Origin: Mesorhizobium sp. B1-1-8
GTDB taxonomy: Bacteria > Pseudomonadota > Alphaproteobacteria > Rhizobiales > Rhizobiaceae
Direction: 5' to 3'
NCBI RefSeq assembly: GCF_006442795.2
Contig: NZ_CP083956.1
Location: forward strand, 3,945,501-4,009,500
Length of the DNA stretch: 64,000 bases
Made by a program: the position numbers and the translations under genes. Positions 1 to 64,000 of this stretch are shown piece after piece (position 1 is the first letter of the stretch; every line of letters starts with the position of its first letter). Below the pieces are notes generated by a model. The model was not told where the DNA came from. It made no database searches and was given only the letters and a program-made list of their open reading frames with translations.

Positions 1-94
1 ACGCTTGCCGGGGGCACGGGGGCTCGCAAAGGTTCGGCGAAAATAGCGGTTTTGGGCTGGCGCACAACCAACTTTTCCAAAATCCAGGCGGCCT

Positions 95-658
95 TCAGGA
101 TTTTCCAAGCAGCGAACGCAGCTTTTTCTGGAATTCGCTTTCCTCCGGCTGGTCGTCATCGGCGACATCGACGGAGGCTCCGGGCTTGCGCGGATAGGGG
201 TCGATCGCCAGGCCGAAAAACTGCTCGGCCAGCGCCCCGATATCGATGGTGTCGCCGGAAAAGGTTTCGGGGCTGTCCGGCCCGTCCGCTTCGAGGATGA
301 TCTCGCCACCGCCCTCGAAACCTTCGCGCCCAAGCTTCGACTGTTCCGGCAGAAACAGCGCCTCCACCGGCTCGTCGATATGGGCTTCGACCGGGTCGAG
401 TGTAACGATGCAGGCCTGCGTGATGTCGGCTTCGACGCGGCCGCTGACCTTGACGCCGTTGCGCTTCCAGGGCGCTACCATGAGTTCGGCGCGGTAGCTC
501 TCGACCGAGAGCAGATCGTGCTCTGCGGCAAGGGCGGCGCGCTGCCGCTCGTCAGCCTCGACCACAATCGGCAAACCCTTCTGCGGCAGGCGGGCGACAT
601 TGGCGACGAATGACACCGGGCTCCGCGGTTCGGCGTGTTGCATGCTCGCCTCCTTCAT
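95..658 (-). CDS. DUF177 (YceD-family) protein
   Basis: A 187-residue cytosolic protein of the DUF177/YceD family. What is seen: an N-terminal part with an SFVANVARLP-type segment, a central strand CIVTLDPVEAHIDEPVEALF typical of the family, an acidic stretch after it (DGPDSPETFSGDTIDIGALAEQF) and the conserved end DPYPRKPG. Known of the family: YceD genes often lie beside rpmF and plsX and are linked to large-subunit rRNA or ribosome assembly; in rhizobia the family is usually followed by plsX and fabH, which would lie off the left edge here. Its start overlaps the stop of the upstream chaperone gene by 4 bases, so the two are probably co-transcribed. Confidence 0.9.
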   Translation of the reverse strand: MKEASMQHAEPRSPVSFVANVARLPQKGLPIVVEADERQRAALAAEHDLLSVESYRAELMVAPWKRNGVKVSGRVEADITQACIVTLDPVEAHIDEPVEALFLPEQSKLGREGFEGGGEIILEADGPDSPETFSGDTIDIGALAEQFFGLAIDPYPRKPGASVDVADDDQPEESEFQKKLRSLLGKS

Positions 659-1197
659 CCTGCTCCGGCGGCAGGAAACGCCACCGTGCCGGCCACGATC
701 GATTCGGTCGGTTGCGCGGCAAGCTGCCGGGACGCCCCGGAAACGTAGCCGGCAAGCGACGCCGCCTCGGACCAGGCGGCGGAATCGGGCCTGATATTGC
801 GGGCAAGGGCCGCGGCAAGGGCGGCGCGGTCATCCGCTCTCAAGGCGTCGTCATAGGCGGCGGTACGGCCATAGAACATCTTTGCCAGCTTCTTCATGCG
901 TTTCGGCACGCCGACATCGCTGATGCCCAGCTCTCGCAGCGAATGGTCGACATCGAGGAAGAACTCGTCGATCAGCACCTGCGCCACCTCGGCCGCCGCA
1001 TCGTCTTCGTCGCGTAGCCGATGCTGGAACAGGAACATGTGCAGCGACAGCATCTCGAAGCGGCCAAGCGGCGTATCCGGAACATTCCAGTCGGAATAAA
1101 ACACAGTTTGCCGCGCCGCCGCCACGATTTGTGCGTAGAGCGCCTCGGTAATAGCGCGGTTGGCATGGCGTTCGCGGCCAAAAAAGCGCTGGAACAT
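655..1197 (-). CDS. Ubiquinol-cytochrome c chaperone family protein
   Basis: A 180-residue protein of the CBP3/UQCC1 chaperone family, which in mitochondria and alphaproteobacteria supports cytochrome bc1 assembly. I chose the ATG at 1197 (MFQRFFGRERHANRAITEAL) because the further 18 codons upstream are low in family character. Seen: the segment YSDWNVPDTPLGRFEMLSLH, followed by the helical DVDHSLRELGISDVGVPKRM motif, both hallmarks of the family. It overlaps the following DUF177 gene by 4 bases and is divergent from bamE with about 110 bases between the preferred starts. Function in bc1 assembly is inferred from the family. Confidence 0.9.
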   Translation of the reverse strand: MFQRFFGRERHANRAITEALYAQIVAAARQTVFYSDWNVPDTPLGRFEMLSLHMFLFQHRLRDEDDAAAEVAQVLIDEFFLDVDHSLRELGISDVGVPKRMKKLAKMFYGRTAAYDDALRADDRAALAAALARNIRPDSAAWSEAASLAGYVSGASRQLAAQPTESIVAGTVAFPAAGAG

Positions 1198-1311
1198 TGA
1201 GGGCGGTCTCCCGGGGACCTTGTGTTTGAATTGGCCTTGTTGCATCGGCATGCAAGCTGGTTTACCGGTTTTGCGGGCCAGCGCAAGTTGCGGGGATGTG
1301 ATGGAGAATTG

Positions 1312-1833
1312 TTGTTGGGTGCGCTGAAATTCAAGTCGGTTTTTGCGCCGGTGCCCATGGGCATGGCGTCGCTGCTGCTGGCGGTATCAGCGCTTTCGGC
1401 CTGCAATTCGTCCAAGATGCTGGGTGATCTCAGCCCAAGCGAGACGCTGACGCAGGGCTATGTCATCGACCAGCAGGCGGTCGATTCGGTGCCAGTCGGC
1501 TCCAGCCGCGAACAGGTGCTGCTGGCACTGGGCACGCCGTCGACGACGGCGACCTTCGACAACGAGGCCTTCTATTACATTTCGCAGACGCGCAAGCGCT
1601 ATGTCGCCTTCGACAAGCCGCACCTGGTCGACCAGAAGGTGCTGGCGGTCTATTTCGGCGCCGACGGGCGCGTCACCCAGATCGCCAATTACGGCCTGAA
1701 GGACGGCAAGGTCTTCGACTTCATCTCGAGGACGACTCCGACCGGCGGCAAGGACCAGAACTTCCTCAGCCAGATCATCAACGGCGCCTCCAAGCTGGCG
1801 CCAGGCATCCCGGGCGGCGGCGGCACGCCTTGA
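1312..1833 (+). CDS. bamE: Outer membrane protein assembly factor BamE (lipoprotein)
   Basis: Small lipoprotein of the SmpA/OmlA family, part of the BAM complex that inserts beta-barrel proteins in the outer membrane. Seen: a hydrophobic signal ending in a lipobox (ALSAC) about 30 residues in, followed by the SmpA core with GSSREQVLLALGTPS and a later FYYIS strand, then a Gly-rich tail. The frame is open back to an ATG at 1222, but that would add a 30-residue non-signal extension and abut the divergent gene. I prefer TTG at 1312 (about 173 residues), preceded by GGAGA 5 bases upstream; the TTG at 1315 is an alternative. A strong terminator follows. Confidence 0.88.
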   Translation: MLGALKFKSVFAPVPMGMASLLLAVSALSACNSSKMLGDLSPSETLTQGYVIDQQAVDSVPVGSSREQVLLALGTPSTTATFDNEAFYYISQTRKRYVAFDKPHLVDQKVLAVYFGADGRVTQIANYGLKDGKVFDFISRTTPTGGKDQNFLSQIINGASKLAPGIPGGGGTP

Positions 1834-1903
1834 GGCTGCCTCCCCGCCCGGCCCTTTTTATCCTTTTGCTTCGCTGAAGCAGCAACGCCTCAGGCAGCCA
1901 AGG

Positions 1904-1931
1904 CCCGCCGGATCGCTCCGGCGGGTCTTTT
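1904..1931 (+). terminator. Rho-independent terminator after bamE
   Basis: Perfect 9-bp stem (CCCGCCGGA / TCCGGCGGG) with a TCGC loop at 1904-1925, followed by TCTTTTG. It lies 70 bases past the bamE stop and closes that unit before the insertion sequence. Confidence 0.85.
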
Positions 1932-2042
1932 GTTTCGATACACATCCCCGTCATCCACGTAACTGCTCGAAGGCAGTGGGTCAGCTATCCATTGTCAGTG
2001 ACCGAAAAGCCTAGCCCGAATATCTCACCAAAAGAAGTGCAT

Positions 2043-2106
2043 CGGCCCCGAGAATCTGAGAAACTGCTTTTGCAACAAAGAGTTATCAGATTCAGGAACG
2101 GGGTCC
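2043..2106 (+). promoter_or_regulatory. Hairpin masking the transposase ribosome binding site
   Basis: GAATCTGA (2052-2059) pairs with TCAGATTC (2086-2093), and flanking CGGCCCCG (about 2043-2050) can pair imperfectly with CGGGGTCCG (about 2098-2106). The putative ribosome binding site AGGA at 2094-2097 and the bases just before the ATG at 2108 fall in or beside this fold. Many insertion sequences use such a structure to block translation from outside transcripts; that role is inference here. Confidence 0.45.
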
Positions 2107-2107
2107 G

Positions 2108-3490
2108 ATGCAGACACACTGTACTTCCGAGCAGCTTGAATTTGAAGGCTTCGACGGCCACAAAGTTGTGGCTGGTTTCGACGGCGGAGCCATTACCTCA
2201 GACGCGGGCGCCTTGCTTCTGCGTCACGTTGATCGGGCCATCGGGCTGTTCGACCGGGTGGCCTCGTGCTTCGTCGATTACCGCGATCCGGATCTCACGG
2301 TTCACAGCGTCCGCACGTTGGTCGGGCAACGCATCGCAGCGATCGCGCTGGGATACGAGGACATCGACGACCACGACACGCTTCGCCACGACCCGGTGCT
2401 CGCACTTGTGTCGGAACGCTTGACGCCGAAGCGAGACGATTGTGCGGTGCTTGCTGGCAAGTCGACGCTCAACCGGCTGGAGCATGGCCGGGTCGGGGAG
2501 CCGACGCGCTATCACAAGATCAGCTACGACAGGCTAGCGTTGGAGGCCTTGTTCGTGGACCTGTTCCTAAAAGCCCACGACAAGCCGCCGGCCGAGATCG
2601 TGCTCGATCTCGACGCCACCGATGATCCGCTGCACGGCCGGCAGGAAGGCAGGTTCTTTCACGGCTACTACAACTGCTACTGCTACCTGCCGCTCTACAT
2701 CTTCTGCGGCCGGCACCTTTTGGCGGCAAAGCTCAGGCGTTCCAACATCGATGCCAGCAAAGGAGCGGTCGAGGAGGTTGAGCGGATCGTGACCCAGATC
2801 CGCAAAACCTGGCCCAGGGTCCACATCATCCTGCGCGCTGATTCCGGCTTTGCGCGCGAGGAACTGATGGCCTGGTGCGAGATCAATCGCGTCGACTACG
2901 TCTTCGGCCTCGCCCGCAATGAACGGCTGGAAACCAAGATCGCCCCGACCTTGAAGGAAGCCTGCCTGGCATCTCGGGCAAGCGGGCAGGCCGCCCGGGT
3001 CTTCCGCGACTTCAGGTGGTCGACAAAAGACAGCTGGTCGCGCCGCAGGCGGGTCGTGGCCAAGGCCGAATGGACGACGCAGGGCGCCAATCCGCGCTTC
3101 ATCGTGACGTCACTCAAGCCGGGGCGCTGGGCGGCACGGGTGCTTTACGAGGAGCTCTACTGCGCCCGCGGCGACATGGAGAACCGGATCAAGGAGTGCC
3201 AGCTCGACCTCTACGCTGATCGCACCAGTGCCAACACCATGCGCGCCAATCAGCTGCGGCTGTGGTTCGCCTCGTTTGCGTATGTCCTGATCTGCGCCTT
3301 GCGTCGCCTCGGTCTTGCCCATACCCGGCTCGCCAACGCCAGTTGCGGCACGATCAGATTGAAACTGCTGAAGATCGGCGCGCAGGTGCGCGTCTCGGTT
3401 CGTCGCATCAAGGTGGCGATGGCCTCAGCGTGTCCCTATGCCGAGGAGTTCGCCCTGGCTCACGCCCGAATACGTGCCGCGGCTCTGTAA
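2108..3490 (+). CDS. IS1380-family transposase
   Basis: A 460-residue DDE transposase. Family features seen: an N-terminal FDGGAITSDAGALLLRHVD segment, the DYRDPDLTVHSVRTLVGQRI region, an Asp-rich EIVLDLDATDDPLHG block carrying the first catalytic Asp near residue 170, the ILRADSGFAREELMAWCE block with the second Asp near residue 243, and a later CARGDMENRIKECQLDLYADR block with the catalytic Glu near residue 361. Full length for the family with no internal stop, so probably intact. No partner gene is present. An upstream hairpin may restrain translation. Confidence 0.93.
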   Translation: MQTHCTSEQLEFEGFDGHKVVAGFDGGAITSDAGALLLRHVDRAIGLFDRVASCFVDYRDPDLTVHSVRTLVGQRIAAIALGYEDIDDHDTLRHDPVLALVSERLTPKRDDCAVLAGKSTLNRLEHGRVGEPTRYHKISYDRLALEALFVDLFLKAHDKPPAEIVLDLDATDDPLHGRQEGRFFHGYYNCYCYLPLYIFCGRHLLAAKLRRSNIDASKGAVEEVERIVTQIRKTWPRVHIILRADSGFAREELMAWCEINRVDYVFGLARNERLETKIAPTLKEACLASRASGQAARVFRDFRWSTKDSWSRRRRVVAKAEWTTQGANPRFIVTSLKPGRWAARVLYEELYCARGDMENRIKECQLDLYADRTSANTMRANQLRLWFASFAYVLICALRRLGLAHTRLANASCGTIRLKLLKIGAQVRVSVRRIKVAMASACPYAEEFALAHARIRAAAL

Positions 3491-4437
3491 TGCCGCCGGA
3501 CCTGAACCCTTCTCACAAACAATAGAGGACACATTGCTGAAGACCTGACCGTCGCCACACCGCGGCGCTGATCGCCGCCGTCCTCGAACTCCACAGCCAT
3601 GCCAATGGCCGCGCCGCCTCAAAGCGCAGCCCGGCGATAGATTCGGTGAGAGAAGCGGGCTAGCCGCCGCCGCTTTTGCAGGAGTTCCCAATGCGGATGA
3701 CCGGGCACGGGTCCGCGCGCTCTGCCGCACGTCCGAAGGGGTCGCGCCAAAATGTCTGCGGAATGCATGATTGAAGGTCGACAGATCGCCAAAGCCGGCG
3801 TCGAAGGCAATCGAACCGATGGTGAGATGGTCGCAGCGAGGATCGAGCAGCCGCCGGTGGGCCAGCGAAAGCCGGCGGCCGAGCACGAATTGCGACAGCG
3901 ACGTGCCCTCGCCTTCGAACAGCTTGCGGATATAGCGCGGGCTGACTTGGTGCCTTTTGGCCAAAGCCTCCGAGCCGACATCGTCGTTGGCCAGGTTTTT
4001 CTCAATGTCGGCTTTGACCGCTTTCAGACGTCCCGCACGCGGGCCACGTCCGGCGACAGTTTCTTCCGCATCGCGCGCCGCACCCATGGCAATGGCGACC
4101 AGATCATGAACATAGGTGAGGTCCGCTTCAGACAAGCTCGTGTCACCTGCCACCAGATCCAGGCAGGTCCTCAGCAAATGGAACGTATCGCGCGCCTGCT
4201 GCCCAACAGCTTCATCGAGGCGGCATCTATCCCTGCCATGGACAATCGCAGGGCGGAGGATTGAACAGACGAATCATCGCCCAGCACCTCAAGCTGCGCG
4301 ACCATGCGACGGAGCAGGTCGATATAGGTCGACCGGTCGCCGCCCAGGCGTGAGAGCTCAGTGGCAAATCGGACAGGTCCGAATTTGGCAGCACGGTTTC
4401 TCATGATGCTGTCCCGCTGCGATTGTCGTCTATTCAT
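3425..4437 (-). pseudogene. AraC-family regulator, truncated and frameshifted
   Basis: The C-terminal half is a clear AraC/XylS double helix-turn-helix: ALAKRHQVSPRYIRKLFEGE, then IGSIAFDAGFGDLSTFNHAF and RHFGATPSDVR (ending near 3722). Upstream, the protein continues as DEAVGQQARDTFHLLRTCLD in this frame, but the preceding part (FATELSRLGGDRSTYIDLLR) is in another frame; the switch lies near 4205-4225. The recovered N-terminus begins only at 4404 or 4437, well short of the roughly 310 residues of AraC_binding_2-type regulators, so the sensor domain is mostly missing. After the DNA-binding domain the frame runs on about 100 codons without family character and stops inside the IS transposase gene. 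Probably non-functional. Confidence 0.8.
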
Positions 4438-4610
4438 TTTCGATCTTGCAGAGGCGCGTTTGCGTAAACGGCGTCTCATTCCGACCGGCGGCAATCGGGG
4501 GCAGTTGATGAATACATTTCTTGTCGTTTGCAGACAAAAGACAAATTGTCGGGCTATGGATGAGGTCTGCTCAGCTATCTGACCCGCCTGCACGTTTGAG
4601 GACCGCCTGA
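4438..4610. other. Intergenic region between AraC remnant and LysR gene
   Basis: A 173-base divergent spacer, AT-richer than its surroundings around 4505-4560. It presumably carries the promoter of the LysR gene; I see no clear palindromic operator beyond scattered T-N11-A-like matches, which are too weak to call. Confidence 0.35.
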
Positions 4611-5519
4611 ATGAGACGTCTGCCACAACTGGAATCGCTTCGCGTCTTCGAAGCCATCGCCCGGCTGGGCAGCTTCAAACGCGCCGGCGAGGAGTTGAAC
4701 GTCACTGCCAGCGCCATCAGCCATCGCATCGCCGATCTCGAGGCCGATCTCGGCATATCCCTGTTCATCAGGCATGTGCGCCGCGTGGAACTGACCATGG
4801 AAGGCGAGAGACTGGCGGCTGGCGTTCGGCGCGCGCTGTTGGAGATCGAGGCCACAGTGGCCGGCGTCACCCGGCATGAACGCACGCGCCTCCGGGTCGC
4901 GGCGACACCGTCGCATGCTGTCCGCTGGCTGGCGCCGCGGCTCGGTCGCTTTCGCGAGAAAAATCCGAAGACCGAAATCGATATCGTTGCCGACCTGGCG
5001 CTCGTCGACCTGTCGCAGCGGACGATCGACGTCGCCCTGCGGTTCGGCGGCGGCCTCTATTCGGGGGTGGAGACGGAATGGCTGATGGCAGACACGATCT
5101 TTCCCGTGGCCAGCCCCGGCTATCTTGCCGCCCATCCTCCGGTCACCGATCCGCACGACGTGCTGAGGCTGTCCCGCATTCTCGACATAACGGCTGAAAA
5201 CGATGGCAGCGGCGCCAATTGGCGGCAATGGTTCGAGGCGAACAAGCTGCCGCTGGACACGATCGGCGACGGCATGAACCTGAACGGCGCCTTGCTGTCG
5301 CTCGAGGCCGCGGCAAGCGGACTTGGTGTTGCCATCGCGCGGAAATCGCTGGTCGAAAACGAATTGCGAACCGGCCGTCTCGTGCGGCTGCTGACGATGG
5401 ACGTGCCTACCAACTGGGATCACTATGCGCTGGTGTTGCCGACGCTGTCTGCGTGGGGGCCTGCCAGGTCGTTCATCGATTGGTTGAAGACGGAATCAAG
5501 CGCAAGCAGCGGGGTCTGA
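4611..5519 (+). CDS. LysR-family transcriptional regulator (GcvA-like)
   Basis: A 302-residue LysR regulator. Seen: N-terminal winged helix-turn-helix (RVFEAIARLGSFKRAGEELN then VTASAISHRIADLEADLG) and a C-terminal periplasmic-binding-like domain from about residue 90, including the TIDVALRFGGGLYSGVETEW and DLSQR segments typical of the GcvA/AmpR subgroup. The first helix-turn-helix residues PQLESLRVFEAIARLGSF are the classic GcvA start. Target genes are unknown: it stands divergent from a dead AraC gene and convergent with hppA. Ends 20 bases before a bidirectional terminator. Confidence 0.93.
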   Translation: MRRLPQLESLRVFEAIARLGSFKRAGEELNVTASAISHRIADLEADLGISLFIRHVRRVELTMEGERLAAGVRRALLEIEATVAGVTRHERTRLRVAATPSHAVRWLAPRLGRFREKNPKTEIDIVADLALVDLSQRTIDVALRFGGGLYSGVETEWLMADTIFPVASPGYLAAHPPVTDPHDVLRLSRILDITAENDGSGANWRQWFEANKLPLDTIGDGMNLNGALLSLEAAASGLGVAIARKSLVENELRTGRLVRLLTMDVPTNWDHYALVLPTLSAWGPARSFIDWLKTESSASSGV

Positions 5520-5540
5520 CCTCTGAGCGCCCTCAAATAA

Positions 5541-5571
5541 AACCCGCAGGGATAGCTCCCCGCGGGTTGTT
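5541..5571. terminator. Bidirectional terminator between LysR gene and hppA
   Basis: AACCCGC (5541-5547) pairs with GCGGGTT (5562-5568), with an inner GGGA/TCCC pair. T-rich tracts follow on both sides (TGTTGTTTT on the plus strand, TTTATTTG on the minus strand), suiting the two converging genes. Confidence 0.75.
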
Positions 5572-5597
5572 GTTTTCGGAACAAACGCTGCGCTGCC

Positions 5598-7739
5598 TCA
5601 GCCGTGCGCGAGCACGGCAAGCAGCAGCAACGCGACGATGTTGGTAATCTTGATTGCCGGGTTGACGGCCGGACCGGCGGTGTCCTTGTAGGGATCGCCG
5701 ACAGTGTCGCCGGTGACCGAGGCCTTATGCGCCTCGGAGCCCTTCATGTGCTTGACGCCGCCCTTGTCGGTAAAACCGTCCTCGAACGACTTCTTGGCGT
5801 TGTCCCAGGCGCCGCCGCCAGAGGTCATCGAGATGGCGACGAACAGGCCGTTGACGATGACGCCGAGCAACGAGGCGCCAAGCGCGGCAAAGGCGGAAGC
5901 CCTGGAGCCGGAGATTAGCATGACGCCGAAATAGACGACGAGCGGCGCCAGCACCGGCAGCAGCGAGGGGATGATCATTTCCCGGATCGCCGCCCTGGTC
6001 AGAATGTCGACAGCGCGCGCATAGTTCGGCTTCGAGGTGCCGGCCATGATGCCCGGATTCTCGCGGAACTGCTTGCGCACTTCCTCGACGATGGAACCGG
6101 CCGCACGGCCGACGGCGGTCATGGCAATGCCGCCGAACAGATACGGGATCAGGCCGCCGAAGATCAGGCCGGCGACGACGTAAGGGTTGGAGAGGTCGAA
6201 GGAGACATCGCCCATGCCCTGGAAGTAGGGGTATTTGTCGCCGTTGGCGGCGAAGAACTTCAGATCGTTCGAATAGGCGGCGAACAGCACCAGCGCGCCG
6301 AGGCCGGCCGAGCCGATGGCATAGCCCTTGGTCACCGCCTTGGTGGTGTTGCCGACGGCGTCGAGCGCGTCAGTCGAGTGGCGCACTTCCTTGGGCAGGC
6401 CGGCCATCTCGGCAATGCCGCCGGCGTTGTCGGTGACCGGACCGAAGGCGTCGAGCGCGACAATCATGCCGGCGAGGCCGAGCATGGTGGTGACGGCGAT
6501 CGCCGTGCCGAAGAGGCCGCCAAGCTGATACGTGGCAATGATGCCGCCGACGATGACGAGAGCTGGCAGCGCCGTCGATTCCAGCGACACGGCAAGGCCC
6601 TGGATGACATTGGTGCCGTGGCCGGTGACCGAGGCCTGGGCGATCGAATTGACCGGACGCTTGTTGGTGCCAGTGTAGTATTCGGTGATCACCACGATGA
6701 GACCGGTCACAGCCAAGCCGATCAGGCCGCAGATGAACAGGTTCTTGCCGGTAATGGTCATGCCGGCGACGGTGCCGACTTCGCCCCAGCCGAGGCATAC
6801 CGAGGTGGCGATGGCGAGGCCGACGACCGACAGCAGGCCGGTGACGATCAGGCCCTTGTACAGCGCGCCCATGATCGAGCCGTTGGAGCCGAGCTTGACG
6901 AAGAAGGTGCCGACGATCGAAGTCAGGATGCAGGCGCCGCAGATGGCCAGCGGATAGAGCATCGCAGCACCAAGCACTGCCGTGCCGCCGAAGAAGATGG
7001 AGGCGAGAACCATGGTGGCGACGACGGTCACCGCATAGGTCTCGAAAAGGTCGGCGGCCATGCCGGCGCAGTCGCCGACATTGTCGCCGACGTTGTCGGC
7101 GATGGTGGCCGGATTGCGCGGATCGTCTTCCGGGATGCCGGCCTCGACCTTGCCGACGAGATCGCCGCCGACGTCGGCGCCCTTGGTGAAGATGCCGCCG
7201 CCGAGACGGGCGAAGATCGAGATCAGCGAGGCGCCGAAGCCGAGCGAGACCAGCGCGTCGATGACGGTGCGGTCATTGGGCTGAAGGCCCATGGGGCTGG
7301 TCAGGATGAGGTAGTAGATGGATACGCCGAGCAGCGCCAGGCCAGCCACGAGCATGCCGGTGATGGCGCCCGACTTGAAGGCGATGTCGAGGCCGGCGGC
7401 GAGGCTGTTGGAAGCGGCCTGCGCGGTACGCACATTGGCGCGCACCGAGACGTGCATGCCGATGAAGCCGGCGGCGCCCGAGAGCACGGCGCCGATCAGG
7501 AAGCCGATCGCCGAGGTGATGGACAGCAGCCACCAGGCAAGAATGAGCACGACGATGCCGACGATGGCGATGGTCGTGTACTGGCGCGCCAGATAGGCCT
7601 GGGCGCCTTCGCGGATGGCGGCGGAGATTTCCTGCATGCGCTGATTGCCCTGATCGGACGCAAGGACCGAACGTGTCGCCCAGATGGCGTACAGGACTGA
7701 AAGCAGGCCGCAGGCGATGACGGCGTAAAGAATGGTCAT
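5598..7739 (-). CDS. hppA: K+-insensitive pyrophosphate-energized proton pump
   Basis: A 713-residue membrane pyrophosphatase that couples PPi hydrolysis to H+ translocation; about 16 membrane segments are expected. Seen: the substrate-site block [20 protein letters not shown], then [20 protein letters not shown], and the later [16 protein letters not shown] with [16 protein letters not shown]. The Lys in GNTTKA and the Thr in the following TKG are the signature of K+-independent enzymes (K+-dependent ones carry GNTTAA-type residues). A C-terminal block with [17 protein letters not shown] is conserved. Monocistronic, ending at a bidirectional terminator, with a 242-base upstream spacer. Confidence 0.97.
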
Positions 7740-7981
7740 TGCCGAATTTTCCTCGATTGGTGGCCCGAAAGAACCCCTCCCCGGGCCGTTGAGACGGGAG
7801 GCGGATACCGCAAAAAGCGGATTCCGCCTCTTCGCTGCGGTGTATGCGAAACAGGGCTCGGAACGTCAAGATATTGTTCGGTTTTTGCCCGGCTTTCGCC
7901 AGAAAGGCGTATGTGCCAGCGTGGCGGTCGGAGTCGCCGTTCGATTAGATCGATTGAAATGACGCGACGGAACAATCACTG
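7740..7981. other. Spacer upstream of hppA
   Basis: 242 bases between the end of the yehW-like gene and the hppA start, both on the minus strand. It must hold the hppA promoter. I see no terminator with a clear T tract for the ABC operon and no recognisable riboswitch. Confidence 0.3.
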
Positions 7982-8731
7982 CTACTCCGCCTCCCGCCCC
8001 ATCCGGCGCGCGGCATAGCGTTCGATCGCCGACAGGGCGTCATAGATCAGCACGGCAAGCGCGGCAACGATCAGGCCGCCCTGCAGGACGAAGGCTAAGT
8101 TGTTCGAGATCAGGCCGGCGATGATCACTTCGCCCAGCGTCTTGGCCGCCACCGTCGAGCCGATGGTGGCAGTGGCCAGACTGATCACCACCGAGAGCCG
8201 GATGCCGCCGAGGATCACCGGGGCGCTCAGCGGCAGTTCGACCTTCACCAGCCTTTGCCAGCCGGTCATGCCGGCGCCGCGCGCCGCCTCCATGACGTTG
8301 CCCGGTAACGTCGTCAGGCCGGTCAGCGCGTTTTCGAAGATCGGCAGCAGACCATAGAGGAAGAGCGCGATCAGCGTCGGCTTCTCGCCGAAGCCGACGG
8401 CAGGCACGGCCAGCGCCAGTACCGCGACCGGCGGAAAGGTCTGGCCGATGTTGACCAGGCTGCGCGACAGCGGCAGGAATTCCGCACCGGCAGGCCGGGT
8501 GACGAGGATGGCTAGCGCCACCGCGACGATTGTTGCGGCCACAGTGGCGATCAGCACGGTCCGCAGGTGCTGCAGTGTCAGGACAAGCAGGCTGCCCTGG
8601 TTGTAGATTACCGGCGCGCCGTTCTCGGTCAGCGGCCTGAGCAGCGGCTCGAACCAGCCGGGGCTGGTGATGAAGACCACCAGCAGCACCAGAAGGGCAA
8701 GCCTCAGCAGCGCGGGCAGCCAGGCCTTCAT
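7982..8731 (-). CDS. yehW: Osmoprotectant ABC transporter permease (YehW-type)
   Basis: A 249-residue inner-membrane permease with about six membrane segments and a binding-protein-dependent transport motif (EAARGAGMTGWQRLVKVELP). It is the last gene of a four-gene operon in the order found for yehZYXW in E. coli (binding protein, long permease, ATPase, short permease), with matching protein sizes. The ATG at 8731 is chosen since it overlaps the ATPase stop by 4 bases; the longer open frame upstream reads Arg-rich shadow sequence. Substrate by family: glycine betaine or a related compatible solute, with modest certainty. Confidence 0.88.
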   Translation of the reverse strand: MKAWLPALLRLALLVLLVVFITSPGWFEPLLRPLTENGAPVIYNQGSLLVLTLQHLRTVLIATVAATIVAVALAILVTRPAGAEFLPLSRSLVNIGQTFPPVAVLALAVPAVGFGEKPTLIALFLYGLLPIFENALTGLTTLPGNVMEAARGAGMTGWQRLVKVELPLSAPVILGGIRLSVVISLATATIGSTVAAKTLGEVIIAGLISNNLAFVLQGGLIVAALAVLIYDALSAIERYAARRMGREAE

Positions 8732-9666
8732 GCCGGCCTCGCGGCGCGCTTCACCAGCCCTTCCACGGTGACGCGGCCGAGCGGCTTGCCGTCGCCATCC
8801 TTCACCGGTAGCGCCGGGCGGCCCTGCCACAAGAGCTGTGCCAGCGCATCGCGCTGGCTGGCGTCACCGGGGATCGCCTCGCCTTCTGCGCCGCCCGGCT
8901 CGGCGGCGTCGCGCACGCGGCCGAGCGACAACAGCCGGAACGGCCGCTCGCTGGCGCCGACAAGTGTCTCGACAAAACCGCTCGCCGGCCTTGCCAGGAT
9001 CTCGGCCGGCTTTGCGTATTGGATCATCTTGCCGGCGTCCATGACGGCGATCTTGTCGCCCATATGCACCGCCTCCTCCATGTCGTGGGTGACCAGGATG
9101 ATGGTGGTGCCGAAGCGTTTTTGGATCGCCAGCAGATCTTCCTGAGCCTTGGTGCGGATGATCGGGTCGAGCGCGCCGAACGGCTCGTCCATCAGAAGCA
9201 CGTTCGGCTCGGCGGCGAGCGCGCGGGCGACGCCGACGCGCTGCTGCTGGCCGCCGGAAAGCTCGTGCGGATAGCGCGGACCGTAGGCCTGCGGATCCAA
9301 CTGGTAGAGCGTCATCAACTCGTCGACGCGCGCCTTGATGCGATCCTTGTCCCAGCCGAGCAGCAAAGGCACGGTGGCGATATTTTGCGCCACGGTGCGG
9401 TGCGGAAACAGGCCATGGCCCTGGATGGCGTAGCCGATGCGGCGGCGCAGTTGGTAGCCTGGCAGCGAGCGATTGTCGGCGCCGTCGAGCTTGATGACGC
9501 CCGCGGTCGGCTCGACCAGTCGGTTGATCATCCTGAGCAGCGTCGTCTTGCCGGAGCCGGACGTGCCGACGATGACGGCGATGGTGCGCGGCTCGACCGT
9601 CATCGAGACGTTGTCGACCACCGTCGTTTCGTCATAGCGCTTGGTGATGCCTTCGATCTCGATCAT
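8728..9666 (-). CDS. yehX: Osmoprotectant ABC transporter ATP-binding protein (YehX-type)
   Basis: A 312-residue ATPase. Seen: Walker A GTSGSGKTT near residue 34, Q-loop region, signature LSGGQQQRVGVARAL near residue 135, Walker B VLLMDEPFGALDP, and the switch His in ILVTHDMEEAV. After the ATPase core a C-terminal region of about 70 residues ends in one CBS-like half-repeat (RPALPVKDGDGKPLGRVTVE), shorter than the tandem CBS pair of OpuA/OpuC ATPases. Overlaps the genes on both sides by 4 bases, as expected for a coupled operon. Confidence 0.92.
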   Translation of the reverse strand: MIEIEGITKRYDETTVVDNVSMTVEPRTIAVIVGTSGSGKTTLLRMINRLVEPTAGVIKLDGADNRSLPGYQLRRRIGYAIQGHGLFPHRTVAQNIATVPLLLGWDKDRIKARVDELMTLYQLDPQAYGPRYPHELSGGQQQRVGVARALAAEPNVLLMDEPFGALDPIIRTKAQEDLLAIQKRFGTTIILVTHDMEEAVHMGDKIAVMDAGKMIQYAKPAEILARPASGFVETLVGASERPFRLLSLGRVRDAAEPGGAEGEAIPGDASQRDALAQLLWQGRPALPVKDGDGKPLGRVTVEGLVKRAARPA

Positions 9667-10823
9667 GCCGTTTCAATCCTGCGCTTGGTGGCGCTCATCT
9701 CGATCACCGCGTCGAGGATAATGCCCGCGGCGAAGGCCAGCGCCACGGTTGGCACGGCGCCGAGCAGCACGAGGTCCATCGCCGTCTGGCCGACGCCCTG
9801 GAAGACGAACACGCCGAAGCCGCCGCCGCCGATCAGCGCCGCGATGGTGGCCAGTCCGATGTTCTGCACCAGCACGATGCGGATGCCGGTGAGGATCACC
9901 GGAAAGGCGAGCGGGAACTCGACATCGAACAGGCGCTGGCGGTCGGTCATGCCCATGCCGCGCGCGGCGTCGTTGGCCGCGCGCGGCACGCCAGCAAGCC
10001 CGACGACGGTGTTCGCCACCACCGGCAGCAGCGAATAAAGAAACAGCGCGACGAAAGCGGGCGCCGTGCCGATGCCCCTGATGCCGAGCGCCGCCGCGCC
10101 CGGCACATGCGTCGCCACCCAGCCGAGCGGCACGATCAGCAGGCCGAACAGCGCGATCGACGGGATGGTCTGGATGATGTTGAGCACATTGAGGACGCTA
10201 TCCCGCAGCCGCTCGACGCGATGGCAGACAATGCCGAGCGGCAGGCCGACGACCACCGCCGCGGCCAGCGAACCAAGCGCCAGTGTGATGTGCTTGGAGC
10301 CTTCGGTCCAGAAACTGTCGGCGCGGTTGGAATATTCCTTGAGTATGGAGAGGCTGTCCCAGCTTCCGGAGACAAGCAGCCCGCCGATGGCGATCGCGGC
10401 AATGAGAAGAACGCCGACACGCGCCGGTGGCGACAGATTGAGCCGGCTCAGCACATCGGCCAGTAGCAGGGTGAAGGCAAAAATCAGCAGCCAGAAACCG
10501 GAGGCCGGCGCGATGCGGGCGAAGGTGTTGCCGGCGGGGGTGAGAAAATTGCCGCACACTCCGATCAGGATGGCGAGTGCGGCAAGCGCAATCACGCTGG
10601 CGGCGAGCCTCAGGATCAGCGGGGTCTTCAGCAGCGCAACGATGCCACCGGCAATGACGATTGCAAGCAGCAGCGGGCCAAGGGCGGAAGGCAATGCTTC
10701 AACGATCGAGCGCGCCGTCCCCGGCACGATGCGATTGGCGCGAAAAGTGGCGAACGGCGCCGCGAACGCGGCATAGCCAACGATCGCGGCGATGACCACG
10801 CCGAGCTTGTCGAAGCGGATCAT
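9663..10823 (-). CDS. yehY: Osmoprotectant ABC transporter permease (YehY-type)
   Basis: A 386-residue permease with extra N-terminal membrane segments before the transport domain, the feature that separates YehY from the short OpuC permeases. Seen: several hydrophobic helices in residues 1-150, then a transport domain with the EAA-like loop DAARGMGMTDRQRLFDVEFP. Overlaps the ATPase gene by 4 bases and follows the binding protein gene by 38 bases. Confidence 0.9.
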   Translation of the reverse strand: MIRFDKLGVVIAAIVGYAAFAAPFATFRANRIVPGTARSIVEALPSALGPLLLAIVIAGGIVALLKTPLILRLAASVIALAALAILIGVCGNFLTPAGNTFARIAPASGFWLLIFAFTLLLADVLSRLNLSPPARVGVLLIAAIAIGGLLVSGSWDSLSILKEYSNRADSFWTEGSKHITLALGSLAAAVVVGLPLGIVCHRVERLRDSVLNVLNIIQTIPSIALFGLLIVPLGWVATHVPGAAALGIRGIGTAPAFVALFLYSLLPVVANTVVGLAGVPRAANDAARGMGMTDRQRLFDVEFPLAFPVILTGIRIVLVQNIGLATIAALIGGGGFGVFVFQGVGQTAMDLVLLGAVPTVALAFAAGIILDAVIEMSATKRRIETA

Positions 10824-10861
10824 GACGGGGGTTTGCGCATCGCGCTTTCAACGCAGGCCGG

Positions 10862-11773
10862 CTACTTCAAAAACCCGTTCTTCTTCAAAAAGTCCTCGGC
10901 AACTCCCTTCGCCGGCTCGCCGCCGATCTGGACGCGGCCGTTCAGCTCCTGCAGCGTGACGAGATCGAGCTTGGCGAAGACCGGCTTAAGCAGCGTCTCG
11001 ATCTCCGGGTGTTCCTTCAACACCTTCTCGCGGATGATCGGCGCCGGCTGGTAGACGGGCTGCACGGCCTTGTCGTCCTTGAGCACCACAAGACCGGACG
11101 GCTGGATGCCGCCGTCGGTGCCGTAGACCATGGCGGCGTTGGCGCCATTGGTCTGGTTGGCGGCCGCGGCGATGGTCGCTGCGGTATCGCCGCCGGAGAG
11201 CGTGATCAGCTGGTCAGGCTTCAGCGTGAAGCCGTAAGTGGTCTGGAAGGCCGGCAGCGCCGCCGCCGAATTGACGAACTCGGCCGAGGCGGCGAGCACG
11301 ATCTTGCCGCCGCCCGAGACGTATTTGCCGAAGTCCGACAAGCTGGCGAGCTTGTTTTCGTCCGCCACTTCCTTGCGCAGCGCGATCGCCCAGGTGTTGT
11401 TGGCCGGCGACGGCGACAGCCAGACGATCTTGTTGGCGTCGTAATCGAGCTTCTTGGCCGTCTCATAGGCCTTGGCGGCGTCCTTCCATACCGGATCGTC
11501 GGCCTTCTGGAAGAAGAAGGCGGCATTGCCGGTGTATTCAGGATAGATGTCGATCTCGCCGGCGGTGATCGCCTTGCGCACCACCGGGGTGGCGCCAAGC
11601 TGGATGCGGTCGGTGGTCTTGATGTTGTTGGCGTTGAGCACTAGCGCGATGATGTTGCCGAGCACACCACCCTCGGTGTCGATCTTCGAGGAGACCACCA
11701 CCTGGGCATTGGCTGAAGCTGCGGTCATGCCAAGCGCGATCGCTGCTACGGCGAGCTTTCCAATTGAAAACAT
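10862..11773 (-). CDS. osmF: Osmoprotectant-binding protein (OsmF/YehZ-type)
   Basis: A 303-residue periplasmic binding protein of the OpuAC/ProX family, first gene of the operon. A Sec signal peptide (MFSIGKLAVAAIALGMTAAS, cleavage after ANA-Q) supports the ATG at 11773 rather than the frame's earlier Met at 11875. Mature part begins VVVSSKIDTEGGVLGNII, typical of the family, and later has EIDIYPEYTGNAAFFF, a conserved ligand-domain stretch. It would deliver a compatible solute to the YehW/YehY permease pair. Confidence 0.9.
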   Translation of the reverse strand: MFSIGKLAVAAIALGMTAASANAQVVVSSKIDTEGGVLGNIIALVLNANNIKTTDRIQLGATPVVRKAITAGEIDIYPEYTGNAAFFFQKADDPVWKDAAKAYETAKKLDYDANKIVWLSPSPANNTWAIALRKEVADENKLASLSDFGKYVSGGGKIVLAASAEFVNSAAALPAFQTTYGFTLKPDQLITLSGGDTAATIAAAANQTNGANAAMVYGTDGGIQPSGLVVLKDDKAVQPVYQPAPIIREKVLKEHPEIETLLKPVFAKLDLVTLQELNGRVQIGGEPAKGVAEDFLKKNGFLK

Positions 11774-11933
11774 TATGGAAAATCCCTTGCTGTGAACCGA
11801 TGGGTCGGAGGCGGCATATGAGCATGGCTTTAACGCGCCGTCGGGGTACACGGTTTCATAACTAGCAGCACACACGCAATAAATTTGTTCCCGGCGCGAA
11901 TGGCGTGCCGCGCCAAATCCCGACAGCGTAATG

Positions 11934-13154
11934 TCAGCTGGCGCCGCGCAAGCCTGGCAGCTTCAAGGCGCTGAGCGCCAGAAAGCAGAGCACAACAACC
12001 GGGAACACGATCCAATTCAGCATGGTCCAGCCCCAGGCGTTGTAGATTGCGCCCGACATCAGCGAGGCGAAGGCGACGGAGCCGAACAGGACGAAGTCGT
12101 GAAAACCCTGCACCTTTCCCTTTTCGGATGGGTGGTAGCTGGCGGCGACCATCGAAGTGGCGCCGATGAAGCTGAAATTCCAGCCGAGGCCGAGCAGGAT
12201 CAGCGCCGCCCAGAACTGCCACAGCGCAAGGCCGGAAAGCGCCACAACCGCACAGCCGATGAGCAGAACCAGCCCGGTGGCGACGATGCGCTCGGCACCG
12301 AAGCGATGAATCAGCGCGCCGGTGAAGAAGCTCGGCGCGAACATCGCCATAACATGCCAGGAAATGCCCAGCGTGGCGTTGTCGGTGGACAGGCCGCAGC
12401 CGACCATAGCGAGCGGCGCGCCGGTCATGACGAAGCTCATCAGCGCATAGCTGCCGACGGCGCAGAACAGCGCCGCGACGAAGCGCGGCTGCGTGACGAT
12501 CTCGGCCAATGGCCGCGCATCGCTTTCGGCGGTTTGCGCAACACTGGCCGTGCGTGCGGAAATATGCAGGAAAGAGAGGACGATGGCGCCGACGGCGGCC
12601 AGGGGAAGTATCGAGACGAAGGATCCGGCAAACATCACTGGCGCCAGCAATTCGCGGGTGTAGATGACGATCTGCGGTCCGAGCACGGCAGTGACGATGC
12701 CGCCCGCCAGCACGAAGGAGATGGCGCGCGCCTTGAATTCCGGCGGCGCATTGTCGGCGGCGGCGAAGCGGAACTGCTGGACGAAGGCGCCGCCGACGCC
12801 GATCACCAGCAGGCCGAAGGCAAACAGCCAGAAACTGGCCTGATAAAGCGCCAGCGTCGCGACAAGGCCGCCAAGCGCGGTGATGACGGTGCCGGTCATG
12901 AAGCCGCCGCGATGGCCGAGCCGTCGGATGATGGCGGCGGCCGGCAAGGCGCCGAGCGCGACGCCGACATTGAAGCCGGTGACCGGCGCGGTCGCCAGCG
13001 ATTTGTCGGGTCCGAGCAGATATTGGCCGGCAAGCGCGCCGAGCGAAATGGCAATGGGGGCGGCGGAGCCGACGATAGCCTGCGCGGCGGCGAGCAATAC
13101 TGCCGTGCGGCGCGCTTCCCGGCCGGGTTTGGCGGCAACGGCTACGGCGGTCAC
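11934..13154 (-). CDS. MFS transporter, YnfM/UMF-like
   Basis: A 406-residue major facilitator with about 12 hydrophobic segments. I chose the GTG at 13154, which overlaps the nusB stop (GTGA), because upstream codons in this frame are merely the antisense-like shadow of nusB. Seen: [20 protein letters not shown] around the loop 2-3 region and [10 protein letters not shown] basic motif; a later [20 protein letters not shown]. Substrate unknown. It is translationally coupled to nusB, so it is probably transcribed with the riboflavin operon. Confidence 0.85.
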
Positions 13155-13645
13155 GAGACGTCCTTGCCGCGTCCCTCGCCGCGCACCCGGCGGGAGACGC
13201 GATCGAGAACGGCATTGACGAGCTTCGGCTCGTCTTCCTCGTAAAACGCCTTGGCGATGTCGACATATTCGGAGACGATGACGGCCACTGGCACGTCCTC
13301 GCGCTTCATCAACTCGTAGACGCCGGCGCGCAGGATGGCGCGCAGCGTGGAATCCAGCCGCGACAGCGGCCAGTCGTCGGTCAGCGCCTGGCGGATGACC
13401 GGATCGATGGTCTTCTGGTTCTCGACGACGCCGGTGAGGATGGCCCGAAACCATTGCGCGTCGGCCTCGCGATAGAGAGCGCCATCGACTTCCTTGCCGA
13501 GGCGGAAAGTCTCGTATTCAGCGGTTGTCTCAAAGACACCGCTGCCGGCGACATCCATCTGGTAGAGCGCCTGGACCGCGGCAAGACGGGCGGCGCCGCG
13601 CTTGTTGGCGTGGCGCACCGCACCGGTCGAGGCGGGTTCATTCAC
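13151..13645 (-). CDS. nusB: Transcription antitermination factor NusB
   Basis: A 164-residue NusB, which binds boxA RNA with NusE to prevent termination in rRNA operons. Seen: [19 protein letters not shown] at the N-terminus, [20 protein letters not shown] in the middle, and the C-terminal [20 protein letters not shown] with KLVNAVLDR. Its ATG overlaps the ribH stop by 4 bases; ribH-nusB linkage is the norm in alphaproteobacteria. Confidence 0.97.
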
Positions 13646-14136
13646 GATTCAGCTCCAAATTTTTCTTTCAGCGCGATCATGGTCAGCGCCGCGCGCGCGG
13701 CAAAGCCGCCCTTGTCGCCTTCGGTGCGCCGGGCGCGCGTCCAAGCCTGCGCATCGTTCTCGGTGGTCAGGATGCCGTTGCCGATGGCGATCGCTTCCTG
13801 CACCGAAAGGTCCATCAGCGCGCGACTCGATTCGTTGGCGACGATATCGAAATGGTAGGTGTCGCCGCGGATGATGGTGCCAAGCGCGACGAAGCCGTCA
13901 TAGGCAGTGCCGCCCTCGGCAGCGCCGTCCAGCGCGAAGCAGATCACGGCCGGGATCTCGAGAGAACCTGGAACGGTGACGACGTCATAGGTGGCGCCGG
14001 CTTCGTCCAGGGCGCTCGTCGCGCCTTGCAGAAGCGCGTCGGCGAGGCCGTCGTGGAAGCGCGCCTCGACAATGAGCAGATGCGCCTTCGCCTTCGGACG
14101 AATGAAGGCCTTGCCGTGTTGGGATGTGCCAGCCAT
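13642..14136 (-). CDS. ribH: 6,7-dimethyl-8-ribityllumazine synthase
   Basis: A 164-residue lumazine synthase that condenses 5-amino-6-ribitylaminouracil with dihydroxybutanone phosphate. Seen: the [15 protein letters not shown] block, followed by the [20 protein letters not shown] substrate loop including the catalytic His, and a C-terminal [25 protein letters not shown] ribosome binding site precedes the ATG. Separated from ribE by the toxin-antitoxin pair. Confidence 0.97.
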
Positions 14137-14216
14137 GAAAGTCTCCGGGGGGTTGCCGGTGACTTAGGCCGAAGCCGGGGTGATCGCAAGCGGAAGATTG
14201 GCGAAGGTGGGCCGTC

Positions 14217-14495
14217 CTATCGATCCTCTCGGGTATGCCACAGACGCAGCACCAAAATTGTGCTGTTCCGGATTTCGTACCGAATTTCGTAATTGCCTAC
14301 CAGGATGCGACGCACCTCGCGTGGCTCGTACTGTTCAAGTCTCTCACCGATGCGTGGATATTCCACTAGCCGTTTCGGCGCGGCGGCGAGTGACTGCACC
14401 ACACGAGCAGCGGCCTGACTATTCACCGGAGCAAGAAAATCATGAAGCCTGACCAGATCGGACAATGCCTTTCTGGTCCAATTCAACTCCATCAC
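14217..14495 (-). CDS. ParE/RelE-type toxin
   Basis: A 92-residue protein of the ParE/RelE toxin fold. Seen: ELNWTRKALSDLVRLHDFLA with the usual N-terminal helix start, AAPKRLVEYPRIGERLEQYE in the middle, and the C-terminal core VGNYEIRYEIRNSTILVLRL with WHTRED. It overlaps the antitoxin gene by 4 bases and follows it, the usual order. ParE members act on DNA gyrase and RelE members cleave mRNA; the sequence alone leans to ParE. Confidence 0.88.
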   Translation of the reverse strand: MMELNWTRKALSDLVRLHDFLAPVNSQAAARVVQSLAAAPKRLVEYPRIGERLEQYEPREVRRILVGNYEIRYEIRNSTILVLRLWHTREDR

Positions 14496-14752
14496 CTCGG
14501 CACCGGCACCGGCTTTTCAGTCCCAAGGCTGTCGGCCCAGGCCTGGACCGCTTGGTGGTCTATGATCCTGCCAGCATCCACCTCAGCCAGTGCTTCAAGC
14601 GTAAGCTTGTGACGCTCCTCCTCCAGATCGACCCAAGCGGAAAGAGCCTGTTTGACAATCCAGCCGCGCGGGCGCTCCAGACGCGCGGCAAGTTGGTCCA
14701 CTTTCTCAGCAAGTGGCAAAGGAACGTGAGCGGTGATGACCTTAGTATCCAT
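14492..14752 (-). CDS. Ribbon-helix-helix antitoxin (CopG/ParD-like)
   Basis: An 86-residue RHH protein: the strand TKVITAHVPLPLAEKVDQLA followed by helix RLERPRGWIVKQALSAWVDL is the RHH DNA-binding fold, and the acidic C-terminal part would wrap the toxin. The pair with the ParE-like gene lies inside the ribD-ribE-ribH-nusB order. An inverted repeat just upstream is a candidate autoregulatory site. Confidence 0.88.
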   Translation of the reverse strand: MDTKVITAHVPLPLAEKVDQLAARLERPRGWIVKQALSAWVDLEEERHKLTLEALAEVDAGRIIDHQAVQAWADSLGTEKPVPVPR

Positions 14753-14769
14753 ACAACCTCACAATCGAA

Positions 14770-14798
14770 CTTAATCATAGCGATTGAAACTGATTAAG
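14770..14798. promoter_or_regulatory. Inverted repeat upstream of the TA pair
   Basis: CTTAATCA (14770-14777) and TGATTAAG (14791-14798) form a perfect 8-bp inverted repeat with a 13-base spacer, 18-46 bases upstream of the antitoxin start, in an AT-rich spacer. RHH antitoxins typically bind such sites to repress their own operon; binding here is inference. Confidence 0.5.
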
Positions 14799-14823
14799 TC
14801 GAGGAAAGGCTTTGGCGTTTGCC

Positions 14824-15441
14824 TCAAAGCCCTTCTTTTGCCGCCTCTGCCAGTCGCGCCGCATAACGGGCCATGGTGTCGATCTCGATGTTGACCCGGT
14901 CGCCGATCCGGCGCTCGCCCCAGGTGGTGACGGTCAGCGAGTGATGAATCAGAAGCACGTCGAAGCGGGTGCCTTCGACCCTGTTGACGGTGAGCGAGGT
15001 GCCGTCGAGCGCGACCGAACCCTTCGGCGCGATGAATTTAGCCAGATGGCGCGGTGCTTCCACCGTGAAGCGGATGGCGTCGCCTTCATCCTTGCGCTCG
15101 ACGATCTCGGCCATGCCGTCGACATGGCCGGAAACGATGTGACCGCCGAGCTCGTCGCCGATCTTCAGTGCCCGTTCAAGATTGATCCTGGTGCCGGATT
15201 TCCAGGTCGAGGCGGTGGTCAGCCTCAACGCCTCTTCCCAGGCCTCGACCTCGAACCAGCGGGCGTTCGAGCCATGCTCGGGGAGCGCGGTGACGGTGAG
15301 GCAGACGCCGCCGCAGGAAATCGAGGCGCCGATCCCGATGGTCTCGGGATCGTAGGCGGTGTCGATGCGCAGGCCGACGCCTTCGCTCAAGGGCTTCACC
15401 GAGGCGACGGTGCCCACGTCCGTGACAATTCCCGTGAACAT
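14824..15441 (-). CDS. ribE: Riboflavin synthase, alpha chain
   Basis: A 205-residue trimeric-type riboflavin synthase, dismutating two lumazine molecules to riboflavin. Two lumazine-binding repeats are visible: the first starts MFTGIVTDVGTV and has CGGVCLTV; the second starts GGHIVSGHVDGMAEI and has DGTSLTVNRV. The start ATG at 15441 shares one base with the ribD stop (TGATG). Frame continues upstream into ribD shadow sequence, which is not coding. Confidence 0.97.
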   Translation of the reverse strand: MFTGIVTDVGTVASVKPLSEGVGLRIDTAYDPETIGIGASISCGGVCLTVTALPEHGSNARWFEVEAWEEALRLTTASTWKSGTRINLERALKIGDELGGHIVSGHVDGMAEIVERKDEGDAIRFTVEAPRHLAKFIAPKGSVALDGTSLTVNRVEGTRFDVLLIHHSLTVTTWGERRIGDRVNIEIDTMARYAARLAEAAKEGL

Positions 15442-16571
15442 CAGAAATCCCTCACCCACTCGGCGTAGCTGTCCTCGCCAAAGCACATCTCGCGCAATTT
15501 GCGGAACCCTGCCGGGATATGGTCGGCGTCGACGGGCGACGCAATGCCGCCCTCGCCGATCGCCTCCGGCCCCTGGAACAGGACGATGCGGTCGACCAGA
15601 CCTTCGGTCAGAAAAGCCTTCGCCACCTTGGCGCCGCCCTCGACCAGCACGCTCGCCATGCCGAGCGCGGCCAGGTCCTCCAGCAGTTCCGGCAGGGCCA
15701 CTTCGCCTGAATAGGTTTCCGTGCCGATGAAACGCACGCCGGCGCGTTCGAGGGCTGCACGCCGCTGCGGATCGGCTTCGAGGCAGGCAGCGACATAGAG
15801 CGGCACGCGGTCTGCGCCGGACACCAGCTTCGACGTCTCCGGCAGCCGGATCTGGCGGTCGAGGATGATGCGCGCCGGCGAGCGGTTCTCCAATCCCGGC
15901 AGTCGCACAGTGAGCGCCGGATCGTCTTCCAGCGCCGTGCCGATGCCGACTATGATGGCGTCGGATTCGGCCCGCATCAGGTAGACTTCGCGCCGCGCGA
16001 CATCGCCGGTGATCGCGACCTGGCCCGCACCTTCCATGCCGATCTTGCCGTCGCTGGAAAGTGCAAGTTTCAGCGTCACTTCTGGTCGTTTCTTGAGAGA
16101 TCGAATCAGGTATCCGGCCATCTGCTCGGAAGCCTCTGCGGTCAGCACTTTCTCCGCCACCTCGACACCGGCGGCGCGCAGGATTGCGTAGCCTTTGCCG
16201 GAGACGCGCGGGTCGGGGTCGCTGGCCGCACCGACGACACGCGCGATGCCGGCATTGGCCAGCGCGTTGGCGCAAGGCGGCGTGCGGCCATGATGCGCGC
16301 AGGGCTCCAGCGTGACATAGGCGGTGGCGCCGCGCGCGAGCTCGCCGGCCTCGGCCAATGCCTCGGTTTCGGCATGCGGCCGGCCGCCGATGGCGGTTAC
16401 GCCGGTGCCGACGATCATCGGACCGGCGCCGTCGTCGCGCACGACGATCGTGCCGACGGACGGGTTGGTCGAGGTCCGGCCGGCATTGCGGCGCGACAGC
16501 CGAAGCGCCGCAGCCATGAAACGGCGGTCAAGGGCCGCTTGATCGGCCTCGCTCAGGTGAGATCCCGCCAT
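15441..16571 (-). CDS. ribD: Bifunctional riboflavin deaminase/reductase
   Basis: A 376-residue RibD with an N-terminal deaminase domain and a C-terminal reductase domain. Zinc ligands seen: GRPHAETEAL and LEPCAHHGRTPPCANAL. The reductase part starts near residue 150 with PEVTLKLALSSDGKI and includes SVLVEGGAKVAKAFL. It follows nrdR by 2 bases and leads ribE, giving the usual alphaproteobacterial nrdR-ribD-ribE arrangement. The ATG at 16571 fits family N-termini (short leader, then RRFMAAALRLSRRNAGRTST). Confidence 0.96.
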   Translation of the reverse strand: MAGSHLSEADQAALDRRFMAAALRLSRRNAGRTSTNPSVGTIVVRDDGAGPMIVGTGVTAIGGRPHAETEALAEAGELARGATAYVTLEPCAHHGRTPPCANALANAGIARVVGAASDPDPRVSGKGYAILRAAGVEVAEKVLTAEASEQMAGYLIRSLKKRPEVTLKLALSSDGKIGMEGAGQVAITGDVARREVYLMRAESDAIIVGIGTALEDDPALTVRLPGLENRSPARIILDRQIRLPETSKLVSGADRVPLYVAACLEADPQRRAALERAGVRFIGTETYSGEVALPELLEDLAALGMASVLVEGGAKVAKAFLTEGLVDRIVLFQGPEAIGEGGIASPVDADHIPAGFRKLREMCFGEDSYAEWVRDF

Positions 16572-16573
16572 GC

Positions 16574-17053
16574 TCAGCCGGCTTCCTCTTCGGTCTTTTC
16601 CTCGTCCCCCTTCAACTCGCCGAGCAATTCGTGAAAATCCTTGGCTTCGCGGAAATTGCGATAGACCGAGGCGAAGCGGACATAGGCGACGTCGTCGAGC
16701 GATTTCAGCGCTTCCATCACCAGCCGGCCGATCTCGCCCGAGGCCACTTCCGTCTCGCCGGAGCTTTCGAGCTGGCGCACGATGCCGGTCACCGCACGGT
16801 CGATGCGCTCGGGATCGACATTGCGCTTGCGCACCGCGATCTCGACGGACCGCAGCAACTTGTCGCGATCGAAAGGCACTTTTCGCCCGGATTTCTTGAC
16901 CACGACCAGGTCGCGCAACTGCACGCGCTCGAAGGTGGTGAAGCGGCCGCCGCAATCGGGGCAGACACGCCGCCTGCGGATCGCCGCGCCATCCTCGGCG
17001 GGACGCGAATCCTTCACCTGTGTATCTTCGGACTGGCAATAGGGGCAGCGCAT
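16574..17053 (-). CDS. nrdR: Transcriptional repressor NrdR
   Basis: A 159-residue repressor of ribonucleotide reductase genes. Seen: zinc ribbon [18 protein letters not shown] with the second pair [16 protein letters not shown], then an ATP-cone domain with [20 protein letters not shown] and [17 protein letters not shown]. The start at 17053 puts MRCPYC at the N-terminus, as in the family; the Met 6 codons upstream would add an unusual extension. Confidence 0.97.
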
Positions 17054-17219
17054 GGATGGCCTTCGGCTCACGATTCTCGGGTGGCGGAAAGGCTTAGTGC
17101 CTTTTGCCGCAATGGCAATGCATCAAGCTTTCGTGCCCCAGAGATAGCGAGGCGGGATGAAGATTGCCAGCGCCGCCGCCAATGTCCGCCGGATTGCTGT
17201 GTTCATCCTTTGCTGGGCA

Positions 17220-17816
17220 TCAGGGCGCGACGTCCTTGGTCGGAAAGCCGCAGGACGTACCGAGGTTTTTATAGGCCTTGGTGAAGCCGTCCATCGGGAT
17301 GCTGGCCACCGCCTGTTTGCCAAAAACGACGTCGAGCGAGGTTACCTTGCGCATGGCGCGTAACAGGGCAAGACTGATCTTGGCCTGGTTGTCGACCATC
17401 CAGCCGGGACGGCCGTTGACGGCATCGGTGGAATGGACCGTGGCGGAAACCTTGACACCTGGGTCGCCGAAGGTCGCGGCGATCGTCTTGCCTGTCGGCA
17501 GATCCTTGTTGTCGATGGTGATCATGATGGCGGGATAGGCGTCGGGCGGCAGCGCGTCGCCGGTCGAGATCGACAGCGTCAGCGTGCCCGCATTGCCGAT
17601 GCCGTCGACGAATGCCGTCGAGGCCGCACAGGTCTTGTGGGAGTCCTGGCCGGTGTCGAGCGTGTCGATAATCGTGGTCCAGCGGCCGAAGGTGTTGGTG
17701 GCTGGCATATCCGTGCTCGGCTGCGTCTGCTCCTGGGCAAATGCGCCGGAGGCTGCGAAAGCGGGCAACGAACCCAACAGGGCCAAGGCGGCAAGGCGGA
17801 AAGTGCGCATCATCAA
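17220..17816 (-). CDS. Exported protein of unknown function
   Basis: A 198-residue protein with a clear Sec signal peptide (TFRLAALALLGSLPAFAASG, cleavage after FAQ or GAFA). The mature part has two Cys (SHKTCAASTAF near residue 63 and GTSCGFP near the end) that could form a disulphide. The C-terminal run SIPMDGFTKAYKNL resembles the end of invasion-associated locus B (IalB)-like proteins, but the central IalB Cys pattern is not evident, so I do not assign it. Lies between nrdR and glyA, apparently monocistronic. Any of three ATG codons in a row could be the start. Confidence 0.75.
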   Translation of the reverse strand: MMMRTFRLAALALLGSLPAFAASGAFAQEQTQPSTDMPATNTFGRWTTIIDTLDTGQDSHKTCAASTAFVDGIGNAGTLTLSISTGDALPPDAYPAIMITIDNKDLPTGKTIAATFGDPGVKVSATVHSTDAVNGRPGWMVDNQAKISLALLRAMRKVTSLDVVFGKQAVASIPMDGFTKAYKNLGTSCGFPTKDVAP

Positions 17817-17889
17817 GTCTCCAGCAAGCTGCGCCGCCCGATCGAGGAGCGGCGCATGGCAGAGAATAAAGATGACGCGTAGCGGCTGG

Positions 17890-19203
<1,314 letters not shown>

Positions 19204-19511
19204 GGCCTGAAATCCTTGAGGTTCGAGGGCTGCTGGAAGTTCGGCGGCCATTAACACAGTTGTTCTAGGCCCGCCACGTTTGCAGCGCGAAATTTGCTGG
19301 CCGGTTTGCGGCAAGACAGCGGTCCGAAGGCTATTCTCGCGGCTCGCGGCCCTGCAGCATCGCTTTGAAGAAGGTGATCTCGGTGACTGCTTGCGAGCCA
19401 CTTGATTGTTGATGTCGCCGCGGCGGAACATTTTCCGCAGCTCGGCGCGCTCGACCTGTTCCAACAAAAAAGGTCGCCCGTCGGCGGCCTTTTTAAAACA
19501 ATACCAGATAA
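19204..19511. other. Spacer between glyA and ldtP
   Basis: 308 bases that hold the glyA promoter region and, at 19466-19496, a terminator hairpin serving ldtP. I see no additional gene and no recognisable riboswitch. Confidence 0.4.
19466..19496 (-). terminator. Terminator after ldtP
   Basis: AAAAAAGGTCGCC pairs with GGCGGCCTTTTT around a CGTC loop, with one G-T pair. It is 16 bases past the ldtP stop and has A/T tracts on both sides, so it could act in either direction. Confidence 0.75.
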
Positions 19512-20765
19512 TTAGAGGGCGGACGTGATCTGCAGCTCGCTATTGCCGTCGAGGCCGTAAATGTCGTCGCGGAACTGCACCACGCCAGGCCCCGTCGACC
19601 ATGCCGACAGATAGAGGAAGTGCACCGGCACGGGGTTGACGACCTGAATGGGCGTATTCTCGCCGGTCTTGATCGCCGCCTCGAAATGCTGACGATCCCA
19701 GCCGGGCGTGTCGCGCAGGACCCAGGTGACGAGGTCGCGCACGTTCTGGACGCGCACGCAGCCGGAGGAGTCGAAACGCATCAGCTTGCCGAACAGACTC
19801 TGCTGCGGCGTGTCGTGCATATAGACACCATCCGGGCTCGGGAAATTGATCTTGACCGAGGCCATGGCGTTGCCGGCGCCCGGATCCTGGCGGAACCGGT
19901 ATTTTGCGGCGTCGTCCGTCGACCAGTCGACCGTCATCGGATCGACCTCGCTGCCGTCCGGCGCGAACAGGCGGATATGGCTGTCCTTGAGATAGTTGGG
20001 ATCCTTCCGCATCAGCGGAATGATATCCTTGCGCACGATCGAGACCGGCGCGTTCCAGTACGGATTGACGATGATCTCGTTGATCTTGGAATTCACGATC
20101 GGCGTCTGGCGATCGATCTTGCCGACGATTGCCGTGTGGCGAAGCACGACGCGGTCGTTCTCGACGGCTTCCACCTGCGCTGCCGGAATATCGACCAGCA
20201 CGTAGCGGCTGCCGAGCGTGCCGGCCTTCTCGCGCAGGCGCTGCAAATTGGTCTGCAGCTGGCCGAGGCGGATCTGCGCCGAGACGTTCATCGCGGCGTA
20301 GGTGTATTTGCCCATGGCGCCGTCGGCCGGCAGGCCGTGACGCAGCTGGAAGCGCTTGACCGCCGAGTCGACATAGGAATCGAAGGCCGTCGAGATACCG
20401 GCGCTCTGCGAAAGGTCGCCGGCAATCATCAGCCGCTTGCGCAGCGGCACGACGTCGGGATCGTCGACGCCGAGCTGCAATTTCTTGGTCGCCGGAACCT
20501 GCTCCCAGCCGCCCTGGCCGACGATGTTCTGATACTGCGTCACCGCCTGCTCGGTGAAGGCGACGGTCTGCAGGCTGAAGATCGGCAGCGTCGAGGCAAC
20601 CTTGCCGCCCTCGCTGGCGCGGGCGTCGAACTGGTCGTCCCAATTGCCGCGGGTCGAGGATTTCAGGATATCCCCGACCACATCCTGCGCGCTGGCGCGG
20701 TTCGCCACCAGAGCGGCAGCGAGCGCGGAGGCTCCGGAAAGGAAGAAACGGCGGCTGGTTCTCAT
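19512..20765 (-). CDS. ldtP: L,D-transpeptidase LdtP (YcbB-like)
   Basis: A 417-residue exported L,D-transpeptidase that cross-links peptidoglycan or anchors proteins to it. Seen: an N-terminus [20 protein letters not shown] with twin arginines and an ASA-Q cleavage site, a peptidoglycan-binding repeat ([20 protein letters not shown] near residue 140), and a YkuD catalytic region ending in [20 protein letters not shown], whose HxxxSSGCxR-like Cys is the nucleophile. ATG 20765 is preferred over 20780 because GGAAC lies 5 bases upstream. The neighbouring ldtR encodes its likely regulator, the order known from Liberibacter and Sinorhizobium. Confidence 0.92.
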
Positions 20766-20836
20766 GGACGTTCCAGACATTCTGCGGCGTTCGATCTCGC
20801 TCAATTTCGCTCTGCCGGGCGGCTTGCCCACACTCT

Positions 20837-20868
20837 ATGGTTGGCAATCTTAACAATTAGCCAACCAT
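20837..20868. promoter_or_regulatory. Inverted repeat upstream of ldtP
   Basis: ATGGTTGGC (20837-20845) and GCCAACCAT (20860-20868) form a perfect 9-bp inverted repeat with an AT-rich 14-base spacer, about 70-100 bases upstream of the ldtP start. There is no T tract, so it is unlikely to be a terminator. It is a candidate site for LdtR or another regulator, by position only. Confidence 0.4.
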
Positions 20869-21020
20869 GACCCGCATCACTTGTGCGTAGAGCGCGCAGC
20901 GGTGGCCAGGTTCGAGCGTGCGCACGGCCCTCGCCCGCAGCACCACCCGCATTCTCGCTTTCACCGCGATTATGGCGGCAACGTGGCCTTGCCCCGCGAT
21001 TTGCTTGCTGCGGTGCGATG

Positions 21021-21051
21021 AAAGAAAAGACCGGTGCTTTTCGGCACCGGT
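21021..21051 (-). terminator. Terminator after ldtR
   Basis: GACCGGTGC (about 21029-21037) pairs with GCACCGGTC (21044-21052) around a TTTTCG loop; on the minus strand it is followed by TCTTTTCTTT. It lies about 65 bases past the ldtR stop. Confidence 0.7.
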
Positions 21052-21116
21052 CCTCGACTTTCTACCCCGGCCGTGCTTCTGCGGCACGGCTTGAATGTTC
21101 GAGCTTCAGCTGCCCC

Positions 21117-21632
21117 TTACATCCGGTAAGCGATCGTATCGTTCCAGAAGCGATCCAGCCGCTGGAGCGCGCGGTTCATCTGCTTGAACTCGTCGGTGTT
21201 GATGCCACCGACCTGCTCGATCGAGCCGACATGGCGCTCGTAGAGGCCGGCGACGACGTCGGCCACCTCGTTGCCCTTCGGCGTCAGCGAGACGCGCACC
21301 GAACGGCGGTCGATGCGCGAGCGCTGGTGGTTGATGAAACCGAGATCGACCAGCTTCTTCAGATTGTAGGACACGTTCGAGCCAAGATAATAGCCGCGCG
21401 AGCGCAGCTCGCCGGCGGTCAGCTCGGAATTGCCGATGTTGAACAGCAGCAGCGCCTGGATGGCATTGATGTCGGAACGGCCGTTGCGGTCGAATTCGTC
21501 CTTGATCACGTCAAGCAGGCGGCGGTGCAGGCGCTCCACCAGCTGCAGCGATTCCATGTACAGCGAACGGATCGCCTCGCGGCGGTCGTCGGATACGTTG
21601 GCGGTTTTCGCCGCCGGACGCGAATTGATCAT
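21117..21632 (-). CDS. ldtR: MarR-family regulator LdtR
   Basis: A 171-residue winged helix-turn-helix protein. Seen: QLVERLHRRLLDVIKDEFDR, DINAIQALLLFNIGNSELTA, the recognition helix LGSNVSYNLKKLVDLGFINH and the wing RSRIDRRSVRVSLTPKGNEV. In Liberibacter and Sinorhizobium the protein of this type (LdtR) activates the adjacent ldtP and affects osmotic tolerance. ATG 21632 is chosen because AGAGG lies about 9 bases upstream and MINSRPAAKT matches short family starts; the frame opens 15 codons earlier. Next to ldtP but with its own terminator. Confidence 0.9.
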   Translation of the reverse strand: MINSRPAAKTANVSDDRREAIRSLYMESLQLVERLHRRLLDVIKDEFDRNGRSDINAIQALLLFNIGNSELTAGELRSRGYYLGSNVSYNLKKLVDLGFINHQRSRIDRRSVRVSLTPKGNEVADVVAGLYERHVGSIEQVGGINTDEFKQMNRALQRLDRFWNDTIAYRM

Positions 21633-21873
21633 TGTCTTAGCCTCTCGTTTGTCGCCCGGTGATTTTTTGTTCTTCACCTTGATCGCGACACTATCGAATA
21701 CTCATAAAATTCGACTTAAACGCCAGAGCTAACAAGAGCTTACCGGCAAGAGGTTTCGAAAGAGGCTTAACGAACGGTCACGCGAGCAAGATTAATTAAC
21801 CTAAAGGTTTAGGCATTGCCGTTGCGGGGCAACCGTGGCCGCGAGTTCAGGCCCGAAACCAGGCATGGGCAGC
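21633..21873. other. Spacer upstream of ldtR
   Basis: A 241-base spacer, AT-rich around 21690-21810, which should carry the ldtR promoter and the end of the preceding unit. No clear hairpin or gene was seen. Confidence 0.3.
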
Positions 21874-22296
21874 CTACTGCCGGAGTTGGCGTTTCTGCAG
21901 CCAGATGGTCAACCGGAAGACGACATAGAGCAACGCCACGCAGGCATGCGAGACGACGATCAGCGGCCGGTGACCGAAGAGGTCGGGAAAGCCGGCATAC
22001 ATGGCGATCTCGGTCGCCGCGCAGATGAACCAGATCACCGGTCCCCACGACGCGAGCATCCACAGGCCAGCGGCGGCGAAGGGAAAGAAGACGGCGAGTG
22101 TCGCCGCCGCCACCTGCCAATGCACCGGCATCAGGTCGAAGCGCCAGAGCTCGCCCGGATAGATGCCGATCAGCCGGATCCAGTAGAGGATGCCGAACAG
22201 CAGGCAGTAGCCGGCAATCACGCGCTGGAACCAGGCGAAGATGACCTCGGTGGTCGAGGGCTGCAGCACCACGCGCCTGGAGGTGACCTCGCTCAT
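21874..22296 (-). CDS. DUF6163 membrane protein
   Basis: A 140-residue protein with about four membrane helices (IAGYCLLFGILYWIRLIGIY; AAATLAVFFPFAAAGLWMLA; VIWFICAATEIAMYAGF; ACVALLYVVFRLTIWL), a rhizobial family of unknown function (DUF6163). The ATG at 22296 overlaps the stop of the upstream hydrolase gene by 4 bases, so the two are likely an operon. No role can be assigned. Confidence 0.85.
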   Translation of the reverse strand: MSEVTSRRVVLQPSTTEVIFAWFQRVIAGYCLLFGILYWIRLIGIYPGELWRFDLMPVHWQVAAATLAVFFPFAAAGLWMLASWGPVIWFICAATEIAMYAGFPDLFGHRPLIVVSHACVALLYVVFRLTIWLQKRQLRQ

Positions 22297-23339
22297 AGCT
22301 CCAGCTCCCGAGGCCCAAGCGGCGCGAAATAGGCGTCGATGTCGGCGGCGCTCACCTCGCTCAGGCTTGCCGGCCGCCACGCAGGCTTCGAGCCCTTGTC
22401 GATGATAGCGGCGCGGATGCCCTCGTAGAAGTCATGGCCGGCCAGCATGCGGTTGAGGATGCGGAACTCCATTCTCATGCATTCGTCCATCGACAGGGCC
22501 AGCCCGGCGCTGATCTCGCGCCAGGCGACATTGAGGCTGGTCGGCGAGCGGGTGGTGATCGTCGCCAGCGTCCTGGCGGCGAAGGCGTCGGCGGCGGCCG
22601 CCCGGTCCAGGCTGACGATGATGCCCCCAAGCGAGGGTTGCGAAAAATGGCGGGCGATCGCTTCCAGTTGCGGCCGCTCGGTCTCGCGCTTTGCCGGCGA
22701 GAAAAAGCCGCGCAGCGTCGTTTCCGCATCGCCCGATGCCGCCAGCCCGTCGAGCAGCCCGGCCAGATCCGCCGCCCTGACGGTATGCGTTGCCAGGCCC
22801 GACCACAGCGCATCGCCATAGCGGATGCGATTTCCCGTCAACGCCAAATACATGCCGAAGCTGCCGCCGAGACCGGGCAGCAGGTGGCTGGCGCCGACAT
22901 CGGGGAAAAAGCCGATGCCGACTTCCGGCATGGCGAACTGCGCGTTCTCGGTCAGCACCCGGTGCGAGCCATGGAAGGAGATGCCGACGCCGCCGCCCAT
23001 GACGATGCCGTCGATCAGCGCGACATAGGGTTTCTCGAAACGGGCGATACGGGCGTTGAGCCGGTATTCGTCGGCGAAGAAATCGACCGGCGGCCTGCCG
23101 GCACGGCCGGCCTCGTAGATGTGCAGGATGTCGCCGCCCGCCGAGAACGCCCTGCCCTCGGCCTTGACGACCACAACCTCAACGCCGGCGTCGCCTTCCC
23201 AGGCATCAAGCGCCTTGCCGAGCGCCTTGACCATGGTGTGCGTGACGGCGTTCAGCGCCTGCGGCCGCGTCAGCGTGACGACGCCGGCCTTGCCCAGCCG
23301 CTCGAAGCGGATCTCGTCGCCGCCGCCAAAATCCTTCAC
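22293..23339 (-). CDS. 3-hydroxyisobutyryl-CoA hydrolase
   Basis: A 348-residue member of the crotonase superfamily, of the valine-catabolic 3-hydroxyisobutyryl-CoA hydrolase subgroup. Seen: LTRPQALNAVTHTMVKAL, oxyanion-hole segment RAFSAGGDILHIYEAGRAGR, DGIVMGGGVGISFHGSHRVL and NAQFAMPEVGIGFFPDVGAS, with the catalytic Glu in PEVGIG. Length and the C-terminal helical region (TSLNVAWREISAGLALSMDE) match this subgroup rather than short enoyl-CoA hydratases. Divergent from hemB. Confidence 0.92.
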   Translation of the reverse strand: MKDFGGGDEIRFERLGKAGVVTLTRPQALNAVTHTMVKALGKALDAWEGDAGVEVVVVKAEGRAFSAGGDILHIYEAGRAGRPPVDFFADEYRLNARIARFEKPYVALIDGIVMGGGVGISFHGSHRVLTENAQFAMPEVGIGFFPDVGASHLLPGLGGSFGMYLALTGNRIRYGDALWSGLATHTVRAADLAGLLDGLAASGDAETTLRGFFSPAKRETERPQLEAIARHFSQPSLGGIIVSLDRAAAADAFAARTLATITTRSPTSLNVAWREISAGLALSMDECMRMEFRILNRMLAGHDFYEGIRAAIIDKGSKPAWRPASLSEVSAADIDAYFAPLGPRELEL

Positions 23340-23525
23340 CAGAGAATCCTCTCTCGGCCCTTACGGGGACTGAAAGTGCTAAAGGCGGCGCATGGATGCG
23401 TCAATGCCGGCGGGTCCGCGCCGGTCTGGCGGCCGGCCGCAACCCTGAGCAGCTGGCACAATCGTGTCGCATTGGTCAGTGCCGGGCGTGCGTGGTAAAA
23501 GCCGGCCAAACGAGAGTTTTTGGCG
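23340..23525. other. Divergent spacer between hydrolase gene and hemB
   Basis: A 186-base spacer that must hold both promoters. No clear operator or riboswitch was seen; the ribosome binding site GAGAG precedes the hemB ATG weakly. Confidence 0.3.
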
Positions 23526-24557
<1,032 letters not shown>

Positions 24558-24579
24558 GTAGGCGCCATGCGATTTTGGA

Positions 24580-24602
24580 ATTCTGACGGGATCCGTTAGA
24601 AT
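24580..24602. promoter_or_regulatory. Inverted repeat upstream of mntA
   Basis: ATTCTGACGG (24580-24589) and CCGTTAGAAT (24593-24602) match as an inverted repeat at 9 of 10 positions with a 3-base centre. It ends 7 bases before the mntA start and so could overlap the ribosome binding site region or an operator of the TA pair. Confidence 0.45.
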
Positions 24603-24608
24603 AGAACC

Positions 24609-24905
24609 ATGAGCAGGAATGAAGTGATCGAACGGTTGCGGAAGAACGCAGATGCTATCAGAGGCATGGGCGCGACTTCGCTTTATCTGTTTGGGTCGGC
24701 TGCGCGCGGCGATGCACGTTCAGACAGCGATCTTGATCTATTCATAGACTATGATCCGGTGCGGCGCTTTTCTCTGATCGACCTCGTCGGCATCAAACAA
24801 TTTCTCGAAGAGAAGATGTCGGCGGAAATCGACATCACCACACGAGACAGCCTCCATCCGATGTTGAAGGCCGATATCGAACGATCCGCCGTGCGCATAT
24901 TCTGA
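24609..24905 (+). CDS. mntA: MntA-type nucleotidyltransferase antitoxin
   Basis: A 98-residue minimal nucleotidyltransferase: the motif LYLFGSAARGDARSDSDLDL is the GS-x9-DxD fold of DNA polymerase beta-like transferases. Paired with a HEPN protein, this family neutralises HepT by AMPylating it. The stop shares a base with the hepT ATG (TGATG). Because the partner is frameshifted, the gene may now be an orphan. Confidence 0.9.
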   Translation: MSRNEVIERLRKNADAIRGMGATSLYLFGSAARGDARSDSDLDLFIDYDPVRRFSLIDLVGIKQFLEEKMSAEIDITTRDSLHPMLKADIERSAVRIF

Positions 24906-25256
24906 TGGCACCCCGCCGGGTCAAGCCGATTCTGGCCGAGATCCTCGCCGCCCTGGATGGCATCGCTGCCGCTACCGCCCGCAAGACATTGGAAGACTTT
25001 CGCACCGATTGGCTGCTTCGCCATGGCGTCGAGCGCGGCATCGAGATCATTTCCGAAGCCGCCCGGCACATTCCAGACGATCTGACCGGCCTTGCTCCAG
25101 AGATTCCCTGGAAACAGATTCGTGGGATAAGGCGACATCCTGCGTCACAAGACCTCCGACGTGATTGTCTGGGCCGTGGTGGTTGACAGTTTGCCGCCAT
25201 TGCGTCTTGCCGTTGAGCGCATGCTCGATGCAACTGAGCGCCAGTTGCGCAAGTAA
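24905..25256 (+). pseudogene. HepT-type HEPN toxin, frameshifted
   Basis: The first part reads as a HepT/DUF86 HEPN protein: ILAALDGIAAATARKTLEDF, then HGVERGIEIISEAARHIPDD and ipwKQIRGI. At about 25122-25126 (GGGATAAGGCGAC) one extra A shifts the frame, giving a wrong tail that stops at 25186. Removing it restores GIGDILRHKTSDVIVWAVVV and DSLPPLRLAVERMLDATERQ to the stop at 25254-25256. The break falls inside the RX4-6H catalytic motif, so the toxin is almost surely inactive unless the base is a sequencing error. The restored motif has H-K-T where HxY is usual. Confidence 0.82.
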
Positions 25257-25367
25257 CCGGTTTTTTCCGCGCCGCCTCGACCGTGTTCCAAAATACCGCT
25301 TGCAATACGCAATCAGTCGAGTTACCCATTAACCACTTGCAAATTACAACTGGTTTAGGAGGCAATC

Positions 25368-26015
25368 GTGTCCAAGCTGCGTGTCAATGCTTTCACCCTG
25401 TCGCTCGACGGTTTCGGCGCCGGGCCCCATCAGAGTCTCAACACACCCCTGGGCGTCGGTGGCGAAAATCTGCACAAATGGATGATCAAGACCCGCTCGT
25501 TCCATCAGATGATCGGCAAGGATGGCGGGACCACGGATACGGACGAGGCATTCGCGGCGCGCAGCTTCGAGAATGTCGGCGCCTGGATTCTCGGCCGCAA
25601 CATGTTCGGGCCGATCCGCGGCGAGTGGCCGGATGACAGCTGGAAGGGCTGGTGGGGCAACAACCCGCCCTATCATGTGCCGACCTTTGTGCTGACGCAT
25701 TACAAGCGCGATCCCATCGTGATGGAAGGCGGCACGACCTTTTATTTCGTCACCGACGGCATCCATTCGGCTCTCGAACAGGCGAAGGCAGCGGCCGGCG
25801 GCAAGGATGTGCGGGTTGGCGGCGGCGTTTCGACGGTCAGGCAGTATCTGCAAGAGCAGCTTATCGACGAGATGCATCTGGCGATCTCGCCGCTGCTGCT
25901 CGGCTCCGGCGAGCACCTTTTCGCCGGCCTCGACATGCTCAAGCTCGGCTATCAATGCACCGAACAGGTTGCCACGACCGATGCCACGCATGTCATCATC
26001 AAGCGCAAATCCTGA
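25368..26015 (+). CDS. RibD C-terminal/dihydrofolate reductase-like protein
   Basis: A 215-residue member of the RibD_C/DHFR superfamily that is not part of riboflavin synthesis. Seen: KLRVNAFTLSLDGFGAGPHQ, ENVGAWILGRNMFGPIRGEW, and the NADPH-binding VRVGGGVSTVRQYLQEQLID with MHLAISPLLLGSGEHLF. The GTG start at 25368 has a strong AGGAGG site 5 bases upstream. Substrate unknown. A small hairpin or nothing follows before the convergent DUF1330 gene. Confidence 0.88.
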   Translation: MSKLRVNAFTLSLDGFGAGPHQSLNTPLGVGGENLHKWMIKTRSFHQMIGKDGGTTDTDEAFAARSFENVGAWILGRNMFGPIRGEWPDDSWKGWWGNNPPYHVPTFVLTHYKRDPIVMEGGTTFYFVTDGIHSALEQAKAAAGGKDVRVGGGVSTVRQYLQEQLIDEMHLAISPLLLGSGEHLFAGLDMLKLGYQCTEQVATTDATHVIIKRKS

Positions 26016-26066
26016 GGCCGACGGGAGATCGCCGGAACGCGGATTTGCCGCGTTCCGGCTTTTTGC

Positions 26067-26393
26067 TCAGCCCTTGGGCAGATAGGAAATCGTCCCGGCC
26101 AGGTCGGTGTCGTCGATCAGCTGAAAGCGGCTGTCGCTGCCGGCCTGACGCGCAGCGACGTAGGGCGCGTATTGCGGATCGGTGGTGAAGGATTCCGCCG
26201 CCTTTGCCGACGGAAATGTCATCAGGGCAATCAGGCTGGTGTCGAGCGGCTTGCCCTCGAGCGTCTTCACATTGCCGCTGCGCGCCAGATAGCGGCCGCC
26301 ATGCTTGTGCACCAGATCGTGCACCGAGGCCGCGTAAGCCGGCACCCATTTGTCGTCCTTCACCTTGATGTCGGCAATCACATACACAGTCAC
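26067..26393 (-). CDS. DUF1330-like small protein
   Basis: A 108-residue protein with an alpha/beta ferredoxin-like pattern: VTVYVIADIKVKDDKWVPAY, HKHGGRYLARSGNVKTLEGK, and LIALMTFPSAKAAESFTTDP, the DUF1330 signature. The GTG start at 26393 is supported by GGAG about 10 bases upstream. It is divergent from the HxlR regulator, with a palindromic operator-like site between, so it may be its target. Confidence 0.85.
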   Translation of the reverse strand: MTVYVIADIKVKDDKWVPAYAASVHDLVHKHGGRYLARSGNVKTLEGKPLDTSLIALMTFPSAKAAESFTTDPQYAPYVAARQAGSDSRFQLIDDTDLAGTISYLPKG

Positions 26394-26485
26394 GGTCGTA
26401 AGTCTCCATTGTTGTTCGGCACCGAAAAGCCCGGTGACGTGACCGCTGCCTCCCACGACAACGCCGGACCGCTCCAGTCACCGAT

Positions 26486-26520
26486 CTGTACCGGGCATGC
26501 CGGTACAGCTTCTGTACTGG
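26486..26520. promoter_or_regulatory. Operator-like palindrome between DUF1330 and HxlR genes
   Basis: CTGTACCGG (26486-26494) and CCGGTACAG (26500-26508) form a perfect 9-bp inverted repeat around GCATG. A third half-site, CTGTACTGG, follows at 26512-26520. The position between divergent genes fits a regulator such as HxlR; binding is inference. Confidence 0.55.
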
Positions 26521-26571
26521 CTGCAGGGGCGGTTAGCGCCTATGGTTCGGCTCAACGACGGGGGCCAACAG

Positions 26572-27267
26572 ATGACGCAAGCCGGATACAAGCAGTTTTG
26601 CCCGCTCTCGATGGCAGCGGAACTCTTATGCACGCGCTGGACGATGGTGCTGCTGCGCGAGCTGGTGGCGGGATCGACGCGCTTCAACGACCTGCGCCGC
26701 GGCGTCCCCAAAATGTCGCCGACGCTGCTGTCGCAGCGGCTGAAGGAACTCGAGACCGCCGGCATCGTCGAACGGGCGGAGCTGGCGACTGAGAAGGGCA
26801 TTTTCGAATACCGGCTCACCGAAGCCGGCAAGGATTTGCGCCCGGTGGTCGAGGCGATGGGGTTCTGGGGTCAAAAATGGGTGGAAGCCAGGCTGTCGCT
26901 CAAGAACCTCGATCCGTCGCTCTTGATGTGGGACATGCGCCGCAACCTGAACCCCAGTCCGCTGCCCGATGGACGCACGGTGATACAGTTTTTGTATCAC
27001 GACCTGCCGGCGTCGAAACGATCGTGGTGGCTGATCGTCGAAAAGCACGGCGAGGTCGACCTTTGCTGGTACGATCCGGGATTCGAGGTCGATCTCTATG
27101 TCTCGACCGACCTGTGCACCATGACGTCGATCTGGATGGGGCTGACGACGGTCCACAAGGAGCGCGACAAAGTGGCGCTGACGGGAGACCTCGACATCGC
27201 AGCCAAGATGCAGACGTGGCTCGGCCTCAGCCCGTTCGCGGTCATGCCGAAACGGGCTGCCGCATAA
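26572..27267 (+). CDS. HxlR-family transcriptional regulator
   Basis: A 231-residue regulator. The N-terminal winged helix is complete: KQFCPLSMAAELLCTRWTMV, LLRELVAGSTRFNDLRRGVP, then KMSPTLLSQRLKELETAGIV, with the Cys that often senses reactive aldehydes near residue 9. It continues with about 120 more residues of unassigned C-terminal domain, which HxlR proteins of the long type have. ATG 26572 is chosen because the Met codons upstream give a basic, non-family lead. An inverted repeat lies within the gene at 26980-27000. Confidence 0.88.
   Translation: MTQAGYKQFCPLSMAAELLCTRWTMVLLRELVAGSTRFNDLRRGVPKMSPTLLSQRLKELETAGIVERAELATEKGIFEYRLTEAGKDLRPVVEAMGFWGQKWVEARLSLKNLDPSLLMWDMRRNLNPSPLPDGRTVIQFLYHDLPASKRSWWLIVEKHGEVDLCWYDPGFEVDLYVSTDLCTMTSIWMGLTTVHKERDKVALTGDLDIAAKMQTWLGLSPFAVMPKRAAA
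26980..27000. repeat. Perfect inverted repeat inside the hxlR gene
   Basis: GTGATACA (26980-26987) and TGTATCAC (26993-27000) around GTTTT, in the coding region. It is AT-richer than the gene around it. It may be chance or an internal regulatory site. Confidence 0.5.
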
Positions 27268-27273
27268 TCGGCG

Positions 27274-28194
27274 TCAGTATTTCGCCGGCACGTAGAGCTC
27301 GCGCGGCAGCACCTGGCGCTCATATTCCGGATTGAAGACGCGTTCCGGCAGCGTGATCTCCTCATGCGGAACCTCCTCGTAAGGCATCTGCTGCAGCAGG
27401 TGGTCGATGCAGTTCAGCCGCGCCCGCTTCTTGTCGTTGCCTTCGACGATGAACCACGGCGCCTCCGGAATGTTGGTGCGGGCAAAAGTCTCTTCCTTGG
27501 CCTTGGTGTACTGCTCCCAGCGCACGCGCGACTGCAGGTCCATCGGCGACAGCTTCCACTGCTTCATCGGATCATGGATGCGCATAAGGAAGCGCATCTG
27601 CTGCTCCTCGTCGGTGATCGAGAACCAGTATTTCACCAGCGTGACGCCGGAGCGCACCAGCATGCGCTCGAATTCCGGCACGTCATGGAAGAACTCTTCC
27701 ACCTGATCCGGGGTGGCGAAACCCATCACCCTCTCGACGCCGGAGCGGTTGTACCAGGAGCGGTCGAACAGCACGATCTCGCCGCCGGCCGGCAGATGCG
27801 GCACATAGCGCTGGAAATACCATTGCGACTTCTCGCGCTCTGTCGGCGCCGGCAGCGCCACGACGCGGCAGATACGCGGGTTGAGGCGCTGGGTGATGCG
27901 CTTGATGACGCCGCCCTTGCCGGCGGAGTCGCGGCCCTCGAAGATCACCACCAGCTTCTTCTTGTGATAGGCGACCCAGGACTGCAGCTTGATCAGTTCC
28001 GATTGCAGCCTCAGCAGGTCGCGGAAATATTGCATGCGCTCGATCGAAGGCGGATGCGACTGCTTGTAGATCTTGGCGATCTCCAGCGACAGCGCCGGCT
28101 CCGACAGCTCCAGCTCATAGTCCTCGTCGAGCGTGTCGGCGAGTTCCGCTTCCAGCCAGTCCTTGGCCCCGGAATTCGGTTTGGTCTCGTTCAT
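27274..28194 (-). CDS. ppk2: Polyphosphate kinase 2
   Basis: A 306-residue PPK2 that moves phosphate between polyphosphate and nucleoside diphosphates. Seen: Walker A VIFEGRDSAGKGGVIKRIT near residue 90, RVVALPAPTEREKSQWYFQR, the lid FDRSWYNRSGVERVMGFATP, and SPMDLQSRVRWEQYTKAKEE. ATG 28194 (MNETKPNSGAKDWLEAELAD) fits family starts; the frame is open another 149 codons upstream into non-family sequence. Convergent with hxlR, 6 bases apart. Confidence 0.95.
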   Translation of the reverse strand: MNETKPNSGAKDWLEAELADTLDEDYELELSEPALSLEIAKIYKQSHPPSIERMQYFRDLLRLQSELIKLQSWVAYHKKKLVVIFEGRDSAGKGGVIKRITQRLNPRICRVVALPAPTEREKSQWYFQRYVPHLPAGGEIVLFDRSWYNRSGVERVMGFATPDQVEEFFHDVPEFERMLVRSGVTLVKYWFSITDEEQQMRFLMRIHDPMKQWKLSPMDLQSRVRWEQYTKAKEETFARTNIPEAPWFIVEGNDKKRARLNCIDHLLQQMPYEEVPHEEITLPERVFNPEYERQVLPRELYVPAKY

Positions 28195-28465
28195 CTCTGA
28201 TGCTCCGCGTGCCAGCCTGCCTCTGTCGGGAGGACGGTGCGCCGCGGCGACGGGCACCCGTCCTGAGCCGACTTCAATATAGACCGGCGGTGACGGTTTT
28301 ATTGCAGGAAATCGCTGCCGGCATCGCTGCCGCCCGGCCATGCGATGTGATTGGGCCACGGTTCCGCGGGGGGCGACAAGACGCGGCAATTGTCCTACAA
28401 ATACTTGTCTCATTCCGACCCCGCCGATGGCGGCGCGTCCCTTCAACGAAATCGCGAGGACCGAC
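28195..28465. other. Divergent spacer between ppk2 and aldo/keto reductase gene
   Basis: A 271-base spacer that should hold both promoters. No clear operator. GCGAGGA precedes the reductase ATG. Confidence 0.3.
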
Positions 28466-29509
28466 ATGGAATACCGCACGCTTGGCCGTTCCGGCCTGAA
28501 GGTTTCGACACTGACGCTCTGCACCATGACGTTCGGCGGGGCGGGCCCGTTCGCGGCCGTCGGCAATTCCGATCTCTCGGAAGCCAGGCGCATCATCGAT
28601 ACCTGCATCGATGCCGGCATCAACCTCATCGACACCGCCAATGTCTATTCGAACGGCCTGTCGGAAGAGATCATCGGCGAGGCGCTCGGCGGCAAGCGCA
28701 AGAACGACGTGCTGATCGCCTCGAAGGCGCGCATGCGGATCGGTACCGGACCCAATGACGAAGGCCTGTCGCGCCATCATCTGATCCGCGAATGCGAGAT
28801 GAGCCTGAGGCGGCTGAAGACCGACGTCATCGACATCTATTTCCTGCATGAATGGGATGGCCTCACGCCGCTCGAGGAGACGATCGCGGCTCTCGACACT
28901 TTGGTCGGCCAGGGCAAGGTGCGCTATGTCGGCTGCTCCAACTATTCCGGCTGGCAGGTGATGAAGGCGCTGGCGATCAGCGACAGCCGCCATCAGCCGC
29001 GCTTCGTCACCCAGCAGATCCACTACACGCTGGAGGCGCGCGAGGCCGAATACGAATTGCTGCCGATCTCGGTCGACCAGGGCCTCGGCGTGCTGGTGTG
29101 GAGTCCGCTTGCCGGCGGGCTGCTCTCGGGAAAATACCGCCGCGACAGCCCGACCGCGCGCCAGCTCGCCGGCTGGTCGGAACCGCCGATCCGCGACGAG
29201 GACCGGCTGTGGCGGATCGTCGATCAACTGGTCGAGATCGGCAGCGCACGGGGTGTGTCCGCAGCGCAGGTGGCATTGGCCTGGCTGCTCGGCCGCCCTG
29301 CCGTCAGTTCGCTGGTGATCGGCGCCCGCAACGAAGCCCAGCTCAAGGACAATCTTGCCGCGGCTGCCCTGGCGCTGACCACCGAGGAGCGACAGCAACT
29401 TGACGCCGTCAGCCGGCCGCCGGTGCTCTATCCCTACTGGCACCAGCAATTCACGGCCAGGGACCGCTTCGGCCGGGCCGATCTGGTGCTCGACCGCAGC
29501 GACATCTGA
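28466..29509 (+). CDS. Aldo/keto reductase
   Basis: A 347-residue NAD(P)H-dependent reductase. Seen: MEYRTLGRSGLKVSTLTLCT start, GINLIDTANVYSNGLSEEII with the catalytic Asp/Tyr, and the conserved later blocks IDIYFLHEWDGLTPLEETIA and YVGCSNYSGWQVMKALAISD (catalytic Lys near IASKAR). A GGTGVSAAQVALAWLL-like cofactor region follows. The substrate cannot be told from the sequence. ATG 28466 was chosen for its family N-terminus; a longer frame exists upstream. A hairpin at 29526-29555 may end the transcript. Confidence 0.92.
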   Translation: MEYRTLGRSGLKVSTLTLCTMTFGGAGPFAAVGNSDLSEARRIIDTCIDAGINLIDTANVYSNGLSEEIIGEALGGKRKNDVLIASKARMRIGTGPNDEGLSRHHLIRECEMSLRRLKTDVIDIYFLHEWDGLTPLEETIAALDTLVGQGKVRYVGCSNYSGWQVMKALAISDSRHQPRFVTQQIHYTLEAREAEYELLPISVDQGLGVLVWSPLAGGLLSGKYRRDSPTARQLAGWSEPPIRDEDRLWRIVDQLVEIGSARGVSAAQVALAWLLGRPAVSSLVIGARNEAQLKDNLAAAALALTTEERQQLDAVSRPPVLYPYWHQQFTARDRFGRADLVLDRSDI

Positions 29510-29525
29510 GAGCCCGCGATAAAAC

Positions 29526-29555
29526 GCCAGATTTCGGGGTCTGGTTTAATCTGGC
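29526..29555 (+). terminator. Hairpin after the aldo/keto reductase gene
   Basis: GCCAGATT (29526-29533) pairs perfectly with AATCTGGC (29548-29555). No strong T tract follows, so it may be a weak terminator or only a hairpin. The stop of the truncated glycosyltransferase frame lies inside it. Confidence 0.35.
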
Positions 29556-30032
29556 CGCTGAGCGCGAAATATTTGTAGAGGACGAGCAGCGTCGGCGAAG
29601 CGCTCACGGTCGGCCGGCATGTTGAAATGCCGGAATTTGTCGAGCTTCATCAGCACGGCGTTCGCGTTGTCGGCGCGAATTGGCCGGTCCTTGACGATCG
29701 AGGGAACGTCCGGGCACCCCCGTGACGTCGCCGAATTCGAGGTCGACAAGCAGGCCGGGATCGAAGTAGCGGGCGAATTCCTTGAGATCGTAATAATACA
29801 TGCTGGGCGAAAACGGCAGCCGGTTGACGGGTACCGCGGCCGGACTCGGGACGAACGGTTCCTCCAGCTTGTTGTAGTAATTCACCCGGTCGCGGACCGA
29901 TTTATCGGACAGCCGCGCCTGCTGCAGCCGGCTGGTCAGCCGACTGCGGAAAAAGGCCTGAGGAGCAGCGTCGCGCGCGAAATTGCGCGCATAGTAGAAC
30001 GCCTTTGCGGCGGTGCGTGAAATCGTGGCCAT
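29546..30032 (-). pseudogene. Family 90 glycosyltransferase fragment, frameshifted
   Basis: N-terminal part of a CAP10/GT90 (lipopolysaccharide-modifying) transferase. First frame, from 30032: RVNYYNKLEEPFVPSPAAVP then MYYYDLKEFARYFDPGLLVD and LEFGDVTGVP. A one-base shift near 29717-29730 (a CACGGGGGTG run) is needed to continue as DVPSIVKDRPIRADNANAVL and MKLDKFRHFNMPADRERFAD, the family's substrate region. The frame then ends at 29546 just where the RGA motif should come, so the C-terminal half is missing. Clear relic. Confidence 0.8.
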
Positions 30033-30229
30033 GCGTTAATTGATTCAGAAACCCAATCAACGGTTCTTTGAACCGTACCCCGGCGCTCCCTACACCATTG
30101 TGCCAGCCAACTTGCAAGCCTGGATCGCGCGGGCCGATCGATCCCATGCACGCCGATCGCGTCGCGATGCTTGTTGTGTTTGCCGTCCAATGCACCTAGG
30201 CAGGGCCAAGCACAATGAAAGGAAGCGAT
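30033..30229. other. Spacer between GT90 relic and small protein gene
   Basis: 197 bases with no gene seen. It should carry the promoter of the 50-residue protein; GGAAG at 30221-30225 is its ribosome binding site. Confidence 0.3.
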
Positions 30230-30382
30230 ATGGCGCGAGCACCGAACTACGATCAGGAACGTAAGGAGCGCGATCGGCTGAAGGCGGCGAAGAAGGCCGA
30301 GAAGCTGGCGGCCAAGGTCGCAGCCAGGGAGCGTTCGAAACCCGAAGACAAGACCAACGCCGAAGGGGAAACGGCCAAGTAG
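30230..30382 (+). CDS. 50-residue Lys/Glu/Ala-rich small protein
   Basis: Starts MARAPNYDQERKERDRLKAA and ends NAEGETAK. Highly charged, coiled-coil or disordered, with no membrane segment. GGAAG lies 5 bases before the ATG; an ATG 15 bases upstream (30215 region, MKGSD-) is a second possible start. I recall proteins of this N-terminal type (MARAPNYxQERKxRDRxK) as common small hypotheticals in rhizobia, but that is memory and needs a search. Function unknown. Confidence 0.65.
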   Translation: MARAPNYDQERKERDRLKAAKKAEKLAAKVAARERSKPEDKTNAEGETAK

Positions 30383-30430
30383 CCCGGCCGCCTGCCGGCG
30401 ATCGGCCGGCCCCGAAATAGCGCTGCCAGA

Positions 30431-30558
30431 ACGGTTCGGTGAGACCCTATCCGGGACCGAACCGTGCTAAAGCACGTCGCGTGAAAAAGATTCACGCAAC
30501 ATGCTTTAGGTCTTTGTTGTTAAGCAGTCTTTGTCCCGAAACCGCTGCACACTTTCGG
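30431..30558. repeat. Interspersed palindromic repeat region
   Basis: Three parts: a perfect 10-bp hairpin ACGGTTCGGT/ACCGAACCGT (30431-30440, 30456-30465); an 18-bp imperfect palindrome TAAAGCACGTCGCGTGAA / TTCACGCAACATGCTTTA (30468-30508); and a tail with CCCGAAACCGCTGCACACTTTCGG (about 30532-30556). The tail's reverse complement (AAAGTGTGCAGCGGTTTCGG) is a motif I know as a widely dispersed intergenic element of rhizobia. A related copy lies at 56187-56249. Confidence 0.65.
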
Positions 30559-30561
30559 GCT

Positions 30562-30822
30562 TTAGGCAGGCGCCTTGTCGCTGACGAAGACGTTCCCTTC
30601 ACGAGCAGCGGCGATGAAGGCGCGCCTGGCAATCATCGCCGGCTTGTCGCCGGCGAGAGCATCGTGGCAGGCCTGCAACGCTTCGCGATGCCTAGGACCG
30701 CGCTTGCCGGGCCAGCTGTTGAGCAGATAATCCGACGCCTCGCGAGCCGTACGCAAAAGCTGGTTGGCCCCGCCCGTGGCCGACTTCACGGTCACGGGTA
30801 CTTCAAACCGATTGTTTTCCAT
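30562..30822 (-). CDS. DUF982 protein
   Basis: An 86-residue protein of the DUF982 family, common and multi-copy in rhizobia. Seen: FEVPVTVKSATGGANQLLRT, REASDYLLNSWPGKRGPRHR, EALQACHDALAGDKPAMIAR and a final FIAAAREGNVFV. Function unknown; family members are often plasmid- or stress-associated. Apparently monocistronic beside the repeat region. Confidence 0.85.
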   Translation of the reverse strand: MENNRFEVPVTVKSATGGANQLLRTAREASDYLLNSWPGKRGPRHREALQACHDALAGDKPAMIARRAFIAAAREGNVFVSDKAPA

Positions 30823-30882
30823 CGCCGCTCTTACGCCATCGGCGCCGGCGAAGCGAGGCCCTAAAACCGCCTTCGCTCACAA

Positions 30883-31548
30883 TCAGGCGGCGACGACCGC
30901 AAAGCCCCTGGCGCGCAAGCCGCGACGGTCATCGCGCAGCGAAGCGACCAGCCGGTCGCGGCTGCCGGCGATATGGGCCGAGAGCAATCGCGCAGCGCCG
31001 TCGGCGTCGCCGGCCCTGACGGCTGCCAGGATGGCGTGATGCTCGGCCCAGGCGCGGCCAAGCGCCCGCTCGTCGCGCACTTCCAGCCAGCGGGCGCGCG
31101 ACAGCCTGGTCATCGCATCGCGCACGGCTCTCAGCAGAAACTCGTTGCCCGACAATCTGGCCAGCTCGATGTGGAAATCCATGCCGACGCGATGCCATTC
31201 CTCGCGCGGCGTGTCGGCGTCGCAGGAGTCGAGCATCGCCGCAATCACCTCGACGGCGCTGCGGTCCTCGAGCGCCGCGGTCAGCCGGACCGCCGCGACC
31301 TCGACCGCCTCGCGGTAGACCGCGATCTGCGCCAATTCGGCAAGGTTGATCGGCGCCACCGTCCAGCCGCGGCCGTCGCGGCCGACCAATCCTTCCGTCT
31401 CCAGGCGCAGCAGCGCTGCCCTGACCGGCGTGCGCGAGGCGCCGAAGCGGCTTTCGATCCAGCGTTCGGTCAGCCGCTCGCCCGGGCCGATTTCCAGACC
31501 GAGGATCATCTCGCGAAGCTGCCTTTCGACGTTCTGCATCTGCGACAT
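30883..31548 (-). CDS. GntR-family (FadR/FCD) transcriptional regulator
   Basis: A 221-residue regulator. N-terminal winged helix: QLREMILGLEIGPGERLTER, FGASRTPVRAALLRLETEGL; C-terminal FCD ligand domain from about residue 80 with MDFHIELARLSGNEFLLRAV and a later HHAILAAVRAGDADGAARLL, whose Asp/His side chains usually bind a metal and an acid. Start chosen at 31548 (MSQMQNVERQLREM). Divergent from an MFS gene, with operator-like repeats between. Confidence 0.9.
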   Translation of the reverse strand: MSQMQNVERQLREMILGLEIGPGERLTERWIESRFGASRTPVRAALLRLETEGLVGRDGRGWTVAPINLAELAQIAVYREAVEVAAVRLTAALEDRSAVEVIAAMLDSCDADTPREEWHRVGMDFHIELARLSGNEFLLRAVRDAMTRLSRARWLEVRDERALGRAWAEHHAILAAVRAGDADGAARLLSAHIAGSRDRLVASLRDDRRGLRARGFAVVAA

Positions 31549-31603
31549 TGTCGTTCCGCTTTTCGGAGCCGCATTGACAGCGGCCGGGTTGGGGGTCCAT
31601 GAC

Positions 31604-31635
31604 GGATACCGATTTGGTATCCCAAAACGGTATCC
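31604..31635. promoter_or_regulatory. Operator-like repeats between GntR and MFS genes
   Basis: GGATACC (31604-31610) and GGTATCC (31616-31622) form a perfect inverted repeat with a 5-base spacer, and a third GGTATCC follows at 31629-31635. The site lies 34-65 bases before the MFS start and fits a GntR dimer operator that would control both genes; inference. Confidence 0.6.
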
Positions 31636-31668
31636 GGAACAATCCCGGATGTCCGGGGCAGGCAGGAA

Positions 31669-32922
31669 ATGGCTGAGAGCGGCGCGGAACAGAGCGATTA
31701 CAACATCCACTGGCGGCGCAACCTCGCCGTCTGCTTCGCCGGCTCGTTCAGCATATTGATTGCCATGACGCTGCTGCTGCCTTTCCTGCCGCTCTACGTC
31801 GAACAGCTTGGCGCCGTGGGCCATGCGGCGATCGTGCAGTGGTCGGGCATCGCCTATGGCGCGACCTTCTTTGCCGCGGCGCTGGTGGCGCCGCTGTGGG
31901 GCCGGCTCGGCGACCGCTATGGCCGCAAGCTGATGCTGGTGCGCGCCAGCTTCGGCATGGCGATCTGCATGTCGCTGACCGGCATGGTCGGGTCGGTCTG
32001 GCAATTGGTGCTGCTGAGACTGCTGATCGGCTTTGCCGGAGGCTATTCCTCGGGATCGACCATCCTTGTCGCCATGCAGACGCCGAAGGATCGCTCGGGC
32101 TGGGCGCTCGGCGTGCTGTCGGCGGGCATCACGGCCGGGTCGCTGGTTGGGCCGCTGCTCGGCGGAGCCTTGCCGCCGGCAATCGGCATTCGCGCCACCT
32201 TCCTGCTCTCCGGTGGCGCCATCTTTCTTGCCTTCCTGGCGACGACCTTGCTAATCAAGGAAAACCCGCATCCGCCAGCGGCGGAAGCCGCTTCCAATCC
32301 AAGGCCGAAAAGCGGCTGGTCGCAGATCCCCGACAAGCGTCCGGTCGTCGCCATGCTGACAACCGGCATGCTGCTCGCCTTCGCCACCATGTCGATCGAG
32401 CCGATCATCACCGTCTATGTGCAGCAGTTGATCGAGAACCAGAGCCGGGTGACGATGGTTGCCGGCGTGGTGATGTCGGCGGCTGCGCTCGGCACCATCC
32501 TGTCGGCGTCATGGCTTGGCAAACTCGCCGACCGTGTCGGCCACTGGAATGTCGTGGTCGGCGCGCTGGCCGTGTCGGCATTGCTGCTTGTTCCACAAGC
32601 TTTCGTCACCGAAGGCTGGCAGTTGATCGGGCTGCGGTTCCTAATGGGCCTGGCGCTTGGCGGCCTGCTGCCCTGTATCACCAGCGTCATCCGCCACAAC
32701 ATCCCGGACGGTGTCGGCGGCAATGTGCTGGGCCTGGCGATCTCGGCGCAATATGTCGGACAGGTGGCGGGGCCGCTGGCCGGCGGCTTCGTCGGCGGGC
32801 ATTTCGGCATGCGGGCGGTGTTTCTCGGCACCTCGGTACTGATGGCGCTGGGCGCTGCTTACAACTGGATTGTCCAGTCGCGGCGGGCGCGGCATATGCT
32901 GCTGGAAACCGGTGAGTCCTGA
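31669..32922 (+). CDS. MFS transporter, MdtG-like
   Basis: A 417-residue major facilitator with 12 hydrophobic segments. Seen: APLWGRLGDRYGRKLMLVRA, the conserved loop 2-3 motif, GFAGGYSSGSTILVAMQTPK, and SAGITAGSLVGPLLGGALPP, matching the drug/solute exporter subgroup of MdtG. Divergent from a GntR regulator that probably controls it. Substrate unknown. Confidence 0.88.
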   Translation: MAESGAEQSDYNIHWRRNLAVCFAGSFSILIAMTLLLPFLPLYVEQLGAVGHAAIVQWSGIAYGATFFAAALVAPLWGRLGDRYGRKLMLVRASFGMAICMSLTGMVGSVWQLVLLRLLIGFAGGYSSGSTILVAMQTPKDRSGWALGVLSAGITAGSLVGPLLGGALPPAIGIRATFLLSGGAIFLAFLATTLLIKENPHPPAAEAASNPRPKSGWSQIPDKRPVVAMLTTGMLLAFATMSIEPIITVYVQQLIENQSRVTMVAGVVMSAAALGTILSASWLGKLADRVGHWNVVVGALAVSALLLVPQAFVTEGWQLIGLRFLMGLALGGLLPCITSVIRHNIPDGVGGNVLGLAISAQYVGQVAGPLAGGFVGGHFGMRAVFLGTSVLMALGAAYNWIVQSRRARHMLLETGES

Positions 32923-32958
32923 AAGGGCTGCCGATCACCACAAGCACGGAGCATCCGG

Positions 32959-33333
32959 ATGAGCCTCGCCGAGCAACCGTCGAACGGCGACAGCCGAATC
33001 CTCGTGCTGGCCGGCGGGCTCGTCGGCGCGGCGGGCGTGGCACTGTCGGCGGCGGCCGCGCATCGCGGCGGCGCCTTTACCGCCACGGCAGCGAACTTCC
33101 TGCTGATGCATGCGCCGGTCTTCGTCGCCGTCGGCCTTGCTGGCGGCAACCGGTGCCTCAGAATTGCAAGCCTGGCGCTGTTCGTCGGCCTGCTGTTGTT
33201 TTGCGGCGATCTCATCGCCCGCGATTTCCTCGGATCGCGGCTGTTTCCGCTATCGGCGCCGATCGGCGGCACCTTGCTGATCGCCGGCTGGCTGGCGATC
33301 GCAGTCTCGGCGCTGTGGCGCCCCCGCCGCTAG
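32959..33333 (+). CDS. DUF423 membrane protein
   Basis: A 124-residue protein with four hydrophobic helices, of the DUF423 (YwdK-like) family: LVLAGGLVGAAGVALSAAAA, NFLLMHAPVFVAVGLAGGN, IASLALFVGLLLFCGDLIAR and SAPIGGTLLIAGWLAIAVSA. The GGTLLIAGW box is characteristic. It follows the MFS gene by 36 bases and may be co-transcribed with it. Function unknown. Confidence 0.85.
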   Translation: MSLAEQPSNGDSRILVLAGGLVGAAGVALSAAAAHRGGAFTATAANFLLMHAPVFVAVGLAGGNRCLRIASLALFVGLLLFCGDLIARDFLGSRLFPLSAPIGGTLLIAGWLAIAVSALWRPRR

Positions 33334-33376
33334 ATCGCAGCTTGGAACCGCATGGCAAAGCACGCCTGCACCGACC

Positions 33377-33514
33377 CTACCTGCGCTCCGGGCGCAGGTC
33401 CCGCTTGCGCGTCGCCGGCTCCGCGGCACGCCGCCGTTCCGGCCGCTCGGCCGCCGGCGAGATGCCCCAATAGTTGCGATAAATATCCTGAAACAGTTGA
33501 CTGATCGGATGCAT
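33377..33514 (-). CDS. 45-residue small protein, paralogue 1
   Basis: Starts MHPISQLFQDIYRNYWGISP and ends RKRDLRPERR. It is a paralogue of the next small gene upstream: both start MHP(I/V), carry LF(Q/E)D(I/L)YR.YW.I, and end with KRDLR. An AGGAG-type site sits 7 bases before the ATG, and a LacI-like palindrome (33535-33548) lies 21 bases upstream. An amphipathic aromatic N-terminal half and an Arg-rich tail; no signal peptide. Function unknown; missed easily because of its size. Confidence 0.6.
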   Translation of the reverse strand: MHPISQLFQDIYRNYWGISPAAERPERRRAAEPATRKRDLRPERR

Positions 33515-33534
33515 GACTGCTCTCCTGCCTGAAA

Positions 33535-33548
33535 TTGAATCGATACAA
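33535..33548. promoter_or_regulatory. LacI-type operator copy 1
   Basis: TTGAATCGATACAA, differing at one base from the two perfect-type copies near the LacI gene. It is 21 bases upstream of the first small gene. Confidence 0.55.
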
Positions 33549-33575
33549 TCTATCGACCCGAAAAAGATTCGACAC

Positions 33576-33719
33576 TCAGCCGCGCTTGCGCTCCACGATA
33601 AAGCGAAGGTCGCGTTTCCAGGGACTCGCGCTGTCGCGATGCTTCTCACTCGCGGCGCCCGTGCCGATGCTCCAATAGGCGCGGTAGAGGTCCTCGAACA
33701 GAAAGTTGACGGGATGCAT
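33576..33719 (-). CDS. 47-residue small protein, paralogue 2
   Basis: Starts MHPVNFLFEDLYRAYWSIGT and ends KRDLRFIVERKRG. Preceded by AGGAGG with 5 bases to the ATG, a strong site. A LacI-type palindrome lies 41 bases upstream. It shares MHPx, LFxDxYRxYWxI and KRDLR with the 45-residue protein 62 bases downstream, so the pair arose by duplication. Predicted soluble, basic, with an aromatic amphipathic N-terminal helix. No family recognised. Confidence 0.65.
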   Translation of the reverse strand: MHPVNFLFEDLYRAYWSIGTGAASEKHRDSASPWKRDLRFIVERKRG

Positions 33720-33759
33720 GGCACCCTCCTCTCGAATTTATCCCAAGCCACCGCTTTGC

Positions 33760-33773
33760 TTGGATCGATTCAA
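33760..33773. promoter_or_regulatory. LacI-type operator copy 2
   Basis: TTGGATCGATTCAA, a pseudo-palindrome centred on ATCGAT. It lies between the second small gene (41 bases from its start) and the LacI gene. Confidence 0.65.
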
Positions 33774-33808
33774 ACATAAACCTCATCCAGCCGGAGTCAA
33801 GCAGAAAT

Positions 33809-33822
33809 TTGAATCGATCCAA
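33809..33822. promoter_or_regulatory. LacI-type operator copy 3
   Basis: TTGAATCGATCCAA, exactly the reverse complement of the copy at 33760-33773, 49 bases away. It is 65 bases upstream of the LacI ATG, fitting autoregulation and DNA looping between sites. Confidence 0.65.
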
Positions 33823-33886
33823 CAAAAATGATAGATGGACCAGGGATCGATCAGCGTCCATGTATTGCAGTGCTCGGAGAACAGAC

Positions 33887-34966
33887 ATGGCATCATTCGT
33901 TGAAGGCCACTCAAAACCCATCCGGCTGGCCGATATAGCCAAGGCCGCCGGCGTGTCGCATGGCACCGCCTCCAACGTCTTCAGCCGCCCGGAGATCGTG
34001 CGCGCCGAAGTGCGCGAGCGCGTCAAGGCGGTGGCGGACGCGATGGGTTATTCCGGTCCGGACCCGAAAGGCCGCCTGCTGCGCGCCGGCAAGGTCAATG
34101 CGATCGGCGTCGCCACGACCGAGCCCCTCTCCTACTTCTTCGACGATCCGTTCGCCCGCGTCATGATGGCCGGCATTTCGGAAGCCTGCGACGCCACCGG
34201 CGCGGGGATCGCGCTGGTATCGGCCGCCAACCAGGAAAAGCTTGCCTGGAACATCCAGAGCGCGCTCGTCGACGGCTTCATCCTGTTCTGCATCGAGGGC
34301 GGCTCGCGCCTTGTCGAGTTGACGCGCGAGCGCAAGCTGCCTTTCGTGGCGCTGGAGCTCGGCTTCGACGACGAGACCGTGTCGGCGATCGGCGTCGACA
34401 ATGTCGCCGGCGCGCGGCTCGCGGCGCGCCATCTGGCCGAGCTCGGCCATCGCCGCTTCGCCGTGCTGTCGCTGGCCTTCGCCGACGGCCGAACCGGCTT
34501 CGCCACGCCGGAGGTGATACGCACTGCCGTCTACACAGGCACGCGCGACCGCCTCGCCGGCTATTTCGAGGAGCTTTCCCGCTTTGGCATCGATACGACG
34601 AATATCCCTGTTTACGAGACAGAGAACGAGGAAAAAAGCACCAGGGCCGGCCTCGAAGCGATCTTCGCCGGCTGCGAGCCCCCCACCGCCATCCTGGCAA
34701 TGTCGGACCGTATGGCCCTGATTGCGATCGAATGGCTGACGGAGCGAGGTCTCGAGGTTCCCGGCGACGTTTCCATCGTCGGCTTCGACGGCGTGCCGGA
34801 CGGCGCGCTCTGCCGTCCGCCGTTGACCACGATCGCCCAGCCGATCACCGAGATCGGCCGCCGCGCCGCGCGCATGATCCTCGACAATGACGGCGCGGTG
34901 CGGCGCGAGACGATGGGCGTCGAGCTTGTCGTCAGGTCCTCGACCGGCCCTGTCCCAAAAGCCTGA
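33887..34966 (+). CDS. LacI-family transcriptional regulator
   Basis: A 359-residue LacI regulator. Seen: the helix-turn-helix and hinge RLADIAKAAGVSHGTASNVF (near residue 13) with RPEIVRAEVRERVKAVADAM, then a periplasmic-binding-like sensor domain with GFDGVPDGALCRPPLTTIAQ near the C-terminus, where RPPLTTI is the usual family box. ATG 33887 follows GGAGA by 6 bases. Three operator-like palindromes lie upstream and over the two divergent small genes; sugar-like effector unknown. Convergent with opgC, 3 bases apart. Confidence 0.9.
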   Translation: MASFVEGHSKPIRLADIAKAAGVSHGTASNVFSRPEIVRAEVRERVKAVADAMGYSGPDPKGRLLRAGKVNAIGVATTEPLSYFFDDPFARVMMAGISEACDATGAGIALVSAANQEKLAWNIQSALVDGFILFCIEGGSRLVELTRERKLPFVALELGFDDETVSAIGVDNVAGARLAARHLAELGHRRFAVLSLAFADGRTGFATPEVIRTAVYTGTRDRLAGYFEELSRFGIDTTNIPVYETENEEKSTRAGLEAIFAGCEPPTAILAMSDRMALIAIEWLTERGLEVPGDVSIVGFDGVPDGALCRPPLTTIAQPITEIGRRAARMILDNDGAVRRETMGVELVVRSSTGPVPKA

Positions 34967-34969
34967 ATC

Positions 34970-36148
34970 TCAATAGCCACCGACCCTCGCCGGCACCGGC
35001 CGAACACCAAACGAAGCGCGTCCGGGCTCGTCGCGCGCCGGCTTTGCGCGGGCCGGGCCGAGACCCGAGAGCCATTCGAGATAGAGCGCCAGCGCGAACT
35101 GCATGGCGATGCCGGCAGCGATCAGCAGACTGTCATAGGCAAAGCCGCCCGGATTGATCAGTTTCAGCACCTGCGCCACCATGGCGATCAGCGTGCCGGC
35201 GATGAACACCGGCAGCGAGCGCTTGCCGAGGATCGCCAGCGGATTGTCGGGCCTGGTGCGGAAGAAGTTCGATACGGCCGGCAGGGCAACGATCAGATAG
35301 CTGACAGAAAGGATGTGCAGCAGCCGCGGCAACGACAGGAAGGTCTTGTCGAAGCCGCCGATCACCACCGGCAGGTCGAACCACGTTATCTGGCCCCAGA
35401 GCGGACTGTGCACCCAGACCAGCGCCGTCAAGACATAGGCGCCGGCTGCACCAACCAGCCAGCGGTTGACCGGAATGGTGCCACCGCGCCTGACATGCAG
35501 CATGACGGCAAGGCCGATGTTGAACAGGAACTGCCAGGACAGCGGGTTGAGGAACCAGAGACCGGGCTCGGGATAGTTCGGCGGCGCGATCTGCCAGATC
35601 CCGGCAATCAGCCACAGAAGGCCGGATACCGTCAATGCTACAACCGGCCTGTAGCTGACGAACAGCACGAAGACCGGCGCCGCAAGCAGCAGCGCCGCAT
35701 AGACCGGCAAAATGTTGTTGTAGCCGAGCTGATGGCCGAGCGTGACGATGCCGAGCAGCACTTCCGGCGGATGCTTCAGCAGCGGCTCGATGTTGATCAT
35801 CTTCAACAGGTCCGGCCGGTGGATGAACGCCGCCGCGGCGCAAAACATCGCTATCACCACCATCGTGGTAACGATGTGGGCGACATAGAGCACGCCGGCG
35901 CGCCGCCACATCTTCAACGTCGACAAGAGCCTGCCGCCCGGCTTGAACTTGCTGCCATAGGCGAGCGCCACCGAGATGCCTGAGATCAGCACGAAGGCCT
36001 CGGCGGCATCGGAGAAGCCGAGATTCTTGTAGGTCAGGTTTTCGAAGACAGTGCCGGGCACATGGTCGACGAAAATGGTAAGCAAAGCGAGCGCGCGCAG
36101 TACATCGATACGCGTATCGCGTTCAGGAACAGGCATGGTCATCGACAA
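34970..36148 (-). CDS. opgC: OpgC-family succinyl-transferase-like membrane protein
   Basis: A 392-residue integral membrane protein with about ten helices, of the OpgC/acyltransferase-3-like family that decorates periplasmic glucans. Seen: start ERDTRIDVLRALALLTIFVD with HVPGTVFENLTYKNLGFSDA, then SDAAEAFVLISGISVALAYG, the OpgC signature, and repeated hydrophobic helices. OpgC adds succinyl groups to osmoregulated periplasmic glucans in related bacteria; the precise modification here is inferred. The extra Met pair at the start makes 36148 or 36142 possible. Confidence 0.9.
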   Translation of the reverse strand: MSMTMPVPERDTRIDVLRALALLTIFVDHVPGTVFENLTYKNLGFSDAAEAFVLISGISVALAYGSKFKPGGRLLSTLKMWRRAGVLYVAHIVTTMVVIAMFCAAAAFIHRPDLLKMINIEPLLKHPPEVLLGIVTLGHQLGYNNILPVYAALLLAAPVFVLFVSYRPVVALTVSGLLWLIAGIWQIAPPNYPEPGLWFLNPLSWQFLFNIGLAVMLHVRRGGTIPVNRWLVGAAGAYVLTALVWVHSPLWGQITWFDLPVVIGGFDKTFLSLPRLLHILSVSYLIVALPAVSNFFRTRPDNPLAILGKRSLPVFIAGTLIAMVAQVLKLINPGGFAYDSLLIAAGIAMQFALALYLEWLSGLGPARAKPARDEPGRASFGVRPVPARVGGY

Positions 36149-36330
36149 AAGGCCTCAAAGCTGGTCGTTGATTGGGCAATGCGACCCCCGACGCACCGCT
36201 TTGATTCCTCCCGTTGGGAGTGTATCGGCGCAGAAACGGACTCAAATACGCCTGGTTCAATCAAATTTCGAGGAGCCTGGAAATACTGCGTTTTGAAGCC
36301 GGCAAATCAACAAAACTCTCATAAAATCAA
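36149..36330. other. Divergent spacer between opgC and esterase gene
   Basis: 182 bases, with an AT-rich part at 36240-36330. No operator or gene seen. Confidence 0.3.
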
Positions 36331-37011
36331 ATGGATGTGAGCGTGTTCGAATATAGCGACGAAAACAGTGTTTTGCGCCAAGATCTCAGCTTTGCGTACC
36401 GTTTGCTGAAGCCGGCAAATGCGAGCGGCGAATGCTTGATCCTGCTGCACGGATCGGGCGTGGACGAGATGACGATGCTGCCGCTGGCGCAGCAAATCGC
36501 GCCGCGCGCGGTGCTGGTCTCGGCGCGTGGCCGCATCCCTCAGGAGGACGGCTTCCGCTGGTTCGAGCGGATCACGCCGACCAGGTTCGGGCAGGCGAGC
36601 ATCCGCGCCGAGACGGCGGCCTTCGCCGGTTTCGCGGCCGAGGCGGCGAAGCGTCATGGGCTGGACCTCGCGGCCGCCACTTTCCTCGGCTATTCGAACG
36701 GCGCCAATCTGGTTTCCAGCCTGATGCTGCTCCACCCGGGCCTCGTGCGCAGCGCGGCGCTGCTCAGGGCAATGCCGGTGCTCGACGATACGCCCGCGAC
36801 CGATCTCGGCGGAACGCGAGTGCTGATCATCGCCGGCGCCGCCGACCAGATTTACGGGCCCTTGGCGCCGGCCCTGGTGACGCTGCTCAGCCAGCGCGGC
36901 GCCGAAATCGATGCGCGCATCGTCGCCTCCGGCCATGAGTTCGGCGATGCCGATGCCGCGATCGTGCGGCAATGGCGCCTGCCGCCCGAGGGATCGGCAA
37001 CAGTCGCATAA
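36331..37011 (+). CDS. Alpha/beta hydrolase (phospholipase/carboxylesterase-like)
   Basis: A 226-residue cytosolic esterase. Seen: oxyanion-hole region ECLILLHGSGVDEMTMLPLA, nucleophile elbow TFLGYSNGANLVSSLMLLHP (GxSxG), Asp in VLIIAGAADQIYGPL and His in ASGHEFGDADAAIV, a full catalytic triad of the YpfH/EstB type. Substrate unknown. It precedes the telA-like gene by 121 bases but lacks clear coupling. Confidence 0.9.
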   Translation: MDVSVFEYSDENSVLRQDLSFAYRLLKPANASGECLILLHGSGVDEMTMLPLAQQIAPRAVLVSARGRIPQEDGFRWFERITPTRFGQASIRAETAAFAGFAAEAAKRHGLDLAAATFLGYSNGANLVSSLMLLHPGLVRSAALLRAMPVLDDTPATDLGGTRVLIIAGAADQIYGPLAPALVTLLSQRGAEIDARIVASGHEFGDADAAIVRQWRLPPEGSATVA

Positions 37012-37132
37012 CGGTCAAAAAAGTAACGTATTTCACAGCGGTAGCCGCCGATCCCTTTCATTGTCCACAGCGGCGACATATCTCTGTCACAAACCGTCTA
37101 TCGAGATACTGTTCACTGAGGGGGAGGTCTGC
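37012..37132. other. Spacer upstream of the telA gene
   Basis: 121 bases between the esterase stop and telA. GGGGAGG at 37121-37127 is a strong ribosome binding site. The promoter of the four-gene unit probably lies here. Confidence 0.3.
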
Positions 37133-38212
37133 ATGGCCGGCGAGAACAGCATCACTTTGCTCGACGACACTTCGCAATTGCCGGTTATCGCGGCCAGTCC
37201 GGGCGAGGTCGCCAAGATCGAGGGCGGCATCGACATCCGCGATCGCGCGGCTATTTCGGTTTTCGGCGACCGCGCCCAGCAGTCCGTCAGCGACTATGCC
37301 GACAAGATCCTGTCGCAGATCCGCAACCGCGATCTCGGCGACACCGGTCAGCTTCTCACCGACATCATCATGAAGGCCAAGAACCTCGATCCCGCTTCGC
37401 TGAAGCAGGAAGGTTTTTTGAGCAACCTGTTCTCTTCGTTCAAGGCGCGGCTCGAACGTTTCAAGGAAAAATACGAGGATGTGGCCGGGCAGATCGACCG
37501 CATCGGCCTGGAGCTCGACCGCCACAAGGACACGCTGCGGCGCGATATCGCCGTGCTCGACGACCTGCATGAGCAGACCAAGGACTCGATCCTCAACCTT
37601 GACGCCTATGTCCAGGCCGGCAAGAAATTCGTCGACGACTACCGCGCCCATGAACTGCCCAAGCTGAAGGCGGCGGCCTTGGCCAAGAGCGCCGACGCCG
37701 CCGGCTCGCTGGAGGCGCAGACGTACCAGGACGCCGTGCAGGCGCTCGACCGGCTGGAAAAGCGCATCTTCTACCTGGTGCAGGCGCGCCAGCTTGGCAT
37801 CCAGCAGCTGCCGCAAATCCGCATCGTGCAGTCCGGCGACGAGACGCTGATCGAGAACCTGCAGGCGACGTCGGCGCTGACCGTGCCGGCCTGGAAGCAG
37901 AAGATGGTCATCCTGCTTGGCCTCACCAACCAGAAGTCGGCGCTCGAACTGCAAAAGACGGTGACGGACGCCACCAACGAGATGATCCGCCAGACCTCGA
38001 AGATGATGAAGGACCAGGCGATCTCCATCGAGGAGCAGGCGCAGCGCGGCATCGTCGATGTCGAGACGCTGGCGCAGGCCAATCGCGATCTCATCGACAC
38101 CGTCCAGGGCGTGCTCAAGGTGCAGGAGCAAGGCCGCCAGAAGCGAGCCGACGCCGAGAAGCAGATGGACCAGATGACCGCCGATCTCAAGAAGGCGCTC
38201 ACCCAGGGCTGA
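37133..38212 (+). CDS. telA: TelA-family toxic anion resistance protein
   Basis: A 359-residue TelA/KlaA-type protein, a long helical cytosolic protein. Seen: FSSFKARLERFKEKYEDVAG, DRIGLELDRHKDTLRRDIAV, then VLDDLHEQTKDSILNLDAYV, and the C-terminal QATSALTVPAWKQKMVILLG with TNQKSALELQKTVTDATNEM, all characteristic of TelA. ATG 37133 lies after GGGGAGG. TelA proteins are named for tellurite resistance but are more widely tied to membrane and stress responses. It heads a tight unit with a binding-protein/vWA lipoprotein, an XpaC-like protein and a second binding protein. Confidence 0.92.
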   Translation: MAGENSITLLDDTSQLPVIAASPGEVAKIEGGIDIRDRAAISVFGDRAQQSVSDYADKILSQIRNRDLGDTGQLLTDIIMKAKNLDPASLKQEGFLSNLFSSFKARLERFKEKYEDVAGQIDRIGLELDRHKDTLRRDIAVLDDLHEQTKDSILNLDAYVQAGKKFVDDYRAHELPKLKAAALAKSADAAGSLEAQTYQDAVQALDRLEKRIFYLVQARQLGIQQLPQIRIVQSGDETLIENLQATSALTVPAWKQKMVILLGLTNQKSALELQKTVTDATNEMIRQTSKMMKDQAISIEEQAQRGIVDVETLAQANRDLIDTVQGVLKVQEQGRQKRADAEKQMDQMTADLKKALTQG

Positions 38213-38222
38213 CGGGACCTAA

Positions 38223-39794
38223 ATGCCGAAGACGCTGACGTCCGTTCTCGCGCTGGCGGCCTCGCTGCTGCTGGCGGCCTGCAATTCGAGCAATGTCAAA
38301 TTCTCGATCGTTTCCGGCTCCGAGAACACGGTGCTCGAGCCGATCGTGCAGGAATTCTGCGCCAAGCAGGGCGCGACCTGCACCATGTCCTACCAGGGAT
38401 CGCTCGACATCGGGCTCGGCCTGCAGAAGCCCGGCGGACTGGACCAGGATGCGGTTTGGCCGGCCTCGAGCGTCTGGGTCGACCTGTTCGATTCCGGCCG
38501 CAAGGTGCGCAATTTGACCTCGATCGCGCAGATGCCGGTCATCCTCGGCGTGCGCAAGTCCAAGGCGGCCGATCTCGGCTGGATCGGCAGGGACGTGTTC
38601 ATGAAGGACATCCTTGCGGCGGTGAAGGACGGCAAGCTGAAATTCCTGATGACCTCGGCCACGCAGTCCAATTCCGGCGCCAGCGCCTATCTGGCCATGC
38701 TGTCCAGCGCGCTCGGCGGCAAGCAGGTGATCGAGCCGGGCGACCTCGACAATCCAACCGTGCACGACACGGTCGGCGCCCTGCTGCAAGGCGTCGAGCG
38801 GTCCTCCGGCTCGTCCGGCTGGCTGGCCGACCTCTATGTAGACTCCGCGCGCGGCGGCACGCTCTATGACGCGATGTGGAACTACGAAGCGACGCTGAAG
38901 GAGACCAACGACAAGCTGAAGCAATTGGGCGACGAGCCGCTTTATGCGATCTATCCGGCCGATGGCGTGGCGGTCGGCGATTCCCCGCTCGGCTTCATCG
39001 ACCATGGCCGCGGCCCGGAGGTCGAAAAATTCTTCACCGACCTGCTTGCCTATCTGCAAACGGACGCAGTGCGCAAACGCATCGCCGACAGCGGCCGGCG
39101 GTTGCCGCTTGGCGGGGCGGCGATCCAGGCGAGCGCCGAGCCGGACTGGAATTTCGATCCGGGCAAGCTGGTGACGTCGATACGCATGCCGGAGCCGGCG
39201 GTGATCCGCACGGCGCTGAACCTCTATCAGGAGGCCCTGCGCAAGCCGTCGCTGACGGCGCTCTGCTTCGATTTTTCGGGTTCGATGGAGAACGAGGGCG
39301 AAAGCCAGCTGCAGGCGGCCGCGCAGTTCCTGTTCACGCCGGAAAAGGCGAGCGAGGTGCTGGTGCAGTGGACGCCGTCCGACGACATCTTCGTGCTGCC
39401 TTTCGACAGCACGGTGCGCGATATTTTCGAGGCGAAAGGCGATCCGGCGGGCCAGAGCCAACTGCTCGGCGCGGTGGCGCAGCAGCATGCCGGCGGCGGC
39501 ACCGACATGTATGCCTGCGCCCAGCAGGCATTGCAGAAGATCACCGCGACCGCCGACCTGTCGAAATATCTGCCGGCCATCGTCATCATGACGGACGGCC
39601 GCACCGATGGGAGCGCCGAGCCGTTCCTTGCCCAATGGCGCCAGGCGCCGGTGCGGGTGCCTGTGTTCGGCATCACCTTCGGCGACGCCGACAAGAGCCA
39701 GCTCGACAGCCTCGCCAAGGCGACCTCGGCGCGGGTCTTCGACGGCGGTGGCGATCTCGCCGGCGCCTTCCGCGCCGCGCGCGGCTATAACTAG
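38223..39794 (+). CDS. Lipoprotein with substrate-binding and vWA domains
   Basis: A 523-residue exported lipoprotein: the signal LTSVLALAASLLLAACNSSN has the LAAC lipobox. Residues about 28-330 resemble an extracellular solute-binding protein (starts SSNVKFSIVSGSENTVLEPI, has TSATQSNSGASAYLAMLSSA). Residues about 345-523 are a vWA domain with a MIDAS box LCFDFSGSMENEGESQLQAA, GGGTDMYACAQQALQKITAT and AIVIMTDGRTDGSAEPFLAQ. Together it could bind a ligand and signal or assemble through a metal site. It follows telA by 10 bases. Confidence 0.88.
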   Translation: MPKTLTSVLALAASLLLAACNSSNVKFSIVSGSENTVLEPIVQEFCAKQGATCTMSYQGSLDIGLGLQKPGGLDQDAVWPASSVWVDLFDSGRKVRNLTSIAQMPVILGVRKSKAADLGWIGRDVFMKDILAAVKDGKLKFLMTSATQSNSGASAYLAMLSSALGGKQVIEPGDLDNPTVHDTVGALLQGVERSSGSSGWLADLYVDSARGGTLYDAMWNYEATLKETNDKLKQLGDEPLYAIYPADGVAVGDSPLGFIDHGRGPEVEKFFTDLLAYLQTDAVRKRIADSGRRLPLGGAAIQASAEPDWNFDPGKLVTSIRMPEPAVIRTALNLYQEALRKPSLTALCFDFSGSMENEGESQLQAAAQFLFTPEKASEVLVQWTPSDDIFVLPFDSTVRDIFEAKGDPAGQSQLLGAVAQQHAGGGTDMYACAQQALQKITATADLSKYLPAIVIMTDGRTDGSAEPFLAQWRQAPVRVPVFGITFGDADKSQLDSLAKATSARVFDGGGDLAGAFRAARGYN

Positions 39795-39801
39795 GCGGAC
39801 G

Positions 39802-40419
39802 ATGCGCGGTTTGTTCGGCAATGACTGGAACTGGATCGTGGCGGGCCTCGTCTCGGCCGCGCTGCTGATCGGTCTGAGCACGCTCACCCATTTCCCATTC
39901 CTGGTCTCGGCGGTGATTTCAGTGCTGGTCTTTGCCGGTCTGATTTTCGTGCTGGCACCGCGCGCGCTGTTCGAAGGGCTCGATCTCAGCACGCTGAGCG
40001 GCAGCCGCGTCGCGTTTGCCCGCGAGCTGCTGGCGCAGGCGCAGCCCGCCGCGGACCGCCTCTCGGCAGCAGCCGGCTCGATCGCCGACAAAGACATGAA
40101 GGCCAAGGTGAAGAACCTGTCGGATATCGCCGCCGACGTGATCTCCAAGGTCGAGGCCAAGCCGGAAAGCGCACCTTCGGTGCGCCGCTTCCTCACCTAT
40201 TACGTGCCGCAGGCGGCCGAAGTGGCGGAAGGCTACGCGACGCTGGCCAACCGGCGGGCGCCAAGCCAAGCGCGGCTTGGCAATGTCGGCGCGGTGATCA
40301 CCAAGCTGCAGGACGCCTTCGTGCATTATTCCGACAGCCTGGCCGACTCCGAGCTCGGCACGCTCGACGTCGACCTTCGACTCATTCAGGAGTCGCTGAA
40401 AGAGGATATCGGTCGCTGA
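39802..40419 (+). CDS. XpaC-like (5-bromo-4-chloroindolyl phosphate hydrolysis family) protein
   Basis: A 205-residue protein with two N-terminal membrane helices (VAGLVSAALLIGLSTLTHFP, VSAVISVLVFAGLIFVLAPR) and a cytosolic helical domain (PAADRLSAAAGSIADKDMKA to the end), a layout of the XpaC family. XpaC-like and TelA genes are neighbours in many genomes. ATG 39802, 7 bases after the preceding stop. It ends in TGATGG, sharing a base with the next gene's start. Confidence 0.8.
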   Translation: MRGLFGNDWNWIVAGLVSAALLIGLSTLTHFPFLVSAVISVLVFAGLIFVLAPRALFEGLDLSTLSGSRVAFARELLAQAQPAADRLSAAAGSIADKDMKAKVKNLSDIAADVISKVEAKPESAPSVRRFLTYYVPQAAEVAEGYATLANRRAPSQARLGNVGAVITKLQDAFVHYSDSLADSELGTLDVDLRLIQESLKEDIGR

Positions 40420-41525
40420 TGGCCATTTCACGCCGCGCTTTCGGACTGGGACTGCTGGCCGCTGCCGCGGCAGGCACCGGTGGCTATGTGACGTTGAAGG
40501 ACCGGCCGGAGTTTCGCGGCTATCTCGGCAACCGGGCGCATCTGTTCGGCTTCATCGGCGGCGAGAAGCAGGCCTTCCTCGCCGATCCGGATGTCGCGCA
40601 CGCGCTCGGCGGCTACGGGCTGGAGCTCGACGCGCGCGTCGCCGGCTCGGTCGAGATGGTGCGCGAACCGGCCCTGCTGACGCAAAAGCCGCAATTCCTG
40701 TGGCCGTCCTCGTCGATCATGGTCGACCTGGCCCGAAAAAGCGGCGTCGCGATCCGCAACGACCAGGTCGTGCTCAATTCGCCGATCGTCGTCTACACCT
40801 GGGGGCCGGTGGTCGAGGGCCTGAAGAAGAGCGGACTGGTGACGGTCGCCGCCAAGGGCGGCTACAACCAGCTCGACCTCAAGGCGCTGCTCGACGCCAT
40901 CCTTGCCGGCAAGAACTGGTCGGATCTCGGCATCGCCGAACTCTATGGCCGCGCCCGCATCGTCTCCACTGACCCCAACCGCTCCAATTCGGGCTTCATG
41001 TTCGCCGGCTTGGCGCTCAGCCTGCTGAGCGGCGACGTGGCAACCCAGGAACTGCTTGCCCAGCATGGCGAAAAGGCAAAGGCGCTCTTCCGCAGCATGG
41101 GGCTGAAATCGTCCTCGTCCGGCAAACTCTTCGACCAGTATATCGCCGGCGGGCTCGGCGCCGAACCGATGGCGATCGGCTACGAGAACCAGCTGGTGGA
41201 ATGGGCGCTCGCCGACCCGGCGCGCTGGCAGCGGGTGCAGGCCGGCGCCGGCGCCAAGCCCGAAATCCTCTATCCGCGCCCGACCGTCTATTCGGCGCAT
41301 CCGCTGATCGTTGTCGATCCGGCCGTCGACCCGCTGCTGGAAGCACTGACCAGCCCGAAGCTGCAGGAACTCGCCTGGTCGAAGCACGGCTTCCGCGGGC
41401 CGCTCGGCACGGTGGCCGCCGGCTCGGACACGATCGCCGGCGTGCGGCCGGCCGAGATCGAGGCGGTGCTGCCGATGCCGTCGGCTGACGTGATGCTTTC
41501 GCTGCTGTCGCAGCTGGAAGTCTAG
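40419..41525 (+). CDS. Substrate-binding-like exported protein
   Basis: A 368-residue protein whose N-terminus MAISRRAFGLGLLAAAAAGT has twin arginines (SRRAFGL) and a hydrophobic stretch, either a Tat signal or an anchor. The rest resembles a type 2 periplasmic binding protein: LGNRAHLFGFIGGEKQAFLA, LARKSGVAIRNDQVVLNSPI, RIVSTDPNRSNSGFMFAGLA and YENQLVEWALADPARWQRVQ. The last gene of the telA unit; its start shares a base with the previous stop. Ligand unknown; it is probably a partner to the vWA lipoprotein. Confidence 0.8.
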   Translation: MAISRRAFGLGLLAAAAAGTGGYVTLKDRPEFRGYLGNRAHLFGFIGGEKQAFLADPDVAHALGGYGLELDARVAGSVEMVREPALLTQKPQFLWPSSSIMVDLARKSGVAIRNDQVVLNSPIVVYTWGPVVEGLKKSGLVTVAAKGGYNQLDLKALLDAILAGKNWSDLGIAELYGRARIVSTDPNRSNSGFMFAGLALSLLSGDVATQELLAQHGEKAKALFRSMGLKSSSSGKLFDQYIAGGLGAEPMAIGYENQLVEWALADPARWQRVQAGAGAKPEILYPRPTVYSAHPLIVVDPAVDPLLEALTSPKLQELAWSKHGFRGPLGTVAAGSDTIAGVRPAEIEAVLPMPSADVMLSLLSQLEV

Positions 41526-41555
41526 ATAGCCGACCTGAAGCTCCGGCCTCTACCT

Positions 41556-42944
41556 CTACCCCTGCCCCATCCTGTTCCAGGCGTCCAACCCGGCGATCTT
41601 GTAGGCTTCGGCCAGCGTCGGATAGTTGAAGGTGTTGTTGACGAAGAAGTCGACGGTGCCGCCGAGATTGATCACGGCCTGGCCGATATGGATGAGCTCG
41701 GTGGCGCCCTCGCCGACGATATGGGCGCCGAGCAGGCGGCGCGTCTCGATCGAGAACAACAGCTTCAGGAAGCCGGTGTTGACGCCCATGATGTGACCGC
41801 GCGAGGTCTCGCGGAAGCGCGCGACGCCGACCTCGTAGGCGACGCCGCTTTCGCGCACCTGCTCCTCCGACTGGCCGACGGTGGAAATTTCCGGCACGGC
41901 ATAGATGCCATAGGGAAAGGTCTCAGGCGGCGGCGGCAGCGTGACGCCAAAGGCGTGGCAGGCGGCCACCCTGCCCTGCTCCATCGAGGTTGAGGCAAGG
42001 CTCGGAAAGCCGATGACGTCGCCGGCGGCATAGATGTGGGGCACGCTGGTCTGGAATGTGTGCGGGTCGACCTTGATGCGCCCTCTCGGGTCGGCCTCGA
42101 TACCGACCACGTCAAGGCCAAGGCTGCCGACATTGCCGGTGCGGCCGGCGGCATAAAGCACGATCTCGGATCGGATGGTGCGGCCGTCGGCGAGCGTCAC
42201 CTCGGCATAGTCCGGCTTGGAGGCGATTTCCTTGACGGTGCTGCCCAGGCGGATCGTCATGCCGCGGTCGCGCATCTGATGGATGAAATCGTCGACGATC
42301 TCGCGGTCGACGAAATCGAGGATGGTATTGCGCGGTTCGACCAGCGTCACCGGCACGTCGAGCGCCGAAAAGATGGTGGCATATTCGACGCCGATGACGC
42401 CGGCGCCGATCACCGTCAGCGTGCGCGGCAGATGGTGGAGCTCCAGCATCTCGTCGCTGTCGAAGACACGCTTCCGGTCGAAGGGCACGTCGGCCGGACG
42501 ATGCGGCCTGGTGCCGACGGCGATCAGCGCGTTGGCGAAACCGATCTCGCTGTAGTCGCCATTGTCGGCGGTCAGGCTGACCCTGTTGGGGCCGATGAAC
42601 TTCACGGCCGCGCGTGCGCTCTTGACGGTGTTGCGCATGAACTGGTGCTGCAGCACCTCGACCTCGTGATCGAGCGTCTTGTGCAGGCGCTCGACAAGAT
42701 CGCCGACCGAAATGTCCTGCTTGACCCGGTAACCGCGCCCATAGAAGCCGCGCTCGCGCCAGCCGGAGAGATTGAGCACCGTTTCGCGCAGCGTTTTCGA
42801 CGGGATGGTGCCGGTGTGGACCGAGACGCCGCCAAGGCGCCGGCCCCTGTCGACCACCAGCACGGATTTGCCAAGCTTGGCCGATTGCACCGCGGCACGG
42901 CGCCCGGAAGGCCCGCTGCCGATGACCAGCATATCGTAGTCCAT
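41556..42944 (-). CDS. sthA: Soluble pyridine nucleotide transhydrogenase
   Basis: A 462-residue flavoprotein moving hydride between NADPH and NAD. Seen: FAD site DMLVIGSGPSGRRAAVQSAK, GGVSVHTGTIPSKTLRETVL, NAD(P) site TVIGAGVIGVEYATIF, and the second FAD motif PHIYAAGDVIGFPSLASTSM. In the usual redox-active CxxxxC position the sequence is SVHTGT, lacking both cysteines, as expected for this class rather than for a dihydrolipoyl dehydrogenase. Convergent with the telA unit. Confidence 0.95.
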   Translation of the reverse strand: MDYDMLVIGSGPSGRRAAVQSAKLGKSVLVVDRGRRLGGVSVHTGTIPSKTLRETVLNLSGWRERGFYGRGYRVKQDISVGDLVERLHKTLDHEVEVLQHQFMRNTVKSARAAVKFIGPNRVSLTADNGDYSEIGFANALIAVGTRPHRPADVPFDRKRVFDSDEMLELHHLPRTLTVIGAGVIGVEYATIFSALDVPVTLVEPRNTILDFVDREIVDDFIHQMRDRGMTIRLGSTVKEIASKPDYAEVTLADGRTIRSEIVLYAAGRTGNVGSLGLDVVGIEADPRGRIKVDPHTFQTSVPHIYAAGDVIGFPSLASTSMEQGRVAACHAFGVTLPPPPETFPYGIYAVPEISTVGQSEEQVRESGVAYEVGVARFRETSRGHIMGVNTGFLKLLFSIETRRLLGAHIVGEGATELIHIGQAVINLGGTVDFFVNNTFNYPTLAEAYKIAGLDAWNRMGQG

Positions 42945-43141
42945 GTCCCGTCCCCTGGCGTCTTGCTGCGCCGCAGCAAGCTAACGCCATCCACGTCGTG
43001 AATTCAACCGGTTCAAACGACACCCGGCACTGCCCGCCGCCGCATGCGCTGATCCGACGATCTTGATTCCGCCACAGGCTTTCACCATTTCAGGAGCGAA
43101 TGGCCGGCACCCTATCGCGGGCCACGTTACGAGGACATGAC
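42945..43141. other. Divergent spacer between sthA and RDD gene
   Basis: A 197-base spacer. GAGGAC lies before the RDD ATG; no operator is evident. Confidence 0.3.
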
Positions 43142-43612
43142 ATGAACGCGCGCGTGCTTGACGGCGAAATCATCACCACCCGGTTCGAGGATACCCGCGC
43201 CTATCGCGGCGTGCGCACCAGGCGTATCCTTGCGTTTATCCTCGACTGCTTCATCGTCGCGTTGCTGACCATTCCGTTCGCCATCCTGGTGTTCTTCCTC
43301 GGGCTGCTCACGCTTGGCCTTGGCTGGACGCTGTTTTCCGTGCTGTTGCCGTCGGTTGCGATTCTCTACATCTGGAACACGCTGGGCAGCACCGACCAGG
43401 CGACGACCGGCATGAAGATCATGGGCATAAGGTTGGAGAGGCTGGACGGCAGCCGCATCGACGGCCTGACCGCGGTCGTGCATTCGGTGCTGTTCTGGGC
43501 CGCCAACGTCATCCTGACGCCGCTGGTGCTGCTCGTGACGCTGTTTTCCGACCGCAAGCGCACGCTGCATGACCTGCTGCTCGGCACCGTGGTCACCCGC
43601 AGCGATATCTGA
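43142..43612 (+). CDS. RDD-family membrane protein
   Basis: A 156-residue protein with three to four hydrophobic helices. Seen: GVRTRRILAFILDCFIVALL with the R-x-D-like arginine/aspartate pair, the GLLTLGLGWTLFSVLLPSVA helix, SLWN-like WNTLGSTDQATTGMKIMGIR and KRTLHDLLLGTVVTR. RDD proteins are of unknown biochemical role, some as transporters. ATG 43142 is chosen since the frame's earlier ATG region lacks family character. Confidence 0.88.
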   Translation: MNARVLDGEIITTRFEDTRAYRGVRTRRILAFILDCFIVALLTIPFAILVFFLGLLTLGLGWTLFSVLLPSVAILYIWNTLGSTDQATTGMKIMGIRLERLDGSRIDGLTAVVHSVLFWAANVILTPLVLLVTLFSDRKRTLHDLLLGTVVTRSDI

Positions 43613-43760
43613 TGTTGTCCGCGGCCGCCCTGGTCAAGCCACGGCACCGGCTGTGCCGAAATATGATCGCCGCAGGGCCGCCCGGGCAGCACAATCCTGT
43701 TGAATTTTTCGCCGACCGGGCCAAAGGTAGAGCGATTCGCAGGAGCACTCCCAAGTATCG

Positions 43761-44525
43761 ATGACGCAGCATCCGACCCAGTCGCCGCAGTTCTTCCTGA
43801 CCGCGCCGTCGCCGTGCCCTTATCTCGAGGGCCAGTTCGAGCGCAAGGTGTTCACGCACCTCGTCGGCGACAAGGCTCCCGAGATGAACGACCTGTTGAC
43901 GCAAGGCGGCTTCCGGCGCTCGCAGAACATCGCCTACCGGCCGGCCTGCGAATCCTGCCGTGCCTGCGTCTCGGTGCGCATCCTGGCGCAGGAATTCACC
44001 GCCAGCCGCAACATGCGCCGCGTCATTCAGCGCAATGCCGACCTTATCGGCGCCATGCATGACGCGCAGCCCTCGACCGAGCAGTATTCGCTGTTCCGTG
44101 GCTATCTCGACGCCCGCCACCGTCGCGGCGGCATGTCGGACATGACGGTGCTCGACTATGCGATGATGGTCGAGGACACCCATGTCGACACCAAGATCAT
44201 CGAATACCGGCGCCGTGGCCCGGACACCTTCATCACCGGCAAGGGCCAGGGCGAGCTGATCGCGGTGGCGCTGACCGACAAGATGGCCGACGGGCTGTCG
44301 ATGGTCTATTCCTACTTCAATCCGGATTTCGAGGACCGCTCGCTCGGCACCTTCATGATCCTCGACCACATCGCCCGCGCCAGGGCCATGGGACTGCCCC
44401 ATGTCTATCTCGGCTACTGGGTCAACGGCTCGCGCAAGATGAATTATAAGATGCGCTTCATGCCGCAGGAGCATCTCGGCCCGAAAGGCTGGGAACGCTA
44501 CGACCACGAAGCGGTCACGCGCTGA
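43761..44525 (+). CDS. bpt: Aspartate/glutamate leucyltransferase Bpt
   Basis: A 254-residue tRNA-dependent aminoacyl-protein transferase of the Bpt/ATE1 family, which adds Leu to N-terminal Asp or Glu and sends proteins to ClpS/ClpAP. Seen: [40 protein letters not shown], the [12 protein letters not shown] box, DVLKGYW-like [19 protein letters not shown]. The Cys pair at [13 protein letters not shown] is the metal-like site of the ATE family. Confidence 0.93.
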
Positions 44526-44640
44526 TCCGCTTTTAGACTTTCATCCTTAAACTGTTTCCAAGGCAGGAGATACTTTCGGCCGCCTGGCTGAAGAGTGCCA
44601 TTGCGCCGTATCACCTGCATTTCATTGCGAAAGTTGCCTT

Positions 44641-45537
44641 ATGTCTTCCCATCACGACCACCAGAAAGGCCTTCTGATCACCGCCGCCGGCGGGCTGATG
44701 CTGACCTTCGATATTCCGCTGATCCGGCTTGCCGACGGAGGCGCATGGACGATCATGTTGCTGCGTACCGCCACCACCTTCGTCGCGGCCATGATCATCT
44801 GGTCGGTCTGGCGCGCGATGAGCCGGAACGCTCCACAGCTCATCCCCGGCCGGGCGGGACTTGTCGTTGCCATATGCTATGGGCTGACAGGGGTCACCTT
44901 CGTCACCGCCGTCTATCACACCTCGACCGCCGACCTGGTGTTCATCCTCGCCTTCAACACCGTGTTCGCGGCATTGCTGTCCTGGGTATTCCTCGGCGAA
45001 AGACCCCGGCTGGTGACGATCGCGGCGATGCTGATCATGATTTTCGGTGTGCTGATAATCGTCGGCGGGTCCGTCGGCACCGGCCATCTGTTCGGCGACT
45101 TCATGGCGCTGTGCTCGGCTTTCTTCGTCGCCGTGGCCATCACCATTTCGCGCACCACCGACAAGGACATGGGGTTCACCGCGCTAGTCGGCGTGCTTCT
45201 GCCGCTCGGGCTGGCGGCCTTCATGGTCACCGGCGAGGGTTTCCACGTGAATGCGCCGTGGTGGATCATCTTCAACGGCGCCGTCGTCATGCCGATCTCG
45301 TTCTTCTGCCTTGCCAACGGACCAAAATACATTTCGGGACCGGAAGTGGCGATGTTCTACCTGCTGGAGACGGTGCTGGCGCCGGTCTGGGTCTGGATGA
45401 TTTTTGCCGAGACGCCGTCGCGCAACAGCCTGATCGGCGGCGCGATCCTGATCGTGACGCTGGTCGCCCATTCGCTGTGGCAACTGCATGAGGGCCGCAA
45501 GCGCCGCGCCGACCTCGCGGTGCATCATCCGGCCTGA
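44641..45537 (+). CDS. DMT-superfamily (EamA) transporter
   Basis: A 298-residue protein with ten hydrophobic segments in two EamA repeats: AGGLMLTFDIPLIRLADGGA, FVTAVYHTSTADLVFILAFN, LLSWVFLGERPRLVTIAAML in the first; FVAVAITISRTTDKDMGFTA and SFFCLANGPKYISGPEVAMF in the second. Substrate unknown. Its last codons overlap the end of the convergent AI-2E permease gene by 13 bases. Confidence 0.88.
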   Translation: MSSHHDHQKGLLITAAGGLMLTFDIPLIRLADGGAWTIMLLRTATTFVAAMIIWSVWRAMSRNAPQLIPGRAGLVVAICYGLTGVTFVTAVYHTSTADLVFILAFNTVFAALLSWVFLGERPRLVTIAAMLIMIFGVLIIVGGSVGTGHLFGDFMALCSAFFVAVAITISRTTDKDMGFTALVGVLLPLGLAAFMVTGEGFHVNAPWWIIFNGAVVMPISFFCLANGPKYISGPEVAMFYLLETVLAPVWVWMIFAETPSRNSLIGGAILIVTLVAHSLWQLHEGRKRRADLAVHHPA

Positions 45538-46724
45538 ATTTTCCTCGCCTCGGCCGCCACCTCGAGCTGGGGCGGCTGGTTCTCTTCCTCTGCGGCCGGC
45601 GCAAGCTCGTCCATTATCTCCACCTCGCGCAGCCATTCGCGCCAGATGGCGACCAGCAGCGCCATCAGCACCGGGCCGATGAAGAGGCCGAGGAAGCCCA
45701 TCGTCTTGACGCCGCCGATCAGGCCGAAAAAGGTCGGCAGGAAAGGCAGTTTGATCGGTCCGCCGACCAGCTTCGGACGCAGCGTCTTGTCGACGACGAA
45801 AAGCTCGACCGCGCCCCAGACGAACAGGGCAAGGCCGGCAACCGGCGAGCCGCTGGCTGCGAGGTAGATCGACACCAGGGTGAAGGACACCGGCGCGCCG
45901 CCGGGGATCAGCGCCATGATGCCGGTGAGCGCGCCGAGCGTCACCGGCGACGGCACGCCGGCCAGCCAGTAGGCGATGCCCAGCACCAGACCCTCGCCGA
46001 TGGCGATGATGGTCATGCCGGTCACGGTGGACGAGATGGTGGCCGGCACGACGCGCGAGATCCGCTCCCAGCGCGTCGGCAGGATGCGCTCGCCGAGGCG
46101 GTCGACCTGCGCCGCGAAGGCCTCGCCGTCACGATAGGCGAAAAACAGCGCGATCATCATGAACAGCAGCGTCAAAAGCAGGCTGAAGGCGCTGCCGCCG
46201 GCGGCCAGCGCGCCACGATAGATGGTGCCGATATTTGAGCCGCTGATCAGTTGGATCAATTCGCCGATGCCGCCCGGATGGCCGAGATTGGTCGTCCACT
46301 GCTCGTTCAGCCACTCGCCGATCACCGGCATGGTGGCGATCCAGTGCGGCGTCACCGCGCCATGGCGATTGGTCTCGATCGCCCAGGTCACCCATTCGCG
46401 CACCTCGTTGATGGCATAGGTGCCGGCGAGCGCGATCGGCACCACCAGGAAGGCAAGGATGAACAGGATGGCCAGCGTCGCGCCGATGGTGCGGTTGCCG
46501 CCGACGGCGGTGAGCAGCCGGCGGTAGAGCGGCCAACTGGCGAAGGCGATGACAAGCGCGGCCAGCACCGGGAACAGGAAGCCGTGGAAGAAATAGACGC
46601 CGGCGGCGACGATCAGCACCAGAAGCCAGCGCGCCGCCGACAGCGGCGGGATGACGGCGGACCGGAGCGGCGTCGACAGGCCGAAAAGGCGCTGCCCCGG
46701 CTTCTGGATCTCAGCTCGCTTCAA
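45525..46724 (-). CDS. AI-2E family transporter
   Basis: A 399-residue membrane protein with about eight helices. Seen: FASWPLYRRLLTAVGGNRTI, the family's GVPSPVTLGALTGIMALIPG and GALIPxxG-like GGAPVSFTLVSIYLAASG, then VVDKTLRPKLVGGPIKLPFL and PTFFGLIGGVKTMGFLGLFI (GPxL end). Family role: export or exchange of small metabolites, Na+/H+ antiport in some. No AI-2 connection is shown here. Confidence 0.92.
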   Translation of the reverse strand: MKRAEIQKPGQRLFGLSTPLRSAVIPPLSAARWLLVLIVAAGVYFFHGFLFPVLAALVIAFASWPLYRRLLTAVGGNRTIGATLAILFILAFLVVPIALAGTYAINEVREWVTWAIETNRHGAVTPHWIATMPVIGEWLNEQWTTNLGHPGGIGELIQLISGSNIGTIYRGALAAGGSAFSLLLTLLFMMIALFFAYRDGEAFAAQVDRLGERILPTRWERISRVVPATISSTVTGMTIIAIGEGLVLGIAYWLAGVPSPVTLGALTGIMALIPGGAPVSFTLVSIYLAASGSPVAGLALFVWGAVELFVVDKTLRPKLVGGPIKLPFLPTFFGLIGGVKTMGFLGLFIGPVLMALLVAIWREWLREVEIMDELAPAAEEENQPPQLEVAAEARKIQAG

Positions 46725-46804
46725 GCGCGCGTTTCTCCCTTGTCCAGTAATTTCCGAGACCGCTTATGCACCACCATAGTGCAGCAATCGTGACGATATT
46801 GGAA

Positions 46805-46960
46805 ATCTCCCCCCTTGAGGGGGAGATGTCGCCGAAGGCGACAGAGGGGGGTCGGTACGTCCTGACGCGACACCCTTTTTTGTGGCGAATGAAGAGGGTT
46901 GGCGCTCTACGCCCGGCGACCCCCTCTGGCCTGCCGGCCATCTCCCCCTCGAGGGGGAAG
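46805..46960. repeat. Inverted pair of REP-like palindromes
   Basis: Unit 1 (about 46805-46851) is CTCCCCCTTGAGGGGGAG plus TGTCGCCGAAGGCGACA and an AGAGGGGGG tail. Unit 2 (about 46919-46959) is the same type in opposite orientation: GACCCCCTCTGGCCTGCCGG then CTCCCCCTCGAGGGGGAAG. Such pairs are widespread intergenic REP/BIME-like elements in rhizobia. They lie between the AI-2E permease and parC. Confidence 0.8.
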
Positions 46961-46967
46961 AACGCTC

Positions 46968-49223
<2,256 letters not shown>

Positions 49224-49620
49224 CGGTTTGGACTAGCCGAGCGGATGATTCGCGGCAAGCGCCGGCGTGTAAATCCGCGAATTGCTGCCAGATCCGGCGC
49301 ACGGGTGTGACGGATTTCACGGAAGCTGCATGGCTGGCGCTCCAACTTGCCGCCAACTGCAACAGGCATCGGCAGCAGGGCGGCGCCGGCCAACATCAAT
49401 CTGTTACATGCGATCTCTATGTGCCATGCAACGCGCGCCGGCGGAGGAAAGCTGCGGTTTCATGACAAATTCACCGCATTGTGCAAAGCTCGCCGACCCG
49501 GTTTGCCTTTCATCGCCATTTCCGACAAATGTGCCGGGAAATGCCTTTTTCCCGTCCCGTTCGTCACGGAATGGTGACGGTGCATGAATTCAAAACACTT
49601 TTCAGGACAGGGAACTCGCC
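49224..49620. other. Long spacer between parC and exported protein gene
   Basis: 397 bases. Short open frames occur here but have no codon preference or ribosome binding site. It should contain the parC and 49621 gene promoters; CAGGACAGGGAA just precedes the latter's ATG. No riboswitch or operator was recognised. Confidence 0.35.
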
Positions 49621-50811
49621 ATGACGATCCAACGCTCGATGCTCAAGACACTGGCCTTTTCGACATTTCTACTGACGCTGCCGCTCAATGCCGCCTTTGC
49701 CGCCGACCCGGCGGTGGCCGAGCGTTTGAAGGCCGCGCTTACCGCTCAAGGTATCGACGTCTCCTGGACGGGTGTGTCAGGCGACGATTCCAACGTTGTG
49801 CTGCAGGGCGTATCCGTCAAGCCGGCCGCCGAAAAGGAAGCGCTGCCAATCGGCGACGTGAAGCTTGAAGGCGTCACCGAGGCCAATGGCGGCTATGAAA
49901 TCGCGACCCTCTCGACCTCCGCCTTCGAGCACAGCAAGGACGGCGTGACGCTGAACCTCAGCCCGTTCATCATCCACGACATGACGGTTCCGGCCGAAGG
50001 CAGCACCGACCCGCTCGCCTCGCTGATGATGTACAAGTCGGCCGAGCTCTCGAAAATGACGGTCAAGGTCGGCGACAAGACGGCCTTTTCGATGGATGGG
50101 CTCGCCGTGGAGATCACGCCGCCGGCCGACGGCAAGGCGATGGACTTCACCGCCACTACGGAGAAATTCAACGCCGACCTGTCGCTGGTCGACGACCCCA
50201 AGTCCAAGGAAGCGATCGAGGCGCTCGGCTATCAGAACATTGCCGGCACCATCGAAATGGCCGGCACCTGGCAGCCCAGCGACGGCAAGATGGAGCTGTC
50301 GAAATATGACATCGCCGTCGACAATGCCGGCACGCTCGGCATGACCTTCGCCCTCGGCGGCTACACGGTCGACTTCGTCAAGTCGATGCAAGCGATGCAG
50401 AAGACGCTCGCCGCCCAGCCCGAGGGCGCCGACAATTCGGCCCAGAGCATGGCCATGCTCGGCCTGCTGCAGCAGCTGTCCTTCAACGGCGCTTCGGTGC
50501 GCTTCGACGACGATTCGCTCACCGGCAAGATCCTCGACTATGTCGGCAAGCAGCAGGGCATGTCGGGCAAGGACGTGGCCAACCAGGCCAAGGCGATCGT
50601 GCCGTTCGGCATGGCGCAGCTCAACAACCCGGAGCTGACGGCCGAGGTGTCGGCGGCGGTCAACACCTTCCTCGATGACCCGAAGAGCCTCGAAATTTCG
50701 GCCGAGCCGCCGGCTTCGGTGCCGTTCGCGCTGATCATGGCCGGCGCCATGTCCAACCCGCTCGACCTGCCGAAGACGCTCGGCGTCAAGGTCAAGGCGA
50801 ACGAAGACTGA
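49621..50811 (+). CDS. Exported protein of unknown function
   Basis: A 396-residue protein with a Sec signal (LAFSTFLLTLPLNAAFAADP, cleavage after FAA). The mature part is beta-rich and repetitive in feel: LKLEG/LEGVTEANGGYEIATL, DMTVPAEGSTDPLASLMMYK, KFNADLSLVDDPKSKEAIEA and FNGASVRFDDDSLTGKILDY, a pattern like DUF945-type or AsmA-like periplasmic proteins but too weak to assign. Monocistronic with a strong terminator after it. Confidence 0.8.
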   Translation: MTIQRSMLKTLAFSTFLLTLPLNAAFAADPAVAERLKAALTAQGIDVSWTGVSGDDSNVVLQGVSVKPAAEKEALPIGDVKLEGVTEANGGYEIATLSTSAFEHSKDGVTLNLSPFIIHDMTVPAEGSTDPLASLMMYKSAELSKMTVKVGDKTAFSMDGLAVEITPPADGKAMDFTATTEKFNADLSLVDDPKSKEAIEALGYQNIAGTIEMAGTWQPSDGKMELSKYDIAVDNAGTLGMTFALGGYTVDFVKSMQAMQKTLAAQPEGADNSAQSMAMLGLLQQLSFNGASVRFDDDSLTGKILDYVGKQQGMSGKDVANQAKAIVPFGMAQLNNPELTAEVSAAVNTFLDDPKSLEISAEPPASVPFALIMAGAMSNPLDLPKTLGVKVKANED

Positions 50812-50825
50812 TCACGCGAAACGCT

Positions 50826-50865
50826 CAAATAAAAGCCCGGCAGCAATGCCGGGCTTTTTATTTGA
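50826..50865 (+). terminator. Strong terminator after the exported protein gene
   Basis: AAAAGCCCGGCA (50831-50842) and TGCCGGGCTTTT (50847-50858) form a 12-bp stem with a GCAA tetraloop, extended by flanking CAAAT/ATTTG. T-rich on both sides, so it can also end aspS transcripts from the other strand. Confidence 0.9.
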
Positions 50866-50889
50866 CGATTGTCCTGTGAGATAGATGGC

Positions 50890-52680
50890 TTAAGCGTCCT
50901 TCTTCGTCACCGCGACGCGCAGGGCCAGCTCGCGCAGCTGCTGCGGGGTGGCTTCTGAAGGCGCGCTCATCAGCAGGTCATAGGCCTGCTGGTTCATCGG
51001 GAACATGGTGACTTCGCGCAGGTTCCTGGCGCCGACGAGCAGCATCACAATGCGGTCGATGCCGGCCGCCATGCCGCCATGCGGCGGGGCGCCATACTGG
51101 AAGGCGCGATAGAGGCCGCCGAACCGCTCCTCGACCGTGGCGCGGTCGAGCCCGACGGTCTCGAACGCCTTGACCATGGTTTCCGGCAAATGGTTGCGGA
51201 TGCCGCCTGAAGCGATCTCGAAGCCGTTACAGACCATGTCGTACTGGAAGGCCTTGATGCCGAGCAGGTCTTTGCCGCCGAGCGCCTCGATGCCACCCTG
51301 CGGCATCGAGAACGGATTGTGGGCGAAATCGATCTTCTTTTCCTCCTCGTTCCATTCGAAGAATGGGAAGTCGACGATCCAGCACAATTCGAAACGGTCG
51401 CGGTCGACGAGGTTCAATTCCTCGCCAGCGCGGGTGCGCGCGGCGCCCGCGAAGGTGACGTACTTCTTTGGATCGCCGGCGACGAAGAAGGCGGCGTCGC
51501 CATCGGCAACGCCGAGCGCAAGGCGGATCGCCTCGGTGCGCTCCTCGCCGATGTTCTTGGCGATGGGCCCGGCGCCCTCGAGCTTGTCGCCTTCCTTGCG
51601 CCAGAAGATGTAGCCGAGCCCCGGCTGGCCCTCGCCTTGCGCCCAGGAGTTCATGCGGTCGCAGAAGGCGCGGCTGCCGCCGGTTCTGGCGGGAATGGCC
51701 CACACCTCGGCCTTGGGATCGTTGGCCAGGATGTTGGCGAAGACCTTGAAGCCGGAGCCGCGGAAATGCTCCGAGACAGCCTGCATTTCGATCGGGTTGC
51801 GCAGGTCCGGCTTGTCCGTCCCGTAGGTGCGCATGGCCTCGTCATAGGGGATGCGGCGGAAATTCTGCGTCACCGGCTTGCCGCCGGCGAAGGTCTCGAA
51901 CACGCCGCGGAGGACCGGCTCCATGGTCGACAATACGTCGTCCTGCTCGACGAAGCTCATTTCGAGGTCGAGCTGGTAGAATTCGCCGGGCAGGCGGTCG
52001 GCGCGCGGGTCCTCGTCGCGGAAGCAGGGCGCGATCTGGAAATAGCGGTCGAAGCCGGACACCATGATCAGCTGCTTGTACAGCTGCGGCGCCTGCGGCA
52101 GCGCGTAGAATTTGCCGGGATGGATGCGCGACGGCACCAGGAAGTCGCGCGCGCCTTCCGGCGAGGACGCGGTGAGGATCGGCGTCGAGAACTCGGTGAA
52201 GCCCACCTCGCCCATGCGCCGGCGCATCTCGGCGATGATCCTGGTGCGCGCCACGATGTTCTTGTGCAGCGTCTCGCGGCGCAGGTCGAGGAAGCGGTAT
52301 TTCAGACGGATGTCTTCGGGGTATTCCGGCTCGCCGAACACCGGCAGCGGCAGCTCCCTGGCCGCCGACAGCACCTCGATCTCGCGCGCGAACACCTCGA
52401 TCTCACCGGTCGGCAGGTTGGCGTTCGCCGTCTCCGGCAGCCGCGCCTTGACCTCGCCGTCGACGCGGATCACCCATTCGCTGCGCACGGTCTCGGCAAT
52501 CTTGAAGGCCGGCGAATCCGGGTCGGCGACGATCTGGGTCAGGCCGTAATGGTCGCGCAGGTCGATGAACAGCAAGCCGCCATGGTCGCGCACGCGATGC
52601 ACCCAGCCCGACAGGCGAACGGAATTGCCGACATCGCTCTTCCTCAACTGGGCACAGGTATGGCTGCGGTAACGATGCAT
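50890..52680 (-). CDS. aspS: Aspartate-tRNA ligase
   Basis: A 596-residue class II synthetase. Seen: N-terminal OB anticodon domain [40 protein letters not shown], motif 2 [20 protein letters not shown], and motif 3 [20 protein letters not shown]. The insertion domain and the ending [20 protein letters not shown] fit bacterial AspRS; whether it is discriminating or not cannot be told. ATG 52680 (MHRYRSHTC) is the family start. Confidence 0.97.
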
Positions 52681-52799
52681 GGTCATGGTGAAGTCCGGAA
52701 TTTGCGGGCAAATGCCCAGCTTGAAAATTGGCGCGAAAAGCGCATGAGAGGTCTGCTTTGTCAAGGCAAGCGGTCACACAGGCAAACCGCTTCAGCCGA
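52681..52799. other. Spacer upstream of aspS
   Basis: A 119-base spacer before the DeoR gene stop; it should carry the aspS promoter. No operator is evident. Confidence 0.25.
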
Positions 52800-53558
52800 T
52801 CAGGCGAAGTGGATTTCAGCGCCCTGACGTTCGAAATCGGCAAGGATGGCGGCAGGTGCCGTCCTTTCGACCACCAGATGGCGGATGGCATCGGGCGCCG
52901 CGACCCGGTAGGGCGCGGCGGTGGCGAGCTTGTCATCGGTGACGGCGATGACAATGCCGGCGCTGTTTGCGGCCATGGCCCGCTTCACTTCGGCTTCCGC
53001 CGAATCGAAAGCGGTGACGCCGCGCGAGATATCCAGACCGCAGGAGCCGAGAAAAAACAGATCGGCGCCGAGCTGCGCGACGGCGGCCAGCGTTTCGCCG
53101 CCGACGCAGGTGCCGAGGTCGCGCACATACCTGCCGCCGAGCATGATCAGCTCGACCATAGGATGGTCGCAGAGCGCCTGCGCGACACCCAGCGAATTGG
53201 TGGCCACCGTCAGTTCGATGTCGCGCGGGATCGCCCTGGCGATTGCCTCATTGGTCGTGCCGCCGTCGATGAACAGTGTCTGCTTTGCCGCGAGCACCCC
53301 CACGGCCGTTTTTGCCAGGCGCATTTTCGCCTCGACCGCATGGCCGCTACGCTGGCCGATCGTCGCCGCGGCAAAGGGCGCCGAAGGCACCGCCCCGCCA
53401 TAAACGCGGCGCAGCTGCCCTGCTTTGGCCATCTCCCTGAGATCGCGCCGCACCGTGTCTTCAGAAACGCCGAAGCGACTGGCGAGTTCGCCGGCCAGCA
53501 CTTTGCCTTCCGCCGCAAGCCGGGTGCGGATGAGTTGGTGGCGTTCTTCGGTGAGCAT
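52800..53558 (-). CDS. DeoR-family transcriptional regulator
   Basis: A 252-residue DeoR/GlpR repressor. N-terminal HTH: ERHQLIRTRLAAEGKVLAGE, LASRFGVSEDTVRRDLREMA with KAGQLRRVYGGAV, then a sugar-phosphate-sensing DeoRC domain with LFIDGGTTNEAIARAIPRDI and VTAFDSAEAEVKRAMA. Divergent from an MFS gene, with inverted TTGCAT repeats in the spacer. The effector is unknown. Confidence 0.92.
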   Translation of the reverse strand: MLTEERHQLIRTRLAAEGKVLAGELASRFGVSEDTVRRDLREMAKAGQLRRVYGGAVPSAPFAAATIGQRSGHAVEAKMRLAKTAVGVLAAKQTLFIDGGTTNEAIARAIPRDIELTVATNSLGVAQALCDHPMVELIMLGGRYVRDLGTCVGGETLAAVAQLGADLFFLGSCGLDISRGVTAFDSAEAEVKRAMAANSAGIVIAVTDDKLATAAPYRVAAPDAIRHLVVERTAPAAILADFERQGAEIHFA

Positions 53559-53586
53559 GCACGATCCTATTTCTTTTTGCGCGTTA

Positions 53587-53611
53587 TTGCATGATTTGCA
53601 CGTTTATGCAA
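53587..53611. promoter_or_regulatory. Operator-like TTGCAT repeats
   Basis: TTGCAT (53587-53592) and ATGCAA (53606-53611) form an inverted pair with a 13-base spacer; a TTTGCA-type variant lies between them. The position between the divergent DeoR and MFS starts suits a DeoR operator. Confidence 0.45.
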
Positions 53612-53672
53612 GAAATGAGGAACCAGCGCGTTGGAGCGCCGACCGCTGCCCCTCCTTTCCGAAAGTGCCGCG

Positions 53673-54905
53673 ATGACCTTTGGCTTGAAACTCGCCCCGC
53701 AGCACCGCGTCTATGCCGGTTTCGCCATCTATTCCTTCGCCATGGGCAACATTTTCCCGCGCCTGCCCGACATCAAGCACACCATGGCGATCGAAGACGG
53801 CACGCTGGGCCTGAGCCTGATCGGGACGCCGATCGGCACCTTGACGGCCCTGACGCTTGCAACCCCGCTCCTGGAACGCGTCGGCTTTCGCCGCGCGCTG
53901 CTTTGGCTCGTCCCGCTGCTGGCGTTCGTCTATGCGATCGCGGTGCATGCACCAGGACCGCTTTCCTTGTTCCTGATGCTGCTGCCCGTCGGCCTGATGA
54001 TCGGCAGCATCGAAATCGTCCTCAACGTCGAGGCCGACCGGACCGAGTTCCTGCTCAAGCGCCGCATCATGAACCGGGCGCACTCTTTCTGGAGCATGGG
54101 CTTCTTCGGCGCCGGGCTGTTCGGCGCGGCACTTGCGCATCTCGGCCTGTCGCCGCAACTCCATCTTGCGCTCGTCGTGCCAGTCGTCGCGCTAGCGATG
54201 GCGCTGTTTCTTGGCGGTTACGAGCCCGCGCCTGCCCGCTTCGCCGGCACCGGCGAGAAGGCGCCGATGTTCGCGCGGCCGACGCTGCCGATCCTCGTCC
54301 TTGTCGCGGTGACGCTTTCGGCGATGCTATTGGAAGGCGCCAGCATCGACTGGTCGGCGATCTATATGCGCACCGTGTTCGAATCAGGTCCCTTCATCGC
54401 CGGCTTCACCGTGGCGCTGTTTGCCTTCTCGCAAGCGACGACGCGCTTCTTCGCCGACTCCTTCGTCGATCGCCACTCGCCAAGCGGGGTCGCGCGGGTG
54501 CTGCTGGCAGCCATGGCTGTCGGCGTGCTCATCGTCTTCTTCTCGCCGCTGCCGTTCGTCTCGATGCTGGGCTTTGCCCTGTTGGGCATCGGCAGCAGCG
54601 CGCTGTTCCCGCTGGCGATCTCGGCCGCGGCGCAGCGGACGGATCGGCCCGCGGCGATCAACGTCGCCGCGCTTTCGCAGATCTCGTTCGTCGCCTTCCT
54701 GCTCGGCCCGCCGCTGCTCGGCTTCGTCTCGGACCATTGGGGCATCCGCTCGGCCTACGGCATCGGCATCCCGTTCATCGCACTCAGCCTGCTGACCGCC
54801 GGCGCGCTTGGCCGGCTCCGCTCGCCGGAGAATGCCGACGCGGCGCCGAATAAATCGTCCAACATGGTCCGGCGAAAGACGGAAGTGTCCGCCGGCGAGG
54901 CGTAA
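53673..54905 (+). CDS. MFS transporter (YbjJ-like)
   Basis: A 410-residue major facilitator with twelve hydrophobic segments, of the type with gene neighbours in the DeoR regulator group. Seen: GFAIYSFAMGNIFPRLPDIK, ADRTEFLLKRRIMNRAHSFW, WSAIYMRTVFESGPFIAGFT. The longer frame starting at 53631 adds a poor 14-codon lead, so ATG 53673 is chosen. Substrate unknown; the DeoR neighbour suggests a sugar or its phosphate. Confidence 0.85.
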   Translation: MTFGLKLAPQHRVYAGFAIYSFAMGNIFPRLPDIKHTMAIEDGTLGLSLIGTPIGTLTALTLATPLLERVGFRRALLWLVPLLAFVYAIAVHAPGPLSLFLMLLPVGLMIGSIEIVLNVEADRTEFLLKRRIMNRAHSFWSMGFFGAGLFGAALAHLGLSPQLHLALVVPVVALAMALFLGGYEPAPARFAGTGEKAPMFARPTLPILVLVAVTLSAMLLEGASIDWSAIYMRTVFESGPFIAGFTVALFAFSQATTRFFADSFVDRHSPSGVARVLLAAMAVGVLIVFFSPLPFVSMLGFALLGIGSSALFPLAISAAAQRTDRPAAINVAALSQISFVAFLLGPPLLGFVSDHWGIRSAYGIGIPFIALSLLTAGALGRLRSPENADAAPNKSSNMVRRKTEVSAGEA

Positions 54906-55033
54906 CGCCGCCCCGATCCAGCCGATTGCTGCTCTCAATTGCATCGCCAACGGAGCAATGACGTTGCGGCGGCTTGACGAAAGCGCGCGCGGCTGAAATT
55001 GAAAGAGACCTAATATGATGCAAAAGCGATTTG

Positions 55034-56185
55034 ATGCCGGTCATCACCAGCCAAAGTGAACTCGAGAACGTTATCGCGGCGTTCGAAAAGTCGGAATTCG
55101 TCACGGTCGACACCGAATTCATCCGCGAGACGACCTTCTGGCCGATCCTCTGCCTGATCCAGATGGCCGCACCCGGCGTCACGGCGCTGATCGATCCGCT
55201 GTCGCCCGATATCGACCTGAGACCCTTCTTCCGGCTGATGGCCAATGAAACGGTCACCAAGGTCTTCCACGCCGCACGCCAGGACATCGAAATCATCGTT
55301 CATCTTGGCGATCTGGTGCCGCATCCGGTGTTCGACACCCAGGTGGCGGCGATGGTGTGCGGCTTCGGCGACAGCATCTCCTACGACCAGCTGGTGCAGC
55401 GCATCACCGGTGCGCGCCTCGACAAATCCTCACGCTTCACCGACTGGCGCCATCGGCCGCTCTCCGACAAGCAGCTCGAATATGCGCTTGCCGACGTCAC
55501 CCATCTGATCGAGGTCTACAAGCATCTCAGCGCCGAGCTGGAGCGCGAGAACCGCGCCCATTGGCTGAACGAAGAGATGGACGTGCTGACTTCGCGCGAG
55601 ACCTACGATCCGCATCCGGAGGATGCCTGGAAGCGTCTGAAGATGCGCCTGCGCAAGCCGCAGGAGCTGGCGATCGTGCAGACGGTCGCCGCCTGGCGCG
55701 AGCGCGAGGCGCGCGAGCGAGACGTGCCGCGCGGCCGCGTGCTCAAGGACGACGCAATCTACGAGATCGCGCAGCAGGCGCCGCGCGATGCGGCGGCACT
55801 CGGCCGGCTGCGCACGACGCCCAAAGGCTGGGAGCGGTCGTCGACGGCAACGGCGCTGCTGGGGGCGGTCAATACCGCCCTTGCCTTGCCCAAGGAAGCG
55901 ATGCCGAAACTGCCAAAGAGTTTTCAGCCGCCGGAGGGCTCGAGCGCGGCGGCGGAACTGCTGAAAGTTCTGCTGCGGATCGTCGCCGAGAAGGAAGGCG
56001 TCGCCTCCAAGGTGCTCGCCTCCAGCGACGACATCGACCGCATCGCCGCCGAGGGCGAGACCGCCGACGTGCCGGCCCTGCAAGGCTGGCGACGCGCAGT
56101 GTTCGGCGAACAGGCGCTGAAGCTGGTGCGCGGCGAGATCGGCATCAAATTCGACAAGCGCAAAATAGCGGTGTTCGAGCTGTAG
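55034..56185 (+). CDS. rnd: Ribonuclease D
   Basis: A 383-residue DEDDy 3'-5' exonuclease. Seen: exonuclease I EFVTVDTEFIRETTFWPILC, II FHAARQDIEIIVHLGDLVPH with VFDTQVAAMVCG, and III region TDWRHRPLSDKQLEYALADV; then one HRDC domain (ELAIVQTVAAWREREARERD). Matures stable RNA 3' ends. ATG 55034 (MPVITSQ) matches the family; a TTG just before (55031) is less likely. Confidence 0.95.
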   Translation: MPVITSQSELENVIAAFEKSEFVTVDTEFIRETTFWPILCLIQMAAPGVTALIDPLSPDIDLRPFFRLMANETVTKVFHAARQDIEIIVHLGDLVPHPVFDTQVAAMVCGFGDSISYDQLVQRITGARLDKSSRFTDWRHRPLSDKQLEYALADVTHLIEVYKHLSAELERENRAHWLNEEMDVLTSRETYDPHPEDAWKRLKMRLRKPQELAIVQTVAAWREREARERDVPRGRVLKDDAIYEIAQQAPRDAAALGRLRTTPKGWERSSTATALLGAVNTALALPKEAMPKLPKSFQPPEGSSAAAELLKVLLRIVAEKEGVASKVLASSDDIDRIAAEGETADVPALQGWRRAVFGEQALKLVRGEIGIKFDKRKIAVFEL

Positions 56186-56186
56186 A

Positions 56187-56249
56187 CTATTTGTTTTTAC
56201 GCATTTCCGGGCGGAAAACCGCTACGCACTTTTCCTGGAATTGCTTTAA
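56187..56249. repeat. Interspersed rhizobial repeat copy
   Basis: Reverse complement reads AAAGCAATTCCAGGAAAAGT then GCGTAGCGGTTTTCCGCCCG, a motif I recognise as a dispersed rhizobial intergenic element. The related copy at 30431-30558 shares the (T/G)GCAGCGGTTT-like core. Confidence 0.55.
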
Positions 56250-56252
56250 TGC

Positions 56253-56672
56253 TCAAACCACCCCGAGCAGGTGAAGCGCGAACCAGATCCAGGCCACCAG
56301 CAGGATGCCGGCGCCGAGGAAGAAGACGCGGCTGCGGTGCGGCAGGCTGTTGCTGGTGAGATGCACAAGCGCGTGGACATAGCGCGTCAGGACGAATAGC
56401 CACATCAGCGCCAGCGTCAGATAGTTGACGCCGTTGGTGACGAACAGCGCCAGGCACAGCACGTGGAACAGGACCGGCAGCTCGAACTGGTTGATCAGAT
56501 TGTTGGCGACGGTGACGCTGGAGGCGGGTTCCGTCGAGCGCGACTTGTACTGGCCAACCTTGGCCTCGCCGGACTTCACGGCGAAGTAGCGCCGCCGGAA
56601 CATCACGCCATAGACGAGATAGACCAGAAGCACATGCGCGAGCATCGGCCAGAAAATGGCGGTCTGGTTCAT
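56253..56672 (-). CDS. MAPEG-family membrane protein
   Basis: A 139-residue protein with four hydrophobic helices. Seen: MLAHVLLVYLVYGVMFRRRY, NNLINQFELPVLFHVLCLAL with the family's FExP-like pattern, WLFVLTRYVHALVHLTSNSL and HRSRVFFLGAGILLVAWIWF. MAPEG proteins include glutathione transferase-like and eicosanoid enzymes; in bacteria roles are mostly unknown. ATG 56672 is chosen over 56720 by its family N-terminus. Confidence 0.85.
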   Translation of the reverse strand: MNQTAIFWPMLAHVLLVYLVYGVMFRRRYFAVKSGEAKVGQYKSRSTEPASSVTVANNLINQFELPVLFHVLCLALFVTNGVNYLTLALMWLFVLTRYVHALVHLTSNSLPHRSRVFFLGAGILLVAWIWFALHLLGVV

Positions 56673-56691
56673 CTTCTGCGCCCCGCCCGGC

Positions 56692-57330
56692 TCAACGCCG
56701 TTGTCGTCCCGCCAGCGCAAAAACGGCGATGACGAAGAACGGGATCGCCAGAAGCGTGAATTTGGCGACTGTCAGCGACGAGGCGAAAGACAGCGAATCG
56801 GGATTGGCTGACTGGAAATCCGACAGCAGCCGCGCGATCGCCAAATTCTGCGCATAGTCGGCAACCGTGTAAGGCAGCACCAGCACCAGCGCGGACAGCG
56901 CCTGAAATTGCGGCGGCATGGCGCGGAAAGTGCTGAGCCGCCGGCCGAAGGCCAGAATCAGGCTGACCAAGGTCAGCGACAGCAGCGCCGGGAACAAAAG
57001 GTCGAAGGTCAGATAGTGCCAGACGATCATGATCTCGCCGCCGCGCCGGCCGAGCGCCGTCAGCCAGGCCATGCCTTCGTCCGGGGTAAAGCCGGTCACC
57101 CGCATGTCGAGCGAGGCGAGGCCGCCGCTCAAGCTCTGGAAATAGAAGAATTCCAGCGCCGTCATGGCGAGGAAGACGACGAACGACGCGAAAGACAGGA
57201 CCACCGCGTGCCGCGACAGGCGCAGCACCGTCATCGTCAAGCCGCGCCAATAAACCTGCCGGTCAGGCTCGGCAGCCCGATCAAAGTCCGCCCGGATAAT
57301 TCGGGCTTTCGCGGGTGATCGTGACGTCAT
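56692..57330 (-). CDS. Membrane protein of unknown function
   Basis: About 212 residues with three to four helices: VVLSFASFVVFLAMTALEFF, LTFDLLFPALLSLTLVSLIL, QALSALVLVLPYTVADYAQN and AKFTLLAIPFFVIAVFALAG. No family recognised. The start is unsure: ATG 57330 overlaps guaB by about 50 bases, ATG 57234 gives a shorter protein without overlap, and neither has a clear ribosome binding site. It lies between guaB and the MAPEG gene on the same strand, so the three could be one unit. Confidence 0.6.
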   Translation of the reverse strand: MTSRSPAKARIIRADFDRAAEPDRQVYWRGLTMTVLRLSRHAVVLSFASFVVFLAMTALEFFYFQSLSGGLASLDMRVTGFTPDEGMAWLTALGRRGGEIMIVWHYLTFDLLFPALLSLTLVSLILAFGRRLSTFRAMPPQFQALSALVLVLPYTVADYAQNLAIARLLSDFQSANPDSLSFASSLTVAKFTLLAIPFFVIAVFALAGRQRR

Positions 57331-58783
57331 GGGCGTGGCTTTCACGAAGTCCGGCGTTGGATATGCGCACAAAGGTGGCGCGCTCGCGAAAATCGGCAAG
57401 ATCGCGGCCGCCGACATAACCCATAGCGGCTTTTAGGCCGCCCGCAAGCTGGTGCAGCACGCCAGCCACAGGTCCTTTATAGGGAACCTGACCTTCGATG
57501 CCTTCCGGGACCAATTTGAGGGTATCGCGCACCTCGGCCTGGAAGTAGCGATCGGCCGAGCCGCGCGCCATGGCGCCGACCGAGCCCATGCCGCGATAGG
57601 CCTTGAAGGAGCGGCCCTGGTGCAGGTAGACCTCGCCCGGGCTCTCGTCGGTGCCGGCAAGCAGCGAACCGATCATGGCCGCGCCCGCGCCTGCGGCGAG
57701 CGCCTTGGCGAGGTCGCCCGAATATTTGATGCCGCCGTCGGCGATGACGCTCACGCCTGCCTTGTCCGCCGTCTCCACCGCCGACATGATCGCCGACAAT
57801 TGCGGCACGCCGACGCCGGCGACGATGCGCGTGGTACAGATCGAGCCCGGGCCGATGCCGACCTTGACGGCGTCGGCGCCGGCATCGATCAGCGCCTGCG
57901 TGCCCTCGGCGGTGGCGACATTGCCGGCCAGGATGCGCACGGAATTGGAGAGCTTCTTCGCCCGGGTCACGGCATCGAGCACGCGCTGCGAGTGGCCGTG
58001 GGCGGTGTCGATGACCAGAAGGTCGACGCCGGCGTCGATCAGGCGCTCGGCGCGCTCGAAGCCGTCATCGCCGACGCTGGTGGCGGCGGCGGCGCGCAGC
58101 CGCCCTTGCGCATCCTTGGTGGCGTGCGGGTTGAGCTGCGACTTCTCGATGTCCTTGACGGTGATCAGGCCGACACAATTGCCCTGCCTGTCGACCACCA
58201 CCAGCTTCTCGATACGGTGCTTGTGCAGCAGCCGCTTGGCCTCGTCCTGGTCGACATTCTCCTTGACCGTGATCAGGTTCTCACGGGTCATCAATTCATA
58301 GACCTTCTGCGCCGGGTCCGAGGCAAAGCGCACGTCGCGGTTGGTCAGGATGCCGACCAGCCGGCCGACGGTGTGGCCGCCGGTGCCGCCATTTTCGACC
58401 ACCGGAATACCGGAAATCGAATAGGTGCGCATGAGAGCCAGCGCGTCGGCGAGCGTCGCGTCAGGGCCGATGGTGACCGGGTTCACCACCATGCCGGATT
58501 CGAATTTCTTCACCTGCCGCACCTGCTCGGCCTGCTCGGCGGGCGAGAAATTGCGGTGGATGACGCCGATGCCGCCGGCCTGCGCCATGGCGATCGCAAG
58601 CCTCGCTTCGGTGACCGTGTCCATCGCCGCCGACAGAATCGGCACGTTGAGATCGATGTCGCCGGCGATGCGGGTGCGGATGTCGGTCTCGCCGGGCATG
58701 ACCTCGGAATGGCCGGGCTGCAGCAGCACGTCGTCGAAGGTCAGCGCCAGCGCGCCGGTGGACGTTTCGATGATTTTTGCCAT
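57281..58783 (-). CDS. guaB: IMP dehydrogenase
   Basis: A 500-residue IMPDH, the first step from IMP to GMP. Seen: [20 protein letters not shown], a CBS pair with [20 protein letters not shown], the active-site loop [20 protein letters not shown] with the catalytic Cys, [19 protein letters not shown] and [23 protein letters not shown] 58783 gives the family N-terminus ([20 protein letters not shown]); the frame opens further but without meaning. Confidence 0.97.
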
Positions 58784-58923
58784 GGCCAGCCCTTTGAATG
58801 CGGAAAAAGCGCTGGACCGGGAATGGACAGCGCCGACTCGTTCTTCCCTTTCAGGATTGGCGCTGGCTGGTAACACGTCCCGGCGGCAATGAAAAGCCGA
58901 TCGTTGTGTGGCGCTTCGAGTTG

Positions 58924-58950
58924 CTATTCCACGGCGACGCGACCGTTCAT
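58924..58950 (-). pseudogene. Toxin gene remnant after the Phd antitoxin
   Basis: An ATG overlapping the antitoxin stop (CGATGA) opens MNGRVAVE and then meets TAG. The N-terminal MNGRVAV- is the kind of start seen in PIN-domain toxins (MxGRVALDTNVLVY). The rest of the toxin is absent. Confidence 0.5.
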
Positions 58951-59183
58951 CGCTCGTCTTGGTAAGCGTCATCGCGGGTCCAGCCTGCCGCGTTGACAAT
59001 GGGTTGCCGCTCGAGCCGGGACAGCAATGCGGCATGCGCGCGGTTCTTGGGCGCAGCGGAAGGAACGATCCGTGCTACCGCGCGACCTTGGCTCATCACA
59101 ACATAGCTTTGCCCGTTAAGGACCCCGCGCAGGATGATGGAGAACTTGCGTTTGACGTCAGTAGCCGAAACAGCCTCGTCCAT
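58947..59183 (-). CDS. Phd/YefM-type antitoxin, orphan
   Basis: A 78-residue antitoxin: AVSATDVKRKFSIILRGVLN and QSYVVMSQGRAVARIVPSAA are the Phd/YefM DNA-binding half, followed by a C-terminal toxin-binding tail. Its toxin partner is cut to eight codons, so it has nothing to neutralise here. Confidence 0.88.
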   Translation of the reverse strand: MDEAVSATDVKRKFSIILRGVLNGQSYVVMSQGRAVARIVPSAAPKNRAHAALLSRLERQPIVNAAGWTRDDAYQDER

Positions 59184-59619
59184 ACCGACACCTTTTACGC
59201 GTTTAGATGCGTTTCGATATCGCTTCGGTAGCTATAAATGCGCGATCTTATGCTATTGAGAGTTGCACAACCTCACCGGTCGCACAACACGTCACCGGTC
59301 AACCGCATCAACACCCCGCCGATAGGGTCTGACTTATGGTGTCGAACAGTTCTGGTTCTGCAAACCTTTTTTCCAACGCTTGTGGCACCGAGTGCGATGT
59401 TTGTCGCGAAAGTCGCGGCATTCCTGGCACGTTCGCAGGGCACCGGCCTGCGCCCTGCCTGAGCCCAGCATCTGCCTGCGTCATGTCGCCCTAGGAATGG
59501 CGCAGGAAGCACGCGAACTAATCAACGCGGAATCGGAGGCAAGGACGGGGCGATTGTGCTGGCGGGCACAATGGTTCTCATGCATATTTGTTCCTCACCG
59601 AGAAACTGGACACATTCTG
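59184..59619. other. Spacer with shift to AT-rich sequence
   Basis: 436 bases between the Phd gene and an AT-rich membrane protein gene. Open frames here show no codon preference. No promoter or recombination site was recognised; it may hold degraded sequence. Confidence 0.3.
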
Positions 59620-60369
59620 GTGGATGTGAATAAGAGAACAGCCGCCATCATAGATTTCGTTGGCAAGAACTTTGCCGCCACCTCGGCGGTTGTCTTTGCA
59701 ATTGGTGTGGTTAGCTCAACGTTATTCCTGTATGGATATCTACATAACTTTGGAAACGAGCTAATCTGGTACATCGAGTACCCGGATCTTTTTAAGTTTT
59801 TTCTTATTGCCGTATCCTTCAATCTTGCTTTCATACTTTTCCTAACGCTGCTATTGAACCAATTTATCGGATTTATGCGATACAAGTCGCTATTGGCGAG
59901 AGCTGCCAGTATCGTGATATTTTCTGTAATAGCATTGGCTTTATTTGATTTCGCCGTATCATTTCGATCTTCCCCAGATGGAGAATTTATTTCCACCGAT
60001 TTCAGCGCTTTTTTCGTAATATTTATAACTATTACAGCGATTTTCTATAGAATATACAGATTTGTATCGCTTGGTATCTATGGCGTAAACATTACCATAG
60101 ATGTTCCTTTGATTGCGTTTTCTTCTCTTCTTGCTGGAAATTTATTTGCCTACTACACTCACAGTACTGCTAAATACCTTGACTCTGTGGTTTTGGAGAA
60201 ACGAACGATAGACGATGTTCAGATTGTATTTTTTACCTCGCATCACGCCATACTTCTTGCGTCGGATGGCACGACAATTGTAGTCCCGACTGACGAGATT
60301 CGCGAAATTCGTCATTTGAGCGCAAGGACGCCAGGTGTGGGGTTGGCTCATCGCCCCGGAAATCCATAG
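59620..60369 (+). CDS. AT-rich membrane protein of unknown function
   Basis: About 249 residues with four or five hydrophobic helices: TSAVVFAIGVVSSTLFLYGY, FKFFLIAVSFNLAFILFLTL, SIVIFSVIALALFDFAVSFR, FFVIFITITAIFYRIYRF and VPLIAFSSLLAGNLFAYYTH, then a C-terminal soluble end (VVPTDEIREIRHLS). Codons and base composition are clearly AT-richer than neighbours, a sign of transfer. I take GTG 59620 as the start because AT-rich coding character begins there; ATG 59497 is in frame. No family recognised. Confidence 0.55.
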   Translation: MDVNKRTAAIIDFVGKNFAATSAVVFAIGVVSSTLFLYGYLHNFGNELIWYIEYPDLFKFFLIAVSFNLAFILFLTLLLNQFIGFMRYKSLLARAASIVIFSVIALALFDFAVSFRSSPDGEFISTDFSAFFVIFITITAIFYRIYRFVSLGIYGVNITIDVPLIAFSSLLAGNLFAYYTHSTAKYLDSVVLEKRTIDDVQIVFFTSHHAILLASDGTTIVVPTDEIREIRHLSARTPGVGLAHRPGNP

Positions 60370-60573
60370 GGCTAACCGCCGCACAGAGCGCCGTCCGCCG
60401 CCCGTCGGCGCACGATAGCCAGCAGCGCCGCCCAGGACACTGGGGGAGCCGTAAACGTCGCTGACGAGCATCTAGTCCTCTCGGTCGCGCCCGGCTCTGA
60501 TTGATTAGCGGAAGCAGGGATCAAGGCCCTGAACTGCCTTCCAATTGCTCGGTGAGCCTGCTGCTGCTACGTG
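60370..60573. other. Spacer before the 287-residue gene
   Basis: About 200 bases with no gene seen. Confidence 0.25.
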
Positions 60574-61437
60574 ATGGCTGATATGATTTCAATGGGGGGT
60601 GCCGTGGCTGACGAGCCCAAGGGAAAGCGATTTTCGCATGTTTACATGAGGCATAGTGACCTGTTGCCCGACAGCGAGAGGTTGAGAAACCGACTAGCGA
60701 CGCTGTATTCGGACTATGATGTAGAGAGATTGGGGGAGGCGATTGAGCGCGAAATCGGCATACAAATCGGCAGCTACAAGTATGGATTGTATTGGCCGAA
60801 TATTATGCGATCAATGGCCATCCAAGACGTCCTAGACTCGGTGACACTACGGTTTAATACGATCGCACACTCCCCAAGCAGGGATAAGTTTCTATCCGAT
60901 GTGAGAAGGGTTTTTGCCGAAGAGCAGATACGTTACCGGATAGATGACCTGGGCGGCGTCCATTTTGCCGTCGATTCTGAATTTGAGCGGATGCGTGTAT
61001 CGACCATTGCCGTACTCGGAGCGTCTAGATTCCGGTCCGTGCGCGAGCAGTTCGAGTCGGCCTTTCTCGCGCTCGATAAGGTGCCTCCGGATGGAAAAGC
61101 TGGAATCAGGGCGGCTTTTTTTGCCACTGAAGGGCTATTTCGATTGATGTTTCCAACGGCACATCAGCTCAGCGTTGCCGAGGTGCAAAAGCACCTAAAG
61201 CCATCGGTCGATAAGATATACGAGGGCCAAAAACCGGCCATCTACCTTGCGCATAAGCAACTCGCGTCGTTCATGGATTGGATAGACGGAGCTCATTTCT
61301 ACCGGCACGAACCTGGCACTGAGGAGCCTGCTCAACCACCGCTGGAACTGGCAGTATATTCGATTTCGCAGGCTGGTGGTCACATCAGGTGGTTAGCGCA
61401 ACTCGGCAAAAGGGCCGAAGGGTCATCCGGCTCATGA
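60574..61437 (+). CDS. Protein of unknown function (possible HEPN-like)
   Basis: A 287-residue soluble protein. C-terminal region RSVREQFESAFLALDKVPPD, KAGIRAAFFATEGLFRLMFP, LASFMDWIDGAHFYRHEPGT and LELAVYSISQAGGHIRWLAQ looks helical, like HEPN or Abi C-terminal domains, and an RX5H motif (RFNTIAH, residues 93-99) occurs in the N-terminal half. The assignment is tentative. The start is uncertain: ATG 60574, or GTG 60604 with GGGGGG 5 bases before it. Confidence 0.55.
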   Translation: MADMISMGGAVADEPKGKRFSHVYMRHSDLLPDSERLRNRLATLYSDYDVERLGEAIEREIGIQIGSYKYGLYWPNIMRSMAIQDVLDSVTLRFNTIAHSPSRDKFLSDVRRVFAEEQIRYRIDDLGGVHFAVDSEFERMRVSTIAVLGASRFRSVREQFESAFLALDKVPPDGKAGIRAAFFATEGLFRLMFPTAHQLSVAEVQKHLKPSVDKIYEGQKPAIYLAHKQLASFMDWIDGAHFYRHEPGTEEPAQPPLELAVYSISQAGGHIRWLAQLGKRAEGSSGS

Positions 61438-62195
61438 GAGTAGGCGGTTCCGGGCAGCTTGTCCGACGATGCACAGAAAAATGACACCAAGTTGGTTAGA
61501 AGCCCGTTTACCGATCATAGTCAATATGGCTAACTGTGAGTCGGATGCAACCACCCCGGATGGCTCGGGGTGGAGCGGTCCCGTAGGGGATCACCATCCA
61601 GCGACGCCCGGTGGGCGGGAGTGTGAGAGCTTCGTGGGCGACTCACTCCCCTCCATCGCGCTGGAGATTGAAGTCAATCCGACAAAGTGACTCGGTGACA
61701 AGAGTTCCAGCCATGATTATCGCGTGATAGGCGACTTTCTGGGGATAAACCGTCTCTTGACGGACTCTTGACGGGGTGCGGCTCCGCTACTCGTCTCGCA
61801 GATGATGCGGCGCTCCCAATCGATTTCTTGAGGCGCCGGAAGCGGACCGTAACAAGCTCTTGCCCGTAGGCATGGAACAGTTCCGCGTGGATGTAATCCG
61901 TCTTTTCGCAGACTTGGCCGCGCGCGCTTTCCGTACCTCGTCGATTGTGACATTGCCGATCACCTCGCGGAGTTCGGCCGGCTTGTGGTAACGCTTGATG
62001 TTGCGATGCGCGCACGAGATACGCGCGATTTGCCTGTGTTGCGCTCGGCTATTTTCTAGCACCAGTGGTTGCGCCCGCACAAAAGTGACAGCAATTTAAT
62101 GCGACATGCGGGGCAAGGCGTGATAACGGCCCGTCATGCCGGCTCGCCCCCAAGCTTGGCCTCGAGATTCGCGAAAAACATATCAGGGCGTTCCC
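61438..62195. other. Long non-coding-looking spacer with hairpins
   Basis: 758 bases. At 61551-61573 CCACCCCG/CGGGGTGG form a perfect 8-bp hairpin, and GGGAGTG/CACTCCC pair around 61617-61652. From 61690 to 62080 the minus strand has broken coding-like stretches in two frames (ELREVIGNVTIDEVRKAR; VCEKTDYIHAELFHAYGQEL) as if from a decayed gene, unrecognised. Also the MFS promoter should be here. Confidence 0.4.
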
Positions 62196-63617
62196 TTGAA
62201 CCGCATCATCCCGCTCATCCTGGCGGTCGCACTTTTCATGGAGAACATGGATTCGACCGTGATCGCGACCTCGCTGCCGGCGATCGCCATCGATATCCAC
62301 ACCAGCCCGATCGCGCTGAAGCTGGCGCTGACATCCTATCTGGTGTCGCTGGCGATCTTCATTCCGATCAGCGGCTGGATGGCCGACCGGTTCGGCGCCA
62401 AGAATGTGTTTCGCGCCGCGATCGCCGTCTTCATGGCCGGCTCCCTCGCCTGTGCCTTTTCGAATTCGCTGCCGGCCTTCGTGGTGTCGCGCTTCCTGCA
62501 AGGCATGGGCGGCGCCATGATGACGCCGGTCGGGCGCCTGGTGCTGGTGCGCGCCACGCCGAAGAGCGAGCTAGTCGCGGCGATGTCATGGCTGACGGTG
62601 CCGGCGCTCGTCGGGCCGCTGGTGGGCCCACCGATCGGCGGTTTCATCACCACGTATTTCACCTGGCACTGGATCTTCCTGATCAACGTGCCGATCGGCC
62701 TCATCGGCATCTGGCTCGCCACCCGCTTCCTGCCGCGGACGGACGCTGTCGAGACACCGCCGCTCGATTTCCCGGGCTTCGTGCTGAGCGGGCTTGCCGC
62801 GTCGGGCATCGTCTTCGGCCTTTCCGTGGTCAGCCTGCCGGCCTTGCCGCCGATGGCCGGCTTCATCACCGTGGCGGTCGGGCTGATCTCGGGCGCGCTC
62901 TATCTGCTGCATGCGCGCCGCGCCGAAAACCCGCTGCTGGCGCTGGATCTGTTCCAAAACCAGGTGTTCCGCGCCTCCGTGCTCGGCGGCTCGCTGTTTC
63001 GCATCGGCATCGGCGCGGTGCCGTTCCTGTTGCCGTTGATGTTCCAGATCGGCTTCGGGCTGACGCCCTTCCAGTCCGGCATGATCACCTTCGTCTCGGC
63101 GATCGGCGCCATCGGCATGAAATTCGTCACGGCGCGGATCTTCCGCGTCGCCGGCTTCCGCCGGGTGCTGATTGTCGGCTCGCTGGTCGCGGCCGCCTCG
63201 ATCGCCATCTACGGCTTCTTCACGCCCGAGACGCCCTATGCGCTGATGCTGGCGATACTGCTCGTCGGCGGCTTCATCCGCTCGATGTTCTTCACCGGCG
63301 TCAACGCGCTCTCCTATGCCGAGATCACGCCGGCCGACACCAGCAAGGCAACGCCGATCACGGCCGTCTTCCAGCAGCTGTCTATCGCGCTCGGCGTGGC
63401 GCTGGCCGGCGGCATCCTGGAAGTATCGACGTCGATCCATGGCGGACCGCTGAGGCTCGCCGATTTCCACATCGCCTTCTTCATCGTCGCGGCGGTGTCG
63501 GCGGCGGCATCGCTGACCTTCATGCGGCTGGCGCCGGATGCCGGCAACGCGGTGTCGGGCCATGGCCGGCTGACGCAGCCGAAGACGCTGGAGACGGTGA
63601 GCATGGCGGGGAAGTAG
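62196..63617 (+). CDS. MFS drug:H+ antiporter (DHA2 type)
   Basis: A 473-residue major facilitator with about 14 hydrophobic segments. Seen: LFMENMDSTVIATSLPAIAI, SGWMADRFGAKNVFRAAIAV, FLQGMGGAMMTPVGRLVLVR and PLVGPPIGGFITTYFTWHWI, DHA2 signature motifs A and C. The TTG at 62196 gives LNRIIPLILAVALFMENMDS, matching family starts; the frame opens 20 codons earlier. Substrate unknown, of the EmrB-like exporter type. Confidence 0.9.
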   Translation: MNRIIPLILAVALFMENMDSTVIATSLPAIAIDIHTSPIALKLALTSYLVSLAIFIPISGWMADRFGAKNVFRAAIAVFMAGSLACAFSNSLPAFVVSRFLQGMGGAMMTPVGRLVLVRATPKSELVAAMSWLTVPALVGPLVGPPIGGFITTYFTWHWIFLINVPIGLIGIWLATRFLPRTDAVETPPLDFPGFVLSGLAASGIVFGLSVVSLPALPPMAGFITVAVGLISGALYLLHARRAENPLLALDLFQNQVFRASVLGGSLFRIGIGAVPFLLPLMFQIGFGLTPFQSGMITFVSAIGAIGMKFVTARIFRVAGFRRVLIVGSLVAAASIAIYGFFTPETPYALMLAILLVGGFIRSMFFTGVNALSYAEITPADTSKATPITAVFQQLSIALGVALAGGILEVSTSIHGGPLRLADFHIAFFIVAAVSAAASLTFMRLAPDAGNAVSGHGRLTQPKTLETVSMAGK

Positions 63618-63620
63618 TGC

Positions 63621-63776
63621 CCTTCCCTTCTCTCCTTGCGGGAGAAGGTGGATCGGCGCTCTTGCGCCGAGACGGATGAGGGGTGCGTGACGGAGTGAGA
63701 CGTTGGGCGTTCCCTGGAACACCCCTCATCCGACCTCGCTTCGCGAGGCCACCTTCTCCCGCAGGGGGAGAAGGAA
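63621..63776. repeat. Inverted pair of REP-like palindromes (second type)
   Basis: Unit 1 (63621-63683): CCTTCTCTCCTTGCGGGAGAAGG, a CGGCGCTCTTGCGCCG hairpin, ATGAGGGGTG end. Unit 2 (63720-63776): the same in opposite orientation, CACCCCTCAT then CCTCGCTTCGCGAGG and CCTTCTCCCGCAGGGGGAGAAGG. Lies between the MFS gene and rlmE, both of whose 3' ends point at it. Confidence 0.8.
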
Positions 63777-63781
63777 GAGCG

Positions 63782-64000
63782 CTAGCCCTTGAAATCCTTC
63801 GCCAAAAGATAAAGTTCCACTGATTCATCCCTCGAAGCCGGCGGCTTCACGTGATGGACCGAGCGAAAATTCTGCTTGAGCCGTGTCAGCAGTTCATTCT
63901 CGGCGCCGCCCTGAAACGTCTTGGCGAGAAAGTGCCCGCCGGGCTTCAGCACGGACAACGCGAAATCGGCGGCCACTTCGCACAGATGCATGGTGCGCAG
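63782..64000 (-). CDS. rlmE: 23S rRNA (uridine-2'-O-)-methyltransferase RlmE, 3' part
   Basis: The last 72 residues of RlmE/FtsJ, running off the right edge. Seen: [40 protein letters not shown] and the end [20 protein letters not shown], matching the family C-terminus. It methylates U2552 of 23S rRNA; the 5' part lies outside the window. Confidence 0.92.

Follow-up and report, generated by a model that had tools for sequence, protein, structure and literature searches.

The stretch of DNA analyzed here, 64,000 nucleotides from Mesorhizobium sp. B1-1-8 (hereafter the window), contains four adjacent genes that raise the question of why two putatively exported binding proteins should be encoded together with a toxic-anion resistance protein and a membrane protein, with no transporter in the cassette. 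All four genes lie on the forward strand: telA at 37133-38212 (359 amino acids), a gene for a lipoprotein that joins a solute-binding protein (SBP) domain to a vWA domain at 38223-39794 (SBP-vWA; 523 amino acids), a gene for an XpaC-family protein at 39802-40419 (205 amino acids) and a gene for a second binding protein at 40419-41525 (SBP2; 368 amino acids). An open reading frame check reproduced the genes, their overall extent (37133-41525, + strand) and the spacing of 10, 7 and -1 bases at the telA/SBP-vWA, SBP-vWA/XpaC and XpaC/SBP2 junctions that the first-pass annotation of the window had reported, and we are highly confident that the four genes constitute one operon-like unit. The nearest named relative found is a Mesorhizobium locus (L022) whose SBP-vWA protein shows 91% identity.

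The only sizeable gap in the cassette region is 5' of telA, where a block at 37077-37129 (+ strand) has 42 of 53 positions identical among six Mesorhizobium cassettes. The 3' end of this block includes the ribosome-binding region and its core occurs as a single copy in the genome when up to 3 mismatches are allowed. The block is likely a promoter/leader or an operator. A scan of 36900-41800 returned no sigma-70-like promoter, and no tandem repeats were found. Seven terminator-like sites were detected against 3.3 expected; six of the seven are on the minus strand and none lies at the operon end on the plus strand.

TelA carries the label "toxic-anion resistance protein", yet to our knowledge without an established mechanism. 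The protein encoded in the window matched PF05816 along almost the whole profile (positions 3-331 of 332, E value 3.4e-94, 316.1 bits against a Pfam cut-off of 30), and it is the only match to this family in the genome. No signal or transmembrane segment was visible by eye, which agrees with the earlier proposal of a cytosolic TelA, and the protein is presumably a cytosolic helical one. The third gene product was proposed to be a membrane protein of the XpaC type, and this is borne out by a match to PF10112 (Pfam name Halogen_Hydrol, which we take to be the XpaC family; E value 4e-21, 76.3 bits against a cut-off of 29.8) and by two N-terminal hydrophobic, putatively transmembrane stretches, which are followed by a helical domain that is probably cytosolic. 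In NCBIfam this protein touched ZorA1 at 0.063, far under the cut-off.

The SBP-vWA protein consists of a lipobox (LAAC), a type II solute-binding domain at approximately residues 26-310 and a vWA domain at approximately 340-520, with Pfam matches to SBP_bac_11 (E value 8.9e-9) and VWA (E value 1.1e-8). The MIDAS residues of the vWA domain (DxSxS, T, D) are present as D350, S352, S354, T427 and D458 and are invariant in all 45 aligned SBP-vWA sequences, that is, the window protein and 44 chosen from 68 loci; on these residues the domain is predicted to bind metal. The AlphaFold model of the protein (pLDDT 91.9) matched PDB entries for type II binding proteins with E values of about 1e-10 to 1e-8, among them binders of polyamines (SpuE, PotF), ferric iron (FbpA), sulfate and sugar phosphates, and vWA structures also appeared among the matches. 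Among the SBPs in the 50 PDB matches listed, the highest target TM-score (0.71) belonged to 6lkg, whose title refers to a two-component system protein mediating signal transduction. These SBP matches are distant, with 10-16% identity and a TM-score by query length of about 0.4; as modeled, the SBP half has the type II solute-binding fold. Of 76 SBP-vWA ORFs, 59 carry a lipobox ahead of the SBP domain by a simple pattern; among the misses are ORFs truncated at contig ends, divergent members, a few sequences close to a lipobox and Firmicutes proteins with a hydrophobic anchor in its place. With regard to the ligand, a weak HMMER alignment confined to the N-terminal part (E value 0.024) placed S33 and S60 on residues 12 and 39 of ModA (1amf), which we take to be molybdate ligands. 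Near-invariant acids flank these pocket hydroxyls in SBP-vWA and would suit a ligand other than that of ModA, so that a ModA-like ligand class is at most a candidate.

SBP2 had no Pfam family over the cut-off, and only 5 of 42 SBP2 relatives touched SBP_bac_11 at an E value of 0.01. A search of the PDB with its sequence gave nothing usable; a match at 6.6e-12 was discarded since it was made up of many repeat pieces, each non-significant alone. The SBP2 profile did align with the SBP half of SBP-vWA over 290 columns (hhalign E value 4.9e-19, probability 99), by which profile comparison the two are paralogues, and this alignment together with an AlphaFold model of high pLDDT (91.2) identifies SBP2, as predicted from sequence, as a type II solute-binding relative. 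Several motifs are common to the two proteins in alignments of chosen subsets of the 68 loci (the window plus 44 for SBP-vWA, the window plus 41 for SBP2): a G-[S/G]-E start, with the E in 41 of 44 SBP-vWA and 38 of 42 SBP2 sequences, a G-[S/T] motif, an SNS motif, with the N in 45 of 45 and 38 of 42, respectively, and a YE pair that is complete in both sets (45 of 45 and 42 of 42). Since these pocket motifs are kept in both paralogues, binding by both is suggested.

The putative export signal of SBP2 differs between groups. Its N-terminus in the window carries a Tat-like SRRAFGL, and a start of the form S/T/N-R-R-x was found in 16 of 17 alphaproteobacterial rows (two of which, L011 and L029, are the same region), so that the twin-arginine character noted in the first-pass annotation holds for the window and for the Alphaproteobacteria. 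Elsewhere it does not generally hold: an RR pair precedes the SBP2 domain in 38 of 64 ORFs overall and in 22 of 47 outside the Alphaproteobacteria, where most starts consist of one or two basic residues and a plain hydrophobic anchor. None of the 64 ORFs has a lipobox. The earlier suggestion of two external binding domains likewise stands as far as the signals and anchors predict export of both, and is sharpened by the hhalign result, in which the two are paralogues rather than unrelated receptors. Based on the lipobox or anchor starts, the hydrophobic stretches of XpaC and the signal-free TelA, the topology is probably one in which two binding domains lie outside, the XpaC hairpin crosses the membrane and TelA lies inside.

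In order to see how commonly these genes occur together, we collected at least 68 loci with SBP-vWA relatives, of which 20 were excluded because their flanks were too short or their family score lay below 400, leaving 48. Same-strand partners near SBP-vWA in the 48 loci were SBP2 in 44, an XpaC-like gene in 41 and TelA in 36, and all three were present in 36; the profiles behind these counts started from the window proteins and were refined by iteration on the same loci. The figure of 41 is partly by construction, since the XpaC-like profile (A3) was derived from whichever gene occupied that position in 14 loci. This profile aligned with the XpaC profile (A4) across 102 columns in the helical region (E value 2.5e-6, probability 89), and none of four A3-type proteins exceeded the Pfam cut-off for PF10112. 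Outside the Alphaproteobacteria and Firmicutes, for the actinobacterial, betaproteobacterial and similar counterparts, the link to XpaC is thus by profile only. Complete cassettes occur in three gene orders, SBP2-TelA-SBPvWA-XpaC (24 loci), TelA-SBPvWA-XpaC-SBP2 as in the window (8 loci), and SBPvWA-XpaC-SBP2-TelA (4 loci). A further 8 loci, all among the 44 with SBP2, have no same-strand TelA, although in one of them (L069) a TelA gene lies close by on the opposite strand, and four low-scoring loci (L074, L081, L084 and L088) have SBP-vWA alone.

Non-conserved linkage across relatives had been named in the first-pass annotation as evidence against a joint system, and the opposite was found: the linkage holds in 36 of 48 loci and extends over several proteobacterial classes, Firmicutes, Actinomycetota and others. 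The block was also found in annotated plasmid records of Sphaerotilus and Variovorax and, without TelA, of Deinococcus. The 153 junctions in 51 complete cassettes have a median of -4 bases, and 139 of them are no longer than 30 bases, each gene being given the first start at most 60 bases ahead of the preceding stop, a rule that favors overlaps. The four gene trees from 48 cassettes were correlated with r of 0.90-0.95, a level reached in 0 of 1000 label shuffles, which leave shared ancestry in place, and when split at the midpoint all four trees gave identical groups of 17 and 31. The linkage is genuine and of ancient origin.

The cassette is nevertheless patchy at close range. SBP-vWA was found in 32, XpaC in 32, SBP2 in 34 and TelA in 34 of 146 genomes of the genus; by their coordinates all four genes lie side by side in the same 32 congeners, and 110 had none at the thresholds used. 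The 32 include one genome in which TelA is split by a contig end (G407) and two in which genes are broken as assembled (G312 and G338). The other four congeners have an SBP2 piece (G308 and G421), a TelA piece (G404) or a TelA elsewhere (G401). The site of the cassette is flanked by an esterase-like gene and a transhydrogenase-like gene. The flank gene was present in 11 of 14 genomes sampled. One of the 11 (G338) carries a cassette, and the site was compared in the other 10, which lack an intact one. The flank genes adjoin in five (about 40-400 bases apart), 2.7 kb of other DNA lies between them in one (G291), and cassette remnants are present in four (G308, G401, G404 and G421), which therefore represent loss. 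Since congeners differ in whether this site holds the cassette, strains with and without it exist naturally and offer material for comparison.

We propose, tentatively and as somewhat short of an even chance, that the cassette encodes a transporter-less extracytoplasmic sensor coupled via XpaC to cytosolic TelA for protection of the envelope. The computed basis consists of the gene unit, the linkage, the congruent trees, the paralogy, the predicted fold, the kept MIDAS residues and the likely anchors. In this model, lipid-anchored SBP-vWA and anchored or Tat-exported SBP2 would sit outside the cytoplasmic membrane and bind, in related pockets, the same class of small ligand. Closure of an SBP on its ligand would alter the metal-dependent docking of the vWA domain through its MIDAS, most likely onto SBP2 or XpaC, and the signal might then pass through the two-helix hairpin of XpaC to its cytosolic helical domain and on to TelA, which would protect the envelope from under the membrane. 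The four proteins may thus form one membrane-spanning complex. An envelope role is favored because of the literature on TelA and XpaC together with the transporter-less pair of binding proteins. The accessible part of PMC12791056, citing Collins 2010, describes a Listeria TelA mutant that is 4-fold more susceptible to nisin and 2-fold more to tellurite, and a Lactococcus transcriptome table in the accessible part of PMC3139573, which deals with membrane-protein overproduction and the envelope-stress regulator CesSR, gives 10.3 for an XpaC-like gene and 3.44 for telA1. Speaking against the model are the 8 of 44 SBP2-bearing loci that lack a same-strand TelA, the distance of the PDB matches, and the fact that the XpaC-TelA literature concerns pairs with no SBP partner mentioned.

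An anti-phage, anti-bacteriocin or Ter-type defence that senses attack on the membrane is unlikely, although the uneven distribution of the cassette within the genus, together with decay at one site, the occurrence of the TelA family in phages (phrog_5890, E value 4.6e-64) and the position of one Variovorax cassette near Wadjet genes would fit it, and the accessible part of PMC7824862 names TelA and a vWA protein among sub-membrane Ter components that keep out phage or xenobiotics. The cassette contains no obvious effector, 0 of its 4 proteins matched PADLOC at an E value of 0.1, and Pfam revealed no Ter family besides TelA among the cassette proteins and four neighbors. We also collected 160 flanking ORFs mechanically (150-900 amino acids) from 43 SBP2-bearing loci and scanned 80 of them, roughly one for each side of a locus though in some cases not the closest. 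No family exceeded 3 of these 80, and the 59 families include 34 single-member ones beyond those listed; no defence family recurs among the 80. A defence island was rejected, since PADLOC was empty and the Wadjet neighbor was a single case.

Alternatively, the SBP folds and the vWA domain could be adaptors that organize membrane or peptidoglycan-precursor machinery, with TelA and XpaC as the inner part of a scaffold for envelope construction, a reading that we regard as distinctly unlikely. It draws on a diverged actinobacterial operon that encodes SBP2-like, SBP-vWA-like and TM-hairpin proteins, an AAA_lid_6 ATPase (L080, L081 and L086) and the lipid II flippase MurJ (L080, L081 and L084), and on EipB-like proteins in 3 of the 80 flanking ORFs. 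The tie of this operon to the cassette is weak, however, with hhalign probabilities of 50 and 66 for its SBP2-like protein and of 69.5 and 4.5 for its TM-hairpin protein against A4 and A3, respectively. In the three Firmicutes loci L035-L037, TelA is followed by an AAA ATPase with AAA_lid_6, and only the core is common to the actinobacterial and Firmicutes ATPases (39% over 246 residues). Their resemblance to SBP2 and XpaC being weak, the actinobacterial loci that are vWA-only or linked to MurJ were treated separately from the cassette family. The cassette itself is without MurJ, and the pocket motifs kept in both paralogues suggest binding.

Scavenging of a nutrient or metal, in which the SBPs would feed an ABC importer encoded elsewhere and TelA and XpaC would be accessory, is very unlikely. 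SBP-vWA shares its fold with ABC-linked type II SBPs, and an upstream gene in one locus (L030) has a weak ATP-binding-cassette match (PF16949, E value 3.5e-6), but Pfam identified no permease or ATPase among eight window proteins (the cassette and four neighbors), no transporter family occurs in two or more of the 80 flanking ORFs, and the vWA fusion and the TelA linkage are not features of importers. An ABC import system was therefore rejected for the cassette and the neighbors scanned, where no permease and ATPase accompany the SBPs. That the genes are mere chance neighbors in the Rhizobiales, as the rarity of SBP-vWA there (5 of 150 genomes of the order and 4 of 142 of the class, the genome studied here included) might suggest, has a negligible probability and was rejected, given the same four genes across phyla, the congruent trees and the tight junctions.

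The proposed sensor can be extended to a bolder claim, which we consider rather doubtful: that a phylum-spanning device, in which paralogous SBPs and a vWA domain control TelA through an XpaC relay, operates with neither kinase nor transporter. If true, this would be the first ligand-sensing input for TelA. For TelA, the cassette poses a specific question about a ligand and supplies a specific candidate complex to work on, and it could be a case of kinase-free transmembrane signaling.

No earlier description of the four-gene form was found in the literature searched, which did not include the 2012 Ter paper of Anantharaman, Iyer and Aravind, the likeliest place, or the 2010 Listeria TelA paper. 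Within the accessible parts, a Streptomyces sigmaE paper (PMC6767563) has one SBP passage, on an ABC operon, and no TelA-type or vWA terms, and a PSP survey (PMC11237479) lacks the terms TelA, XpaC, vWA and toxic-anion.

Several known systems share parts of the cassette. Like ModA- and FbpA-type binding proteins, SBP-vWA has the type II fold, and its S33 and S60 fall on ModA residues 12 and 39 in the weak alignment, but in SBP-vWA acids flank the hydroxyls. SBP-triggered sensors such as 6lkg, presumably the staphylococcal HptA, likewise link a type II SBP to signaling; unlike those two-component systems, the cassette has vWA, XpaC and TelA and no histidine kinase or response regulator, neither of which was found among the eight window proteins, and no kinase family recurs in the flanks. 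Ter systems (TerC, TerD, TerF vWA, TelA) also combine TelA with a vWA protein and have been proposed to protect from beneath the membrane, whereas in the cassette the vWA domain forms part of a putatively exported SBP lipoprotein and no other Ter family is present. A further parallel is the XpaC-TelA (YaaN) pair of Firmicutes (lmo1966-lmo1967, llmg_1115-1116), in which the same two families are adjacent; the accessible parts of the sources report stress-related expression and antimicrobial susceptibility for this pair and mention no SBP or vWA partner, while the cassette adds two putatively exported binding proteins. The XpaC-TelA pair is already known; the four-gene form, with its duplicated SBPs and vWA domain, may be new.

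A conserved block lies 5' of telA at window positions 37077-37129, and its core occurs only once in the genome. The window copy of this block carries the arms TATCTC/GAGATA, the left of which is variable across relatives.

The cassette of telA, the SBP-vWA lipoprotein gene, the XpaC-like gene and the gene for SBP2, the second binding-protein-like protein, has decayed to remnants in four congeneric genomes (L118, L119, L120 and L125). All four share a common chromosomal site, between esterase-like and transhydrogenase-like genes, and in each a stretch of unassigned DNA separates the remnant from the esterase-like gene. Another genome of the same order encodes a TelA with a strong match to PF05816 (L128, 5053-6192); SBP, vWA and XpaC partners were looked for and none was found within the 12 kb fetched, and the genes next to this telA had no Pfam match.

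On a Variovorax plasmid, Wadjet genes are found approximately 2 kb from the cassette (L020, 12493-17443), with a flotillin gene at a similar distance on the opposite side. EipB-like proteins adjoin some cassettes, accounting for 3 of the 80 ORFs picked from the flanks of SBP2-bearing loci (set A12). Three Firmicutes cassettes (L035, L036 and L037) have an AAA ATPase gene directly after TelA, and that of L036 encodes an additional 610-aa protein, with no Pfam match, between SBP2 and TelA. A diverged actinobacterial operon (L080, L081, L084 and L086) encodes SBP2-like, SBP-vWA-like and TM-hairpin proteins, together with an AAA_lid_6 ATPase at L080, L081 and L086 and the lipid II flippase MurJ at L080, L081 and L084.
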